Shown: piece by piece, positions 1 through 53,702 of the stretch
Position numbering within the stretch: the first letter of the stretch is position 1
Layout of the letters: each line of letters opens with the position of its first letter
IMG/VR virus record: IMGVR_UViG_3300021375_002114
Location: 1-53,702 of that record
Length of the DNA: 53,702 bases
DNA from: a virus
Reading direction: 5' to 3' (one strand)
Made by a program: the position numbers and the translations under genes
The notes under the pieces: generated by a model
The model's database searches: none
What the model saw: the letters and a program-made list of their open reading frames with translations, nothing else
Told to the model about the DNA's origin: nothing

Positions 1-1
1 T

Positions 2-907
2 GAAAAGTATAGGCCCAATGACATCGACGGATATGTGTTCCGTGATGAAGAACAAAAAGCACAAGTAAAAACTTGGATAGATGAGGGTGCTATTCCGCAT
101 TTGTTGTTTAGTGGTGCACCTGGTGTAGGTAAAACAACACTGGCAAAGATACTGATCAAACAACTTGAAATAGATGACTTTGATGTGCTAGAAATAAACG
201 CATCAAGAGAGAATTCTATTGACACAATACGTGATAAGATCACAGGCTTTGTACAAACAATGCCATTTGGTGACTTCAAGGTAGTACTGTTAGATGAGGC
301 TGATTATATATCGCCAAACGGACAAGCGGCACTGCGTGGTGTTATGGAAACCTATCATGCTAGTGCAAGATTTATACTAACTTGTAACTATCCAAACAGA
401 GTTATTCCAGCATTACATTCAAGATGTCAAGGCTTTCACATTGAAAAAGTAGACAAGACAGAGTTTACTGCACGTATTGCCACTGTGCTGGTTGCAGAAA
501 ATGTTGAACTTGATATTGAAACACTGGACACTTATGTACGTAGCACCTATCCAGATCTACGTAAGTGTTTGAACCTGTGTCAAATGAATAGCACAGATGG
601 CAAACTTACAAACGTAAAAGGCGATGAAGGTAACACTAGCGACTGGCGTGTTGATGCAGTAAACTTGTTCAAAGCAGGCAAGATCATAGAAGCACGTAAA
701 CTAATGTGTGCCACTGTGCGTCCAGAAGAGATGGAAGATGTGTTTCGTTGGATGTATGACAACTTAGAATTGTTTAGTACAACTCCAGAAGGACAAGACA
801 GTGCTATTATGGCAATACGTACAGGACTGGTTAATCACAGTTTTGTAGCAGATCCGGAAATTAATCTAAGTGCAACAATGGTAGAGCTATCGCAAATTAA
901 TGGGTGA
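2..907 (+). CDS. 44: Sliding-clamp loader large subunit, gp44-like (5' partial)
   Basis: AAA+ ATPase that would load the sliding clamp onto primer-template DNA. The reading frame is open to the window edge and encodes EKYRPNDIDGYVFRDEE, the usual N-terminal clamp-loader signature, so the true start lies upstream; the GTG at 35 is not the start. Visible motifs are Walker A GAPGVGKT (near 113-136), Walker B LLDEADY (near 286-306) and the SRC arginine-finger motif in LHSRCQGF (near 415). The C-terminal part has the helical collar expected of gp44/RFC small subunits. The stop overlaps the next gene by 8 bases. The matching clamp (gp45-like) is 39 kb away at 40046, unlike the adjacent arrangement in T4. 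Confidence 0.93.
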   Translation, partial: EKYRPNDIDGYVFRDEEQKAQVKTWIDEGAIPHLLFSGAPGVGKTTLAKILIKQLEIDDFDVLEINASRENSIDTIRDKITGFVQTMPFGDFKVVLLDEADYISPNGQAALRGVMETYHASARFILTCNYPNRVIPALHSRCQGFHIEKVDKTEFTARIATVLVAENVELDIETLDTYVRSTYPDLRKCLNLCQMNSTDGKLTNVKGDEGNTSDWRVDAVNLFKAGKIIEARKLMCATVRPEEMEDVFRWMYDNLELFSTTPEGQDSAIMAIRTGLVNHSFVADPEINLSATMVELSQING

Positions 908-1127
908 AGTTGTACAATTTAAACCAAGAGAACAAGTATTCATACTGAAGTTTACTGCTCCACGACCACTAAAGATGCACAAGACTGGCAAGGAACGTAT
1001 CACATTATCTCTTGAAAAAGTCGACGAACACACAGGCATAGGACAAGCATGGGTGCCAGCATCTAACAAACGTGCGGCACAAGAAAAACTTAGTAAAATG
1101 ATAGAAATAATAGAATTTTTAGACTAA
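900..1127 (+). CDS. Small protein overlapping the clamp-loader gene
   Basis: A 75-residue protein whose ATG lies 8 bases inside the end of the gp44-like gene, so it is probably translationally coupled. It is basic in the middle (PRPLKMHKTGKERIT) and ends in a helix rich in Ile and Glu. The position fits the gp62 small clamp-loader subunit of T4, but it is far shorter than T4 gp62 and I cannot align any motif. It could be a reduced clamp-loader partner or an unrelated regulator. Function unknown. Confidence 0.75.
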   Translation: MGEVVQFKPREQVFILKFTAPRPLKMHKTGKERITLSLEKVDEHTGIGQAWVPASNKRAAQEKLSKMIEIIEFLD

Positions 1128-1145
1128 CCTAAATGCAGAAAAAGG

Positions 1146-1173
1146 TTGACATATCCTATAACTGTGCTATTAT
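1146..1173 (+). promoter_or_regulatory. sigma70-like early promoter
   Basis: TTGACA (1146-1151), a 16-base spacer and TATTAT (1168-1173) with TGC just before the -10, an extended -10 arrangement. It sits in the only gap before the gene at 1204, which also has a clear AAGGAG ribosome site. The same pattern recurs at 3514. Confidence 0.8.
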
Positions 1174-1203
1174 ATATGTATAGTTAGAAACAAGGAGAGC
1201 TAG

Positions 1204-1479
1204 ATGACAAAGATAGATTTTATAAGTGCTGAAGATGGTGGTATTAAGTTTTACGGTGGTAGAGATGATAAAGCCATGCAACTTAATTGTGTTGGTTTTG
1301 CAAAGACACCTGAGATGGTTAATTATATAATCAAAACTAGAGGTTTAGCAAATCAAGTTATGCACAGTAGTTCAATGGATTTTGCAGATGAATATGGTTT
1401 TGACAACCATGATGGTGCATGGATTTTATGGCAAGATGGTTATGAGCTAGATGATAAAAAAGCCGCAGAGGTAGCATAG
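1204..1479 (+). CDS. Hypothetical early-type protein (91 aa)
   Basis: Acidic 91-residue protein with its own sigma70-like promoter and a strong ribosome site (CAAGGAGAG) 8 bases before the ATG. No signal peptide, membrane segment or catalytic motif is visible. Its C-terminal half has several aromatic residues (GAWILWQDGYEL). It precedes the DNA methyltransferase gene by only 9 bases and so is probably co-transcribed with it. Early expression is inferred from the promoter. Function unknown. Confidence 0.75.
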   Translation: MTKIDFISAEDGGIKFYGGRDDKAMQLNCVGFAKTPEMVNYIIKTRGLANQVMHSSSMDFADEYGFDNHDGAWILWQDGYELDDKKAAEVA

Positions 1480-1488
1480 TCAACCTAA

Positions 1489-2610
1489 ATGATCAAAACA
1501 CTTCATAACATTTGGAACATCAAACAAGTAGAAGGCGATGAGTTTACTGGTTATGAAAGTGTCTACGATCAACTAGATGCATTTGATAAAGCACAGTATG
1601 ATGCTGACCCACAAGGTACCATTGAGAAAGTGTACAACATATATCGTAGTATCGATCTAGTTCCTATTGTCTACTACACACACAAAGGACTGGTTGATGC
1701 AGTACGTAAATTTAGCAAACTAAACTATAACAATGTAGATCAAGGTAAAATTGGACTAGGCAACAACAGAGGACAAACAATAAACAGATTTCTATTTCCA
1801 AACATGATGACTGCTGAACCAAAGGGCAGAGGATCAAACAGTTTACGAGATAGATTTTTTGATGAACGTAAATTAAAACGTGCAATACGTATTTGTTTTG
1901 AATTTAGAACAGGCGATAGATTGTTACGTCCAACACAGTTAAGGACTGCACTAGAACTAGTCACAGGAGAAAATGTTACTAACTTTAAAGCACAAAATGC
2001 CAAAGCAATAGCGGAGCATCTATGCCCTGTGTTATGGGGTAATGTGTATGATTACAGTTGTGGTTATGGTGGTAGATTATTAGGTATAGGGTCCAGTAAC
2101 TTTAAGTACAACTATGTAGGTGTTGAACCAAACACAGAAACCGTTGAATACTTAAATTATTTGAATGACGTAATAGATGAAGCAACAGGTGTTAGAGGTA
2201 CTATCATACAAGATGTTAGTGAAAATTATCAACCTGAGGACATCGATCTAGCATTTTCAAGTCCTCCTTATTTTAACTTGGAGAAGTATAGCAATGAAGA
2301 AACACAGTGCATGGTCCGATACACCACCGAAGACGAATGGTTTGAAGGATACGTTATTCCGACTATGGAAAATATTTACAGAGGGCTCAATCGAGAGGGA
2401 ATATTCGCAACGAATATCGCCGACTATAAATCGTATGATCGACCCGAGCCTTACGAAGTCACGGAAAGGTGGATCCAAACAGCAGAGAAGGTCGGCTTCA
2501 AACATGATGGAGTAATTAAGATGATGTTAAACACTAGACCAGGTGTGGGCAATGATCGCAAACAAGGAAGAGAAAAATGGGAGGGCGTCTATGTCTTTAG
2601 AAAAAACTAA
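1489..2610 (+). CDS. DNA methyltransferase with SPPY motif
   Basis: A 373-residue S-adenosylmethionine-dependent DNA amino-methyltransferase. DYSCGYGGRLLG (188-199) with GVEP (211-214) forms the cofactor-binding region, and SSPPY (257-261) is the catalytic motif IV of N4-cytosine or N6-adenine enzymes. The N-terminal 180 residues have no recognised motif and may bind DNA. It could protect phage DNA from host restriction; no restriction partner is visible. The stretch 2294-2515 uses noticeably different codons (CGA, TCG, GCC, CCG) from the rest of the gene, hinting at a recombinant segment. Its 3' end overlaps apt by 20 bases. Confidence 0.85.
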   Translation: MIKTLHNIWNIKQVEGDEFTGYESVYDQLDAFDKAQYDADPQGTIEKVYNIYRSIDLVPIVYYTHKGLVDAVRKFSKLNYNNVDQGKIGLGNNRGQTINRFLFPNMMTAEPKGRGSNSLRDRFFDERKLKRAIRICFEFRTGDRLLRPTQLRTALELVTGENVTNFKAQNAKAIAEHLCPVLWGNVYDYSCGYGGRLLGIGSSNFKYNYVGVEPNTETVEYLNYLNDVIDEATGVRGTIIQDVSENYQPEDIDLAFSSPPYFNLEKYSNEETQCMVRYTTEDEWFEGYVIPTMENIYRGLNREGIFATNIADYKSYDRPEPYEVTERWIQTAEKVGFKHDGVIKMMLNTRPGVGNDRKQGREKWEGVYVFRKN

Positions 2611-3136
2611 GCCAACAGATTACATGAGGACTGTGCAGGACTATCCTGTAGAGGGTGTAAACTTTTATGATGTAAACAGTTTGTTTGCACAACCTGTGTG
2701 GAATCAAGTTGCCGCTGAACTAGCAGTAGAAATACAAAGACTGTTCAACACAAACAGTGAGATAACACACATTGTTGGGATTGAAAGCAGAGGCTTTGCA
2801 GTTGGTGCAGTATTAGCAAGTGTTATTGGTGTGCCGTTTATTATGGTACGTAAAAAAGGTTCCAAGTATCCTGGTAGTTTGTTAGAAGAAAGTTATGGCA
2901 CAGAATACAGCGAAGACACATTGGTGCTACAAGAAGGCTTACTAGGACATGCAAATAGAGTTCTTATTGTTGATGATTTAGTTGCAACTGGCGGAAGTAT
3001 GTTAGCAACAAAACGTTTAGTAGAACAAGCAGAAGCAAGAGTAGTTGGTTTTGCTAGTATTATTAATTTAACATATCTTAACTCAGAGGATATGAAACGT
3101 GAATTACACATAACTCAAGAGGAGATAACAAAATGA
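2591..3136 (+). CDS. apt: Adenine phosphoribosyltransferase
   Basis: 181-residue type I phosphoribosyltransferase, expected to convert adenine plus PRPP to AMP. The PRPP loop is VLIVDDLVATGGS (124-136), and GIESRGF (63-69) matches the APRT-type segment. The N-terminus DYPVEGVNFYDV is also APRT-like. The frame extends upstream to 2543, but I chose the ATG at 2591 because family-like sequence begins just after it and AGGGCG precedes it. It overlaps the methyltransferase by 20 bases and the next gene by 4 (ATGA). With GMP reductase at 45344 and the 5'-nucleotidase at 3800 it suggests phage-directed purine recycling. Confidence 0.9.
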   Translation: MSLEKTKPTDYMRTVQDYPVEGVNFYDVNSLFAQPVWNQVAAELAVEIQRLFNTNSEITHIVGIESRGFAVGAVLASVIGVPFIMVRKKGSKYPGSLLEESYGTEYSEDTLVLQEGLLGHANRVLIVDDLVATGGSMLATKRLVEQAEARVVGFASIINLTYLNSEDMKRELHITQEEITK

Positions 3137-3375
3137 GTAAATTTGACTGGGCAAGAATGTACAAAGACGAAGAGCATATTGAAAGAGAAGCATACAGTTG
3201 TGTTGAAACTGCAATATGCAATCATTATGATATTGAAGACATTGCAGAACTTACTGAAGAACAATGGGTTGATATACATGCATGGCAAGAAGAAAATGTT
3301 GGTGAATATTCTCCAATGAACATGGGATTCTCAGATGTGTATAATGTTTGGGAAATGAACAATGAAGACATTTGA
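3133..3375 (+). CDS. Hypothetical acidic protein (80 aa)
   Basis: 80-residue, strongly acidic, tryptophan-rich protein starting in an ATGA overlap with apt, with AGGAGA upstream. No motif is recognised. Composition and position among small early-type genes fit a host-takeover or nucleotide-metabolism accessory protein, but that is only a guess from context. Confidence 0.75.
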   Translation: MSKFDWARMYKDEEHIEREAYSCVETAICNHYDIEDIAELTEEQWVDIHAWQEENVGEYSPMNMGFSDVYNVWEMNNEDI

Positions 3376-3517
3376 TGTTGTGTATGAACCACGTGTGGAA
3401 GATCCTGTGGTTGTTGCAAGTTTTTCAACACATTTAGAAGCAGTTGAATACTTAGAACTGCTCAAAGAAAGCCGTCCCCAAACATATAAATTTTGCCAAA
3501 TCGTAGAAAAAGGTTGA
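3362..3517 (+). CDS. Small hypothetical protein (51 aa)
   Basis: Short gene starting at ATG 3362, inside the last codons of the previous gene (14-base overlap), and encoding MKTFDVVYEPRVEDPVVV and so on, ending EKG. Its TGA (3515-3517) falls inside the -35 box of the next promoter. The length and the beta-then-helix pattern look like a real small protein rather than a chance frame. Function unknown. Confidence 0.6.
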   Translation: MKTFDVVYEPRVEDPVVVASFSTHLEAVEYLELLKESRPQTYKFCQIVEKG

Positions 3518-3541
3518 CTTATTCTTAAACTGTGTTATTAT
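3514..3541 (+). promoter_or_regulatory. sigma70-like early promoter
   Basis: TTGACT (3514-3519), a 16-base spacer and TATTAT (3536-3541) with TGT just before the -10. It closely resembles the promoter at 1146. The gene at 3569 follows with GGAAAC as a weak ribosome site. Confidence 0.75.
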
Positions 3542-3568
3542 AACAGCATAATAAGAAAAAGGAAACAC

Positions 3569-3781
3569 ATGTTTACAATAGCAACTGAAAGATTAGCAAT
3601 AGAAGATTACGTTAGCAAAAACTACATACATGATTTTGTCTACCAAGATGCAATTGGTTTTGAAGCATTGGATTATTATTTGACAATGCATGAATCAGTA
3701 ATGCTAGAGTTTGTATGCACATACTTAGACAACCAAAACGGTATAGCAACACCGTATCCAAAGTTGCCGATGACAATATAG
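3569..3781 (+). CDS. Hypothetical early-type protein (70 aa)
   Basis: 70-residue protein with its own sigma70-like promoter 28 bases upstream. It is rich in aromatic and acidic residues and has no recognised motif, signal peptide or clear membrane segment. It precedes the HAD-family gene by 18 bases and is likely in the same transcript. Function unknown. Confidence 0.65.
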   Translation: MFTIATERLAIEDYVSKNYIHDFVYQDAIGFEALDYYLTMHESVMLEFVCTYLDNQNGIATPYPKLPMTI

Positions 3782-3799
3782 ATAGAAAGAAAGATGTAA

Positions 3800-4396
3800 A
3801 TGAGATATAACAAATACGAAAAAACAATACTTACAGACTGCGATGGTGTACTACTAGATTGGGAGTGGGCATTTAATTGTTGGATGATACAACATGGATT
3901 TGAAACTACAGAAGGATACCAGTTCAAATATGATATGGCTGAACGTTATGGTATTCCAAAAGAGCAAGTAAAAAAACTTGTAAAGACCTTTAATGAAAGT
4001 GCCGCAATAGGATTTCTTCCAGTACTGCGTGATGCAATGTACTGGGTTAAGAGGCTACATGAACAACATGGTTATACATTTATATGCATAACAAGTCTAA
4101 GTCTAGATGAAAATGCTTACAAACTGCGTGAGATGAATTTACAAAAGATGTTTGGTAAAACTGCTTTTAGCAAACTGGTATGTTTGGATACAGGTGCAGA
4201 CAAAGATAAAGCACTGAGCAAGTATGCAGGTTCAAACTGTTACTGGTTAGAGGACAAGGTTGAAAATGCAACTGCTGGTTTGCAATTTGGACTGAAGCCT
4301 ATACTGATTGAACATGGACACAACATGAATGCAGATGTTGATTATCCAATATGTAAAAATTGGTTAGAGGTTTACAAAACTGTAACACAATCTTAA
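3800..4396 (+). CDS. HAD-family 5'-nucleotidase-like phosphatase
   Basis: 198-residue HAD-superfamily protein. Motif I is TDCDGVLLD with the two catalytic aspartates at 13 and 15; FICITS (about 93-98) is the expected motif II strand, and YWLEDKVENA supplies the acidic motif IV. The layout resembles 5'(3')-deoxyribonucleotidases, which dephosphorylate nucleoside monophosphates, though the substrate cannot be read from sequence. It ends an early-type cluster that also holds apt, and a role in nucleotide turnover during host DNA breakdown is plausible. Confidence 0.78.
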   Translation: MRYNKYEKTILTDCDGVLLDWEWAFNCWMIQHGFETTEGYQFKYDMAERYGIPKEQVKKLVKTFNESAAIGFLPVLRDAMYWVKRLHEQHGYTFICITSLSLDENAYKLREMNLQKMFGKTAFSKLVCLDTGADKDKALSKYAGSNCYWLEDKVENATAGLQFGLKPILIEHGHNMNADVDYPICKNWLEVYKTVTQS

Positions 4397-4418
4397 TAAA
4401 ACTGTAACATTTATAGTC

Positions 4419-4426
4419 TTAAATAC
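4419..4426 (+). promoter_or_regulatory. Late-promoter-like TTAAATAC motif
   Basis: TTAAATAC 33 bases before the phosphate-transporter ATG. It matches the T4-type late box (TATAAATA) and recurs with variants before about ten other genes here. Confidence 0.45.
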
Positions 4427-4458
4427 CCTGTAAACACAACTTTTAACAAGAGGACATT

Positions 4459-5424
4459 ATGGACCAACTCACACTCTGGATGGCACTAGGCTTTTTATTT
4501 GCTGGCTATTCAGTTATTGCTAACGATTCAGTACAAACATTAGGTACATGGATAGCAAGTAACAATCAAAGATTTAAGTGGACGACAATGTGGGCTGCCG
4601 CAAGTGCAGTTCTATTATGGTGCCTTTGGTATGGATGGTATACCAATGGTGGAGATATAAGTTATGGTAGACTTACAAAGATTCCATTTCAAGAAATACA
4701 ATGGTATCATGCGGCGGCGCCGTTGGTATTATTACTGTTAACAAGGATAGGCGTACCAGTTAGTACGTCTTTTTTAGTTTTAAGTGCCTTTGCAAGTACA
4801 TTTATATTAGAGAAAATGCTTGTAAAGTCAATTATGGGATATGCAGTAGCAGGAGTATTTGCTTATTGTTTATGGATACTGATTGCACGTTGGTTAGACG
4901 AACGTAATGATCCTGTAAAAGAAGAACACAAAAAGTATTGGCGTATCGGACAATGGGTAACCACAGGCTTCTTATGGTTCACTTGGCTAAGTCATGACGT
5001 TGCCAACATAGCAGTGTTCTTACCAAGACAAGTTCCGTGGGATATGATGATAGGTGTAAGTTTAGTATTTGTACTAGGTTTAGGATTTATGTTCCGTGAA
5101 GGCGGAGGTAAGATACAAAAGATTGTATTGGAAAAGCAACACACTAGATATGTTAGAAGTGCATGTATTATTGATGGTGCATACTTCTTATGCTTGTTCT
5201 TCTTTAAAGAACTTAACAACATACCGATGTCAACTACATGGGTATTTGTTGGACTACTATGTGGTAGAGAACTAGCAATTAGTACAATGAGCAACGGATC
5301 ATACAGATTAAAGAATGTGTTTCCTATTGTAGGAAGAGACTTTATGAAGATGATGATCGGTTTAGGTGCAAGTTTAGGAATAGTACTAGCAATACACTAT
5401 GTAATAGTTCCAAACGGACTATAA
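4459..5424 (+). CDS. PiT-family inorganic phosphate transporter
   Basis: 321-residue polytopic inner-membrane protein with about eight to nine hydrophobic segments. The twin signatures of the PiT/PHO-4 family are visible: IANDSVQTLGT (21-31) and GVPVSTS (about 97-103) in the first half, SHDVANIAVF (about 178-187) and IPMSTTWVFVG (about 254-264) in the second. These are the inverted-repeat substrate sites of Na+- or H+-coupled phosphate carriers. It is shorter than E. coli PitA (about 500 aa) and lacks a long central loop. RBS AGAGGA precedes the ATG. A phage carrier of this type could raise phosphate supply for DNA synthesis. Confidence 0.85.
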   Translation: MDQLTLWMALGFLFAGYSVIANDSVQTLGTWIASNNQRFKWTTMWAAASAVLLWCLWYGWYTNGGDISYGRLTKIPFQEIQWYHAAAPLVLLLLTRIGVPVSTSFLVLSAFASTFILEKMLVKSIMGYAVAGVFAYCLWILIARWLDERNDPVKEEHKKYWRIGQWVTTGFLWFTWLSHDVANIAVFLPRQVPWDMMIGVSLVFVLGLGFMFREGGGKIQKIVLEKQHTRYVRSACIIDGAYFLCLFFFKELNNIPMSTTWVFVGLLCGRELAISTMSNGSYRLKNVFPIVGRDFMKMMIGLGASLGIVLAIHYVIVPNGL

Positions 5425-5431
5425 ATTACAC

Positions 5432-5484
5432 AATATCGACGTTGATGCTAAATAAACGAACGGCAACAGCGTCGATATTTTTTT
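5432..5484 (+). terminator. Rho-independent terminator
   Basis: AATATCGACG (5432-5441) pairs perfectly with CGTCGATATT (5470-5479), with a T-run of seven bases overlapping the end of the stem (5478-5484). The 28-base loop is long, but TTG/CAA inside it can extend the stem. It closes the transporter transcript. Confidence 0.75.
5448..5455 (+). promoter_or_regulatory. Late-promoter-like CTAAATAA in terminator loop
   Basis: CTAAATAA lies inside the loop of the terminator hairpin, 63 bases before the class II synthetase-like gene. It could allow transcription to restart just where upstream transcription ends. Weak on its own. Confidence 0.35.
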
Positions 5485-5507
5485 GACTAAAATTTTTTTT
5501 GACTAAA
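5478..5507 (+). repeat. 14-base tandem direct repeat
   Basis: TTTTTTTGACTAAA occurs at 5478-5491 and again at 5494-5507, separated by two bases. It overlaps the T-run of the terminator and ends just before the ribosome site of the gene at 5518. Probably a slippage duplication. Confidence 0.8.
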
Positions 5508-5517
5508 GGAAACAAAA

Positions 5518-6348
5518 ATGACACAACTAATAGACCCAAGCAAATTTACCGAGACAGTTGGCCTTTTAAGGTCATTTTTTTTGGAAAAAGGATTTCTTGA
5601 AGTACACACACAAAACAGATTGAGCATACTAGCCGCATGTGAAGATCCATTCAATGTAGCAACCTACAATTATGCAGGCCAAGTATGGCCACTACCGCAA
5701 ACCGGCCAGATGTGGTTGGAACATGAATTACTAAGTCAGCCCTCAGCAAAGGGCTTTTTTTGTGTCTCTACATCCTACAGACAAGAGCCTAATGCAATAC
5801 CAGGTAGACATGATATAATATTTCCAATGTTTGAATTTGAAATGCCAGGAAACGTAGATGACCTAAAAGCAATGGAGTATGAACTATGTGAATACCTAGG
5901 CTTTGGCAACATTACAGAAAAGACCTATGCTGAATGGCAACAACACTTTGGACTCGGTGCTGACGTAGAAATGGAAGCGGAACACGAACTAAAGATGGAA
6001 GAAGAGTTTGGTCAAACACTTATTACCAACTTTCCTGAACTAACTTCACCTTTCTGGAACATGGCTAGAAACGATGACGGAAATACAGCAAAGAAGATGG
6101 ACGTTATACTAGGTGGCATGGAAACTATTGGATCAGCAGAACGCTCATGTGATGTTGATATGATGCGTGATACATTCCATAGCATTGTAGATGGAGAGTA
6201 CGCAGAGTTGCTATTCAAACTATTTGGTAAGGAAAGAGTTGAAGCAGAACTAGAAAAGTTCTTAGAATTTGACTTCTTTCAAAGAGTAGGCGGAGGCATA
6301 GGTGTAACACGTATGATCCCTGCACTAGAAAAAATCAACAAGGTATAA
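5518..6348 (+). CDS. Class II aaRS core protein, AsnA/AsnRS-like
   Basis: 276-residue protein with a class IIb aminoacyl-tRNA-synthetase catalytic core and no N-terminal anticodon-binding OB domain. Motif 2 is SYRQE (86-90, R88 and E90) followed by GRHD and FEFEMPG. The amino-acid pocket region has GGMETIGSAERS (199-210), and motif 3 is GGGIGVTR (258-265). This size and domain content match archaeal-type asparagine synthetase A, a paralogue of AsnRS that makes asparagine from aspartate and ammonia; an active tRNA-charging enzyme cannot be excluded. The next feature, 6 bases downstream, is a tRNA with the Asn anticodon GTT, which makes the pairing notable. RBS AAAGGAAAC precedes the ATG. Confidence 0.78.
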   Translation: MTQLIDPSKFTETVGLLRSFFLEKGFLEVHTQNRLSILAACEDPFNVATYNYAGQVWPLPQTGQMWLEHELLSQPSAKGFFCVSTSYRQEPNAIPGRHDIIFPMFEFEMPGNVDDLKAMEYELCEYLGFGNITEKTYAEWQQHFGLGADVEMEAEHELKMEEEFGQTLITNFPELTSPFWNMARNDDGNTAKKMDVILGGMETIGSAERSCDVDMMRDTFHSIVDGEYAELLFKLFGKERVEAELEKFLEFDFFQRVGGGIGVTRMIPALEKINKV

Positions 6349-6354
6349 GAATAA

Positions 6355-6457
6355 TCTGGGGTGGTGAAATTGGTAAACACGCACGGCTGTTAACCGTGTG
6401 GTTGAATGTACTGCAATATATTTAACCTTGTAGGTTCGAATCCTACCCCCGGAGCCA
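6355..6457 (+). tRNA. tRNA with GTT (Asn) anticodon and class II long variable arm
   Basis: A complete 103-nt cloverleaf with encoded CCA. Acceptor 6355-6361 pairs with 6447-6453, the discriminator is G6454 and CCA is 6455-6457. The D arm is GTG/CAC (6364-6366/6378-6380) with the loop AAATTGGTAAA. The anticodon stem is CACGG/CCGTG with loop CTGTTAA, giving anticodon GTT. The T arm is GTAGG/CCTAC with TTCGAAT. The variable region (6399-6429, 31 nt) can form an 11-bp helix, 6400-6410 with 6417-6427, with two G-U pairs. Acceptor U1-A72 and G73 look Asn-like, while the D arm and long variable arm look Leu-like. Confidence 0.9.
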
Positions 6458-6464
6458 AATACCA

Positions 6465-6472
6465 ATAAATAC
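6465..6472 (+). promoter_or_regulatory. Late-promoter-like ATAAATAC motif
   Basis: ATAAATAC between the tRNA end and the ATG at 6477. A start 6-7 bases downstream, as at T4 late promoters, would fall on the ATG and give a leaderless message. Confidence 0.5.
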
Positions 6473-6476
6473 CTGT

Positions 6477-8387
6477 ATGAAAAATGTCTATCTCGCACAG
6501 GTTCCTTTTTGTGTACAAGAAAATATGCCAGTTTACTTTCCTTATAGTGCAGGATTACTGTGGAGCTATGCACAACAGTTCAAAGAAATAAACCAATACT
6601 ATCAACTCAAGGATATAATATTCCTGCGAGAAGACCCAGATGAGGTTGTGGCAAAACTTGAAAATCCAGATGTTTTTGGATTAAGTTGTTACGTATGGAA
6701 TATGCGATACAATGCAGTAATTGCACAAAAAGTAAAAAACAAATTTCCGCATTGTAAGATCATTGTCGGCGGTCCGCATGTTTCTGCAAACGATGTAGAC
6801 TTATTTAAAAAACATAGTTACTATGACATAGCAGTGTTTAGTGAAGGCGAACTGTTGTTTAAGGAAGTGCTTGAGAATCTACACGATGATCAAAAACTAC
6901 AAGAAGTCAAAGGTATTGGTATTAACCAAAATGGGTACATGAAAAAAACAGGCATGGGTAAGAGAACAGAAAAACTAGATGATATTCCAAGTCCGTATTT
7001 ACTAGGATTGTTCGAAGGCATGAAAGAACAATGTGAACAAAAAGGCATTAGTAGCATTAATGGATTATTTGAATCTAACCGAGGTTGTCCGTACTCATGT
7101 ACATTTTGCGACTGGGGGAATGGTGTTCTTGGAAAAGTAAAAAAATATGATATGCGTAGAGTAAAAAAAGAACTGTTGTGGTTTGCTAAAAATAAAATTG
7201 AATATATTTTAAACTGTGATGCAAATTGGGGAATCTTTGCTGACAGAGACTTAGAACTTACAAAGTTTATGTGTAAACTAAAACGCAGGTACGGATATCC
7301 TAAAATTTTTGATACCAATTGGGCAAAACACAGTAGTAATAAAGTAGTAGATATGGCTAAACTTTTCTTAGAACAAGATATGCTCAAACGTTTTACTGCA
7401 AGTATACAAAGTAGTAATCCTGATAGTTTGAAAGCAATCAAAAGAAAAAATCTACCTGAAGAAAAGGCAACTGCAATTATAGATTATGCAAGAGAAATGA
7501 ATATACATACAAATGTAGAACTTATTATTGGATTGCCACTTGATACATACGAAGATTTCAGAGATACTTTTATGAGCTATATGTTAAATGGAGCATATCC
7601 ATCAGTTGGTGTCCTTACTATTTTGCCTAGCAGTGAAATGGCTCATCCTGAATACAGGAAAAAATATGGAATGAAAACACAAATAAACACTAAGAAAAGT
7701 ACTCATGTGGACGAAGAGGACGAGTTAGTAATAGAAACAAACACAATGCCTAAAGCCAAAACCGAAAAACTAATATTGTTCTGTTGGTTTGTTGCTCAAT
7801 GGCATTTTCAAGGATATACAAACATTATTGCTGAATTTTTTGCAAAAAAATATAATACAAGTCTACACGTTTTTTATGAAACCTTAATAGACTTGATGTG
7901 TGTAGAAAAACAAACAATGCCTAATAAAGTAATATCTCCATACAAGAATCATATCGACAAACAAATTACTGCAGAATTAGATTTAGGAGCACAAAATCTT
8001 CCCTTTCATCAGTTAATCGGGCACGATCAACGATTTGAAACCTATGCTGGATTAAAAGAAATTGTTAAGCAAATGTTACCAGTAGACGATTTAGTCTACC
8101 TTGATGATCTATTGCATTTACAAGAAGCCTCACAGTTCAACTTGTATAGGTCAAAAGAATTTCACATTAATTTATCTTGTTCCTTACATGAATACATCAA
8201 TGGTAATCAAATACTAGAACATGGCGATTTCTGTTATAAAATCACACAAGATGAAACTGTACCACGCAATTTTGGTGAATTTATGGTACAAAATCGATGG
8301 AGTGGCAAATGGAAAAATCACATAGAATCTTACAACCGCAACCTGCGTAGTAATTATTATGCTAAAAACAACCTTATACCGGCCTGA
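6477..8387 (+). CDS. B12-binding-type radical SAM protein
   Basis: 636-residue enzyme. Residues 1-140 form a Rossmann-like cobalamin-binding-type domain (IIVGGPHVSAN near 96-106; GEGE-like FSEGELLFKE). The radical SAM core follows with GCPYSCTFC, cysteines 204, 208 and 211 for the 4Fe-4S cluster. No DxHxxG lower-ligand motif is obvious, so cobalamin would be bound without histidine or may be lost. The C-terminal 200 residues are unassigned. Relatives carry out methylations or rearrangements; the substrate is unknown. The ATG sits 5 bases after a late-type motif and opens the first strand of the domain, so I keep it. It overlaps the next radical SAM gene by 1 base. Confidence 0.82.
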   Translation: MKNVYLAQVPFCVQENMPVYFPYSAGLLWSYAQQFKEINQYYQLKDIIFLREDPDEVVAKLENPDVFGLSCYVWNMRYNAVIAQKVKNKFPHCKIIVGGPHVSANDVDLFKKHSYYDIAVFSEGELLFKEVLENLHDDQKLQEVKGIGINQNGYMKKTGMGKRTEKLDDIPSPYLLGLFEGMKEQCEQKGISSINGLFESNRGCPYSCTFCDWGNGVLGKVKKYDMRRVKKELLWFAKNKIEYILNCDANWGIFADRDLELTKFMCKLKRRYGYPKIFDTNWAKHSSNKVVDMAKLFLEQDMLKRFTASIQSSNPDSLKAIKRKNLPEEKATAIIDYAREMNIHTNVELIIGLPLDTYEDFRDTFMSYMLNGAYPSVGVLTILPSSEMAHPEYRKKYGMKTQINTKKSTHVDEEDELVIETNTMPKAKTEKLILFCWFVAQWHFQGYTNIIAEFFAKKYNTSLHVFYETLIDLMCVEKQTMPNKVISPYKNHIDKQITAELDLGAQNLPFHQLIGHDQRFETYAGLKEIVKQMLPVDDLVYLDDLLHLQEASQFNLYRSKEFHINLSCSLHEYINGNQILEHGDFCYKITQDETVPRNFGEFMVQNRWSGKWKNHIESYNRNLRSNYYAKNNLIPA

Positions 8388-9250
8388 TGCGTCTTATACT
8401 TCCATTTGTTGAAACCATGATAACCTATGCTTGTAATCTTAGTTGTACAGGTTGTACAAACTATAGTGATTACAACATGAAAGGCAGTGTGCGTTGGACA
8501 CAAGGCAAGGAATGGATAAACGCATGGATGGAACGTATTGACATAGAAGACTTTGGAATAATGGGCGGCGAACCAACATTGAATCCAGAATGTGAACAGT
8601 GGATTTACGGAGTACGCTCTTTGTTACCTAACAGTCGTATTAGATTTACAACCAATGGAGTTAATTTTCTTAAAAAACCTGAAGTATTTGACTGGTGTGT
8701 TGACGTTGGAAACACAGTGTTTAAGTTTTCACTTCATGAAGACAAAACTTATGGCATGGATGCGATAAACTATGTGTTTAACAAGTACAAGTTTACACCA
8801 ATAACCGAGTATGGTATTAACCGTTGGCTTGGTCCAAACAACACACGTTTTCAAATCAATTCGCCTTTACAATTTTTTAAAACTTATAAAGGAACGTTTG
8901 GAAATATACAACCACATAACAATAATGCAAAAGATGCATTTGATATATGCGTACAACAAAATTGTTCACTGTTATATGAAGGCAAAATTTATAAATGCAG
9001 TAGCATTGCATTGTTAAAAAAAGTGTTATCTGACTGGAGACAACCCATCACAGATTCATGGAAGCCATACACTGACTACGAAGCAATATCTGTAAATAGT
9101 TCAGATAAAACTATTAGACAGTTCATACAAAACTGTACCAAGCCACATAAAATTTGTACCATGTGTCCAACTGTGAAGGACACAGGTAGTATCATTGATC
9201 ACAAAACAAATGTAATATCAAAAAAGCAGTGGATTAAATTAAATTCTTGA
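8387..9250 (+). CDS. Radical SAM protein with auxiliary cysteine cluster
   Basis: 287-residue radical SAM enzyme. YACNLSCTGC (cysteines 16, 20 and 23) binds the 4Fe-4S cluster, and GIMGGEPTLNP is the SAM-binding GGE region. Late cysteines in QQNCSLLYEGKIYKCSS and ICTMCP look like a twitch/SPASM auxiliary-cluster domain. It overlaps the B12-type radical SAM gene by one base, so the two are probably made together. It closely resembles the gene at 31188 in layout (shared EGK/KGK-YKC segment). Substrate unknown; SPASM/twitch proteins modify peptides, sugars or nucleosides. Confidence 0.83.
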   Translation: MRLILPFVETMITYACNLSCTGCTNYSDYNMKGSVRWTQGKEWINAWMERIDIEDFGIMGGEPTLNPECEQWIYGVRSLLPNSRIRFTTNGVNFLKKPEVFDWCVDVGNTVFKFSLHEDKTYGMDAINYVFNKYKFTPITEYGINRWLGPNNTRFQINSPLQFFKTYKGTFGNIQPHNNNAKDAFDICVQQNCSLLYEGKIYKCSSIALLKKVLSDWRQPITDSWKPYTDYEAISVNSSDKTIRQFIQNCTKPHKICTMCPTVKDTGSIIDHKTNVISKKQWIKLNS

Positions 9251-9252
9251 AA

Positions 9253-9975
9253 TTATGTTGCGTAGATCTCCAATACTGTGTCAATAATAGGATGCCTCTG
9301 TATATCTCTATTGTTCATATAGCATACACTTAGTCCATCACGACGTGTTTCTAAACGTTTACATAGGTCAATCAACCCGTTGTTGTGTACAGTTCTATCT
9401 GTTTGTTCAACATCGCCTGTGATTACTATTTTGCTATTCTCACCAATACGTGTCATCAGCATTTTCATTTGACTTGGTGTTGCATTTTGCATTTCATCTG
9501 CTATAATCCAGGCATCCTTGAATGTTCTTCCTCTCATAAAAGCCAATGGCGATATTTCAATAGTTTGTTCGTCTAGCATACGTGCTACTTCTTTTTTAGT
9601 GTAGAATTCTCGCAGTACATCAAACAAAGGTCTTGTCCACGGCTCCATTTTACTATTCAAGTCTCCGGGCAAAAAGCCATGCTTCTCATCATCAACACCC
9701 ACTGCTGGACGGGTCAGTACAATACGTTCACATGCACCATCTCTAAAGGCTTTTATAGCCGCTAACATTGCAAGATAAGTCTTACCCGTGCCTGCAGGTC
9801 CAGTTGCCACAGTAATGTTAGTCTGCGGATCTAGTAGGCTCTGTATAAGGTTTTCTTGATTGATTGACTTCGGACGAAGTTCAATTTGTTTGCGTTTTAG
9901 TGCTTGGTTAAAATTTATTGTGTTGTCTTGTTGTAGTTGTCTTTGATATTTTGCTTTACGTTTAGCTCGAGACAT
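9253..9975 (-). CDS. phoH: PhoH-family ATPase
   Basis: 240-residue PhoH-like P-loop NTPase, the only minus-strand gene here. Walker A is GPAGTGKT (59-66), Walker B sits in WIIADEMQNATPSQ, and ITGDVEQTD is the family's third signature. The N-terminal 50 residues are basic. PhoH is common in marine phages; proposed roles are RNA-associated helicase or phosphate-stress functions, none settled. AGGAG lies 6 bases before its ATG. Its stop faces the stop of the radical SAM gene with only two bases between them and no visible bidirectional terminator. Confidence 0.9.
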   Translation of the reverse strand: MSRAKRKAKYQRQLQQDNTINFNQALKRKQIELRPKSINQENLIQSLLDPQTNITVATGPAGTGKTYLAMLAAIKAFRDGACERIVLTRPAVGVDDEKHGFLPGDLNSKMEPWTRPLFDVLREFYTKKEVARMLDEQTIEISPLAFMRGRTFKDAWIIADEMQNATPSQMKMLMTRIGENSKIVITGDVEQTDRTVHNNGLIDLCKRLETRRDGLSVCYMNNRDIQRHPIIDTVLEIYAT

Positions 9976-10070
9976 TGTATCTCCTAGGTTAAAGGTTATT
10001 CGCTACCCACAATAATATTTAAAACAAAAACAGATAAGTTATACTGTGTGTAAAGTTTTGGTATGCACCG

Positions 10071-10078
10071 CTAAATAT
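10071..10078 (+). promoter_or_regulatory. Late-promoter-like CTAAATAT motif
   Basis: CTAAATAT in the divergent gap between phoH and the gene at 10139, followed 7 bases later by GGCCACAAA. The first of two similar motif/leader copies in this gap. Confidence 0.4.
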
Positions 10079-10104
10079 ATTAGTGGCCACAAAGACAAAT
10101 TGGG

Positions 10105-10112
10105 CTAAATAC
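10105..10112 (+). promoter_or_regulatory. Late-promoter-like CTAAATAC motif
   Basis: CTAAATAC 27 bases before the ATG at 10139, followed by a second GGCCACAAA (10131-10139). The better-placed candidate for the late-type genes that follow. The rest of the 9976-10138 gap is AT-rich, with no other feature I can name. Confidence 0.5.
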
Positions 10113-10138
10113 TGTTAACGTAAAACAAAAGGCCACAA

Positions 10139-10714
10139 ATGTCACTCGACGATAAAGAATTTTTTAAAGACGGCTCCGACTATTGGATGGTAGCAGATAA
10201 TATCAAAGGAATCTACATGAGCGATGGTAGTATGCGAGTACTACTTGACTTTGAACGTGTAATAAACGAACTTGATATATTTGCCTTCCGCAATTGGGAA
10301 CTAGGCGAACTAGTAGCAGGTCCAGAACAAGGCCCATACAAAACATCCTGTACATTTTTATGGCCAGAACAACTTATGCCGGATCCAAGGGGAGCAATGC
10401 GTTTATTGCCATTTGATTGTGAAGTTAAATGGAAGAAAACCAAAATGAAAGTTCCTGTTAAAGTAAAAAATCCAGGCGACTTCAAAGCAGGTACTAAGGT
10501 TGCACGTCTAATTGAAAAGCCAATTTGGTTAGTTGAAATTATTATGCCAAAAAGTTTAATGAGTGATATAAGAACTGGCGCCATTGAATTAGAAGATGAA
10601 ACAGTTGACTTACAAGATTTAGATGATGCTTACAATGCTGATTTGGATCAACAACAGGTTATGGATGTAGACGCACAAGCAGAAATGGATACTAATATCG
10701 ATGTCCAAGTTTAA
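10139..10714 (+). CDS. Hypothetical protein, probable virion or late protein
   Basis: 191-residue soluble protein. The first 140 residues look beta-rich with several Trp and Pro (FLWPEQLMPDPRG). The last 45 are strongly acidic and Gln/Asp-rich (from about 146), resembling a disordered tail. It follows a late-type CTAAATAC motif and overlaps the next gene by 14 bases, which suggests the pair is expressed together late in infection. I recognise no family. Confidence 0.75.
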   Translation: MSLDDKEFFKDGSDYWMVADNIKGIYMSDGSMRVLLDFERVINELDIFAFRNWELGELVAGPEQGPYKTSCTFLWPEQLMPDPRGAMRLLPFDCEVKWKKTKMKVPVKVKNPGDFKAGTKVARLIEKPIWLVEIIMPKSLMSDIRTGAIELEDETVDLQDLDDAYNADLDQQQVMDVDAQAEMDTNIDVQV

Positions 10715-11249
10715 TTTAACAGAAGGCTTAGGTTACAAAGACCTAGCAGGTATGATGAAAAGCACAATGTATGTTGATGACTTTTCAAGTAAGATGGGCG
10801 ACGATGATGAGATAGTTGTTGCCAGTTTTTACGTTAGAGATAGACAAGCCGCAGTTGACTTGGTTAACTGGTTTGAAAAAGGCTATGACTTTGTACTGGA
10901 TGCTGACATGAGCCCAGGTGAAGTTAAGCCAAATAGATTTCTTGTGTACATCGAACTTAAACGTAGAAACTACACTGCTGACAACTTAGCCACACTGTTA
11001 GATGATTTCAACACACTAACTGAGTATGAAGGTGATGGCTGGACAATGGGCTACAGAGGCAAAGAAATGCCTTTTACTGTAGAACAGTTCAACATGCTAG
11101 TACCTACCTCGCCAAAAACTTACAGAGAACGTGAACAGTTTGAACTCAATGAAGCAAGAACTCTTGCTGGTATCCCGCCTAAGGCTATATACAACAAAGG
11201 CAAAAAAGCCAAAGACATACAAAATTTATTAGCAAACGCAGGACGTTAA
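10701..11249 (+). CDS. Hypothetical protein, probable virion or late protein
   Basis: 182-residue protein starting 14 bases inside the previous gene and overlapping the next by one base. Residues 35-100 alternate strands and helices (ASFYVRDRQAAVDLVNWFEKGYDF; VYIELKRRN), like a small alpha/beta sandwich. The C-terminus is basic (NKGKKAKDIQ). No catalytic motif. Context with lysis and probable virion genes suggests a late role; function unknown. Confidence 0.75.
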   Translation: MSKFNLTEGLGYKDLAGMMKSTMYVDDFSSKMGDDDEIVVASFYVRDRQAAVDLVNWFEKGYDFVLDADMSPGEVKPNRFLVYIELKRRNYTADNLATLLDDFNTLTEYEGDGWTMGYRGKEMPFTVEQFNMLVPTSPKTYREREQFELNEARTLAGIPPKAIYNKGKKAKDIQNLLANAGR

Positions 11250-11992
11250 TGACATACAAAAAAGTTGTTGCTTTTGGCGACAGTTTTACTAGGGGCGATG
11301 AGCTGACTGATTCTAAGTTGCCATCACACGTAAACCCTTTTACACATAGTAAATTTACATGGCCCGCACTGGTCGCTAACAATTGTCCATATGAATGCTA
11401 CGCAATTGGCGGAGTAGGAAATACATGGATAAGCTGGCAAGTCACTAATATGCTACGCAAATTACAAAACTGCCTTGTTATTGTTAACTGGACTTGGTTT
11501 GAACGATTTGATTATGTTGATATCAATAACAAGAGCTGGGCTACAACGCACCCAAGAATTACAAACGATGTAAACCATTTTTTTTATAAGCATATAGACA
11601 GTGATGTTTGGAATTTATTTCGTAACTTGCAAATGATACACAGTACTATTTGTTTATTAGAACAAAATAAAATTGACTTTCTAATGACTTGTTTGGATCC
11701 AATGCTACATAAAAAAGCCGTATATCCAGAGACATCATCAAGGCAAAGACGAGGTGGTAACGGATATCTAGATGCAGAATCATGGCAAAACTCTCATCGA
11801 GATGCGGCAGTAGAGTTACAGAAACAAGTAAACCATTATATTGTAAATTTTTACGGATATACTTTTTTAGAATGGACAAAGCACAAAAATTTCCAACTTG
11901 GACCTAATGGGCATCCGTTGGAAAAAGCACATGTAGAGGCCGCAAAGTACATAAATATGGCTACAACAGAAGGAAAGAACTATGGATATTGA
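11249..11992 (+). CDS. SGNH/GDSL-type hydrolase
   Basis: 247-residue protein with SGNH hydrolase landmarks: block I FGDSFTRG (9-16, serine 12), block II-like GGVGNTW (glycine and asparagine), and a C-terminal GHPLEKAH carrying the block V histidine (the Asp-x-x-His Asp is replaced by Pro/Gly context). Such enzymes are esterases that remove acyl or acetyl groups from lipids or glycans. No signal peptide. Placed directly before the lysozyme gene (11-base overlap), it could act on surface polysaccharide as a virion or lysis-time enzyme; this is inference. Confidence 0.72.
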   Translation: MTYKKVVAFGDSFTRGDELTDSKLPSHVNPFTHSKFTWPALVANNCPYECYAIGGVGNTWISWQVTNMLRKLQNCLVIVNWTWFERFDYVDINNKSWATTHPRITNDVNHFFYKHIDSDVWNLFRNLQMIHSTICLLEQNKIDFLMTCLDPMLHKKAVYPETSSRQRRGGNGYLDAESWQNSHRDAAVELQKQVNHYIVNFYGYTFLEWTKHKNFQLGPNGHPLEKAHVEAAKYINMATTEGKNYGY

Positions 11993-12434
11993 TAAACTTA
12001 GGAAAGAGATTGCATATGACGAAGGCTCAGTTAATGAAATATACCTCGACCATCTCGGGTTGCCTACTTTTGGTATTGGTCATTTGGTTATTGATAGTGA
12101 CCCAGAACATGGACAACCGGTTGGAACGCCTGTCTCAGAAGATAGATGCAATTCAGCCTTTGACAGTGATGTCCAAACAGTCCTCGCAGACTGCGAGCGA
12201 TTATATCCTGACTTTGATGACCTCCCAGAAGAAGTCCAACTAATTGTTGCTAACATGATGTTCAACATGGGTCGTCCAAGACTGAGCAAGTTTAAGGGAA
12301 TGAAGCGTGGAGTAGATGCTAAAGATTGGAATGCGGCCGCAGATGAAATGGTTGATTCAAATTGGTACAAACAAGTAACAAAACGTGCAGACAGACTGGT
12401 AGCACGTATGCGAGCAGTACAGATAGACGACTAA
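11982..12434 (+). CDS. T4-type lysozyme (glycoside hydrolase family 24)
   Basis: 150-residue endolysin that would cut peptidoglycan between MurNAc and GlcNAc. The catalytic triad keeps the exact T4 spacing: E14, D23 and T29 in DEGSVNEIYLDHLGLPTFGIGH. The C-terminal lobe has the expected NMMFNMGRPRLSKF segment. It is close in length to T4 gpe (164 aa) and has no signal sequence, so it would need a holin, which I did not find. It overlaps the SGNH gene by 11 bases and is followed directly by the spanin genes, forming a lysis cassette. Confidence 0.92.
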   Translation: MDIDKLRKEIAYDEGSVNEIYLDHLGLPTFGIGHLVIDSDPEHGQPVGTPVSEDRCNSAFDSDVQTVLADCERLYPDFDDLPEEVQLIVANMMFNMGRPRLSKFKGMKRGVDAKDWNAAADEMVDSNWYKQVTKRADRLVARMRAVQIDD

Positions 12435-12811
12435 TGGCTAGAATATACGCATTATTAATAATACTTGCAATACTTGGTGGTTGCGGATACGGAGTGTATC
12501 TTTATTACAAAGACACACAAGCACGTATAGCAACACTGCGAACTAATAATGCTAACTTAGAATCTAGTAATAAAAGTTTATCAGCAAAGATTACTGCAAT
12601 GAATGAGAATGCAGTAAAGCAAGCAAAGTTATCTCAAGAACTCACAGACGACTTAAAAAAAGCACGTGAAGCAAACACAGTAATCAAGGACCTGTTGGCA
12701 AAAACTGATCTAGTTAAAAACAGTTTAGCAGATCCATTAGCATCTGAAAAGAGAATAAATGAAAAAATTGATAGTTTTTTCAAGTCTATTGAGTCTGCTA
12801 CTGTTAAGTAG
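12434..12811 (+). CDS. Inner-membrane spanin (i-spanin, Rz-like)
   Basis: 125-residue protein with an N-terminal membrane anchor (ALLIILAILGGCGYGVYLYY, about 5-24) and then a long charged coiled coil, the layout of Rz-type i-spanins that link inner and outer membranes during lysis. The frame extends upstream to 12362, but the ATG at 12434 overlaps the lysozyme stop by one base and places the membrane segment at the N-terminus, so I prefer it. The o-spanin gene starts inside its 3' end. Confidence 0.82.
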   Translation: MARIYALLIILAILGGCGYGVYLYYKDTQARIATLRTNNANLESSNKSLSAKITAMNENAVKQAKLSQELTDDLKKAREANTVIKDLLAKTDLVKNSLADPLASEKRINEKIDSFFKSIESATVK

Positions 12812-13133
12812 TTGCTCTTGGAAGCCTGAAAAAGAAATTGTAACTCAAGTTGAAGTCTACAAGCCAACCATTCAAGTTGTGCCGAGACCAAAAGTACTAT
12901 CTCTTAAAGATGCAAACATAGTTGTAATCACAGAAAAGAACTTGAATGAAGTTATACAACGTGTAAAAGACATGCAAGGAAGTTTTGTTGTGTATGCACT
13001 TGATCCAAAAAGTTTTGAAGCACTGGCAATAAACATGGAAGAGATAAAGTTATACATTGAAGAACAAAACAAAATTATACTTTATTATGAAAAGTCTGTC
13101 ACAGAAGAGCTTGACAAAACACAAAAAAAATAG
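12759..13133 (+). CDS. Outer-membrane lipoprotein spanin (o-spanin, Rz1-like)
   Basis: 124-residue protein with a lipoprotein signal: hydrophobic LIVFSSLLSLLLLS followed by lipobox LLSSC, cysteine 19. The mature part is rich in Pro and Val near the start and ends in a charged helix. It begins 53 bases inside the i-spanin gene in another frame, the nested Rz/Rz1 pattern. It is longer than lambda Rz1 (60 aa). Together with the lysozyme and i-spanin it gives a disruption system for a Gram-negative envelope. Confidence 0.8.
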   Translation: MKKLIVFSSLLSLLLLSSCSWKPEKEIVTQVEVYKPTIQVVPRPKVLSLKDANIVVITEKNLNEVIQRVKDMQGSFVVYALDPKSFEALAINMEEIKLYIEEQNKIILYYEKSVTEELDKTQKK

Positions 13134-13139
13134 TATAAT
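13111..13139 (+). promoter_or_regulatory. Consensus sigma70 promoter for dnaJ-like gene
   Basis: Perfect TTGACA (13111-13116), a 17-base spacer and perfect TATAAT (13134-13139). The dnaJ-like ATG at 13145 is only 5 bases after the -10, so transcription should begin at or inside the start codon. Confidence 0.85.
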
Positions 13140-13144
13140 AAACT

Positions 13145-13918
13145 ATGAATAATCCATATAGCACATTAGGTGTTGCAAAAGGTGCAACTGCTGATACTAT
13201 CAAACGAGCTTATAAAGAAAAAGCCAAAGAGCACCATCCTGACCGTGGCGGTGATGCAAACAAGTTTGCTGAAATTAGTAATGCATATGATATACTTAAA
13301 GATCCAAACAAACGTGCATACTATGATCATACAGGATCAACTGATCAAAGGCAACAAGGATTTAATCAACAACAAGGATTCCATTTTAACGATATATTCT
13401 CGCAGATGTTTAGACAACAACAACAACGTCAAGCAGAAGCACGCATTAATATGAGCATAAGTTTACGTGATAGTTTAGCAGGCGGAAAACGTATAATTGG
13501 TGTACAAACTCCGCAAGGAAGTACTGATGTAGAAATAGACATTCCACGTGGTATTGTGCATGGAGAAAGTGTACGTTATGCAAAAGCGGCTCCCGGAAGT
13601 ATAGATCTAGTTGTAAATTTTAGAATACAAGGTGATCCTAGATGGCAACGTAACGGACTTGACATGCATACAGAACGAGAGGTTGATTTTTGGATGCTTA
13701 TCTTAGGCGGAGATATTACAGTGGTTGACGTGTTAGGAAAGAAATATGATGTGCGTATACCACCACGTACTAATCCTGGAACTACAGTAAGACTAGGATC
13801 CGCTGGTGTGTTCAGAGACAGACATAACCCTGGTGACATTTTTGTAAAAATAAAAGCCACCATGCCAAAGAATATACCCGAAGAAGTAATTGCCACCATT
13901 AAGAAATACCAGCAATAA
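13145..13918 (+). CDS. DnaJ/CbpA-like co-chaperone
   Basis: 257-residue J-domain protein. The J domain occupies 1-66 with the HPD tripeptide at 31-33, which stimulates DnaK ATPase. A Gln/Phe-rich linker (about 68-100) follows, then a C-terminal substrate-binding region (about 100-250) with no CxxCxGxG zinc finger, so it is of the CbpA type (class II). It sits between the lysis cassette and a ClpA-like unfoldase and has its own consensus promoter. It could recruit host DnaK for phage protein folding or feed substrates to ClpA. Confidence 0.9.
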   Translation: MNNPYSTLGVAKGATADTIKRAYKEKAKEHHPDRGGDANKFAEISNAYDILKDPNKRAYYDHTGSTDQRQQGFNQQQGFHFNDIFSQMFRQQQQRQAEARINMSISLRDSLAGGKRIIGVQTPQGSTDVEIDIPRGIVHGESVRYAKAAPGSIDLVVNFRIQGDPRWQRNGLDMHTEREVDFWMLILGGDITVVDVLGKKYDVRIPPRTNPGTTVRLGSAGVFRDRHNPGDIFVKIKATMPKNIPEEVIATIKKYQQ

Positions 13919-13922
13919 ATAC
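13915..13922 (+). promoter_or_regulatory. Late-promoter-like ATAAATAC motif
   Basis: ATAAATAC overlapping the dnaJ stop, 19 bases before the clpA-like ATG, with AAGGAGAG as ribosome site between them. Confidence 0.5.
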
Positions 13923-13940
13923 TAGAAAATAAGGAGAGAT

Positions 13941-16250
13941 ATGCCAAATAATCCTGAGATAGAAAGTATATTAGAACAAGCACAAAAGATTGCAGTGAGT
14001 AAAAATCACGAATATATTACACTAGAACATTTAATGTTAGCATTAGTGAAGCACAAAAGATTTTATCGATGCCTAGAACAGTTTGGAACTTCACCAGAAG
14101 CAATTGAACAAGATTTAATCTTGTATCTTGATAGTCAAGCAGTGCTTGTTTCTGCAAAAGGCAAAGTCAAAGACCCACGAAAAACAAATGCACTTGAACG
14201 TGTGTTCAATAGAGCTCTCACACAGGTAATGTTTGGTGGAAGACGTACGATGAGTACAATTGACGTGTGGTTAGCCATCATGGCTGAAGGTAACAGCTAT
14301 GCTAGTTATTTTATGCTAAAGCACGGAGTCAATAAACAAGAATTTGTTAAGCATTGGCAAGTAACTTATGAGATAAAAACTACTAACAGTATGCCCGTTG
14401 AACATGCAAACGAAATACTTGACGAGCATTGCATTAATATTAGCCAACTAGCAAAAGATGACCAACTAGAGCCTGTAATAGGCAGAGAAACAGAACTTGA
14501 AGAAATTGTTACTGTGTTAGCAAAACGTTTTAAAAGCAATGTACTAATGGTCGGCGATCCAGGTGTTGGTAAAACTGCTATTGCAGAAGGACTTGCTACA
14601 CGTATCAAAGAAAATACTGTACCAAAATTTATACAAAACTTTGAGGTATGGGGATTAGAAATTGGTAGTTTACTTGCAGGTTCAAAGTATAGAGGCGAGT
14701 TTGAAGAGAAACTTAAAGACGTCATCGCTGCATTAGAATCTAAGAAGAACTGCATACTTTTCATTGATGAAGCACATACCATGAAAGGTGCAGGTGCAAC
14801 TGGCGGAAGCAGTTTAGACTTTGCTAACATGATAAAACCGGCAATCACAAAAGGCAACTTAAAAGTAATAGCAAGCACAACGTGGGAGGAGTTCTACGAG
14901 AGCTTTGAAAAAGATCGTGCATTGATGAGACGCTTTTATAGAGTAAGTATTGATGAACCAGACAAAAATACCACTGTAAAAATATTACATGGACTGAAGC
15001 CTCGTTTGGAAAAGTTTCATAATGTACAAATTGCCGACAATGCTATTGTTAAAGCCGTTGATATGGCTACTAGATATATGAGTGATAAGAAAAATCCAGA
15101 TAAAAGCATTGATCTAATTGATGCGGCTTGTGCAGTAGAACGTATCAAAGACAAACAAGGATTGGTAGTGGATGAAGAACTAATTGATGTTCAAGTGTCT
15201 AGGATTGCAAATATTCCTGAAAGTAAAGTAGCCAGCAATGTAAGTGACAAAGTCAAAGACCTTGATACAAATATCAAAGACAAGTTGTTTGGTCAAGATG
15301 AAGTTGTAAATCAAGTGCTTGAAAGACTTTATGTCAACTATGCTGGTATCAGCACACCAAATCGTCCAATGGGTGCATTTTTGTTTTTAGGTCCTACTGG
15401 TACTGGTAAAACTGAATTTGCAAAACTACTAAGCAACAATCTTGATATGCACATGCTACGCTATGACATGAGCGAATATCAAGACAAACATACTGTGAGT
15501 AGTCTACTTGGTGCGCCTCCAGGGTTTGTTGGATACGATGATAGCAATCTCGGTGGGGGTAAACTTATATCCGATATCTCTAAAAATCCGTATAGTGTGT
15601 TATTATTTGATGAAGTAGAAAAAGCACATCCTGATGTGAGTAATATCTTTTTACAGATGATGGATGAAGGAACTGTGACTGGTTCAAATGGCAAAACTGT
15701 TGATGTAAAGAATTGTGTAATTATTTTAACATCAAATTTGGGTGCAAGAGATAACGAAAACAACACTATAGGTTTTGGACAAGAACTTACAAAAACAGGA
15801 TCTGAAGACAAAGCAGTAAAAGATTTTTTCAAACCAGAGCTGCGTAACAGGCTTGACTTAACTGTAAAATTTAAAGCACTTGAGCCAATAGCAATTAAAA
15901 AAATTGTTGCTAAGTTTATAAATGAACTACGTATAAGTTTACAAGACAAGAATATAAACATTATTGTTACTGAACCATTGGTTGATCATTTAGTGGAAGT
16001 AGGTTATGATCCAAAGATGGGTGCAAGACCACTAGGACGTAAGATTGATGAACTTATTAAAGTACCATTGAGTAAAAAGATACTGTTTGAAAAATTAGAG
16101 AACTGCCATCTAACATGCGACTTGTTTATCAAGGGCAAGAAACGTAGAGTCAGTTTTAAGTCGCAACCAAAAACAACTGTCAGTGGTGGTGAAGTTGATG
16201 CAAATGGTATCGTTGTAGTAAACGAGACAGCACTAGAAAGCGATAAATAA
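13941..16250 (+). CDS. ClpA-like AAA+ unfoldase
   Basis: 769-residue two-ring AAA+ protein, close to ClpA length. Clp N-terminal repeats occupy about 1-145. D1 has Walker A GDPGVGKT (205-212) and Walker B ILFIDEAH (272-279). D2 has GPTGTGKT (484-491), the pore and lid segment GAPPGFVGYD (524-533), and Walker B LLFDEVEKAHPD. IGF at 610-612 occupies the place of the ClpP-docking loop of ClpA/ClpX, and the long coiled middle domain of ClpB is absent, so this should be a protease partner rather than a disaggregase. No clpP gene is in the window, so host ClpP would be used. RBS AAGGAGAG. Confidence 0.9.
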   Translation: MPNNPEIESILEQAQKIAVSKNHEYITLEHLMLALVKHKRFYRCLEQFGTSPEAIEQDLILYLDSQAVLVSAKGKVKDPRKTNALERVFNRALTQVMFGGRRTMSTIDVWLAIMAEGNSYASYFMLKHGVNKQEFVKHWQVTYEIKTTNSMPVEHANEILDEHCINISQLAKDDQLEPVIGRETELEEIVTVLAKRFKSNVLMVGDPGVGKTAIAEGLATRIKENTVPKFIQNFEVWGLEIGSLLAGSKYRGEFEEKLKDVIAALESKKNCILFIDEAHTMKGAGATGGSSLDFANMIKPAITKGNLKVIASTTWEEFYESFEKDRALMRRFYRVSIDEPDKNTTVKILHGLKPRLEKFHNVQIADNAIVKAVDMATRYMSDKKNPDKSIDLIDAACAVERIKDKQGLVVDEELIDVQVSRIANIPESKVASNVSDKVKDLDTNIKDKLFGQDEVVNQVLERLYVNYAGISTPNRPMGAFLFLGPTGTGKTEFAKLLSNNLDMHMLRYDMSEYQDKHTVSSLLGAPPGFVGYDDSNLGGGKLISDISKNPYSVLLFDEVEKAHPDVSNIFLQMMDEGTVTGSNGKTVDVKNCVIILTSNLGARDNENNTIGFGQELTKTGSEDKAVKDFFKPELRNRLDLTVKFKALEPIAIKKIVAKFINELRISLQDKNINIIVTEPLVDHLVEVGYDPKMGARPLGRKIDELIKVPLSKKILFEKLENCHLTCDLFIKGKKRRVSFKSQPKTTVSGGEVDANGIVVVNETALESDK

Positions 16251-16254
16251 CAGC

Positions 16255-16434
16255 ATGGCAAAGATAAACACAACATCAATTACAATAACACTTAGCGAAC
16301 TAGTACGTGACGATGCACCTGCAAGAGACATACTTACTGCTGACACAATTTCACAGTTAGAAGCGGTTATAACGCAACTAGCAACTGAAGGCGGAAGTGC
16401 AAACGTTCTTGTTGAACTAACAAAAGCAGAGTAA
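16255..16434 (+). CDS. Small hypothetical protein (59 aa)
   Basis: Short gene from ATG 16255 to TAA 16434, four bases after the clpA-like stop. It encodes a Thr- and Ala-rich acidic protein (KINTTSITITLSELVRDD near the start). The next gene begins one base after its stop. The tight fit and clean composition support a real gene; probably a late small structural protein. Confidence 0.6.
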   Translation: MAKINTTSITITLSELVRDDAPARDILTADTISQLEAVITQLATEGGSANVLVELTKAE

Positions 16435-16435
16435 C

Positions 16436-16837
16436 ATGAAGTCAAGCAGTCTTGTATTAATAGCAGAAACAGCATATGCGGCTGGCACTGTTACCATTAC
16501 TGGTACTAGACAAAAAGGTGTCGGCTATTATAATGGACAAGGCAATGGGCAAAACATACGTTTTATCGCCAATGACTTTCCTGGTGTGGTTACAATACAA
16601 GCAAGTTTAGATACAGATCCAAAGACTGCTGATAGTTATCCTGCGGATTATCCAACTGGACTAATAGAAGCCGACTGGTTTGATGTATATACGTTTCCAG
16701 GTGATAGTGCAGTTGACGGATCAAGTGCAATCACAACAGATTACAGTATATATTTGCCTGGTAAGTACACATGGGTAAGAGCAGTTGTAAGTCAATTTAC
16801 AAGTGGCGTTATTGGCCCAATAACAATGAGCTATTAG
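16436..16837 (+). CDS. Hypothetical beta-rich protein, probable virion component
   Basis: 133-residue protein rich in Gly, Thr, Ser and aromatic residues with alternating hydrophobic strands (GTVTITGTRQ; GVVTIQASLDTD; YSIYLPGKYTWVRAVV). The pattern resembles a beta-sandwich domain seen in phage virion or fibre proteins. It has few charged residues and no catalytic motif. It lies one base after the small gene at 16255. Assignment to the virion is inference from composition and position. Confidence 0.7.
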   Translation: MKSSSLVLIAETAYAAGTVTITGTRQKGVGYYNGQGNGQNIRFIANDFPGVVTIQASLDTDPKTADSYPADYPTGLIEADWFDVYTFPGDSAVDGSSAITTDYSIYLPGKYTWVRAVVSQFTSGVIGPITMSY

Positions 16838-16846
16838 GAAGAAGAG

Positions 16847-18193
16847 ATGTTAAAGAAATTAGTCATCATACCAGGAGGATTTCATCCTTTTCATGCAGGA
16901 CACAAAGCATTGTATGATGCAGCCGTTGCACAGTTTCCTAAAGCAGATGTATTCATTGCCGCAACAGATGACAAAAGCAACAGACCATTTCCTTTCAAAT
17001 TAAAGAAATCACTTGCTGGCATAGCAGGTATTCCTGCACACAGATTTGTGCAAGTAAAGTCGCCGTTTCAACCACGAGAGATCACAGACTTGTATGATCC
17101 TGAAACAACACAACTTATTTTTGTTCGTAGTGATAAGGATTCAGGCGTGTCACCTATGCCTGGTGGATTTAAAAAAGATGGCAGTGCAAGTTACTTACAA
17201 CCATTAAAAAGACAAAAGCCAGAAAACATGAAACAACATGGTTTTATGACCTACTTGCCGACAGTGCAGTTTGGTCCTGGTATGACCAGTGCTACAGAAA
17301 TACGTGGCAAGTGGCCAGGAATGTCACCGGAAGAAAAAGAAGATCTAATTGTTAATCTGTATCCGATGAATTCAAAGCCAATGATCAACAAAGCAGTTGA
17401 AATATTTGATACTGTGCTTGCAGAAGAAAAAGAACAAATTACAATGCCAATGGGTAGTATAAAGAAAACTGTAGAAGATATAAGAATGAACAGTCGTGGT
17501 AAACTCGAACGTGATACGCCTTACGGTGATTTACCAAGTGAACTAGAAGATGGCGATGATGATTCAGAAGCAAGATATAACAAAGCAATGTCCGACGCTA
17601 AAGTAAAAGAAACACGTATCATCAACAAAGGCGACGAAGTTGCAATACTACCAGCAGGCGGTATGGGTTCACACAGTGAAGCAAGTTTAAAAAGCAACCT
17701 TGGTGACAAACTGCGTACACTTGCTGACATGCTGGAAGACGAGAACTATGACAACCTCGAGTATGTAATTTACAAATCAGGTGCTATGGAATCACTTGTC
17801 GGAGCACTAAGACAGTATCAAAGTTTTAAAAACAAACGTGGTGCTCGTCCAATTAAAAAAGACGTTGAGATTGATATTTCAAATGAAGACTACTTGCCTG
17901 AAGACGAGACACTACAAGAGTATGTGTTCCAAAGTCGTCCACTTAGAGTATTAGACAACATAGCAAGTCGCAATGATGTACAAAAGTTTCCAATCAAATT
18001 TGATGATGGAACGACTGTAGAAGTTTCACCAAAGATGGCAAAAAAGTTTATGGATATCTACACTACAAAAGATACAGAAACGCAGAAAATTATTGATAAA
18101 AAAATAAGTCGCAAAGAAGTGTTTGTAAAAACATTCAATGATCTCATGCAAGGTAAACGCACAACAGGCGTTACCGTTGGCGACATACGATAA
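16847..18193 (+). CDS. Nucleotidyltransferase-domain fusion protein
   Basis: 448-residue protein. The N-terminal 150 residues are an adenylyl/cytidylyl-transferase fold of the NadM type: GGFHPFHAGHKALY contains the HxGH motif, and TSATEIRGKWP supplies the S/T-x-x-R motif. Such domains join NMN or small phosphates to a nucleotide. The remaining 300 residues are acidic, helical and unassigned, with a basic C-terminus. Enzymes of the NadM family are about 170 aa, so the fusion is unusual; the tail may attach it to the virion or bind DNA. AGAAGAG precedes the ATG. Confidence 0.75.
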   Translation: MLKKLVIIPGGFHPFHAGHKALYDAAVAQFPKADVFIAATDDKSNRPFPFKLKKSLAGIAGIPAHRFVQVKSPFQPREITDLYDPETTQLIFVRSDKDSGVSPMPGGFKKDGSASYLQPLKRQKPENMKQHGFMTYLPTVQFGPGMTSATEIRGKWPGMSPEEKEDLIVNLYPMNSKPMINKAVEIFDTVLAEEKEQITMPMGSIKKTVEDIRMNSRGKLERDTPYGDLPSELEDGDDDSEARYNKAMSDAKVKETRIINKGDEVAILPAGGMGSHSEASLKSNLGDKLRTLADMLEDENYDNLEYVIYKSGAMESLVGALRQYQSFKNKRGARPIKKDVEIDISNEDYLPEDETLQEYVFQSRPLRVLDNIASRNDVQKFPIKFDDGTTVEVSPKMAKKFMDIYTTKDTETQKIIDKKISRKEVFVKTFNDLMQGKRTTGVTVGDIR

Positions 18194-18217
18194 ATCTACA
18201 CCACTACAACTAAATCA

Positions 18218-18225
18218 TTAAATAC
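18218..18225 (+). promoter_or_regulatory. Late-promoter-like TTAAATAC motif
   Basis: TTAAATAC 27 bases before the glycosyltransferase ATG at 18252, with GTGAGGA as ribosome site. It opens the four-gene sugar cluster. Confidence 0.45.
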
Positions 18226-18251
18226 GTATATAATTAACACGTGAGGAACCT

Positions 18252-19196
18252 ATGGTTGATCCAATAAAAACTACTGACGAAATAGTTAAAAATAATGTAC
18301 AAGGTGATCCAGCACAAGATCCAAACAAGATACAAGTTAACATTGATGAACTGAAGAAAACCAAAGTGCATATTTGCATGCCTTGTTATGGTGGTATGTT
18401 AACTGAATCAACATTTATGAGTTTTGTACGTTGGGGTAATACTGCACGACAACTTGGTATTGATTTTACTGTCGAAACACTTACAAATGAAAGTTTAATA
18501 TCACGTGCAAGAAACACTATGGTTGCAAAGTTTTTAGCCAATAAGGAATCAACACACCTAATGTTTATAGATAGCGACATTGGATGGGAGCCGTGGCACC
18601 TATTGTTATTGTTGCACCACGACAAAGATGTAATCGGCGGCATGTACCCTCTTAAAGGCTTACCAATAAAATGGTGCATAAATGCAGTAGAAAATGGCGA
18701 AGAAGAAGACTCGGGTAGGCTAATTGAAGTTTCAAAAACTGGTACAGGCTTTATGTGTATTAAACGTCATGTGTTTGAAAAATTAGTTGAACATCCAGCA
18801 ACTGTGCCATTTGTAAACGATATAGGATTACCACAAGAACTAAACAAAGACATGAAAACATTCTTTGACACTGATGTAAGAGAAGGCAGATACTATAGTG
18901 AAGACTGGACTTTCTGTGAAAACTGGAGAGACCTAGGTGGTAAAGTATGGGTTGATAAACGTATACTATTAAAGCACACAGGAACATACACATATGATGC
19001 AATTGGACAAGATGCAACCTATAGAGCACTACATGCAGAATTAAAAGATACTGCACCTGTACAAGTTGATCCTGAAGAAGGAAAGATAGAACAAGGCACT
19101 ATTCCACAACAACAAGCAGATCTTCCACCAGAACGTAGAAGTGCAAAGGTACTTGCCAAGACAACAGGCAAATCTAAGAAAAAGAAAGCGTCATGA
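18252..19196 (+). CDS. Glycosyltransferase (GT-A fold)
   Basis: 314-residue GT-A glycosyltransferase. KVHICMPCYGG (38-48) is the first nucleotide-binding strand, SRARNTMVAKFL (84-95) is the conserved helix, and FIDSDIGW contains the metal-binding DxD (107-109). SEDWTFCENWRDLGG (around 216-230) fits the acceptor-side E/D-W motif. The C-terminal 50 residues are a basic, Lys/Gln-rich tail. It overlaps the SDR gene by 4 bases. The sugar and acceptor cannot be told; likely a surface glycan or virion glycoprotein. Confidence 0.82.
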   Translation: MVDPIKTTDEIVKNNVQGDPAQDPNKIQVNIDELKKTKVHICMPCYGGMLTESTFMSFVRWGNTARQLGIDFTVETLTNESLISRARNTMVAKFLANKESTHLMFIDSDIGWEPWHLLLLLHHDKDVIGGMYPLKGLPIKWCINAVENGEEEDSGRLIEVSKTGTGFMCIKRHVFEKLVEHPATVPFVNDIGLPQELNKDMKTFFDTDVREGRYYSEDWTFCENWRDLGGKVWVDKRILLKHTGTYTYDAIGQDATYRALHAELKDTAPVQVDPEEGKIEQGTIPQQQADLPPERRSAKVLAKTTGKSKKKKAS

Positions 19197-19810
19197 TTAA
19201 ATATGCAATCTTTGGGGCAAATGGAGGTATGGGAAGTGCCTGTTGCCGTGAACTGCAAAAACATAATATAGATACAGATCAATTTACACGTGCTGATCTT
19301 AACTTTGAAGATTCAGAGGCAGTATCAAATTTTGATCTTTCAGGCTATTCTCATATTATAAACTGCACTGGGACTACAATTGGGACTTATCAAGGATTTA
19401 TAAAGAATCACTTTACAAATATTGTTAAACAAATTACAGTAAATCTTACAAATAACTTATTATTACTTAAAAATTTTATAAACACCAACCCAAATGGGCA
19501 CTATATTTGGATAGGGTCAATTGTTAGTGAAACACCAAGACCTTTTCACAGTATCTACGGTTGTACCAAACTAGCGAGCACCTTTGCTACAAATCTTATC
19601 TCACAGGAAGCAGAGGATATGAAGATTACAGAAGTTAGGTTAGGAGTTACTGCTACTAATATACGACATACTAACTACAATGGATCAAAAACAAAACAGC
19701 AAGTAGACAAAGAATATATCAACGATAATGCTATGTCTGCTGATTACGCCGCAACAAAAATTATCGATGGTGTTTTTAATAATAAATCAATGATAGAAAT
19801 AAATGATTAA
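19193..19810 (+). CDS. Short-chain dehydrogenase/reductase
   Basis: 205-residue Rossmann-fold oxidoreductase. The NAD(P) site is GANGGMG (8-14), NCTGTT is the NNAG-like strand, and Y122/K126 in IYGCTK form the catalytic YxxxK. It is at the short end of the family (about 250 aa). It starts in an ATGA overlap with the glycosyltransferase and overlaps the cupin gene by 8 bases, so it probably acts on a nucleotide sugar in the same pathway. Confidence 0.82.
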   Translation: MIKYAIFGANGGMGSACCRELQKHNIDTDQFTRADLNFEDSEAVSNFDLSGYSHIINCTGTTIGTYQGFIKNHFTNIVKQITVNLTNNLLLLKNFINTNPNGHYIWIGSIVSETPRPFHSIYGCTKLASTFATNLISQEAEDMKITEVRLGVTATNIRHTNYNGSKTKQQVDKEYINDNAMSADYAATKIIDGVFNNKSMIEIND

Positions 19811-20159
19811 AATTTTACAACCAAAAATAAGCGATGCGGCAGTTGACCATAGAGGTGCAATTTTTAGTTATGTGCCTACTGAGGATATCAAAGAGTTCTG
19901 TTATATAACTACACGTGCTGGTGTAGAACGCGGAGATCACTATCACAAAGAATTTAATGAATATATCATGCTGGTTGAGGGTGAAGGCATTTATATATGT
20001 CCTAAACAAAATAATAAATTTGTAGTCGGTCCTGGACAAGTAATTTATATACCTGTAAATTGTCCGCATACTTTTGTTCCACTAACTGATTGTAAGAGCG
20101 TAAGTTTACTTACAAAGCCATGGGACCAGTGCGACGAACCAATAACAAGTTATCCATGA
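19803..20159 (+). CDS. Cupin sugar isomerase-like protein (WxcM/FdtA type)
   Basis: 118-residue single-domain cupin. DHRGAIFSYVP opens like FdtA/WxcM sugar 3,4-ketoisomerases. The metal- or substrate-site residues are H46 and H48 in RGDHYHKEFNE, with H89 in NCPHTFVP. These enzymes rearrange dTDP-4-keto-6-deoxy sugars; some relatives only bind sugars. It overlaps both neighbours (8 and 4 bases), supporting a joint sugar pathway with the SDR and the epimerase. Confidence 0.75.
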   Translation: MIKILQPKISDAAVDHRGAIFSYVPTEDIKEFCYITTRAGVERGDHYHKEFNEYIMLVEGEGIYICPKQNNKFVVGPGQVIYIPVNCPHTFVPLTDCKSVSLLTKPWDQCDEPITSYP

Positions 20160-21037
20160 AAATTTTATTGTTAGGTGCAACCGGCTATGTGGGAGGAAGT
20201 CTTGCGGCTCTTCGTCCGCATTGGGAATGGACACTATGCAATTCAACTTCATTTAATCTTCTTAATTTTAGAGGAGAAATAGATTATCATGACATAATTA
20301 TAAACTGTGCTGGTTGGTATGGGGGCTTACCATTTAACAAAATGCATAGAGAACAAATAATGGTTAAAAACGCACAAATGTTTGCAACTGTTGATCGTAT
20401 CACTAGGCAGGTAAAACCTAAAAAAGTTATTAGCATCGGAAGTGGTTGTATGTATCCAGGAAATTTAAAAGATAATATCACAGAAGAACTAATTGGTACT
20501 GGCCCTTATCACGATAGTGTAAAATATAGCGGTGTTGCAAAAAAGTTAGAGCTAGACTTGCTACATCAGTTACCTGATACAATCGGTTGGGAGTTTCTTA
20601 TATTATGTAATGTTTATGGTCCTGGAGAACACACAAGCTCTGAAAAAAGTCATGTTGTTGGTGGACTTATACAAAAATTTCTCAATGGTAATAACACACT
20701 TCTAGGCACAGGCACTGCGATACGTGACTTTTTCTATATAAAAGACGCTGCAGAAGCAATCTGTAGATTCGTTGAAATTCCTGCAACTAACAGTCATACA
20801 AATATCAGCAGTGGTAACGGCACTACAATCAAAGACCTAGTCAAACCTATTGCAAAATATACAAATACACCAGTACTTAAATGGAGCAACAATTCTGCAG
20901 AAGATGGAGTGCCTGTAAAGATCTTAGACAACAAGAAAATGCAGTCTACAATTGGTACATGGGACTATTGTGGTTTAGATTTGGGTATCAAAAACACAGT
21001 TGATTACATTCGAGATACCATAAATACGTTGTTATGA
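20156..21037 (+). CDS. NAD-dependent epimerase, GDP-fucose-synthase-like
   Basis: 293-residue extended SDR. GATGYVGG (7-14) binds NAD(P), SIGSGCMYPG (93-102) matches the GDP-L-fucose-synthase SSxCxYP segment, and NVYGPGE matches the conserved NLYGP motif. The catalytic tyrosine and lysine are spaced unusually (Y124 and K129, four residues between). The frame extends back to 20120, but the ATG at 20156 overlaps the cupin stop as ATGA and begins the first strand, so I chose it. It should complete a deoxysugar made by this cluster. Confidence 0.8.
   Translation: MKILLLGATGYVGGSLAALRPHWEWTLCNSTSFNLLNFRGEIDYHDIIINCAGWYGGLPFNKMHREQIMVKNAQMFATVDRITRQVKPKKVISIGSGCMYPGNLKDNITEELIGTGPYHDSVKYSGVAKKLELDLLHQLPDTIGWEFLILCNVYGPGEHTSSEKSHVVGGLIQKFLNGNNTLLGTGTAIRDFFYIKDAAEAICRFVEIPATNSHTNISSGNGTTIKDLVKPIAKYTNTPVLKWSNNSAEDGVPVKILDNKKMQSTIGTWDYCGLDLGIKNTVDYIRDTINTLL
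21020..21027 (+). promoter_or_regulatory. Late-promoter-like ATAAATAC motif
   Basis: ATAAATAC inside the last codons of the epimerase gene, 7 bases before the ATG at 21034. A start 6-7 bases downstream would give a leaderless message. Confidence 0.45.
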
Positions 21038-23520
21038 AAGCAACCTGGTTTGAAAATAAAGAATTAATCACACTGTACACAGATCCTGCGTACTTTGGTG
21101 CAGATGTGCCCGACAGTTATCAGCAACGTCCTAGCAAACCTGTGCCAGTAAAAAGCCTGTTTGGCTATGAACCGTCTAGTAAGATGGATGACATACACCA
21201 CAAAGACGAAGTGCTACAAATTGCACTGAAGATGAAAGCAGGAACCTGGAAAGGTCTTCCTATTGTTTGTCGCAAAGATCCAAAAGGCTACCAAGTATTA
21301 GATGGGCATCATCGAATGCATGCGGCTCGCAAAGCAGGCATAGACACACTGGATGCAGTGATAGTAGATAGAGAAGATATTGAATACTCAGATGAAGTCA
21401 AAGAACAACGTATAGCAGAAGCATCAGGTTACATACCAACTGCCGCACAAGCAAACGATCCAAGATTTAAAACTGCACTTACAGTGGATGTACGTCCAGG
21501 CGAGGACCAACGCAACATAGAAAAACTTGGTTTGAATCTCAATATGGATCTAGTAAATAAAACCAAGCCAGGTAAAAAACGTAAGAAGACACTAGCGGAA
21601 AGCCTTATGGAACAGTACCAAGCAATTAAAGAAGAAGACTTGCTTGAAGTTGACATGAGTCCTAGTGCATTGCGTTCCTGGGCTAAAAGCGATGAAGCCA
21701 AAGGTGTACGTGCTGGCTTTGAATTAGAACTAGTTTTAGCAAATACCCAAAACACAGATGATGACGACTACGAAGCAGATATGGATGCCGACGAGCCTAT
21801 TGGAACACTTGACGAAATAGTTGACTTCTATGATGGTCCAAGCGGTATGGGTGCATGGACCAGTGATCAAAGAACCACAGAAGAACAGTTTCGTGAAGCA
21901 GTTATCGAGGACCTCATGGAATATGAAGACGAACAGTTTTTTGATTGGTGGAGTGACAACGGTGAAGATCAAGTTCGCGAGGAAATGGAAGCAGAACTAG
22001 AAAGAAATGTCACCGACGAAGAGTTTATGGAAGAATTTGAGAACGAAGGTGAAATATTTGAACGTGTGCGTGAGAGAGAACAAGATGAGCATCGCGGCGA
22101 TATTACTTGGGCACAGTTTTGGGAGTCGCAACAGATAGAAACCATGGGCGATCTAATGAACAAATATGATCTATACTTTCCTTACACTGCTGGTAGCGAA
22201 GGCGGAGACAAATCACTAGATGAATGGGCAGAAGAAATAAGTGCAGTTACTGGAAAAGGCACAAACATAAGTTATCAATATCACGGTAGTGATAAAGAAT
22301 CAGGCAAGTATACACTAGAACCAGACAGCAGTATCACTGCTGATGAATCAGAAGATGCAGGTATTGAACTGGTATCACCTGTAATGCCTCTTGATGAAGC
22401 AATAGATCAACTAGGAAAACTATTTGATTGGATTGAAGAGCAGGATGGAGATATCTATACAAACAGCACAACTGGCTTACACATGAACATCAGCGTGCCA
22501 CAAGGCGATGACATTGATTATACAAAACTTGTGCTATTCTCAGGTGACAAATACGTACTAGACAAATACAATAGACTAGCAACTAACTATGCTCCTAGTG
22601 TGCTTACCCAGTTACAAAACCGTGCTTCACAGATGAATGCAGACGACGCCGCAGGAGCTATGTCGGCGATGAAAATCAGTCTACAAGATGCTGCTGAAGA
22701 ATATGTACAAGGTGACATCGGAATGGCAAAGTATAGCAGTATACATGTGAAAGATGGCTATATCGAATTCCGTGGACCAGGTGGAGTGTACACTAATAAA
22801 AGTTTCGGCGAAAACATGAATACCATGCTACGATTTGCACGAGCAATGACCATTGCCGCTGATCCACAAGCATACAAGCAAGAGTACCAAAAGAAACTGT
22901 ACAAATTATTGAACACAGGTCGTGGAGAAGAACGTACCATTGACAGTCTATTTGCTGAATTACAAGCTGGTACGATTAACCAACAAGTGTTTAAAAAGCG
23001 TTGGGCAAATCTCGTTGTTAAACAACAACAGAATCAAGCAATACTAAACAGACTTGACGATAAGCCAGACGATAAACGTTTGGCAAAAGCAAAACAGTTA
23101 CAAAAGGATCTTGGTGGACCAGTAAAAGAATGGACCTATACTATTCCATATACTAGAGCAGATGGTACATCAACTGTTATGATTCGTAACGTAAAAGCAT
23201 CCAGTGCTCAATTGGCTAACCAGGCTGCAGTGCAAGATGCATTGGACATGTTTGACCATCCACAGTTTAAAACTCATAAACCAGATTTTAACAAATTAAA
23301 TGTAATGCTTGCAAGCGTAGAAGACCAGGAAAACTTCAAATACAGAGTACCTTATACAACTGCACAAAATAGGCTTCAATACTATGAGGGCGAAATTAAA
23401 GCAGAGGATGCTGATAAGGCAAGAGACCAAGTGATTAAAGCCGCACAAAAATATTTTGCACAAAATACTGCCTTTACTCCTAATTATATTGATACAGATA
23501 TTATTAGTTTGGATGCGTGA
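21034..23520 (+). CDS. ParB-like/amidoligase fusion protein
   Basis: 828-residue multidomain protein. Residues about 35-125 are a ParB/sulfiredoxin-type domain with the DGHHRMHAARKAG core (90-102). After a linker, GFELELVL (about 226) and GIELVSPVMPLDEAIDQL (about 443) with TGLHMNISV (about 480) match the amidoligase (COOH-NH2 ligase) pattern, an ATP-dependent glutamine-synthetase-fold enzyme that joins amino groups to carboxylates. A strongly acidic 130-residue insert lies between the two halves, and a helical, basic C-terminus follows. It might modify a virion protein or the cell surface. Possibly packaged in the virion, given its neighbours. Confidence 0.72.
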   Translation: MKATWFENKELITLYTDPAYFGADVPDSYQQRPSKPVPVKSLFGYEPSSKMDDIHHKDEVLQIALKMKAGTWKGLPIVCRKDPKGYQVLDGHHRMHAARKAGIDTLDAVIVDREDIEYSDEVKEQRIAEASGYIPTAAQANDPRFKTALTVDVRPGEDQRNIEKLGLNLNMDLVNKTKPGKKRKKTLAESLMEQYQAIKEEDLLEVDMSPSALRSWAKSDEAKGVRAGFELELVLANTQNTDDDDYEADMDADEPIGTLDEIVDFYDGPSGMGAWTSDQRTTEEQFREAVIEDLMEYEDEQFFDWWSDNGEDQVREEMEAELERNVTDEEFMEEFENEGEIFERVREREQDEHRGDITWAQFWESQQIETMGDLMNKYDLYFPYTAGSEGGDKSLDEWAEEISAVTGKGTNISYQYHGSDKESGKYTLEPDSSITADESEDAGIELVSPVMPLDEAIDQLGKLFDWIEEQDGDIYTNSTTGLHMNISVPQGDDIDYTKLVLFSGDKYVLDKYNRLATNYAPSVLTQLQNRASQMNADDAAGAMSAMKISLQDAAEEYVQGDIGMAKYSSIHVKDGYIEFRGPGGVYTNKSFGENMNTMLRFARAMTIAADPQAYKQEYQKKLYKLLNTGRGEERTIDSLFAELQAGTINQQVFKKRWANLVVKQQQNQAILNRLDDKPDDKRLAKAKQLQKDLGGPVKEWTYTIPYTRADGTSTVMIRNVKASSAQLANQAAVQDALDMFDHPQFKTHKPDFNKLNVMLASVEDQENFKYRVPYTTAQNRLQYYEGEIKAEDADKARDQVIKAAQKYFAQNTAFTPNYIDTDIISLDA

Positions 23521-23813
23521 TGGAAGAAGTATTAGACAATGCAGTGCAAATGCGTATTGATGTACACACCGCATTTATCGGGCGTGGAGCTGACCCGCGA
23601 TATCGATTATATATAAATGACGAGCTTTTCAGCGAACGGTGCTATAGATTTCAGTCAAATATGTACTTAACTGAACAACTGTTTATTAAAAAACAAGAAG
23701 GAACTTACAAAATAAGAATTGAAAGCATAAGTGATTTTCGTTTCAAATTACGTAATTTAAGATGTAAGTACGGCACTGCACAAGTAATCAACGACGAAGT
23801 ATTTAAACTATGA
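23520..23813 (+). CDS. Hypothetical protein (97 aa)
   Basis: 97-residue beta-rich protein beginning in a TGATG overlap with the amidoligase fusion and ending in an ATGA overlap with the next gene. A GTG at 23517 is also in frame, but the ATG is preferred. Strands such as RYRLYINDELFSERCYRF and TYKIRIESI suggest a small beta sandwich. Function unknown; likely a structural companion. Confidence 0.7.
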   Translation: MEEVLDNAVQMRIDVHTAFIGRGADPRYRLYINDELFSERCYRFQSNMYLTEQLFIKKQEGTYKIRIESISDFRFKLRNLRCKYGTAQVINDEVFKL

Positions 23814-24010
23814 GAATATTTGAAATCACGGAAAACTTTGCCGACGGAAAGAAAAAAGGCAAAAGCAGACCAGGGCGTGTAAAGCGTTCAGGGGCAAGTT
23901 GCAACGGATCAGTGACTGATCTTCGTGCAAAAGCAAAGAAAGCATCAGGTGAACGTGCTAAGATGTATCACTGGTGTGCTAATATGAAGTCGGGGAAGAA
24001 GAAAAAATGA
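23810..24010 (+). CDS. Small basic Lys/Cys protein
   Basis: 66-residue, highly basic protein: FADGKKKGKSRPGRVKRSG followed by a helix with SCNGSV and YHWCANMK. This Lys-rich, two-cysteine module resembles the C-terminal parts of the genes at 28407 and 29248. It could bind nucleic acid or metal. It overlaps both neighbours by 4 bases. Function unknown. Confidence 0.7.
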   Translation: MRIFEITENFADGKKKGKSRPGRVKRSGASCNGSVTDLRAKAKKASGERAKMYHWCANMKSGKKKK

Positions 24011-24738
24011 GATCACAAGAATTTGTAACAGAGCTAGTAACCGGTCCGGAAAATAAGTTCCACCTTATAAATCGTGTCAACAAAGTTGCTGACATTTGTG
24101 CTACTATGGGCGACAAGCCACTGTTGTATAGACAGGTGCGTAATACGGGTATGTACGGCGACAAAGCACTTATTATCAAAGCCACACCAAGAGGCATGCG
24201 AGACGAAAAATTATTAGGCTCAGGAAACTTAATGCAACCGAATGTGTTAAACAAACTGGGTATTGAACATGCTGTGTTTGCCACAATGGATCCACATCCT
24301 GGCACACAAGGCAAGTTTGGAGCAAACTATTTTATGGTTCCTATTGGATCATACAAAGTTTACAGTAGTCCGCAGGTAAAGGACTTGGGCTCAGATAATT
24401 CATACAATGATAAAGATCGCAAAATGTTTGCGCCGCCTAGTGATGAAGAGGTTGCAAAGTTTGATGCTGTTGCTGACACTTACAAAGAAGGTTGGCCCAG
24501 TGCAGGATTTCCAAATGAAGTTATACTGGACTGTGAACAATATTATTTGATTAATGTAGGAGAGTTTGTTAAAAAATATGCTGGTGAAAAGGCTAGACAA
24601 ATGTACACCAGAGATGAAACAAGTGTCAACAAAATAAGAAATGATATAAACAAAGAATTATTAACCAGTCGTTTCAAAACATACAACGACATGGCTTGGT
24701 ATCTACGCAACCCAGTCACAAACTTGTTAAAGGCGTAG
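24007..24738 (+). CDS. Hypothetical protein (243 aa)
   Basis: 243-residue mixed alpha/beta protein. It begins MRSQEFVTEL, like other proteins in this stretch that start with an EI/ELxxE-type leader helix, possibly a shared signal for packaging or scaffold. No catalytic motif is recognised. Overlap with its upstream neighbour (ATGA) and a 3-base gap to the next gene place it in the long late-type operon. Confidence 0.72.
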   Translation: MRSQEFVTELVTGPENKFHLINRVNKVADICATMGDKPLLYRQVRNTGMYGDKALIIKATPRGMRDEKLLGSGNLMQPNVLNKLGIEHAVFATMDPHPGTQGKFGANYFMVPIGSYKVYSSPQVKDLGSDNSYNDKDRKMFAPPSDEEVAKFDAVADTYKEGWPSAGFPNEVILDCEQYYLINVGEFVKKYAGEKARQMYTRDETSVNKIRNDINKELLTSRFKTYNDMAWYLRNPVTNLLKA

Positions 24739-24741
24739 AAG

Positions 24742-24930
24742 ATGAAAGCAGAAGAAATACTCAAAGAAGGCTTGATGTACAAAGGTTATCCTTGTACCAA
24801 AGACTGTTCAGGACACATGGCCGGATATGCTTGGGCAAAGCAACGCAACATAGTCAACCCACAGGACCTTCCTACAGATACCAACAACAGTTTCCGTGAA
24901 GGCATGTTAAGTTTCACAGAGGGCAAATAA
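24742..24930 (+). CDS. Small hypothetical protein with CTKDCSGH motif
   Basis: 62-residue protein opening MKAEEILKEGL, then YPCTKDCSGHMAGYAWAK. The closely spaced Cys-x3-Cys-x2-His and following aromatic residues suggest a metal-binding or compact fold. The leader helix resembles those of genes at 25721 and 29248. Function unknown; probably packaged or virion-associated with them. Confidence 0.7.
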   Translation: MKAEEILKEGLMYKGYPCTKDCSGHMAGYAWAKQRNIVNPQDLPTDTNNSFREGMLSFTEGK

Positions 24931-24931
24931 G

Positions 24932-25720
24932 ATGAAACAGTTTGCCATTGTTTATAAAAATTGCGACTATCTCGAGATTGAATTAGACAATACAGAACTT
25001 GCTTGTAATTATTTTGATCTTATAAAAAATACCTACCAAAACTATCCAGATATAATTTGCAGAGATGAGAAATACTATACATTAGACGTATTCCAAAATC
25101 TTGCAGTGCAATGTGCAAACGCATTCAATTGGGATTGGGATACAACTAATTTGTGTTTGGAAAATAGAACCTTAATGCACAAAGACATAGAAAATCTTGT
25201 AGGAAACGGGTATGAACACATACCAGAAGAGTATGATGAACTAGTGCATAATACACATTTTGCTTTACATGCTTTAGAAACAGGCAATGACAGAGGCCCA
25301 TGGTTACAAATCGAATGGTGGAACGATGAAGGGTTTTATATTGCCCCAGAAGATTATCCTCGAAAAAGCAAGTGTAAGTTTGGCGATATAAAATTACAAA
25401 ATCCATTTGTAGGGCACAATCCTGCTTTTGTTTACGGGCAAAACGATTTTACTGATGTTGATCTTACCTGCAAGTTTCATGACTTCTGCAAGCCTGGAAT
25501 TAATATTATGTTACAAGATTATAACAGCAGTCCTTTTAATAACTTAGATAATTATAAAAAATGGTTTCATACTCATGCGCCTGATTTTGTAAAAAAACAC
25601 ACATGGAAAACTATACTAGAATACACAGGTGAAGCAATTGTTGGACGTGTTAAAAATGTAAATACATTACAAGAACTACTAGATAAGCCATATTTAAAAT
25701 TTGAAAAGTTAGTGTTTTAG
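24932..25720 (+). CDS. Hypothetical protein (262 aa)
   Basis: 262-residue acidic protein rich in Asn, Asp, Tyr and Trp, one base after the previous gene. Segments such as WLQIEWWNDEGFYIAPEDYPRK and CKFHDFCKPG show conserved-looking aromatic and cysteine positions, but I cannot assign a family. No signal peptide or membrane segment. It stops directly before the small gene at 25721. Function unknown. Confidence 0.68.
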   Translation: MKQFAIVYKNCDYLEIELDNTELACNYFDLIKNTYQNYPDIICRDEKYYTLDVFQNLAVQCANAFNWDWDTTNLCLENRTLMHKDIENLVGNGYEHIPEEYDELVHNTHFALHALETGNDRGPWLQIEWWNDEGFYIAPEDYPRKSKCKFGDIKLQNPFVGHNPAFVYGQNDFTDVDLTCKFHDFCKPGINIMLQDYNSSPFNNLDNYKKWFHTHAPDFVKKHTWKTILEYTGEAIVGRVKNVNTLQELLDKPYLKFEKLVF

Positions 25721-25873
25721 ATGAAAATAAAAGATATCGTACGTGAAGATACTGATTCTGGTGATATAGCAACTGTTGCAACCAATCTGTTTGCTCGTCC
25801 AATCAAACGCACAGACAATCGCACATACGGCAACACACCAAAACCTGTGAAATACACCCCCAAGGCAAAATAA
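25721..25873 (+). CDS. Small hypothetical protein (50 aa)
   Basis: 50-residue protein whose ATG immediately follows the previous TAG, with TAA at 25871-25873. It opens MKIKDIVRED, again a short leader helix, and ends Pro/Lys-rich. The junction and leader similarity support a real gene. Function unknown. Confidence 0.55.
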   Translation: MKIKDIVREDTDSGDIATVATNLFARPIKRTDNRTYGNTPKPVKYTPKAK

Positions 25874-25892
25874 ACTTATTTCTTTTGGATAG

Positions 25893-25900
25893 ATAAATAC
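25893..25900 (+). promoter_or_regulatory. Late-promoter-like ATAAATAC motif
   Basis: ATAAATAC 21 bases before the Dps ATG, followed by AAAGGAAT as ribosome site. One of the best-placed late motifs in the window. Confidence 0.55.
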
Positions 25901-25920
25901 TCTTAATAAAGGAATTAAGA

Positions 25921-26364
25921 ATGCTAGCCGACGATCTAAAAACATTACTTGCAACTTCGTATGCATTTGTGATTAAAGCACAGAACTTTCACTGGAATGT
26001 CGAAGGGTCAGACTTCAGTCAGTATCATCAGTTCTTCCAAGGCATATACGATGAAGTTTACGGCAACGCAATCGACCAAACAGCAGAATATATTAGAACA
26101 CTAGATGTGTATGCTCCTGGTTCATTTGAGAGATTTTCACAGCTAAGTGTCATCACTGGACAAATTAAAATCCCAAGAGCAATGCTGATGATAAAAGAAT
26201 TACAAGAGGACAACGAGGCTATACAGTTGATACTCAAACAGACATTTGAATCTGCAACCGCAGAGAAGAACGAAGGAATCGCTAACTTTATTGCAGAACG
26301 CATGGATGCCCATGCCAAGCACGGTTGGATGTTGAGAAGTTTTTTAAAAGAGAGTAGAGAGTAA
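25921..26364 (+). CDS. dps: Dps/ferritin-like protein
   Basis: 147-residue four-helix protein of the Dps family. The inter-subunit iron site is recognisable: AQNFHWNVEG (His24), the following H36 and acidic IYDEVYGNAIDQTAEYI segment. Dps shells oxidise and store iron and can shield DNA from peroxide. It lacks the Lys-rich N-terminal tail that binds DNA in E. coli Dps, so iron/oxidant protection is more likely. It has its own late-type motif and ribosome site and precedes the probable structural genes by 2 bases. Confidence 0.88.
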   Translation: MLADDLKTLLATSYAFVIKAQNFHWNVEGSDFSQYHQFFQGIYDEVYGNAIDQTAEYIRTLDVYAPGSFERFSQLSVITGQIKIPRAMLMIKELQEDNEAIQLILKQTFESATAEKNEGIANFIAERMDAHAKHGWMLRSFLKESRE

Positions 26365-26366
26365 AG

Positions 26367-27305
26367 ATGGATAATAGTTTTGCCGCATTAGTAGGCAAGT
26401 TAAATGAGATAGATAACGGTCGTCCAATAACGGAACGTCAGTTTAAGCCAACACCCGTAACAGAGGGTTTGAAGCAGAACGACATGACCAGCATATTGGA
26501 AAATATGTATAAAGATCGACCTTTTGAAAGTGCAAAATCTTTAGACAGTGGCACTACTAAACAGTTTCAAAAAGACTATAAGCCAAAGCAACTTCCAGCA
26601 GACTACAAAATGCCAAGTGTTGGCAAAGTATTAGGTGGAGATGAAGAGAAGATTCCTACCAAAGGCTATATGGTTGGTGACAGCATTGACCCAGATATGT
26701 TAGCAAAGATAGCCGGTGATGCAGAAGAAATTGATATCAAAGACAAAGGTGAGTATGACGAAGAAGGTGCAATGGCTAAGGATCAACTAGCACGTGCCGC
26801 TGATGCTGCCTTAGAACTACAGGGCATACTAGACGATGATGAAAACTTACCTGAATGGGTGCAAGGCAAAATTATCAAAGCATTAGACTACTTAGACATT
26901 TCAAGAGACTATATGAAGCAAGAGCTAGGTGAAGGACCAAACCCAGGTGACGAAGAATCATGGGATGGCGTGTCACCTGACACAGATCAAACCCTTAGTG
27001 GTCCAATCAATCCAGCTCCAAAAGGTGCACAGCTACCTGAGGACAGTATTGGTAAAAAACAATCACTACTGGACTATCTTGGTGACGTAGAAAAAGCACA
27101 CAACGAAGAAATGTTAGCAGAACCTGTAAAAAGTTTTACTACTGACGACGGCAAAGAAATGAAAATCTATGGCACAGAAGATGATGGCTACAGAGTAAAA
27201 GTTAACGGAAAAGAATCAAAAAAATCTTTTGGCAAACTTGAAGATGCAGTTCTTGCATGTGAAACATTTATCCAAAGAACAAACGACTATGTGAGTGAAA
27301 GCTAA
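26367..27305 (+). CDS. Hypothetical protein, probable virion-associated
   Basis: 312-residue acidic protein. The middle has a helical segment DQLARAADAALELQGILDDDENLPEWVQGKIIKALDYLDISRDYM, which resembles a repeated helix-pair module of marine T4-like phage proteins (recalled, not searched). The first 100 residues look disordered; the C-terminal 55 residues form a small beta domain (MKIYGTEDDGYRVKVNGKE). One-base overlap with the next gene. Possibly a head or scaffold-type protein. Confidence 0.7.
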   Translation: MDNSFAALVGKLNEIDNGRPITERQFKPTPVTEGLKQNDMTSILENMYKDRPFESAKSLDSGTTKQFQKDYKPKQLPADYKMPSVGKVLGGDEEKIPTKGYMVGDSIDPDMLAKIAGDAEEIDIKDKGEYDEEGAMAKDQLARAADAALELQGILDDDENLPEWVQGKIIKALDYLDISRDYMKQELGEGPNPGDEESWDGVSPDTDQTLSGPINPAPKGAQLPEDSIGKKQSLLDYLGDVEKAHNEEMLAEPVKSFTTDDGKEMKIYGTEDDGYRVKVNGKESKKSFGKLEDAVLACETFIQRTNDYVSES

Positions 27306-28405
27306 TGCGTTTACTACACCTACTAGAGGACGATAAAATGAAAATGAACGAAGTGCATATGCAAGAAGCTACTCCAAATTATGAGGTTGATCCTGCACAA
27401 GCAAGACTAAGTGCAATTGCAGTTAAACTTATGGACAAAGCTAACACTGTTACAGATACTAATTTGCAAATAGCGTTGTCAAGGGTAGCACAACACTTGC
27501 CAGAATATGGAACTGCTTTTGGTGCCAAGAACATGCAGGACTTGTTGGATATTGTAAACGGTGATGGCAAATATTTTGATCCTGACATGCCACAGGACAA
27601 TAAGAATCCTATTAAGATTTCCAAAGAATCATTGATGAAAATGATGGCTTACGGACAGAAGATGGTTGACAAAGAAGGTACTGCGAAGCCAGACATACAA
27701 GAAGACGTTGAAGATTATGAAAAAGTAAATGCCAGACGTATGATAAAACAACTTAGAGAGATAAGTGAACACCGTCGTATGCTTGAAAATATGATTATTA
27801 AATTAGCAGATATGAACAAAGACAGCGGCGATTTAACTGATCAGTTACAAACAATGTTTGACCTGAATACTAAATTTTCTGGTGTCCTACGTAGAGCAAT
27901 GAAAATTGTTCCTGTGTATGAAGGCGAAATGAACGAAGCTATTCCGACCAGTGAATTTGATTATGATTTAAAAAAGTTTTACGACAAAGTAATGGAACTT
28001 GAAGACGAAAACCAACACGGTGAAGTAGCTGAAATGCTTGTAAACCTTTATGGTACAAGTCCAGAATCAATGGTTATACGTGGTATTAACGGAATGCACA
28101 GTGCTCAAGGTAGCATCATGCCTGAACAACAAAGACTCCGTGATATGATCTCAACCAAGTACTACAAAAAACTACAACAAGAAGTTGAGGAGTTAAAAAA
28201 AACCTCACCAGCCTACACTATGAGAAATGAAGGTGTGATATCAGACTTGTTTACTGTTAGTAAAGATGAAAAAAGACTAAAGCAAAGAACTGGTGATAGT
28301 TATGATGCCGCAATGGTAGACAAACATACTAAAAAGTTTGAGAAGCAAGGCTTATCACCTGAAGATGCACGTAAGTACGCATATCGTAAAGTGTTTGGGA
28401 AATAA
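27305..28405 (+). CDS. Hypothetical protein, probable virion-associated
   Basis: 366-residue, mostly helical protein with two coiled-coil-like stretches (around 160-200 and 275-300). It begins MRLLHLLEDDKMKMNEV, a short leader helix like several neighbours, and ends basic (EDARKYAYRKVFGK). One-base overlap with the upstream gene and a one-base gap to the next. No enzyme motif. A scaffold, internal head or ejected protein is plausible; the assignment is contextual only. Confidence 0.68.
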   Translation: MRLLHLLEDDKMKMNEVHMQEATPNYEVDPAQARLSAIAVKLMDKANTVTDTNLQIALSRVAQHLPEYGTAFGAKNMQDLLDIVNGDGKYFDPDMPQDNKNPIKISKESLMKMMAYGQKMVDKEGTAKPDIQEDVEDYEKVNARRMIKQLREISEHRRMLENMIIKLADMNKDSGDLTDQLQTMFDLNTKFSGVLRRAMKIVPVYEGEMNEAIPTSEFDYDLKKFYDKVMELEDENQHGEVAEMLVNLYGTSPESMVIRGINGMHSAQGSIMPEQQRLRDMISTKYYKKLQQEVEELKKTSPAYTMRNEGVISDLFTVSKDEKRLKQRTGDSYDAAMVDKHTKKFEKQGLSPEDARKYAYRKVFGK

Positions 28406-28406
28406 T

Positions 28407-29246
28407 ATGTCTATAGAAGAACGCAAACTAACAGGCGGCGAAAAGCGTAGCAAAGAAGCCAACTTTAAAAAACTTAAAAAAGTAAAAGGTGACTTCAAAG
28501 ATCGCTATGGCAAAGATGCTGAATCGGTAATGCACGCAGTAGCAACCAAGCAAGCCAAGAACGAAGACAAAGATTACACTCAAGGTTACATGGACCATAT
28601 GAAGAAAGTTAACAAAGGCGAAGTTAACAAGTATCCAATGAGAGGTAAAGGCAAGCCACTTAGTCAGGCACGGAAAGATGCATTGTTTGGCAAGAAGAAA
28701 AAAGATGCAGACTATGTAGAAGAAAAAGCAACCTACAAGACTGATCCAAAACTTAAAAATCTACGCATAAGCGATATTCCAAGTGACTATGAAAAACGCA
28801 AGTATGCCTCACAGACGTCTAAGAAAAATGAAGACGTTGGGACAGACTTACCAACAACCAATCAACGTACACAACGTATGCTTAACTTGATTCGTGCTAA
28901 CAATCCATCAGCAAAGAACGATTTTGAAGCAATACTGTTATCACTTGCAAAAGCAAAAAAGAATCTCAGCAACGATGAAGATCAAGCAGACATTGCCGCA
29001 CTACGCCAAGATGTAGATGGCTTAAAACTTCTAGTGAATCAAATGAAAGGCAAGGTTGACGGACTAAACGAAAGTGCTACACTCATTACAGAAGAGCAAT
29101 TTGATGAAGCTGCTGGCAAGAAAGATGCTTGTTATCACAAAGTTAAGTCACGTTACAAAGTATGGCCAAGTGCATACGCATCAGGTGCGTTAGTACAGTG
29201 TCGTAAAAAAGGTGCTAAGAACTGGGGCAATTCAAAGAAGAAGTAA
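28407..29246 (+). CDS. Hypothetical Lys-rich protein with C-terminal Cys module
   Basis: 279-residue basic protein. Lys-rich N-terminal part (GGEKRSKEANFKKLKKVKG), helical middle (about 170-240), and a C-terminal module KKDACYHKVKSRYKVWPSAYASG followed by LVQCRKKGAKNWG. That Cys/Trp/Lys module, with two cysteines, seems to be a shared unit of T4-like marine phage proteins (from memory). The frame extends back to 28338, but ATG 28407 follows the previous stop by one base, so I use it. May bind DNA inside the head. Confidence 0.7.
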   Translation: MSIEERKLTGGEKRSKEANFKKLKKVKGDFKDRYGKDAESVMHAVATKQAKNEDKDYTQGYMDHMKKVNKGEVNKYPMRGKGKPLSQARKDALFGKKKKDADYVEEKATYKTDPKLKNLRISDIPSDYEKRKYASQTSKKNEDVGTDLPTTNQRTQRMLNLIRANNPSAKNDFEAILLSLAKAKKNLSNDEDQADIAALRQDVDGLKLLVNQMKGKVDGLNESATLITEEQFDEAAGKKDACYHKVKSRYKVWPSAYASGALVQCRKKGAKNWGNSKKK

Positions 29247-29247
29247 C

Positions 29248-29634
29248 ATGCTCATTGAAGAAATACTAAGCGAAAAATGTTGGAAGGGTTACGAAAAGAA
29301 GGGCATGAAAACCATGTTCGGCAAACGTGTACCTAACTGCGTAAAGAAAGAAGCAGTCCAACTAGGTGCAGATGGTAACTTGGTATTTGAAGACGACCTC
29401 GACGAAGATCTCAAAAAATGGTTTAAAGAAAAGTGGGTACGCTTTGGCCCTGATGGTAAGATACGTGGCGACTGTGCTAGAGGCAGTAAGTCAGAAGGCA
29501 AACCAAAATGTCTACCACAAAAGAAAGCACAATCACTAGGCAAAAAAGGTCGTAAGACTGCGGCCAACAGAAAACGCAAACAGGATCCAGATAAAAATCG
29601 CCGTGGCAAGGCTAAAAATGTAAAGACCAAGTAA
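29248..29634 (+). CDS. Small basic Cys-containing protein
   Basis: 128-residue, very basic protein. MLIEEILSEK is a leader helix, then CWKGYEKKGMKTMFGKRVPNC, then KWFKEKWVRFGPDGK with a CARGSKSEGKPKC segment and a Lys/Arg-rich tail. Two cysteine pairs separated by basic loops suggest nucleic-acid or metal binding. ATG at 29248 (one base after the previous stop) is preferred to the upstream 29212 start. Function unknown. Confidence 0.7.
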   Translation: MLIEEILSEKCWKGYEKKGMKTMFGKRVPNCVKKEAVQLGADGNLVFEDDLDEDLKKWFKEKWVRFGPDGKIRGDCARGSKSEGKPKCLPQKKAQSLGKKGRKTAANRKRKQDPDKNRRGKAKNVKTK

Positions 29635-29653
29635 TCAAAGTATAATTACTTGT

Positions 29654-29812
29654 ATGACTATTACAGAATACCAACCAACAAATTGCAAGAACTGCGGACA
29701 CTACAGTCATTGCGGCCAACCATTGTGGAAAGAAAACAACAATCCACAAGACGGAAACAATATGTACAAAGCCTGCGACGCATGTCGATGTGAGAAATGC
29801 AAAAGTGAATAA
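29654..29812 (+). CDS. Small cysteine-rich putative zinc-ribbon protein
   Basis: 52-residue protein from ATG 29654 to TAA 29812 with eight cysteines: CKNCGHYSHC near the start and CDACRCEKC near the end. Paired CxxC motifs are typical of zinc ribbons or rubredoxin-like knuckles. A TATAAT-like sequence (29641) precedes it without a clear -35. Overlaps the next gene's start. Confidence 0.6.
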   Translation: MTITEYQPTNCKNCGHYSHCGQPLWKENNNPQDGNNMYKACDACRCEKCKSE

Positions 29813-30524
29813 ACCGTTTGTAACAATGATGTTGCCAACACGCAAACGTACTGCAATGGTAAAGAAAAGTATCAGCGGATTACTTGAACTTGCAAACAAT
29901 CCCTCACGTATCCACATTGCAATTGCCTACGACAGTGATGACGAGGAAAGTAAAAATTACTTTGAGAGCAACCAGTGGAAACTGTTAGTTGAGAATACAG
30001 GTGCCACACAAGAAGTACACGAAATAGAACGCAAAGGTTGGAAAGACTTACACGTTTACTATAACTATCTCGCAACCTACATACGTAGTGATTGGTATTT
30101 TGTGTGGAACGATGATGCATTTATGAGAACACAAGGATGGGACGATGAGCTTTGGGAACACAGAGACTATAAAGGTTTAATCAGTATGGAATCAAACGGC
30201 AAGTTGCCTGATAGCACACTGTTTCCGTGTGTACCTAATTTGTGGCAATTTAGTTTTGGACAGATTGGTATCAACCCTGTTGATCAATGGATACAAGATA
30301 TCAACTATGAAGTAGGCACATACAAAAGAATTAAAAGTAAAATTTTCCATGATCATTTTGCAGTCACAGGTAACAACAATGACGAAGTGTATCAAGAAAC
30401 TAGTAAAACAAAAAAGTTTACTAAACGTGCATACAAAACAGAAGAGAATCAAGCACTGAAAAACACATGGATTGAAATTTGGAAGACTGCACTTGAAAAC
30501 GAAAATAATAATACTGCAAAGTAG
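29805..30524 (+). CDS. Glycosyltransferase family 2-like protein
   Basis: 239-residue GT-A protein. KPFVTMMLPTRKR is the first strand and nucleotide-binding turn, IAIAYDSDDEES continues the fold, and WYFVWNDDAFM contains the acidic NDDA metal-site motif. The C-terminal part is basic. The start is uncertain: GTG 29805 places the first strand at the N-terminus, GTG 29790 would add five residues and ATG 29826 would cut the strand. It opens the glycan island and is followed by a GT25-like gene. Confidence 0.75.
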   Translation: MNKPFVTMMLPTRKRTAMVKKSISGLLELANNPSRIHIAIAYDSDDEESKNYFESNQWKLLVENTGATQEVHEIERKGWKDLHVYYNYLATYIRSDWYFVWNDDAFMRTQGWDDELWEHRDYKGLISMESNGKLPDSTLFPCVPNLWQFSFGQIGINPVDQWIQDINYEVGTYKRIKSKIFHDHFAVTGNNNDEVYQETSKTKKFTKRAYKTEENQALKNTWIEIWKTALENENNNTAK

Positions 30525-31191
30525 CAAGATATCTCGCACAATGGGTGCAAAGTGTATTGAACGTGCAAAACAGTTTGGCATTGATGCGGAAGTGAGCAAC
30601 GGTGTACATGGTGAAGATGCACACAAAATACTTGCTGAATTAAGACTACGCCAGTACAAACCCAAAATGAAAGGTGGCAGGCTCGGAGTACTTGGTTGTT
30701 TCCTAAGTCATTACTTTCTGTGGAATGAGTGTGCTAAGTCAAATGAGCCTTACATGATACTAGAACATGATGCATACATGCTACGGCCATTACCGAATAA
30801 AGTTCTTAAACGTTTTCCTGATATCTTAAAACTTGATAGTTTAGATCCTTACTTAAAAACATACAATGAAGATCTTGCTGATCAGTCCAAAGATGATACA
30901 ATATGGAGTTTGCACGATAGAGAAGAACATGGCAAACACATACACGAAAGAGGATTATATTCAATTGGTGGTTACGGATACATAATCAAACCACATGCGG
31001 CTGAAGAAATTATTTCGGAGTGTAAGACTTATGGCTTTAGACCTGCAGATCATCAAATACACACAACAAGTAATATAGATATACATCATATTGCACCTAG
31101 TGTTGTAAGAATACACAGAGATTATCACGATCATAATGCTATGAAAACACTGTCGCTTACACGCAATTTAGAAAAGAACAGCCTAAGATGA
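30493..31191 (+). CDS. Glycosyltransferase family 25-like protein
   Basis: About 232-residue protein of the LPS GT25 type. KIIILQSSKISRT is the first strand and S-x-x-R segment, GGRLGVLGCFLSHYFLWNEC is the family helix, and PYMILEHDAYM matches the LEDD-like acidic motif, here LEHD. SIGGYGYIIKPHAAEE matches the C-terminal family segment. No ATG is well placed; TTG 30493 preceded by GGAAG is my best start. It overlaps the previous gene by 32 bases and the next by 4. Likely adds galactose or a similar sugar to a lipooligosaccharide-like acceptor. Confidence 0.75.
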   Translation: MKTKIIILQSSKISRTMGAKCIERAKQFGIDAEVSNGVHGEDAHKILAELRLRQYKPKMKGGRLGVLGCFLSHYFLWNECAKSNEPYMILEHDAYMLRPLPNKVLKRFPDILKLDSLDPYLKTYNEDLADQSKDDTIWSLHDREEHGKHIHERGLYSIGGYGYIIKPHAAEEIISECKTYGFRPADHQIHTTSNIDIHHIAPSVVRIHRDYHDHNAMKTLSLTRNLEKNSLR

Positions 31192-32168
31192 GATATCCAG
31201 CACACTTTCCAGATGATCATCCTGATGATCCTCGCACATACGTACCTAACATAGAGTTTTACATTACAAATGTGTGCAACATTGCATGTCCACAATGTAA
31301 TCGATTCAACAATTTTAACTTCAAAGGTCACCAAATATGGAAAGACTATGAAGCAACATACCAAGCATGGGCAACAAAAATTAGATTACAAAAAATTTGT
31401 ATACTAGGTGGTGAGCCGCTAATGAACCCTAGCATTGGTAGTTGGATAAAAGGCATAAACAAAATATTCAAAAAGAAAGTTCAAATATTAACCAATGGAA
31501 CAAGACTTAACCATGTAAAAGGCTTATATGATAGTTTAAACTTTGAATATAAAGGTGGCAATGAATTTGGCAATAACTGGATTGGAGTAAGTGTCCATAA
31601 TGCAAAAGACATGGATAGGCATTTTGAAGAAGGGTATAAATTTTTACAAGGCGAAGTGACAAGGTACGACGGAACACGTAACACAAACGATAATGCTACA
31701 TGGGGAGCGGACTATGCACTAGTCGATGAGCATGGTATAAGATTGCATTATTGGATCGAAAACCAATTTACACAAGCTGCGGTGCAACGCAATCCATTGA
31801 CAGAACGCTTTGAATTACAGAACAGTGATCCACAGGAGGCACATGATGAATGTTCGTTTGTGCATCATATGTGCCATCATTTTATTAAAGGTAAGTTATA
31901 CAAATGCGGACCAGTTGGCATAATGCCAGAATTTGATGACCAACTAAAATTTGATATAAGCGAAGATGATAGGAAAATTTTGCACAGCTATGAACCACTT
32001 TCTGTACACGAATTTGCACAACGAGGTAAACAGTTTATAGATAATATTGATGAAGTGATTGATCAATGTAAATTTTGTCCGAGTAATCGTAAGCCACTTG
32101 AGACTATAGAAAGTTTAAACAAAAAAAGATTTAGTACTAGTAGTTTCAAAGATGTAGTAAAAGAATAG
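31188..32168 (+). CDS. Radical SAM protein with twitch/SPASM-like C-terminus
   Basis: 326-residue radical SAM enzyme. VCNIACPQC (cysteines 30, 34 and 37) holds the cluster and LGGEPLMNPS binds SAM. A C-terminal cysteine set (HMCHHFIKGKLYKCGPVG and QCKFCPSN) fits an auxiliary-cluster domain. It is organised like the gene at 8387. It lies between glycosyltransferase genes with a 4-base overlap, suggesting a sugar- or glycan-related substrate, but this is inference. The stop begins the structured leader of the next gene. Confidence 0.82.
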   Translation: MRYPAHFPDDHPDDPRTYVPNIEFYITNVCNIACPQCNRFNNFNFKGHQIWKDYEATYQAWATKIRLQKICILGGEPLMNPSIGSWIKGINKIFKKKVQILTNGTRLNHVKGLYDSLNFEYKGGNEFGNNWIGVSVHNAKDMDRHFEEGYKFLQGEVTRYDGTRNTNDNATWGADYALVDEHGIRLHYWIENQFTQAAVQRNPLTERFELQNSDPQEAHDECSFVHHMCHHFIKGKLYKCGPVGIMPEFDDQLKFDISEDDRKILHSYEPLSVHEFAQRGKQFIDNIDEVIDQCKFCPSNRKPLETIESLNKKRFSTSSFKDVVKE

Positions 32169-32236
32169 CCTTAGGACCGCTCCAAAGGCTAGGGAGGGAT
32201 CTGCCCTAGAACCAAGTTATCGCTACCCTGGTTTTT
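32166..32236 (+). ncRNA. Structured leader/terminator region between radical SAM and glycosyltransferase-like genes
   Basis: Hairpin 1 pairs TAGCCTT (32166-32172) with AAGGCTA (32185-32191), and across an A.A mismatch GGA (32174-32176) pairs with TCC (32181-32183), closing a CCGC loop. Next, CTAGGG (32189-32194) can pair with CCCTAG (32204-32209) in competition with hairpin 1. AACCA/TGGTT (32210-32214/32229-32233) runs into TTTTT, a terminator-like end. The competing pairings suggest a switch; no known riboswitch class matched from memory. Confidence 0.45.
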
Positions 32237-32243
32237 AAAGTGC

Positions 32244-32267
32244 CATACTTATGCACCAATAAGTATG
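32244..32267 (+). promoter_or_regulatory. Hairpin occluding the start codon at 32265
   Basis: CATACTTAT (32244-32252) pairs perfectly with ATAAGTATG (32259-32267), a 9-bp stem with a GCACCA loop. The ATG at 32265 is in the 3' arm, and a second in-frame ATG (32271) sits just after it. This could block or gate translation. Confidence 0.55.
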
Positions 32268-33350
32268 ATTATGATTGAGAATGACTTAGCACCTCCTCTG
32301 GTATTTGGTAAACTGCCACATGCACTAACTTGGAACGAGCTTGATTGGTTACATGATATACCGGGAAATAATTTTTTTGCCTTATGGTTACGCGGAGGAG
32401 CACTCGGTGATCCTGACTTGCCACCCGGGTATGACAACTACATTTTATCATATCACATGGAACCACTTGACTGGCATTGGTTAAATATCCAGACAAAAAA
32501 TATAGATGGACGCATTATTATAATTAACGACGGGCAACCTTATAATAATTTTGACAATATGCCAAATGTAAGTTTTTATACATTTTATAGTTGGCATTAT
32601 CAGTTGCAACAGATATATGAATTGTTTCCTAGTGCTGTTACAAAAAATCACCAATATAAGGTAAGTGCTATTAATAACAGAGTCACACAACACAAACTTA
32701 TTATTTTTACTGCAATTATGGAACTTATTGAAGACCAAAGTCTTGTGAAGCTCGGCAATAACATTGAACCAAAAGACGTAAACTTTTATCAGCCTACTGG
32801 CTATGAGATACTTGATGACTTAACTGTGACCTTTAGGAACAAATATCATGGTAAGACAATTGAAATAGATAAGTTTACAAATAATACACAACGCTACAAC
32901 AGTGATCCGTTTGGTATTGCATATACTGATGCGACTTTACATTTTAGCTTAGAAACACAAAACTATAGTTACATGCAAGATGACTATGGAACATATATAC
33001 GCACAGGCCCCCATTTAAGCGAAAAGACTCTCAAGTGTTTACTTGGCGAAACTGCTTTTATTCCTGTCAGTCAGTTTGATGTTTATAATCAATTACAACA
33101 ACTTGGATTTATGTTTGACTACGGTCCTTTAGATTTGTCCTTTGATCGTGACACTGGTAATCTAAGTCGACTTGAAAAAATTGTTGAACTTTGTAAAACT
33201 ATAAACATTTATACCATAGATGAATTGTTACATTATACAAAGGAATCAAGCGAACACAATCGTGAACATATAATCAGCGGAGACTTTGGCAATCTTTGTA
33301 AACAAGCAAACGAACAAACTGCAAATAAAGTTATAACAGAGCTATCATGA
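32265..33350 (+). CDS. Putative glycosyltransferase-like protein (SEKT motif)
   Basis: 361-residue protein. The C-terminal third has HLSEKTLKCLLGETAFIPVS and LGFMFDYGPLDLSFD, the arrangement seen in a group of phage and bacterial glycosyltransferase-like proteins (SEKTxKpll...PFI...LGF...D.SYD). The N-terminal half is unassigned. No signal peptide. Start is 32265 or 32271, both at the hairpin described above; there is no good ribosome site. It overlaps the next gene by 4 bases. Donor and acceptor unknown. Confidence 0.65.
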   Translation: MIMIENDLAPPLVFGKLPHALTWNELDWLHDIPGNNFFALWLRGGALGDPDLPPGYDNYILSYHMEPLDWHWLNIQTKNIDGRIIIINDGQPYNNFDNMPNVSFYTFYSWHYQLQQIYELFPSAVTKNHQYKVSAINNRVTQHKLIIFTAIMELIEDQSLVKLGNNIEPKDVNFYQPTGYEILDDLTVTFRNKYHGKTIEIDKFTNNTQRYNSDPFGIAYTDATLHFSLETQNYSYMQDDYGTYIRTGPHLSEKTLKCLLGETAFIPVSQFDVYNQLQQLGFMFDYGPLDLSFDRDTGNLSRLEKIVELCKTINIYTIDELLHYTKESSEHNREHIISGDFGNLCKQANEQTANKVITELS

Positions 33351-33892
33351 TACTCATACTAGGAAAAAGTACAATTGCACAAGCACTAAAGGAGGCACTA
33401 CCAGACTGTACAGTTGTTGGTAAACCTGAATACGACTTTAGCAGTCGATATGAATGCCATAGACTGGTAAGAGACTTTACACCAGAGGTTGTAATCAATA
33501 CATTCGCCATTAATCCAAAGATAGATGATGCTTGGGAACATTTGACTGTAAATTTTACAAGCATTGTGTATATTACAGATTTATTTTACAATAAATTGCA
33601 AGGAGCACAACTTATAAATTTTTCTAGTGCTAGAACCTATTGGAGTAGTTATCCAGGTATCGCAGATGGAGACTTCTATTACAATCTAAGTAAAACTGCA
33701 CTAAGCGAGTTTGGAAAACTTTACAATCGCAAGATAGCAGATAATGTACGCAACACAGTCACAACATTTGAAGTAGGAAAATTCAACAGTAAGATGAATA
33801 ATTTTTCAGGTGGCATGACTGTTGAACGTGTTGTAGATACAGTTAAAGATTGTATTCAACAACGTTACACACAGATTGCATTACTTAGATGA
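33347..33892 (+). CDS. Short NAD(P)-binding reductase (RmlD/SDR-like)
   Basis: 181-residue minimal Rossmann protein. MILILGKSTIAQAL is the first strand with a shortened glycine loop (GKSTIA), VVINTFAINPK resembles the NAG strand, NFSSARTYW is the catalytic-serine region, and YYNLSKTALSE provides YxxxK. It is much shorter than RmlD (about 290 aa), with the substrate domain reduced. 4-base overlaps with both neighbours place it firmly in the glycan operon. Probably a dTDP- or other nucleotide-sugar reductase. Confidence 0.72.
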   Translation: MILILGKSTIAQALKEALPDCTVVGKPEYDFSSRYECHRLVRDFTPEVVINTFAINPKIDDAWEHLTVNFTSIVYITDLFYNKLQGAQLINFSSARTYWSSYPGIADGDFYYNLSKTALSEFGKLYNRKIADNVRNTVTTFEVGKFNSKMNNFSGGMTVERVVDTVKDCIQQRYTQIALLR

Positions 33893-34959
33893 TAAAACTT
33901 TCTGATGTAAAAAGTCTGCAATTGGAAATTACTAACTTATGCAATGCGGCATGTCCACAATGTCCACGTAATTATTTTGGTGGCAAAACACTTACAACAC
34001 TTCCTTTGAAGAACTGGACACTCACTGAGTTTAAGGAAAATATACCCCTTGAACAATTTAGTGCATTAGAACAAGTGTATTTTTGCGGTACGTATGGTGA
34101 TCCGTTTAGCAACTACTACATAACGCAGATAGTGCAACATATAAAATCTATTTTGCCAGAGGTTAAGATTGGTATACATACCAATGGTGGTATAGGAAAA
34201 AACAAAACTTATGTAGAGGTAGCCCCTTATGTAGATTTTATTGCATTTGGTATTGATGGCTTAGAAGATACAAATCATATCTATAGACGTAATGTACTGT
34301 GGAACAAAGTAATGGACAATGCTAGTACTTTTATTGCTGGCGGAGGTGTAGCATATTGGGATTTTATTGTATTTGACCACAATCAAGATCAGGTTGAAAA
34401 AGCAGAAGCCCTCAGTAAAGAAATGGGTTTTGCAAAATTTAGTGCAAAACGCACAGGCAGATTTCTAAATCGTAAACACGAATACGAGAGCAAACTTACT
34501 GTGTACAATAAAAAAAATTTAGTAGACTATATTATATATCCGCCGACGAATAAAAAATATAAAAATACCAACTATGATGCACTATCAAGCATTGGTAGTA
34601 TTAGTGAATACGCAAAAAAAGCATGTATAAGTTGCAATGCATTAAATATCAGTGAGATTTATATAGGTGCTGATGGATTTGTTTTTCCTTGTGGTTGGTT
34701 ACATGATAGACTATATGGGCCTGAAGTTGATGGGACTCCTGATCAAATCTTAATAAAAAAACTTATGCACACTAGTGGCGGACTTGCACGTACAAATGTG
34801 TTTCATGGTAAATTGCACGAAATAGTAGAAGGCCCTTGGTTTGATAACATTCAACGTAGTTGGACAAATGGAAGCAAGTTAGAACGATGTGCAGTGATGT
34901 GTGGTGACAAGTTTAATTTGATCGGTGAACAGAATTTAGAAGTAGCATATAAGGAGTAA
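33889..34959 (+). CDS. Radical SAM/SPASM protein
   Basis: 356-residue radical SAM enzyme. LCNAACPQC (cysteines 18, 22 and 25) starts the core; FCGTYGDPF takes the place of the GGEP motif. The C-terminal SPASM-type region includes CISCNALN and FVFPCGWL and a late CAVMCGDK. Enzymes of this class have been linked to glycan, peptide and nucleotide-sugar chemistry. It overlaps the reductase by 4 bases and is followed 2 bases later by the oxygenase fusion, so all three probably act in one pathway. Confidence 0.82.
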   Translation: MIKLSDVKSLQLEITNLCNAACPQCPRNYFGGKTLTTLPLKNWTLTEFKENIPLEQFSALEQVYFCGTYGDPFSNYYITQIVQHIKSILPEVKIGIHTNGGIGKNKTYVEVAPYVDFIAFGIDGLEDTNHIYRRNVLWNKVMDNASTFIAGGGVAYWDFIVFDHNQDQVEKAEALSKEMGFAKFSAKRTGRFLNRKHEYESKLTVYNKKNLVDYIIYPPTNKKYKNTNYDALSSIGSISEYAKKACISCNALNISEIYIGADGFVFPCGWLHDRLYGPEVDGTPDQILIKKLMHTSGGLARTNVFHGKLHEIVEGPWFDNIQRSWTNGSKLERCAVMCGDKFNLIGEQNLEVAYKE

Positions 34960-34961
34960 AG

Positions 34962-36089
34962 ATGCCAGCAAGGATTGAAAATGTATTAGAAAGTTACGAG
35001 TGGAACATTGATGAGCGTTGGGATAATAAAGTACTTGACTATGACAAAAACAAACATAATTGGACTGAATACTTTTTTGAAGCAGTGCGTGAACTTAAGC
35101 CTGCACTACCAGATCTTACTCAAATACATAATTATTTTGAAACAACTGAATTTATTGATTTACGTAAACACTTAGAATTGTTTTCAAACAGTAAAGAATT
35201 TAGCACAAGACTTGATAGTTTCTTTGTAGACTACGTATCAGATCTTATTGATGGTAAAGATTATCTTATACAATCAACAAGTGGTATACGGTTTGTAGTT
35301 CCTAATCAAGATGCACTTGGTAGATTACTTGCATTTCACACAGGCTATTGGACAGGCTATAACAATCACATGGGAACAGTTTGGATACCACTAACCAAAA
35401 CTTACGGAACTAACACCATGCAGGTTGTAAGTTGGGATAATAGTATTGAAATAATGAATCGTATACACAACGAACAGTTGCCATTGGATGAGATACAACG
35501 CCTTAGTATAGAAAAATGTTTTCCTGTTGAGATCGATGTTGGACAAGCATGGTTGTTTAATCAAGGACATGTACACGGCAACATCAATAATGAAACAGAT
35601 ATCACAAGGGTAAGTTTTGATGCACGTTATGCACTCAAAGGTCATGACTTAGGACCAAGACGTGCTGGCAGTTTTTACCGTTTGCAAGGACACTATAGCA
35701 AACTGGATCCTAGTGATTTAGCAAGTGGACCGTGGGTAGTATTTGTAGATCAGAACAGTGCGTATATCGGTGAAACACCACACTTTATTATACGTGAATT
35801 TTTATTAGGAAAGGCTCGTCAATTAAAACTAGACGTAGTCGAGTGGAGCAACGAATACTGGGGTTGCACCTGGATGCCTAAACTGCAAGACTTTGTTGAA
35901 AGGGATAATCTTAGTGGACTTGTTGTACCAAGTATACATGCATTCTCTGGAACAGTTGAAAAAACAAAACAGCTATTTGAACAAAGTCTTAAAAGCGGAC
36001 AACAGATACTGTTTGCCGATGAAAACATATTGTTGAAAGACGAACAAGGCTTAGAAACAATATTTCAAATACTAAGTTTAGAAAAATAA
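34962..36089 (+). CDS. Two-domain 'sporadic carbohydrate cluster' oxygenase fusion
   Basis: 375-residue protein. Residues about 40-225 look like a Fe(II)/2-oxoglutarate oxygenase: AFHTGYWTGYNNHMGTVWIPLT (H126) and WLFNQGHVHGNINN (H203/H205) with TRVSFDARY (R216) as the distal side. Residues about 258-375 resemble the separate LIC12192-type protein of 'sporadic carbohydrate clusters' (HFIIREF; WSNEYWGCTWMP; GLVVPSIHAF; QQILFADENI). In those clusters the two parts are usually separate genes (from memory), so a fusion is notable. RBS AAGGAG precedes the ATG. It likely modifies a sugar. Confidence 0.65.
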   Translation: MPARIENVLESYEWNIDERWDNKVLDYDKNKHNWTEYFFEAVRELKPALPDLTQIHNYFETTEFIDLRKHLELFSNSKEFSTRLDSFFVDYVSDLIDGKDYLIQSTSGIRFVVPNQDALGRLLAFHTGYWTGYNNHMGTVWIPLTKTYGTNTMQVVSWDNSIEIMNRIHNEQLPLDEIQRLSIEKCFPVEIDVGQAWLFNQGHVHGNINNETDITRVSFDARYALKGHDLGPRRAGSFYRLQGHYSKLDPSDLASGPWVVFVDQNSAYIGETPHFIIREFLLGKARQLKLDVVEWSNEYWGCTWMPKLQDFVERDNLSGLVVPSIHAFSGTVEKTKQLFEQSLKSGQQILFADENILLKDEQGLETIFQILSLEK

Positions 36090-36091
36090 AC

Positions 36092-36120
36092 TTGACATCT
36101 ACACTTAACTGTTATATAAT
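36092..36120 (+). promoter_or_regulatory. Consensus sigma70 early promoter
   Basis: Perfect TTGACA (36092-36097), 17-base spacer, perfect TATAAT (36115-36120). Drives the dsbA-like gene and the DNA polymerase gene behind it. Confidence 0.88.
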
Positions 36121-36143
36121 ATGATATACAAAGGAGTATTTAC

Positions 36144-36401
36144 ATGACAACCCAATTTGACCCCGAACAAAAAGCAAAACTCACACAAATTATCAACGAA
36201 GGTATGGGTGTGATGAGTGAAGTAGAAGCACTTAACGAAGGACTAAGCGACACAGTAAAAAGCATTGCTGAAGAGCTACAAATCAAACCAAGTGTGCTTA
36301 AGAAAGCAATACGTATTGCACATAAAGCAAGTTACACTGCTGAAAAAGAAGACCAAGAACTATTAGATGAGATACTTACAACTGCTGGAAGGACCTTATA
36401 A
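36144..36401 (+). CDS. dsbA: DsbA-like double-stranded DNA-binding protein
   Basis: 85-residue helical protein close in size and pattern to T4 DsbA, which binds DNA near late promoters and helps late transcription: SEVEALNEGLSDTVKSIAEEL, then PSVLKKAIRIAHKASY and an acidic C-terminal helix. It has a consensus early promoter and a strong AAAGGAG ribosome site. The DNA polymerase gene starts 3 bases later. If right, it would act at the late boxes seen across the window. Confidence 0.7.
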   Translation: MTTQFDPEQKAKLTQIINEGMGVMSEVEALNEGLSDTVKSIAEELQIKPSVLKKAIRIAHKASYTAEKEDQELLDEILTTAGRTL

Positions 36402-36404
36402 TCT

Positions 36405-39065
36405 GTGAGTTACGTTGATGCACTATTTGACAGAGAGAAAGATAGAATACACGTTGTAGAACGTGTAGATGGCAGGAGAGAGTATCGAGAGTTTCCTGCC
36501 TCATATTGTTTTTACTATGCTGACCCAAGAGGCAAGCATAAAAGTATCTATGGTAGACCTGTCAGTAGATTTTCTACACGTAACAACAAGGAGTTTCGCA
36601 AGGAACTGCGTATGCAATCAGGCAAAGATATCTTTGAATCAGATATTAATCCTGTGTTTAGATGCTTTGAAGAAAACTATAAAGGCATTGATGCACCTAA
36701 GTTACAAACTGCGTTTTTCGATATTGAAGTTGACTTTGATCCTGTAAGAGGATATAGTTCTCCAGCAGATCCTTTCAATCCAGTTACTGCTATCAGTATA
36801 TACTTGCAGTGGATGGAGCAGTTGGTAACACTGGTTATACCGCCAAAGTCGATGAGCTGGGAAACTGCACAAGAAATATGCAACGAGTTTCCTAACACAA
36901 TGCTATATGAACGTGAAGAGGATCTTATCAGCACGTTCTTAGACTTGATTGAAGATGCAGACATTATAAGCGGTTGGAACAGTGAGGGATATGATATACC
37001 CTATCTTGTTAACAGAGCTACACGTATACTAAGCAAGGATGATACTAGACGTTTTTGCTTGTGGAATCAACTGCCAAAGAAACGTACATTTGAACGTTTT
37101 GGATCAGAGAACATAACCTTTGATACCATCGGCAGAGTGCATATGGATTACATGCAACTGTATAGAAAGTACACATATGAAGAGAGACACAGTTATAGTT
37201 TAGACGCTATTGGCGAATATGAACTTGACGAGAAGAAAACTGCATATGAAGGAACACTAGATCAACTGTACAATCAAAACTTTAAAACTTTTATTGAGTA
37301 TTCGAGACAGGATACTGCACTGCTTGATAAGATGGATAAGAAACTGCGTTTCATTGCACTGGCAAGTGAACTAGCACATGCTAATACTGTGTTATTACAA
37401 ACAACAATGGGTGCAGTTGCAGTTATAGAACAAGCAATTATAAACGAAGCACACGAACAAGGCATGGTTGTTCCTAACAGACAACAACGTCTTACAGATG
37501 ATGATACTGCGGCAGCTGGTGCATATGTTGCATATCCTAAAAAAGGAATACATGAATATGTTGGTGCTATTGACATCAACAGTTTGTATCCAAGTGCGAT
37601 TAGAGCATTGAATATGGCACAGGAGACTATTGTAGGACAACTGCGTCCTATCATGACTGAGCAGTATATCAAAAACAAGATCAACAACAAAGCAAGTTTT
37701 GCTATGGCTTGGGAAGGCTTGTTTGGCACATTAGAATACACTGCCGTAATGGAACAACAACGTGGAACAGAGATAACCATTGACTGGGAGAACGGTGAGG
37801 AAAGTGTACACAGTGCCGCAGAGATATGGAAGATCATATTTGATAGCAATCAGCCTTGGATACTTAGTGCTAATGGTACTATATTTACATATGAAAAAGA
37901 AGGCGTTGTGCCTGGCTTGTTAGCACGTTGGTACAGAGAACGTCAAGAGATACAAAAGAAACTGAGAGCCGCAACTGATACTGATGAACGTGAGTTTTTA
38001 GACAAGCGACAGTTGGTTAAGAAGATTAACTTGAACAGTTTGTATGGTGCTATTTTAAATCCAGGTTGTAGATTCTTTGACAAACGTATTGGACAATCAA
38101 CTACACTAACAGGCAGAAGTATTGCATACCATATGGATGCATTTGTAAATGAAACAATCACAGGCAAGTATGACCATGTTGGAGATGCAGTGATTTATGG
38201 TGATACAGATTCAGTATACTTTAGTGCATATCCAATACTGAAGAAAGATATAGATGCTGGTACTATGGAATGGAACAAAGAAACTTGCATACAACTTTAT
38301 GATGCTATCAGTGATCAACTTAACGATAGCTGGCCACGTTTTATGGAACAAGCATTCCATGTACCAAGAGACAACGGACTTATTATTAAAGGCGGTAGAG
38401 AACTTATTGCAGATAGAGGATTGTTTATAACAAAGAAACGTTATGCAGTAAACATATTTGACTTGGAAGGCAAGCGACTAGACATAGAAGGCAAGCAAGG
38501 CAAGATCAAAGCAATGGGCTTGGACTTGAAACGTAGTGATACGCCAAAGGTTATACAAGACTTTCTAATGACCTTACTAGTAGAAGTACTTGCTGGTGCT
38601 GGTAGAGACAAGATAATCGAAATGATCAAAGCATTTAAATTTGATTTCAAAGAACGTCCTGCTTGGGAAAAAGGTTCACCCAAACGTGTTAACAACCTAA
38701 CTATGTATAGCAAGAAGGAAGAACGTGAAGGTCGTGCAAACATGCCTGGACATGTACGTGCTGGTATGAATTGGAATACTATGAAGAAGATGAATTCAGA
38801 CAACTACAGTCAACAGATTATTGATGGTATGAAAACTATTGTTTGCAAACTAAAGCCCAATCCGCTAAACTGGACCAGCATTGGCTATCCTACAGATGAG
38901 ATGCATTTGCCACAGTGGTTCAAAGAACTGCCGTTTGATGATGCACTTATGGAAGCAACTGTGGTTGATCAAAAGATTGACAACTTGCTACACGTTCTTG
39001 AGTGGGATCTTGCCAGCGAAACAAACACAACAAATACATTTAATACACTATTTGAGTTTGACTGA
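36405..39065 (+). CDS. 43: Family B DNA polymerase (gp43)
   Basis: 886-residue replicative polymerase with proofreading, comparable to T4 gp43 (898 aa). The exonuclease motif FFDIEVDFDP is near residue 104. Polymerase motif A is DINSLYPSAI (about 390), motif B is KKINLNSLYGAI (about 538) and motif C is YGDTDSVYF (about 598). The start appears to be GTG 36405, three bases after dsbA-like, with AAGGACC upstream. No intron or inserted endonuclease is seen. It would work with the clamp at 40046 and the clamp loader at the left edge. Confidence 0.96.
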   Translation: MSYVDALFDREKDRIHVVERVDGRREYREFPASYCFYYADPRGKHKSIYGRPVSRFSTRNNKEFRKELRMQSGKDIFESDINPVFRCFEENYKGIDAPKLQTAFFDIEVDFDPVRGYSSPADPFNPVTAISIYLQWMEQLVTLVIPPKSMSWETAQEICNEFPNTMLYEREEDLISTFLDLIEDADIISGWNSEGYDIPYLVNRATRILSKDDTRRFCLWNQLPKKRTFERFGSENITFDTIGRVHMDYMQLYRKYTYEERHSYSLDAIGEYELDEKKTAYEGTLDQLYNQNFKTFIEYSRQDTALLDKMDKKLRFIALASELAHANTVLLQTTMGAVAVIEQAIINEAHEQGMVVPNRQQRLTDDDTAAAGAYVAYPKKGIHEYVGAIDINSLYPSAIRALNMAQETIVGQLRPIMTEQYIKNKINNKASFAMAWEGLFGTLEYTAVMEQQRGTEITIDWENGEESVHSAAEIWKIIFDSNQPWILSANGTIFTYEKEGVVPGLLARWYRERQEIQKKLRAATDTDEREFLDKRQLVKKINLNSLYGAILNPGCRFFDKRIGQSTTLTGRSIAYHMDAFVNETITGKYDHVGDAVIYGDTDSVYFSAYPILKKDIDAGTMEWNKETCIQLYDAISDQLNDSWPRFMEQAFHVPRDNGLIIKGGRELIADRGLFITKKRYAVNIFDLEGKRLDIEGKQGKIKAMGLDLKRSDTPKVIQDFLMTLLVEVLAGAGRDKIIEMIKAFKFDFKERPAWEKGSPKRVNNLTMYSKKEEREGRANMPGHVRAGMNWNTMKKMNSDNYSQQIIDGMKTIVCKLKPNPLNWTSIGYPTDEMHLPQWFKELPFDDALMEATVVDQKIDNLLHVLEWDLASETNTTNTFNTLFEFD

Positions 39066-40030
39066 TGACTGAAAAATTACGAGATATAGTTAGATATAGA
39101 GCTATGGTTGATAGTATAGATATGGAAACCATTCGCAGAGATATCAATACACAACTTAGCAAGGTTTGCAACGATCTTGCAATTAACAACTTTGATGCTG
39201 AAAACCTTAAAGATTGTATAATGCATAGTCATCTAAAGGTGCTGAATAATTTAGAGGACATGGCACTTGATCTAAATACATTTAAGGATGAGATCAATAA
39301 AGAGGTGAAACAGCTCGAAGCACCATACTATGAGAAAAGCAAAGAAATTTATAAAAATCATAAGCAAATGTCGCCATTGGATAAACTTAGTCAACTCAAG
39401 AACAAAGATTTGTTATTCCATGAAGATACAACTAAAACATTGATAAACGCAATAACCATTAAAATAAGCAATGAATATGCGTGTTGTCAACTTGCACCCG
39501 GATATGGCGATATTACAAAGCATCTAGTACACGGTACACCTTTGTACATTGTAGAGGAAGACAGAGAAGGATCAGTGGTTAATACAGATTTTTTCAATCA
39601 AATAATGACAAACCGTATTGCTTGGTATACAATGGATGATAACGACGAAGAAATATTATCAGCACTTCCGCAAAATCAAATTGCATGCTTTGTTGTAATT
39701 GACTATTTTAATTTTAAGTCTGAGGATATTATTGCAAAATATTTACAATCAATATACAAGTGTTTACGTCCAGGCGGCACAGTAATTTTTACCTTTAATA
39801 ACTGTGATTATCCAAATGCTATTGACAAAGTTGATGAAATGTACTATTGTTATACAACAGGAACGAAAATAAAAAAAATATGTTCTTCTATTGGGTTTGA
39901 AATACAAAGACTTACTGCAATGGGTTATGATCAGCTAGACAATGGTATTAGTTGGTTAGAAATTAAAAAGCCAGGAGAGCTTAATACAATACGATCGGCA
40001 CAAGGACTTGCCAGCATAGAAAAATTATAA
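39065..40030 (+). CDS. Methyltransferase-like protein between polymerase and clamp
   Basis: 321-residue protein. The first 120 residues are helical and coiled-coil-like. The rest looks like a class I methyltransferase: ACCQLAPGYGDITKHL (cofactor site), PLYIVEED (acidic ribose residue), CFVVIDYFNF and LRPGGTVIFTFNNCD (the usual PGG turn and strand). The glycine-rich motif is imperfect and no target motif is seen, so it may be inactive or act on protein or small molecules. The ATG overlaps the polymerase stop by 1 base, suggesting a replication-linked role. Confidence 0.68.
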   Translation: MTEKLRDIVRYRAMVDSIDMETIRRDINTQLSKVCNDLAINNFDAENLKDCIMHSHLKVLNNLEDMALDLNTFKDEINKEVKQLEAPYYEKSKEIYKNHKQMSPLDKLSQLKNKDLLFHEDTTKTLINAITIKISNEYACCQLAPGYGDITKHLVHGTPLYIVEEDREGSVVNTDFFNQIMTNRIAWYTMDDNDEEILSALPQNQIACFVVIDYFNFKSEDIIAKYLQSIYKCLRPGGTVIFTFNNCDYPNAIDKVDEMYYCYTTGTKIKKICSSIGFEIQRLTAMGYDQLDNGISWLEIKKPGELNTIRSAQGLASIEKL

Positions 40031-40045
40031 ACTGGAGAAGAAAAC

Positions 40046-40777
40046 ATGAGAGACTACTTACTAGATTTAGTTGAACACAGCTATGACTTAGGTTGTATTG
40101 ACCTAATTAAAGTTACAGGAACAGATACTGTTACATCAGTAGATGGACTTGCAGAAGACAAGAGTGTTGTGTTACAAGCAAAGTTTGCCGCACCTGTTGC
40201 AGACTATATTGGTACATTTGGTATGCCCAACTTAGCAAAACTAAAGATCTTGCTTAACATTGGCGAGTACAAAGAAAACGCAGACATCAGTGTTAAGAGA
40301 CAAGACCGCAATGGTGAACAAGCACCAGTAGGCTTACATTTTAAAAACGCCGCTGGTGACTTTAAGAATGACTATAGGTTTATGGTTAGCGAAATTGTTA
40401 ACGAAAAACTAAAAGGCGTAAAGATGAAAGATGTGCCTTGGGATATTGAATTTGAGCCAACCACTGCAAGCATTATGAGATTGAAAATGCAAGCACAGGC
40501 AAATGCTGAAGAAACAACATTTCAAACCAAAACAGAAGATGGACATTTAAAGTTCTTGTTTGGTGATCATAGTACACACGCAGGCGACTTTGTGTTCCAA
40601 CATGATGTAGGTGGTAAACTTACTAAAGCATGGAGTTGGCCGGTGCAACAGTTCATAGCAATTATGAATCTAACTGGCGATAAAACTGTGAGAATAAGTG
40701 ACAGTGGTGCAACTAAGATTACTGTTGATTCAGGTATTGCAGTTTACAATTACATTCTTCCAGCACAGAGCAAGTAA
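40046..40777 (+). CDS. 45: Sliding clamp (gp45-like processivity factor)
   Basis: 243-residue protein matching T4 gp45 in length (228 aa) and order of elements: an N-terminal DYIGTFGMPNLAKLKILL segment analogous to the clamp interdomain strand, repeated two-domain beta/alpha layout, and IMRLKMQAQ with FQTKTEDGHLKFLFGD in the second domain. It would form a trimeric ring that tethers gp43 and, in T4, activates late transcription. RBS GGAGAAG. It overlaps the TGT-like gene by one base. Recognised by pattern rather than strict identity. Confidence 0.8.
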   Translation: MRDYLLDLVEHSYDLGCIDLIKVTGTDTVTSVDGLAEDKSVVLQAKFAAPVADYIGTFGMPNLAKLKILLNIGEYKENADISVKRQDRNGEQAPVGLHFKNAAGDFKNDYRFMVSEIVNEKLKGVKMKDVPWDIEFEPTTASIMRLKMQAQANAEETTFQTKTEDGHLKFLFGDHSTHAGDFVFQHDVGGKLTKAWSWPVQQFIAIMNLTGDKTVRISDSGATKITVDSGIAVYNYILPAQSK

Positions 40778-42324
40778 TGCTAGTACAAGACAACCTAACT
40801 GATAAGCAAAGCGATTATGCAATATTTTTGCCAGCGATAAGCAGTTTCTATGCAACCTATATTGGTGCAGAACGTTATCCAGACAAGGTCAAAAGCATAA
40901 TTGGTGATAGGTTGCCTAAAGGTATTCCTAATATGGAAGCAATGAATTGGCTTAATAAACAAGAAGCATTGTTTCCTTACAAGTGGAGCCTATACAGTGC
41001 TGGACATGCTAACATGGATTTGACTGTGCATGTACCTAAAGAAGATATGGTACGTGGTAGAAGTGCTGATACTATTATGGTTGCTGACTCAGGTGGATTC
41101 CAGATTGCAAAAGGTGTATGGCCGGGTGCGTGGGCCGATACAAAAGACAAAGCCGCACAAAAGAAACGTGAAGCAGTTATCAAATGGCAAAGTGGTATTG
41201 CAAACTATGGTATGACATTGGATATCCCAACATGGACGTACTTGGATCCAAAAGCAAGTGAAGCATGTGGTATTAAAAGTTATCAAGACGCAGTTGATGC
41301 AACACTGTTTAATAACGAATTCTTTATGGAAGCCAGAGGCAAAGATCTAAAAATACTAAACGTGCTACAAGGTTCAAATCACACAGAAGCTGACCAATGG
41401 TACAACACTATGAAGAAGTTCTGTTCAGACAAGTATGACAAGCCATTTGATGGTTGGGGTATGGGTGGACAAAATATGTGTGATCTACATCTTATACTTC
41501 GACGTTTGGTTACAATTATACATGAAGGCTTGTTAGAAAAAGGCCAACATGATTGGATGCACTTTTTAGGCACAAGCAAACTAGAATGGGCATTGCTACT
41601 TACAGATATACAACGCAGTGTTAGACGTCACCATAATTCAAACTTTACAGTAAGTTTTGACTGTGCATCGCCTTTCTTAGCAACTGCTAACGGACAGGTA
41701 TACACAAGACTACGTGCAGATGATAGAGGTAAAAAGTGGAGTTACTTGATGGAAGCCACTGCTGATAATTTAAAATATGCATATGGTACAGACAAGTTTA
41801 GTGATGTGGTAGTACGTGATGGTATACATGAACGTTTTGATGATAGTCCAATCAGTGCTGGTTGTACCATAGGAGATATTTGTAAGTATGGAGTAGGTGA
41901 CAAAAATAAAATTGGTACGCCTAAGATACTAGCAGGAGATATCGACAGAGATAAAAACGGTAACCCAATACTAGATAGCAACGGCAATCAAATCGTTCGT
42001 GGTCGTGATTCAACTAGTTGGGATAGTTTTAGTTATGCACTGCTCATGGGTCATAATGTATGGCAACATATATATGCAGTACAAGAATCAAACAGATTAT
42101 ACGATCAAGGTATAATGCCTGCGATGCTAGTTAATGAAACATTTACAAAAGTTACTGTGCGTGATGTTATTGACGAAGTGTTTGCACAAAAAGACTTTGA
42201 TAAAAGTATGCTTTTACTAGAAAAGCATAGCAAGTTACTAGACAGTGTAATCGGTGGATCAAGAGGCACAACTGGTAAGAAAATTGTTAATAGTAAAACA
42301 CAATTTAATGCATTATTTGATTGA
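40777..42324 (+). CDS. TGT/DpdA-like guanine transglycosylase
   Basis: 515-residue TIM-barrel-type protein of the tRNA-guanine transglycosylase superfamily. VADSGGFQ (about 100-107) carries the family Asp; NVLQG and GWGMGG match base-recognition segments; SFDCASPFLA replaces the nucleophile block FDCVxPTR, keeping its Asp. The classic CxCxxC..H zinc site is not evident. The size and changed block favour phage DpdA, which swaps guanine in DNA for preQ0-type bases, over a tRNA-queuine enzyme. FolE and a QueD-like protein lie nearby. It overlaps the clamp stop by one base, consistent with replication-linked DNA modification. Confidence 0.75.
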   Translation: MLVQDNLTDKQSDYAIFLPAISSFYATYIGAERYPDKVKSIIGDRLPKGIPNMEAMNWLNKQEALFPYKWSLYSAGHANMDLTVHVPKEDMVRGRSADTIMVADSGGFQIAKGVWPGAWADTKDKAAQKKREAVIKWQSGIANYGMTLDIPTWTYLDPKASEACGIKSYQDAVDATLFNNEFFMEARGKDLKILNVLQGSNHTEADQWYNTMKKFCSDKYDKPFDGWGMGGQNMCDLHLILRRLVTIIHEGLLEKGQHDWMHFLGTSKLEWALLLTDIQRSVRRHHNSNFTVSFDCASPFLATANGQVYTRLRADDRGKKWSYLMEATADNLKYAYGTDKFSDVVVRDGIHERFDDSPISAGCTIGDICKYGVGDKNKIGTPKILAGDIDRDKNGNPILDSNGNQIVRGRDSTSWDSFSYALLMGHNVWQHIYAVQESNRLYDQGIMPAMLVNETFTKVTVRDVIDEVFAQKDFDKSMLLLEKHSKLLDSVIGGSRGTTGKKIVNSKTQFNALFD

Positions 42325-42349
42325 CATAAGCACAATAGTGTTGTATAAT
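42321..42349 (+). promoter_or_regulatory. Consensus sigma70 early promoter
   Basis: Perfect TTGACA (42321-42326) overlapping the stop codon of the TGT-like gene, 17-base spacer, perfect TATAAT (42344-42349). Serves the cluster starting at 42375. Confidence 0.87.
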
Positions 42350-42374
42350 ATTAACTTAACAATGAGGAATAGGT

Positions 42375-43103
42375 ATGAATATCGACGAACCACAACAGTC
42401 TGACAAGGATATGAAAGAAGCAAAAATACATGCTGAAACACAAGAACGTCTATTGCCCGGCATGCAATACGGAGCATGGTTACAATGGTTTCATCGTAAC
42501 TGCAATCCACGCAACTACTTAGAAATTGGTGTAAACACAGGTAGAAGTTTGCAGTATGCATTGTCGCACACTCCATGTATTGGCATTGATCCAAATCCTG
42601 TGCTTGAATACAATTTGTCTGATAAACAAAAAGTTTATAAAATGGATAGTGATAGTTTCTTTGCACAAGAAAATGTTGAACAATTGCTTGGTGATAAAAT
42701 TGAACTAGCATTTATTGACGGATTACATCATTATGATCAAGTACTAAAGGACTTTATTAATGTTGAAAAACATTCAGACGAAGATACTATAGTACTGCTA
42801 CATGATATCTACCCTGTTGTTCCTGAAACTGCAACTCGTGAATGGAATACGTTTTATTGGGCAGGTGATACGTGGAAATTTATGCATATTATTGACAAAT
42901 ACAGACCAGATCTCAATATAATAACTATTCCAACATTTCCGACTGGTTTAGGATTTGTAAACAACTTAGATGCAACCAATACTATACTAGAAGACAACTT
43001 TGACACCATACTTGCAGAGTTTGATGAACTAGAGTATGATTTAAAAAATCCTGTAAATTTAATTGAAAACAATCCTGAGGAAATTATTACGTGCCTAAGT
43101 TAG
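42375..43103 (+). CDS. Class I SAM methyltransferase (Methyltransf_24-like)
   Basis: 242-residue soluble methyltransferase. YLEIGVNTGRSL (motif I) is followed by IGIDPNP (acidic ribose contact), ELAFIDGLHHYDQVLKDF (the FIDG-xH-Y motif typical of the family) and TIVLLHDIYPV. It has no DNA-methyltransferase DPPY motif, so the target is probably sugar or small molecule, as is usual for its family in glycan clusters. RBS TGAGGAA. Overlaps the next gene by 13 bases. Confidence 0.8.
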   Translation: MNIDEPQQSDKDMKEAKIHAETQERLLPGMQYGAWLQWFHRNCNPRNYLEIGVNTGRSLQYALSHTPCIGIDPNPVLEYNLSDKQKVYKMDSDSFFAQENVEQLLGDKIELAFIDGLHHYDQVLKDFINVEKHSDEDTIVLLHDIYPVVPETATREWNTFYWAGDTWKFMHIIDKYRPDLNIITIPTFPTGLGFVNNLDATNTILEDNFDTILAEFDELEYDLKNPVNLIENNPEEIITCLS

Positions 43104-43606
43104 ATTATGACAACATTGAATTGTTTACTGGTAAAGAAGTAGAGCATACTCCAGCATATGGTATGCAGACACTGTTTGTAAATGGCAAACCTAGTGTTGA
43201 TAAAATACTAGAACATTCAGTTGAGCATGTGTATATGGGTGCCAATCATTTGGACATTGATTACAAAAATGCAGAAGAACTATCATACTTCAATAGTACT
43301 ATCAGTAGTTTACTTGCAAAAGGATTTTATGTAACACTTGACTATGATGCACATCAACACAATGTGATGTTGCATGCACTAGATAAAATTATTTGGCGTA
43401 GCAAAAGGTTTATTCCAATGCTTAGTGTACATATTCCTAAAGTAGAGGATCATAGTAATTTGACTATAAAGATTGCTGATCAGAACTTTAAAGGCAGTAA
43501 CGGTGGTGTATGGTGCATGAACATGAACGATGTGCCGCCACTAAAGTTTACGCCATGGAGTGCATATGAAGATGATGAAGCCGTAGAATACAAGGAGCCA
43601 TTCTAA
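43091..43606 (+). CDS. Hypothetical protein (171 aa)
   Basis: 171-residue protein starting at a GTG inside the methyltransferase gene and ending in a one-base overlap with the QueD-like gene. KGFYVTLDYDAHQHNVM and RFIPMLSVHIPKVE look like consecutive strand-helix units of a partial barrel, but there is no CxxxCxxC cluster. Adjacency to the QueD-like gene makes a deazaguanine-pathway accessory possible; this is speculative. Confidence 0.68.
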   Translation: MPKLDYDNIELFTGKEVEHTPAYGMQTLFVNGKPSVDKILEHSVEHVYMGANHLDIDYKNAEELSYFNSTISSLLAKGFYVTLDYDAHQHNVMLHALDKIIWRSKRFIPMLSVHIPKVEDHSNLTIKIADQNFKGSNGGVWCMNMNDVPPLKFTPWSAYEDDEAVEYKEPF

Positions 43607-44016
43607 TGATACAAGAAGAACGTGAAGCAATCGAAAGTGCAAAAGACAAAGCAACTAGACAGATATGGGTTACATTTAAAAAGGAAGGTATACACAAGTA
43701 TCCAGCCGCACTAGATGATCCTAAACTAGCAACTGGTGATGAGTATGATGTAAGTTTTTTAGGCTATCCGCATAGACACATATTTCACTTTCGTGTAGCA
43801 ATAGCAGTATTCCACAATGACAGAGACATTGAGTTTATACAGTTCAAACGTTGGTTAGAAAACTTGTACAAGGAAGATATACTTAACTTGGATTATAAAA
43901 GTTGTGAAATGATAGCGGATGATATCTACACCGAAGTGGCCGCTAAATACCCAGGGAGAGCAGTAACAATCGAAGTCAGTGAAGATGGAGAAAATGGTTG
44001 TTGCATAAGTTATTAG
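43606..44016 (+). CDS. QueD/6-pyruvoyltetrahydropterin synthase-like T-fold protein
   Basis: 136-residue T-fold-like protein. GIHKYPAA (His30) and YPHRHIF (His56 and His58) reproduce the H...HxH zinc triad of QueD/PTPS enzymes, CEMIADDIYTEV resembles the family's pT.E.la..i helix, and IEVSEDGENGC gives the acidic residue (Glu126). The usual catalytic cysteine before the HxH is not present. QueD makes 6-carboxytetrahydropterin from the FolE product on the way to preQ0. With FolE at 49426 and the TGT-like gene at 40777 it suggests a 7-deazaguanine pathway. Family assignment moderate. Confidence 0.6.
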   Translation: MIQEEREAIESAKDKATRQIWVTFKKEGIHKYPAALDDPKLATGDEYDVSFLGYPHRHIFHFRVAIAVFHNDRDIEFIQFKRWLENLYKEDILNLDYKSCEMIADDIYTEVAAKYPGRAVTIEVSEDGENGCCISY

Positions 44017-44017
44017 T

Positions 44018-45067
44018 ATGAAAATTGAAATTACTGCAAATAAACCTTTAGGAAAATATTATCTTAAAAATTTAAAAGATCAAGTAATACAGTTTACAAA
44101 TCATGAATCATTTGATATTCCAACTGGTTGGTATAACTTTATCTTAGAATACACTGGAGAACATATAGACCTTACGGACATAAAAGTAAATGGAGAAACA
44201 CTTCGACAATATTTTTACACAGGTTTTTTTACAGAGTCTAGCACAGGTAAACGATTTCAACCTGCAAATGCAGTATGGACAGAAGGTTATTACAGTATAT
44301 GGTTGCATACAGAATTTGGATTTCTAGAAACTTTTATGCAACAGAATATTAGAAACGGAGATTTTGGATTAGACAAATTTCCTCTTTATCTACATACAGT
44401 GGATAAACCTATTGATATCGATACAAATTGGCCAGAACGAATAAAAAGTTATTACAGAGCTGGACACGGCCCAGGATGGTGGAGAAAAGGAACATTGGCA
44501 GAACCTTATGATATAGTTGCACCAGAAAAAATATCAAACATTGACAGACAAAAAATTATACACGATATAGAATTAGATTGTAAATTAGTAATTGAAAAAG
44601 ACATATCACAGTTTGGAAAACAAGATGGTAAAACACGTATATTACATCGTAAGGTTATGACTGAACATGCCCATTTGCCATTTACAGAACTTGATCAAAT
44701 TGAAAATAAAGAACTTAGAAAATTGTGCGAACAGATTGGTTTCACACGTATGTTGGATATAAACTTACAAACATTGCCCGCAGGTGGAAGTTTTAAGCCA
44801 CACATTGATGATGCATATATTCAAGATCCATATGGCATAAAAGAAGCAATGTATTATACTAAAGGTCCAGTAATTTTTTTACTTAACTTGCAAGAACAAG
44901 AAGCAGAAGAAAACAAATATAAGTTAGGACCAGCAGGACTTGTCCCTATAAATGATGGAGTATTTTTTAATCAACAATATTTCTCACACTGTTCAATTAA
45001 CAACAGCAATTATGATCGACCTATGTTAATATTACAAGGTGATAGAAATATACATTACGACTACTAG
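44018..45067 (+). CDS. 2-oxoglutarate/Fe(II) oxygenase-like protein
   Basis: 349-residue protein. The C-terminal 120 residues carry an Fe(II) site: SFKPHIDDAY (His262, Asp264) and YFSHCSIN (His324) with DRPMLILQG downstream, the layout of jelly-roll 2OG oxygenases. The N-terminal 200 residues are unassigned and contain aromatic-rich strands. The start follows the QueD-like stop by one base without a strong ribosome site. Possible substrates are a nucleoside base, a sugar or a protein; unknown. Confidence 0.68.
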   Translation: MKIEITANKPLGKYYLKNLKDQVIQFTNHESFDIPTGWYNFILEYTGEHIDLTDIKVNGETLRQYFYTGFFTESSTGKRFQPANAVWTEGYYSIWLHTEFGFLETFMQQNIRNGDFGLDKFPLYLHTVDKPIDIDTNWPERIKSYYRAGHGPGWWRKGTLAEPYDIVAPEKISNIDRQKIIHDIELDCKLVIEKDISQFGKQDGKTRILHRKVMTEHAHLPFTELDQIENKELRKLCEQIGFTRMLDINLQTLPAGGSFKPHIDDAYIQDPYGIKEAMYYTKGPVIFLLNLQEQEAEENKYKLGPAGLVPINDGVFFNQQYFSHCSINNSNYDRPMLILQGDRNIHYDY

Positions 45068-45343
45068 ATGGAGACATTTGTATTATGCTTGGTAATCTTA
45101 TTAGTCATTGTGGCGGCCATGAGTATAGGCCTCCTAAGAGGCCGACGTGTAAGCGGCAGTTGCGGTGGTGTGTCAGGAGAGTGCTCTGTATGTGGCAAAG
45201 ACAGTGCAGACGACCAACTAAAACAAATGAAGAAGGATCCTAACAAAAGGATCAACAGTGATAATATGACAGACGTTCAGAAAATGGACGCAGGCTTTAC
45301 TCACGGCACCTATAACATAAACGGAAGAGATGTGGACTTTTAA
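45068..45343 (+). CDS. NqrM-like small membrane protein
   Basis: 91-residue protein with one N-terminal membrane segment (about 4-23), then the pattern MSIGLLRGRRVSGSCGG (18-34), with cysteines at 32, 39 and 42. This fits NqrM, a maturation factor thought to deliver iron to the Na+-translocating NADH:quinone reductase: TM, G-x-x-x-x-R-x-x-x-GSCGG and a small Cys cluster. The C-terminal 45 residues are extra. Its presence in a phage is unexpected and may support host respiration. It begins directly after the preceding stop. Confidence 0.65.
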   Translation: METFVLCLVILLVIVAAMSIGLLRGRRVSGSCGGVSGECSVCGKDSADDQLKQMKKDPNKRINSDNMTDVQKMDAGFTHGTYNINGRDVDF

Positions 45344-46381
45344 ATGCGAATCGAACAAGATATAAAATTAGATTACAAAGACGTATTGTTTAAACCAAAA
45401 CGCAGTACACTTGAAAGTCGTCGAGAAGTACGTTTAGAAAGAACTTTCAACTTTCATAACAGTGGACAACAGTGGGTTGGTGTACCCATTATGGCCAGCA
45501 ACATGGATGGAGTTGGCACTTTCTCAATGGCTAAAGTTCTACAAGAACACAAGATGCTAACAGTAATACGTAAACATTACACACTTGAAGATTGGCAACG
45601 TGCCAAAGGCGTAAAAATGCAATACGTAAGTGTTTGCACAGGTACTGCGGCTATTTGGAATGATGATGCAGTTGATTACCAAACAATGAAAGCAGTGTTG
45701 GCAATGTATCCAGACATTCCGTTCATAACAGTTGACGTTGCTAATGCATATCATGAAAACTTTGGACACTTTATTGCAAGATTACGAGATGAATATCCTG
45801 ATAAAACAATCATTGCTGGCAATGTTATTACAGGTGAAATGACTGAAGAACTTATCATACGTGGTGCTGATATTATAAAATGTGGTATTGGCCCTGGATC
45901 AGTATGCACAACAAGATTGATGACAGGCGTTGGTGTCCCACAACTATCAGGTATTATTGAGTGTGCTGATGCCGCTAACGGTATTGGTGGACACATTGTT
46001 GCGGACGGAGGTTGTGTATATCCAGGTGATGTTGCAAAAGCATTTGGTGCCGGAGCACACATGGTTATGTTAGGTGGAATGTTAGCAGGCACAGATGAAT
46101 CAGAAGGCAAAGTAGTAGATGGAAAAATACAGTTTTATGGTATGAGTTCAGACACTGCAATGGAAAAGCATGGCAATAGAAAAGATGGCTATAGAGGTGC
46201 AGAAGGCAAGGTAGTTGAACTGCCCTACAAAGGCGCAGTTGAAAACACTGTTACTGAAATACTAGGCGGTGTGCGTAGTGCATGCACATACATTGGCGCC
46301 AAACGCATTAAAGATATGCCAAAGTGTACAACGTTTGTTCGATGTTTACAAAATGTTAATGATGTGTTTGGAAGACAATGA
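45344..46381 (+). CDS. guaC: GMP reductase
   Basis: 345-residue GMP reductase, converting GMP and NADPH to IMP and ammonia. The N-terminus [20 protein letters not shown] is nearly that of E. coli Gua[10 protein letters not shown] holds the catalytic cysteine (C188), and [20 protein letters not shown] and FYGMSS follow as in GuaC. No CBS domain is present, which excludes standard IMP dehydrogenase. Length equals E. coli GuaC (347 aa). It overlaps the next gene by 4 bases. With Apt it points to control of purine pools during infection. Confidence 0.94.
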
Positions 46382-46578
46382 AAGTAGATCCAAGATCAAT
46401 ACATGTAGATCAACGTAAACAAGATACAAGGCGAGATGCTTGGGATCGTGACTATATGGGCGACCATTATGTAAAGCCTCAACCGCATACTGATAAACGT
46501 ATGGAAAATGCAAAACCAGTTTTTGTATTTGCTTTTTTCTATGTAATGATATTAATCATGATCAGTTCGGCAACCTAA
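46378..46578 (+). CDS. Small C-terminally anchored protein
   Basis: 66-residue protein: a charged, basic-acidic N-terminus ([19 protein letters not shown]) and a hydrophobic C-terminal segment ([18 protein letters not shown]). It looks like a tail-anchored inner-membrane peptide. It overlaps guaC by 4 bases (ATGA) and ends just before two promoter motifs. A role in host membrane remodelling, holin-like or respiratory assembly is possible, but there is no direct evidence. Confidence 0.65.
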
Positions 46579-46583
46579 ATACT
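46576..46583 (+). promoter_or_regulatory. Late-promoter-like CTAAATAC motif
   Basis: CTAAATAC overlapping the end of the preceding gene and touching the TTGACA box of the sigma70 promoter that follows, so the glycosyltransferase gene may be read both early and late. Confidence 0.4.
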
Positions 46584-46612
46584 TGACATATTCATATATT
46601 TGTAATACAATA
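46584..46612 (+). promoter_or_regulatory. sigma70-like promoter
   Basis: TTGACA (46584-46589), a 17-base spacer and TACAAT (46607-46612). It lies before the glycosyltransferase at 46636, which has a strong AAGGAG site. Confidence 0.78.
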
Positions 46613-46635
46613 AAGCATATTTTGAAGGAGTAAAC

Positions 46636-47823
46636 ATGCGTAAACTTTTCTACATGGGTCTTGAATCTTATGAGGCACGTTATACACTACAACTAACTGA
46701 ATGGAATCGACGTGTATTTGATCGTAGAGGACTTGATGTTGTATATGTTCCAGGCACAACTATTGATGATACAAAAAGTATTAGTGTTGGACAAGTGTTA
46801 GATGCACATGGAAGAAGTTACTTTGGTATGAGCCAAATAATGAATCTAGTACAGATGATGCGTAATGGTGATTGTACTGGAGATGATGTAATTTACTTTG
46901 AAGATATGTTTCAACCAGGTATTGAGAGTCTGCCATATATTATGGACCAGATTCCAGATAACCAAAGACCCCGAGTGTATGTACGCTGTCTTGCCCAAGC
47001 AATTGATCCAGATGATTTCGTACATGTTTGGGGCATGTCCAAATGGATGGGCCTATATGAGAAAATGGTATGTGAGTTTGCCACAGTCTTGGCTACCAAT
47101 GAAGAGATGGTAGCACACATGAAGATTGCTGGTTGGGAGTCACCTATATACAATATCTCAGGCTTAGCCTTTGGCAAGGAGGAAGTTCAGGAAAGGTTGG
47201 GCGAACGGATAAAGCCTTTCCATGAACGTGCTAATAGAATTTGTTTCAGTGCAAGATTTGATCAAGAGAAGCAACCAGACTTCTTTATGGATCTAGTAGA
47301 ACGTTACAGTGAGCAACATCCAGGTGCTCAAACATTTGCAATACTACAAGGTGGTCCGCTTAGAAGTAACAATGAAAAGTATATCACTCGTGCAAGAGAA
47401 CTACAGTCACGTGGCATACTAGAAATACATGAGAACTTACAAAAGCATGAATACTATAAAATACTAAATGATAGTAGAGTATTGTTTAATTGTGCTTTAC
47501 AAGATTGGGTGAGCAATACTGTCAGTGAAGCAGATGCATTAGGTTGTAATGTATTGTATCCAGCATACAGAAGTTTTCCAGAAACATTTGCAAACGATCC
47601 TAATAGGTTATATGTTCCTTGGAGCATTGATGACGTTGAAGTTAAACTAGGCAACCTACTAAAAGAAGCACATCACAACATGGGCTTGATAAGCGATCAT
47701 ACAGATGGTACTGTTGATAGAGTTGTTGATATCATGCAAGGCAACGGAGAACAATGGTTACGTACAGGCAATAGATATAGAGATCATGTTGCTGGTGCAA
47801 AATATGCGGTTAACAAGATATGA
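46636..47823 (+). CDS. Glycosyltransferase family 4-like (GT-B)
   Basis: 395-residue GT-B glycosyltransferase. The N-terminal half is variable; the C-terminal half has ICFSARFDQEKQPDFFMDLV (the sugar-nucleotide-binding R...K-P-x-F segment), HENLQKHEYYKILND, and TVSEADALGCNVLYP, which corresponds to the GT4 E-x7-E region (E in SEA). It has no signal peptide. AAGGAG lies before the ATG, and its stop overlaps galE by 4 bases. It likely adds the sugar that GalE makes. Confidence 0.8.
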   Translation: MRKLFYMGLESYEARYTLQLTEWNRRVFDRRGLDVVYVPGTTIDDTKSISVGQVLDAHGRSYFGMSQIMNLVQMMRNGDCTGDDVIYFEDMFQPGIESLPYIMDQIPDNQRPRVYVRCLAQAIDPDDFVHVWGMSKWMGLYEKMVCEFATVLATNEEMVAHMKIAGWESPIYNISGLAFGKEEVQERLGERIKPFHERANRICFSARFDQEKQPDFFMDLVERYSEQHPGAQTFAILQGGPLRSNNEKYITRARELQSRGILEIHENLQKHEYYKILNDSRVLFNCALQDWVSNTVSEADALGCNVLYPAYRSFPETFANDPNRLYVPWSIDDVEVKLGNLLKEAHHNMGLISDHTDGTVDRVVDIMQGNGEQWLRTGNRYRDHVAGAKYAVNKI

Positions 47824-48773
47824 AACAAGTTGCAATCACAGGTGGCGGCGGCTACATAGGTGGACAGACTGCTATATATTTTAAGGAACAAGGTTGGGAA
47901 GTTACAGTTGTAGATAGACATAACTTACCAGAAAGACTTGCGCCATTTGTTGATAGATTTCTGCATGATGAATTCCATAACGAAGATGCACTAAAACAGT
48001 ATGCAAGTGTTGATAGCATTATTCACTGTGCAGGATCCAGTTTGGTTGGTCCAAGTATTAAAAATCCTAGTCAGTACTATGAAAACAATTTTATTGCTAC
48101 AAAACGTATGCTTGACCACTTGTGTCAATATGGCTATCATCCTAAGGTTGTGTTTAGTAGCAGTGCCGCAGTGTATGGCAATCCAATAGCAATACCAATC
48201 TCTGAGGAAGATCCTAAGTTGCCTATATCACCATATGGTATAAGCAAACATATGGTTGAACAATTGTTGGAAACCTACAGTGAAGCATACGGACTTAACT
48301 ATGTTGGCCTACGGTATTTCAATGCCGCAGGTGCTGATCCTGAAGGTAGGCATGGACAAGAAAAATCTGCTACACACATTATCGCACGTGTGATGGAAGC
48401 AATAAAAGAACAAAAGCAGTTCACACTATTTGGCACAGGACTAGCAACCGAAGACGGCACTTGTGTTAGAGACTATGTACATGTTGCTGACATTGCCAAA
48501 GCACATTTTCTTGCACAACAGGATCATGTGGTACCGGGCTTTTACAATTTAAGCACAGGAATGGGTGCTAGTAATTTAGAGATACTTCGTAAGTGTTGCA
48601 CAGTAAGTGGGAGTAAGCCTACTACAGTTGTAGAAGGACCGGGTAGACCAGGAGACCCAGATACACTAGTTGCAAATAACACAAAGTTTTATGATGTATG
48701 TCAATGGAAAAATGAATATCATGTAGATGATATAGTAGAACATGCATGGAAGTGGTATAATCGAAATGTTTGA
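47820..48773 (+). CDS. galE: UDP-glucose 4-epimerase
   Basis: 317-residue extended SDR. GGGGYIGG (NAD site, near residue 7), HCAGSSLVG, SSSAAVYG (catalytic serine region) and SPYGISKHMVEQ (Tyr-x3-Lys) are GalE hallmarks, as is LRYFNAAGADPEGRHGQ. It would interconvert UDP-glucose and UDP-galactose. It overlaps the glycosyltransferase and the aminotransferase genes, forming a small glycan operon. It is near full length (E. coli 338 aa). Confidence 0.9.
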   Translation: MKQVAITGGGGYIGGQTAIYFKEQGWEVTVVDRHNLPERLAPFVDRFLHDEFHNEDALKQYASVDSIIHCAGSSLVGPSIKNPSQYYENNFIATKRMLDHLCQYGYHPKVVFSSSAAVYGNPIAIPISEEDPKLPISPYGISKHMVEQLLETYSEAYGLNYVGLRYFNAAGADPEGRHGQEKSATHIIARVMEAIKEQKQFTLFGTGLATEDGTCVRDYVHVADIAKAHFLAQQDHVVPGFYNLSTGMGASNLEILRKCCTVSGSKPTTVVEGPGRPGDPDTLVANNTKFYDVCQWKNEYHVDDIVEHAWKWYNRNV

Positions 48774-49362
48774 TAAGTTTACAGAATTTGAAAATGCACT
48801 TATTAACTATACAGGTGCGCCTTGTGTAGTGCTTACAGATTGTTGCACACATGCTATAGAACTATACTTGCGTTTAAAAAATATTAAACAAACAGTTACT
48901 ATTCCATACAAAAGTTATATCAGTGTTCCAATGACATTCCATAAGTTAGGTATAGATTATCAATACGATACCAATGTAGAATGGCAATATGAATATAGAA
49001 TTGCACCTACTAATATATGGGATAGTGCAAGACTATTTGATCAAGGAATGTACAGAGCAGGACAAGTGCAATGTCTAAGTTTTGGGTATAGTAAAAGATT
49101 AGAAATCGGTCACGGCGGAGCAATACTTCTAAGCAATCCAGAAGAAGCAAGAATACTACGTGAAATGTCCTATGATGGAAGAGATTTTAAAAATATATCT
49201 CCTTGGGAGCAACAAAAGGAGTGGCGTGTTGGCTACCATTACCGTCCTAGTATAGAGGACTGTATCAAAGGTTTGTATATGCTAGAAAATAATAAACTTA
49301 AAACAAAAGAAAGCCAACAATATTACTATCCAGACTTAACTAAAATTAAAATTACCGGTTAA
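48766..49362 (+). CDS. Minimal DegT/DnrJ-type aminotransferase, C-terminally short
   Basis: 198-residue PLP-type protein. The N-terminal part follows DegT sugar aminotransferases: YTGAPCVVLTDCCTHAIELYL and IPYKSYISVPMTFHKLG; the PLP lysine is in LSFGYSKRLEIGHGGAILL, followed by LREMSYDGRD. The family is usually about 370 residues; the small C-terminal domain is missing, and the frame ends cleanly at 49362. It may be a reduced active form, a partner subunit or a decayed gene. Start chosen at ATG 48766, 8 bases inside galE, rather than the track's upstream in-frame codon. Confidence 0.7.
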   Translation: MFDKFTEFENALINYTGAPCVVLTDCCTHAIELYLRLKNIKQTVTIPYKSYISVPMTFHKLGIDYQYDTNVEWQYEYRIAPTNIWDSARLFDQGMYRAGQVQCLSFGYSKRLEIGHGGAILLSNPEEARILREMSYDGRDFKNISPWEQQKEWRVGYHYRPSIEDCIKGLYMLENNKLKTKESQQYYYPDLTKIKITG

Positions 49363-49363
49363 G

Positions 49364-49392
49364 TTGACAACGACCTAAATACCCCATATAAT
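49364..49392 (+). promoter_or_regulatory. Consensus sigma70 promoter for folE
   Basis: Perfect TTGACA (49364-49369), 17-base spacer, perfect TATAAT (49387-49392). CTAAATAC (49375-49382) lies inside the spacer, so two promoter classes overlap here. Confidence 0.88.
49375..49382 (+). promoter_or_regulatory. Late-promoter-like CTAAATAC inside sigma70 spacer
   Basis: CTAAATAC positioned within the 17-base spacer of the folE promoter, so late RNA polymerase and host sigma70 polymerase could not bind at the same time. Confidence 0.4.
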
Positions 49393-49425
49393 AATACTAT
49401 AATTTGTCTGACTGGGAGAACATAC

Positions 49426-50115
49426 ATGACAACAAGAGATAAGATAAAACAAAGACTTGAAGATAACAATGTTAGACATTGGGCTAACGACAACATTGCT
49501 GACTATATCGAAGAAGGTGAAAAGCAACAACTCATTGATGAAGCAGTTCCTGCTTTTGAAAACATGTTACAAAGTTTATTAATTGATACTAAAACAGACC
49601 CTAACAGTCAAGATACTGCAAGGCGTATGGCTAAGATGTATATCAATGAAATAATGAGCGGACGTTATGACCAAATGCCTAATCCAAGTAGTTTCCCTAA
49701 CTACATTGAAGGCGGTTATGAAGGCATGTTGGTAGTGAGAAGTGAACTTACAAGTTTGTGTTCGCATCATCATCAAACAGTAAAAGGTGTAGCATACATT
49801 GGTATCATTGCAGGCCCAACATTGTTAGGACTAAGCAAGTACACAAGAATTGCACAGTGGTGTGCAATGAGGGGTACATTACAAGAAGACCTCAATGGTA
49901 TGATTGCAAACGCAATACAAAAAGAAACAGGTAGTGAACACGTAGGTGTGTATGTTCAAGCAACACATGGTTGTTGTGAAAACAGAGGCATTAGAGCAAA
50001 GAGTAGTTTAACACAGACTACAGTTTTACGTGGTGCGTTTAAAGACAATCCAGCAACTACAAAAGAGTTTATGGATAATATAAAAATGCAACAACAATTT
50101 GCATGTGGAAATTGA
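49426..50115 (+). CDS. folE: GTP cyclohydrolase I
   Basis: 229-residue FolE, which converts GTP to dihydroneopterin triphosphate, the entry point to folate, tetrahydropterin and 7-deazaguanine. LTSLCSHHHQTVKG (Cys112, His115) and THGCCENRG supply the Zn ligands and catalytic residues; the family's usual segment ending MMRG is here CCENRG. SKYTRIAQWCAMRGTLQEDL matches the conserved dimer helix. It has its own consensus promoter and GGGAGAA ribosome site. With the QueD-like gene at 43606 it points to a deazaguanine route. Confidence 0.9.
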   Translation: MTTRDKIKQRLEDNNVRHWANDNIADYIEEGEKQQLIDEAVPAFENMLQSLLIDTKTDPNSQDTARRMAKMYINEIMSGRYDQMPNPSSFPNYIEGGYEGMLVVRSELTSLCSHHHQTVKGVAYIGIIAGPTLLGLSKYTRIAQWCAMRGTLQEDLNGMIANAIQKETGSEHVGVYVQATHGCCENRGIRAKSSLTQTTVLRGAFKDNPATTKEFMDNIKMQQQFACGN

Positions 50116-50133
50116 TATTGACTAAATATCAAT
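50111..50133 (+). promoter_or_regulatory. Inverted repeat enclosing CTAAATAT
   Basis: ATTGATATT (50111-50119) pairs perfectly with AATATCAAT (50125-50133), loop GACTA. The folE stop (50113-50115) lies in the 5' arm, and the late-type CTAAATAT (50122-50129) spans loop and 3' arm. It could be an operator, a stabilising 3' hairpin or a promoter gate; there is no T-run. Confidence 0.5.
50122..50129 (+). promoter_or_regulatory. Late-promoter-like CTAAATAT motif
   Basis: CTAAATAT 81 bases before the BMP-family gene, giving a long leader if used. It overlaps the hairpin at 50111-50133. Confidence 0.35.
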
Positions 50134-50134
50134 C

Positions 50135-50194
50135 TAGAGCAGGATCAGCTCTGTAACCCACGGGTGAAGCATTTTAGTTAAAGAACACCCTCTA
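50135..50194 (+). ncRNA. Candidate structured leader before BMP-family gene
   Basis: AGAGC (50136-50140)/GCTCT (50148-50152) and CCC/GGG (50157-50159/50162-50164) can form local hairpins. Alternatively TAGAG (50135-50139)/CTCTA (50190-50194) and GGGTG (50162-50166)/CACCC (50186-50190) form one longer structure; the two sets exclude each other. This mutual exclusion is what a metabolite switch would need, but short pairs also arise by chance. No known riboswitch class matched. Confidence 0.35.
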
Positions 50195-50210
50195 ATAGAA
50201 AGTTAAATTA

Positions 50211-51281
50211 ATGAAACTACTACAACTATTGATAGTCGCACTATCAGTTATGTTTTTCAGTGTTGCCGCAACTGCTGGAGACAAGACTAAAGTAGGTTTT
50301 ATCTATGTTGGCCCAACTGGTGACCATGGATGGACTTACAGACACGATATCGGAAGACAAGACGTTGAGAAGCACTTTGGTGATAAAGTTGAAACAACTT
50401 TTATTGAAAGTGTAAAGTATGGACCTGATGCAGAACGTGCAATCAGAGCTATGGCCAAAGGCGGAGCAGATATTATATTTGCTACAAGTTTTGGTTATAT
50501 GGAGCCTATGCTTAAAGTAGCAAAAGAATTTCCAAATGTAAAATTTGAACATGCTACAGGTTACAAGCAAAGCAAAAACATGTCCAGTTACGGTTTAAGA
50601 TTATACCAAGCAAGGCATGTACAAGGTGTTATCGCAGGTATGATGACCAAGACCAACAAAATTTGTTATGTTGGTGCATTTCCAATTCCAGAAGTTATAC
50701 GTGAAATTAATACGTATTACTTGGGTGCTAAAAGTGTAAATCCAGATGTTGATATTGACATTATTTGGGTAAACACTTGGTATAATCCAGGTAGAGAAGC
50801 AGATGCAGCAAAGGTTATGATTGCAGAAGGTTGTGACATGGTTGCTCAGCATACTGATTCACCTGCGCCATTACAGACTGCACAAAAAGCAGGTGTACTA
50901 GGATTTGGTCAAGCAAGCGATCAATATAAGTTTGCTCCTAAAGCTCAGTTGACTGCAACTATTGACAACTGGTCACCATACTATATTGCTAAAGTACAAG
51001 CAGTAATTGATGGTACTTGGAAGAGCGGCGATTACTTTGGACACATGAAAGATGATGTTGTACAAATGGCACCATTTACTAACATGCCAGCAGATGTAAA
51101 AGCATTTGCACAAAAGATCAAAGATGGTATAACCAATGGCAAGTATTTTGCTTTCACTGGTCCTATCAAAGACAACACAGGCAAACTACAGTTGAAAGAC
51201 GGTGAGATTGCTGATGATGGACATCTGAACAGTATGATGTACTATGTTGAAGGTATTGATGCTAAAGTACCAGGAAAATAA
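50211..51281 (+). CDS. BMP-family ABC-transporter substrate-binding protein
   Basis: 356-residue exported binding protein. The signal peptide has a hydrophobic core LLQLLIVALSVMFFSVA and likely cleavage after ATA (about residue 22). KVGFIYVGPTGDHGWTYRHDIG opens the BMP/PnrA fold; ADIIFATSFGYMEP, GAFPIPEVIREINTYYLG, QASDQYKFAPKA and TIDNWSPYYI are later family segments. Relatives bind purine nucleosides or bases in the periplasm. No permease or ATPase is nearby, so it would depend on a host ABC importer. No strong ribosome site. A dioxygenase gene follows 3 bases later. Confidence 0.88.
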   Translation: MKLLQLLIVALSVMFFSVAATAGDKTKVGFIYVGPTGDHGWTYRHDIGRQDVEKHFGDKVETTFIESVKYGPDAERAIRAMAKGGADIIFATSFGYMEPMLKVAKEFPNVKFEHATGYKQSKNMSSYGLRLYQARHVQGVIAGMMTKTNKICYVGAFPIPEVIREINTYYLGAKSVNPDVDIDIIWVNTWYNPGREADAAKVMIAEGCDMVAQHTDSPAPLQTAQKAGVLGFGQASDQYKFAPKAQLTATIDNWSPYYIAKVQAVIDGTWKSGDYFGHMKDDVVQMAPFTNMPADVKAFAQKIKDGITNGKYFAFTGPIKDNTGKLQLKDGEIADDGHLNSMMYYVEGIDAKVPGK

Positions 51282-51284
51282 GAC

Positions 51285-52145
51285 ATGATACCAGTAATTG
51301 ATTTTCAAAGCAAAACAGTACTGGAAGAGATACGCGAAGCCTATACAACTGTGGGCTTCGCAGTCTTTACTGATGCACTAAACACACAAGATCAAGATGA
51401 TATGAAATCTTGGTGGAAACTAATGCAAGACTTTTTTGATCTTGAACAAGAAACAAAAAACAAATATGCATATCAAACTGACAACAACTTGGGTTATAGC
51501 ATTGTTGGTGCAGAGAATGTAGACCCTAACGGTCCAAAAGACATGAAAGAGAGCTTTAATTATAATAACACTCGTATGCCTGAAGAACTATGGCCTGGTG
51601 ATATAAACGGATTTAAAGCAACTGCATTGCAGTCAATAGACATTGCAGACAAACTTACACTTAAAATATTAGAAAAATTTGACTTAATCTTAGATTCAGG
51701 CACAACATTAGTTGATGCACATCTACGTCCTTACAACACCACACGTGTTATTCATTATCCTGCAATGAAGCCCACAGTCAATAATCAACTACGTATTGGT
51801 GAACATTCAGACTATGGCACAATTACACTGCTTTGGGATATAAATGGTGTGCCAGGACTAGAAGTACAAGACATAGATGGCAAATGGCATCATGTTCCTT
51901 ATGTGTGGAATGGTGTAGTTGTGAACATTGGCGACTTGTTACAACGTTGGACTAACGATTACTTTAAAAGTACAAAGCACAGAGTAAACAATGACTACTG
52001 TCATGTGCCACGTTTTAGTATGCCACACTTTGTAGATCCTACTCCAGGTACTATAGTAGAAAATCTACTCAAAGAACCAAATCACTACGATCCAATAGAA
52101 TCAAAAGAATATTTAATGTGGCGATTAAGCCAAAGTTATGGTTGA
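51285..52145 (+). CDS. Isopenicillin-N-synthase-like 2OG/Fe(II) dioxygenase
   Basis: 286-residue oxygenase. Fe(II) ligands are His174 and Asp176 in GEHSDYG and His232 in STKHRV; RFS (243-245) is the R-x-S co-substrate motif. The N-terminal segment IPVIDF is family typical. It is a few residues shorter than typical family members. Substrates range from peptides to purines and hormones. It is 3 bases after the BMP-family gene, so its substrate may be what that protein imports. The family is common in alphaproteobacteria, suggesting a host-derived pair. Confidence 0.87.
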   Translation: MIPVIDFQSKTVLEEIREAYTTVGFAVFTDALNTQDQDDMKSWWKLMQDFFDLEQETKNKYAYQTDNNLGYSIVGAENVDPNGPKDMKESFNYNNTRMPEELWPGDINGFKATALQSIDIADKLTLKILEKFDLILDSGTTLVDAHLRPYNTTRVIHYPAMKPTVNNQLRIGEHSDYGTITLLWDINGVPGLEVQDIDGKWHHVPYVWNGVVVNIGDLLQRWTNDYFKSTKHRVNNDYCHVPRFSMPHFVDPTPGTIVENLLKEPNHYDPIESKEYLMWRLSQSYG

Positions 52146-52169
52146 CAATTGTACGTAAAGTGCTATAAT
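52142..52169 (+). promoter_or_regulatory. sigma70-like promoter for HIT gene
   Basis: TTGACA (52142-52147) overlapping the dioxygenase stop, a 16-base spacer and TATAAT (52164-52169) preceded by TGC. An AACGAGGCAAG ribosome site precedes the ATG at 52195. Confidence 0.85.
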
Positions 52170-52194
52170 AACAGTATTAACAACGAGGCAAGCG

Positions 52195-52578
52195 ATGCAT
52201 AGTTTAGATACGTTAGAAGTGGCAAAGCAAGAGGGCAGAGCCCCTTGGACCGATGTGCAGTTAGAAACAAAAGAATTTGTTGTATACAATGATGGCTTTC
52301 CGGTTACGCCAGGGCACACACTAGTTGTGCCTCGAGAATCGAACATGCAAAACTTGCTTCGTTGTTTCAATTATGCAATGCAAATGGGAAATGCAAATGT
52401 TGAAGGTGAAGGTAACGAGATTACAGGCTTCAACGTTGGTATTAATGTAGGTACAAGTGCAGGTCAAACTGTGATGTATCCTCATGTGCATTTGATTTTT
52501 AGAAGAGACAACGACACCAAAGATCCAACAGGCGGAGTTCGTAACGTAATACCAGGGAGTGGCATTTATAGTGATTAA
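52195..52578 (+). CDS. HIT-family nucleotide hydrolase/transferase-like protein
   Basis: 127-residue histidine-triad family protein. GHTLVVPRES is the first family strand and FNVGINVGTSAGQTVMYPHVHLIFRR the core. The triad HxHxH reads Y-P-H-V-H, so the first histidine is a tyrosine while the nucleophilic middle and last histidines remain. HIT proteins cleave nucleoside phosphoramidates or diadenosine polyphosphates. Its own sigma70-like promoter suggests early expression. Overlaps the PRMT-like gene by about 20 bases. Confidence 0.85.
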   Translation: MHSLDTLEVAKQEGRAPWTDVQLETKEFVVYNDGFPVTPGHTLVVPRESNMQNLLRCFNYAMQMGNANVEGEGNEITGFNVGINVGTSAGQTVMYPHVHLIFRRDNDTKDPTGGVRNVIPGSGIYSD

Positions 52579-53485
52579 TAGTCTTAATAATAAAATCGTT
52601 CGCAGATACATACCTATGCTTAATGACAAGTGGCGTAATCAGTTTTATTATGATGCATTGAATACACATGCTGCCGGTAAAGTAGTATTAGACATGGGAT
52701 CAGGCACAGGTATTTTGTCTTTTTATGCGTTAGCTGCCGGTGCTAAATTTGTCTATGCAGTGGAGAGGGATTCTGATGCTGCGGCTCTTACATATGAAGT
52801 TCTTAAACAACAATTTGATACGTCAAAATTTGCAGTGCTGAATTGTGATTTTTGGACTGATGAACTGAATCCAGGTCTATTACAGCATTCGATTGATATA
52901 CTTGTCAGCGAAACTGTTGGACCAGGGTTATTCGATCAAGGAATGATGCACACTTGGCACTGTCTAAAACCTTATCTGTCACCTGATGCTATTAGTATTC
53001 CAGATACTCTCAGTTGCGATTTACGGGTATGGCAAGATCCAGAATGTGTAGCAAGTTTACAACAACCTAGTTTAATAGAAACTAATGCATGTTTAAATCA
53101 AGAATTTGTCAAAGCATTACTAAGTCAGAATACTCCATCTTACAAAAAAATGCAGTGGGTAAATGTAGATTCTATCCTGTTTGAACCCGACCATATTTAC
53201 ACGGATAAAGTTGCTTACACAATGGATTGCTTGCCCGATCTCAACTTCAGTTCTGATCCCTATCCTGCACATATTAAACCAGATATCTCGTTTAGTTTTG
53301 AAACTAATGCACCGGCTTTCGTGGCAGTAATGAACAAAATTTCATTTGAATCTGAAACGTTATATACTAAATTCACAGGTCCAACTTCACCTGCATTTTA
53401 TATATCTACTGCTGGCAAATATCGTATGACTTATATCAATGTTGATCTCAGTCATTTGCCCGATGAAGAATGGGAACTATCTTAG
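52559..53485 (+). CDS. PRMT-like class I methyltransferase
   Basis: 308-residue protein resembling protein arginine methyltransferases. VVLDMGSGTGILSFYALAAGA with VYAVERD gives the SAM site, and ILVSETVGPGLFDQGM sits where PRMTs carry the double-glutamate loop (SExxxxxLxxESM). The first Glu is kept but the second is Gln, so arginine methylation is doubtful. PMLNDKWRNQFYYDAL before the core matches the PRMT N-terminal helix. The start is uncertain among GTG 52559, GTG 52571 and ATG 52616; I list the longest. Target unknown. Confidence 0.7.
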   Translation: MAFIVINSLNNKIVRRYIPMLNDKWRNQFYYDALNTHAAGKVVLDMGSGTGILSFYALAAGAKFVYAVERDSDAAALTYEVLKQQFDTSKFAVLNCDFWTDELNPGLLQHSIDILVSETVGPGLFDQGMMHTWHCLKPYLSPDAISIPDTLSCDLRVWQDPECVASLQQPSLIETNACLNQEFVKALLSQNTPSYKKMQWVNVDSILFEPDHIYTDKVAYTMDCLPDLNFSSDPYPAHIKPDISFSFETNAPAFVAVMNKISFESETLYTKFTGPTSPAFYISTAGKYRMTYINVDLSHLPDEEWELS

Positions 53486-53518
53486 TGAATTGCAACGTAA
53501 TACAAAGGAGTAGCAACT

Positions 53519-53702
53519 ATGGCAACTGATGAAGAACTAATTGAAGCAATTAAACGTCCAGACAGATACTATCATATAAGCATTGGAGGTTATGGTGGCG
53601 AAACAACCTATGCACGTATATCAAGTGCGGCATTTAATTATTGGAACGATCAGGAAACTAGCGAACTAGAAAGTTATATGGTTGGTCCAGAAAGTTACGT
53701 TG
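53519..53702 (+). CDS. Hypothetical protein (3' partial)
   Basis: Frame open to the right edge from ATG 53519, with a strong AAAGGAG ribosome site. The 61 visible residues include YYHISIGGYGGETTYARI, a beta-hairpin-like segment, and an acidic helix. No family recognised; it is truncated by the window. Confidence 0.65.
   Translation, partial: MATDEELIEAIKRPDRYYHISIGGYGGETTYARISSAAFNYWNDQETSELESYMVGPESYV

Follow-up and report, generated by a model that had tools for sequence, protein, structure and literature searches.

Phage tRNAs are usually thought to be served by the synthetases of the host. To our knowledge, no bacterial tRNA-Asn combines a class II shape with asparagine identity elements, and we know of no dedicated tRNA gene beside archaeal AS-AR or EpmA/GenX, which have a class IIb core without an anticodon domain. 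In the canonical system (TIGR00457; E. coli AsnS), the 466-aa AsnRS carries an anticodon-binding OB domain, and its tRNA-Asn is a class I molecule with a variable region of 4-5 nt. G73 and the GUU anticodon are known asparagine identity elements, and U1-A72 is that of GatCAB (PMC9976931). Class II bodies with the anticodon of another amino acid are found among allo-tRNAs and nematode nev-tRNAs, which receive serine or leucine and lack a synthetase of their own. Phage tRNAs with mutated anticodon-loop positions have been described and proposed to evade nucleases (PMC10264068); host nucleases are known in that case, and neither a synthetase partner nor a long-armed Asn body was reported.

The closest described counterparts of the locus studied here are in the Prochlorococcus phages P-SSM2, P-SSM5 and P-SSM7, which have the same pair of genes: an enzyme with 66-68% identity and, directly behind it, a class II tRNA of 85-86 nt. 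The two genes are annotated separately as 'tRNA ligase' and tRNA-Asn, and the ligase appears as T4-GC 194 in Sullivan et al. 2010, with no function or pairing proposed there (PMC3037559). In the P-SSM2 record (NC_006883.2), the tRNA-Asn gene PSSM2_199 is annotated at 164094-164179, whereas its sequence actually lies at 162083-162168 (L082 3814-3899), right behind the ligase; the annotation, about 2 kb off, is apparently an uncorrected coordinate. For P-SSM2, one tRNA in all is reported. No paper linking the enzyme and tRNA genes was found in openly licensed PMC text. The parts are of known kinds; in the literature that could be searched, no description was found of a class II tRNA-Asn paired with a minimal AsnRS-like enzyme dedicated to it.

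Here, we analysed such a pair in a window of 53,702 nucleotides, the whole of IMG/VR virus record IMGVR_UViG_3300021375_002114 (Table 1). The tRNA is the only one found in the window. Rfam RF00005 matches positions 6355-6454 with 55.1 bits (E 3e-9; gathering threshold 29 bits) and the encoded CCA follows directly at 6455-6457, so the coordinates given by the initial annotation are exact. ARAGORN did not call this tRNA, but does call the shorter-armed tRNAs of P-SSM2 and P-SSM7, both of which, unlike the window tRNA, have no encoded CCA. The minimum free energy structure computed with RNAfold is a full cloverleaf with an 11-bp arm (-36.2 kcal/mol), in agreement with the perfect fold and the arm helix that had been read from the sequence. 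By direct reading, the tRNA has the anticodon GTT, T1-A72 and G73 of tRNA-Asn but, at odds with class I, a variable region of 31 nt; U33 and A37 are both kept, giving a canonical anticodon loop. The body shows Leu-type features in the D arm, A14 A15 and U48, and the A15-U48 pair and arm layout are those of tRNA-Leu, whose discriminator A73 is absent: all linked tRNAs on the enzyme tree described below have G73. The chimera proposed in the initial annotation, in which a Leu-type body carries the anticodon and acceptor end of tRNA-Asn, stands. Its 7/5 geometry and Asn acceptor elements set it apart from allo-tRNAs and nev-tRNAs.

Table 1. Enzyme and tRNA features in the window.
Feature	Positions	Strand	Evidence
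Class IIb aminoacyl-tRNA synthetase catalytic core, 276 aa, AsnRS-like, without N-terminal OB anticodon-binding domain	5518-6348	+	Pfam, PHROG, AF2, fold match, dN/dS
Gap between stop codon and tRNA, 6 nt	6349-6354	+	4-10 nt in nearly all close relatives
Class II tRNA, anticodon GTT (tRNA-Asn type), encoded CCA	6355-6457	+	RF00005 55.1 bits; MFE cloverleaf
Acceptor stem 5' strand UCUGGGG, pairs with 6447-6453, U1-A72	6355-6361	+	U1-A72 in 94/94 close relatives
Leu-type D arm GUGAAAUUGGUAAACAC: 3-bp stem, A14 A15, G18 G19	6364-6380	+	Sequence; invariant columns in relatives
Anticodon arm CACGG CUGUUAA CCGUG; anticodon GUU at 6389-6391	6382-6398	+	Sequence; position tallies
Variable region, 31 nt; 11-bp helix 6400-6410 / 6417-6427 with 6-nt loop; U48 at 6429	6399-6429	+	RNAfold
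T arm GUAGG UUCGAAU CCUAC	6430-6446	+	Sequence
Acceptor stem 3' strand CCCCGGA and discriminator G73	6447-6454	+	Sequence; G73 unchanged on tree of 183 enzymes

The protein encoded upstream matches Pfam PF00152 (D/K/N class II synthetase domain, 8e-16) and, over residues 1-271, PHROG 29758 (435.7 bits), to which PHROGs assigns no function; its family is the T4-GC 194 'tRNA ligase' of P-SSM2 and P-SSM7. Using its AlphaFold2 model (pLDDT 91.7), the best fold matches among solved structures are AsnRS of human (Z 27.9), Brugia (27.2), Pyrococcus (26.8) and Thermus (26.7), followed by AspRS (25.8), EpmA/GenX (23.9) and AS-AR (23.7), with rows within 1 Z counted as ties. The entire protein aligns with the catalytic domain alone, such as residues 242-530 of human AsnRS, and the OB anticodon-binding domain is therefore absent. 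Class IIb motifs 2 and 3 are present, and R88, E90, H98, E106, E108 and R265 are invariant in the family. The pocket signatures, GQxxxE / QxxLE and RH...E.E, are AsnRS-type rather than AspRS-type (SPQLxKQ and D): the family has PQTGQMWLE and RHDIIFPMFEFE, AsnRS has SQLYLE / SGQLNGE and RHLAEFWMLEPE, and AspRS has SPQLxKQ and EFTQIDVE. NCBIfam models of AsnRS, ND-AspRS and archaeal asparagine synthetase match weakly, an order of magnitude under their cut-offs; for example, TIGR00457 gives 38.4 bits against an equivalog cut-off of 342.6, and PRK06462 (archaeal asparagine synthetase A) gives 20 bits against 322-389. With dN/dS of 0.04-0.14, the gene is under purifying selection. Taken from the model and the pocket, its product is probably a minimal AsnRS-like catalytic core, and we infer that its amino acid is asparagine. 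In contrast to AS-AR and EpmA/GenX, with which it shares the core-only architecture, it has a dedicated tRNA alongside.

The enzyme and tRNA genes are one unit in hundreds of marine phage contigs. Searching by the enzyme alone returned at least 599 viral stretches; 77 of the best 80 had room downstream, and a GUU long-armed tRNA stood directly behind the enzyme in 75 of these 77, including five tRNAs below the scan's acceptor-stem cut-off that were read by eye. Searching by the tRNA pattern alone, the enzyme was directly upstream in all 97 cases with upstream room, in a set that overlaps in part with the enzyme-found one, some contigs being found both ways. The surroundings are not conserved in this manner: at 57 loci the enzymes fell into 1 DNA cluster, the 1.2-kb upstream stretches into 21 and the downstream stretches into 11. 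Across 183 loci, the most frequent other neighbour family occurred at 26, and no conserved third gene near the pair was found among neighbour families. In the window, the pair is followed at 6477-9250 by two radical SAM genes; the product of one has a B12-binding domain. One relative has a glnA-leader glutamine riboswitch (RF01739; L201 6132-6191) about 70 nt behind the tRNA. In another, from a MAG contig (L202, about 5857-5895), only two acceptor halves lie behind the enzyme (TCCGGGG-T-CCCCCGGAGCCA), which gives the appearance of a deletion of the tRNA interior but may be an assembly artefact.

The long arm is a conserved helix of variable length. In 94 distinct homologues, the arm helix averages 6.35 bp compared with 0.66 bp in 500 shuffles (maximum 0.99), and nearly every arm pair position shows several Watson-Crick pair types, that is, compensatory change. 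The variable region spans 12-39 nt in these close relatives and 11-39 nt in the wider set, except for two distant relatives (L407 and L420) in which a tRNA with a Leu-type body, Asn ends and a 6-nt variable region lies directly downstream of the enzyme; their long arm appears to have been secondarily lost. That the extra arm is an intron, an outcome which the initial annotation said would overturn its reading, is rejected, as close relatives have no spliced class I form at this site and the arm shows the covariation of a helix. A pseudogene is ruled out by the compensatory changes together with the frozen identity positions. The initial annotation also suggested recognition by the neighbouring AsnRS-like protein. 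Its tie to that protein is borne out by linkage in almost every close relative, but the giant arm does not serve well as the recognition element: among enzymes of about 90% identity, the accompanying arm ranges from 13 to 31 nt, and because arm length switches between near-identical enzymes and falls to 6 nt in two relatives, the arm tip is unlikely to be recognized.

U33 and a purine at position 37, which is present in essentially all decoding tRNAs, are anticodon-loop bases normally needed for decoding. GUU, U1-A72 and G73 are found in 94 of 94 distinct close relatives, while position 37 is a pyrimidine in 73 of them. When distant relatives are included (148 distinct tRNAs), position 37 is U in 112, A in 26, C in 6 and G in 4, so that purine 37 is absent in 118, with the window copy and 25 others keeping A37; position 33 is U in 123, A in 17, C in 6 and G in 2, a loss of U33 in 25. 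Positions 34-36 are GUU in 144 of the 148, and the other four comprise two GUC tRNAs, a likely false match (L386) and an unrelated tRNA (L350). Since Fisher p-values for the comparison with the other tRNAs of these contigs, given below, ignore relatedness, we relied on a FastTree tree of 183 enzymes with parsimony counts of tRNA changes. There, positions 1, 34, 35 and 73 change zero times, position 72 once and position 36 twice, the zeros at 34, 35 and 73 being partly by construction as rows were filtered for G34-U35 and G73, a filter that dropped only a handful of tRNAs according to the 148-tRNA tallies. At position 37 the count is at least 27, mostly changes to U and about as many as at ordinary anticodon-stem positions (29-31 changes); at position 33 it is at least 11, with U33 lost to A, C or G. 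Charging determinants are thus conserved while ordinary decoding features drift. Neither this drift nor the missing anticodon-binding domain of the enzyme had been pointed out in the initial annotation. Under strict structural criteria that leave positions 33 and 37 unconstrained, all 83 other tRNAs of the same contigs have U33 and purine 37, whereas 23 of 137 linked tRNAs are without U33 and 113 of 137 have pyrimidine 37. Four loci (L378, L380, L387 and L394) have a GUC (Asp) anticodon directly downstream of an unchanged AsnRS-like enzyme; these tRNAs have a different class II body, with D arm UGCGAAUUUGGUAUAGCA, and U33 and G37. The same kind of body occurs at L381, L382 and L412, but with C33-GUU-U37.

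Beyond close phage relatives, the enzyme extends further than the long-armed tRNA. The core-only enzyme also occurs in MAG contigs (L199-L228) of Bacteroidota, Patescibacteria, Chlamydiae and archaea. In bacterial and archaeal relatives of 44-66% identity, some of whose contigs are long (Chlamydia, 1.24 Mb), no long-armed tRNA was found near the enzyme. Nor did the best matches of tRNA model R1 in their genomes include a long-armed tRNA-Asn; they were mostly tRNA-Leu, also tRNA-Ser, and in one case an ordinary tRNA-Asn. In the most divergent of the cellular relatives (L227 5001-6092, 44% identity), a tRNA-Asn of ordinary class I type lies 204 nt downstream of the enzyme. We considered whether the cellular core-only enzyme replaces a missing AsnRS and rejected this, as a complete AsnRS is encoded elsewhere in most of the genomes checked. 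Among viruses, LR756501 and LR756508, both huge phages, encode the enzyme and also ordinary tRNA-Asn genes but no full AsnRS, some long phage records encode the enzyme but contain no matching tRNA (L402, 202 kb), and the distant huge-phage query L085 found no viral relatives.

What does the pair do? The reading we lean towards, with a confidence that falls just short of even, is a phage two-gene cassette in which the 276-aa catalytic core would attach asparagine to the tRNA encoded directly behind it, a tRNA-Leu-type body bearing the Asn acceptor end and GUU anticodon. This would supply Asn-tRNA for translation without host AsnRS, ND-AspRS/GatCAB or intact host tRNA-Asn, and the foreign body and altered anticodon loop may let it escape host tRNA-targeting defences; by analogy with the nuclease-evading phage tRNAs, the evasion of anticodon-loop cleavage raised in the initial annotation is possible. 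In its favour count the linkage in both directions in unrelated neighbourhoods, the AsnRS-like fold and pocket, the low dN/dS, the frozen identity positions, and the ordinary tRNA-Asn genes in enzyme-bearing huge phages. The enzyme, which lacks an anticodon-binding domain, would not as the charging enzyme account for the frozen GUU; decoding would, but the loss of U33 and purine 37 is then hard to understand, and the GUC loci and the enzymes without such a tRNA, in L402 and in Bacteroidota, Chlamydiae and Patescibacteria, also count against it. Dedicated tRNAs of cell-wall or natural-product pathways donate amino acids off the ribosome, and a charged tRNA that delivers asparagine to a non-ribosomal acceptor, widespread in marine phages, is a serious contender although we consider it probably not the case. 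Charging in such a system could be by the phage enzyme or by a host AsnRS/ND-AspRS reading GU[U/C]. Positions 33 and 37 would drift because the tRNA is not decoded, the 83 other tRNAs of the same contigs keep both bases, identity positions stay frozen on the enzyme tree, and GUC variants beside the same enzyme pose less of a problem if the anticodon is never decoded. On the other hand, 17 pair- or enzyme-bearing phage records contain no FemAB (PF02388) or GNAT-type PF13480 protein, a conserved third neighbour is missing, and the window copy is among the tRNAs that keep A37. Furthermore, some protein would have to read the frozen GUU, and the architecture of the phage enzyme does not obviously provide for this. 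Supply for translation is slightly favoured over the non-decoding donor.

Two other readings are much less likely than either of these. The enzyme may be an asparagine synthetase like archaeal AS-AR beside which the tRNA lies incidentally, as its core-only architecture, the weak PRK06462 matches and the distant cellular relatives without such a tRNA could suggest; yet a linkage found in 97/97 and 75/77 cases while the neighbourhoods are shuffled is hardly incidental, the pocket is AsnRS-type and model scores of 20-28 bits stand against cut-offs of 322-389, which makes it very unlikely. Very unlikely, too, is a role in misreading, a purpose that the initial annotation had entertained; in this reading the host would charge the linked tRNA with serine or leucine and Asn codons would be misread, as with allo-tRNAs and nev-tRNAs. 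The Leu-type body, A15-U48 and long arm would fit; tRNA-Leu can acquire serine identity when A73 is changed to G73 (PMC9976931), serylation is known for allo-tRNAs with sense anticodons (PMC7609411), and nematode nev-tRNAs are leucylated in vitro (PMC4300185). Against this, U1-A72, G73 and GUU are frozen, a dedicated AsnRS-like enzyme adjoins, and arm length varies between 6 and 39 nt. LeuRS depends crucially on A73, which none of the linked tRNAs has, and G73 speaks against the leucine identity described for E. coli (PMC9976931). Least probable is a decoy that baits a host anticodon nuclease or toxin reading G34-U35 and needs no charging: G34 and U35 are indeed the most frozen loop positions, but the linked synthetase, the frozen U1-A72 and G73 and the encoded CCA would be left unexplained.

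A phage tRNA that travels with its own stripped-down synthetase departs from the view that such tRNAs are served by the host. U33 and purine 37 have been lost repeatedly while the determinants of charging stayed frozen, a natural experiment that separates charging from decoding, and the family may be a source of a small and possibly orthogonal AsnRS-like/tRNA pair for use in synthetic biology. If the tRNA is instead a donor, it would be a viral tRNA selected for aminoacylation rather than decoding, in an asparagine-donor system outside the ribosome.
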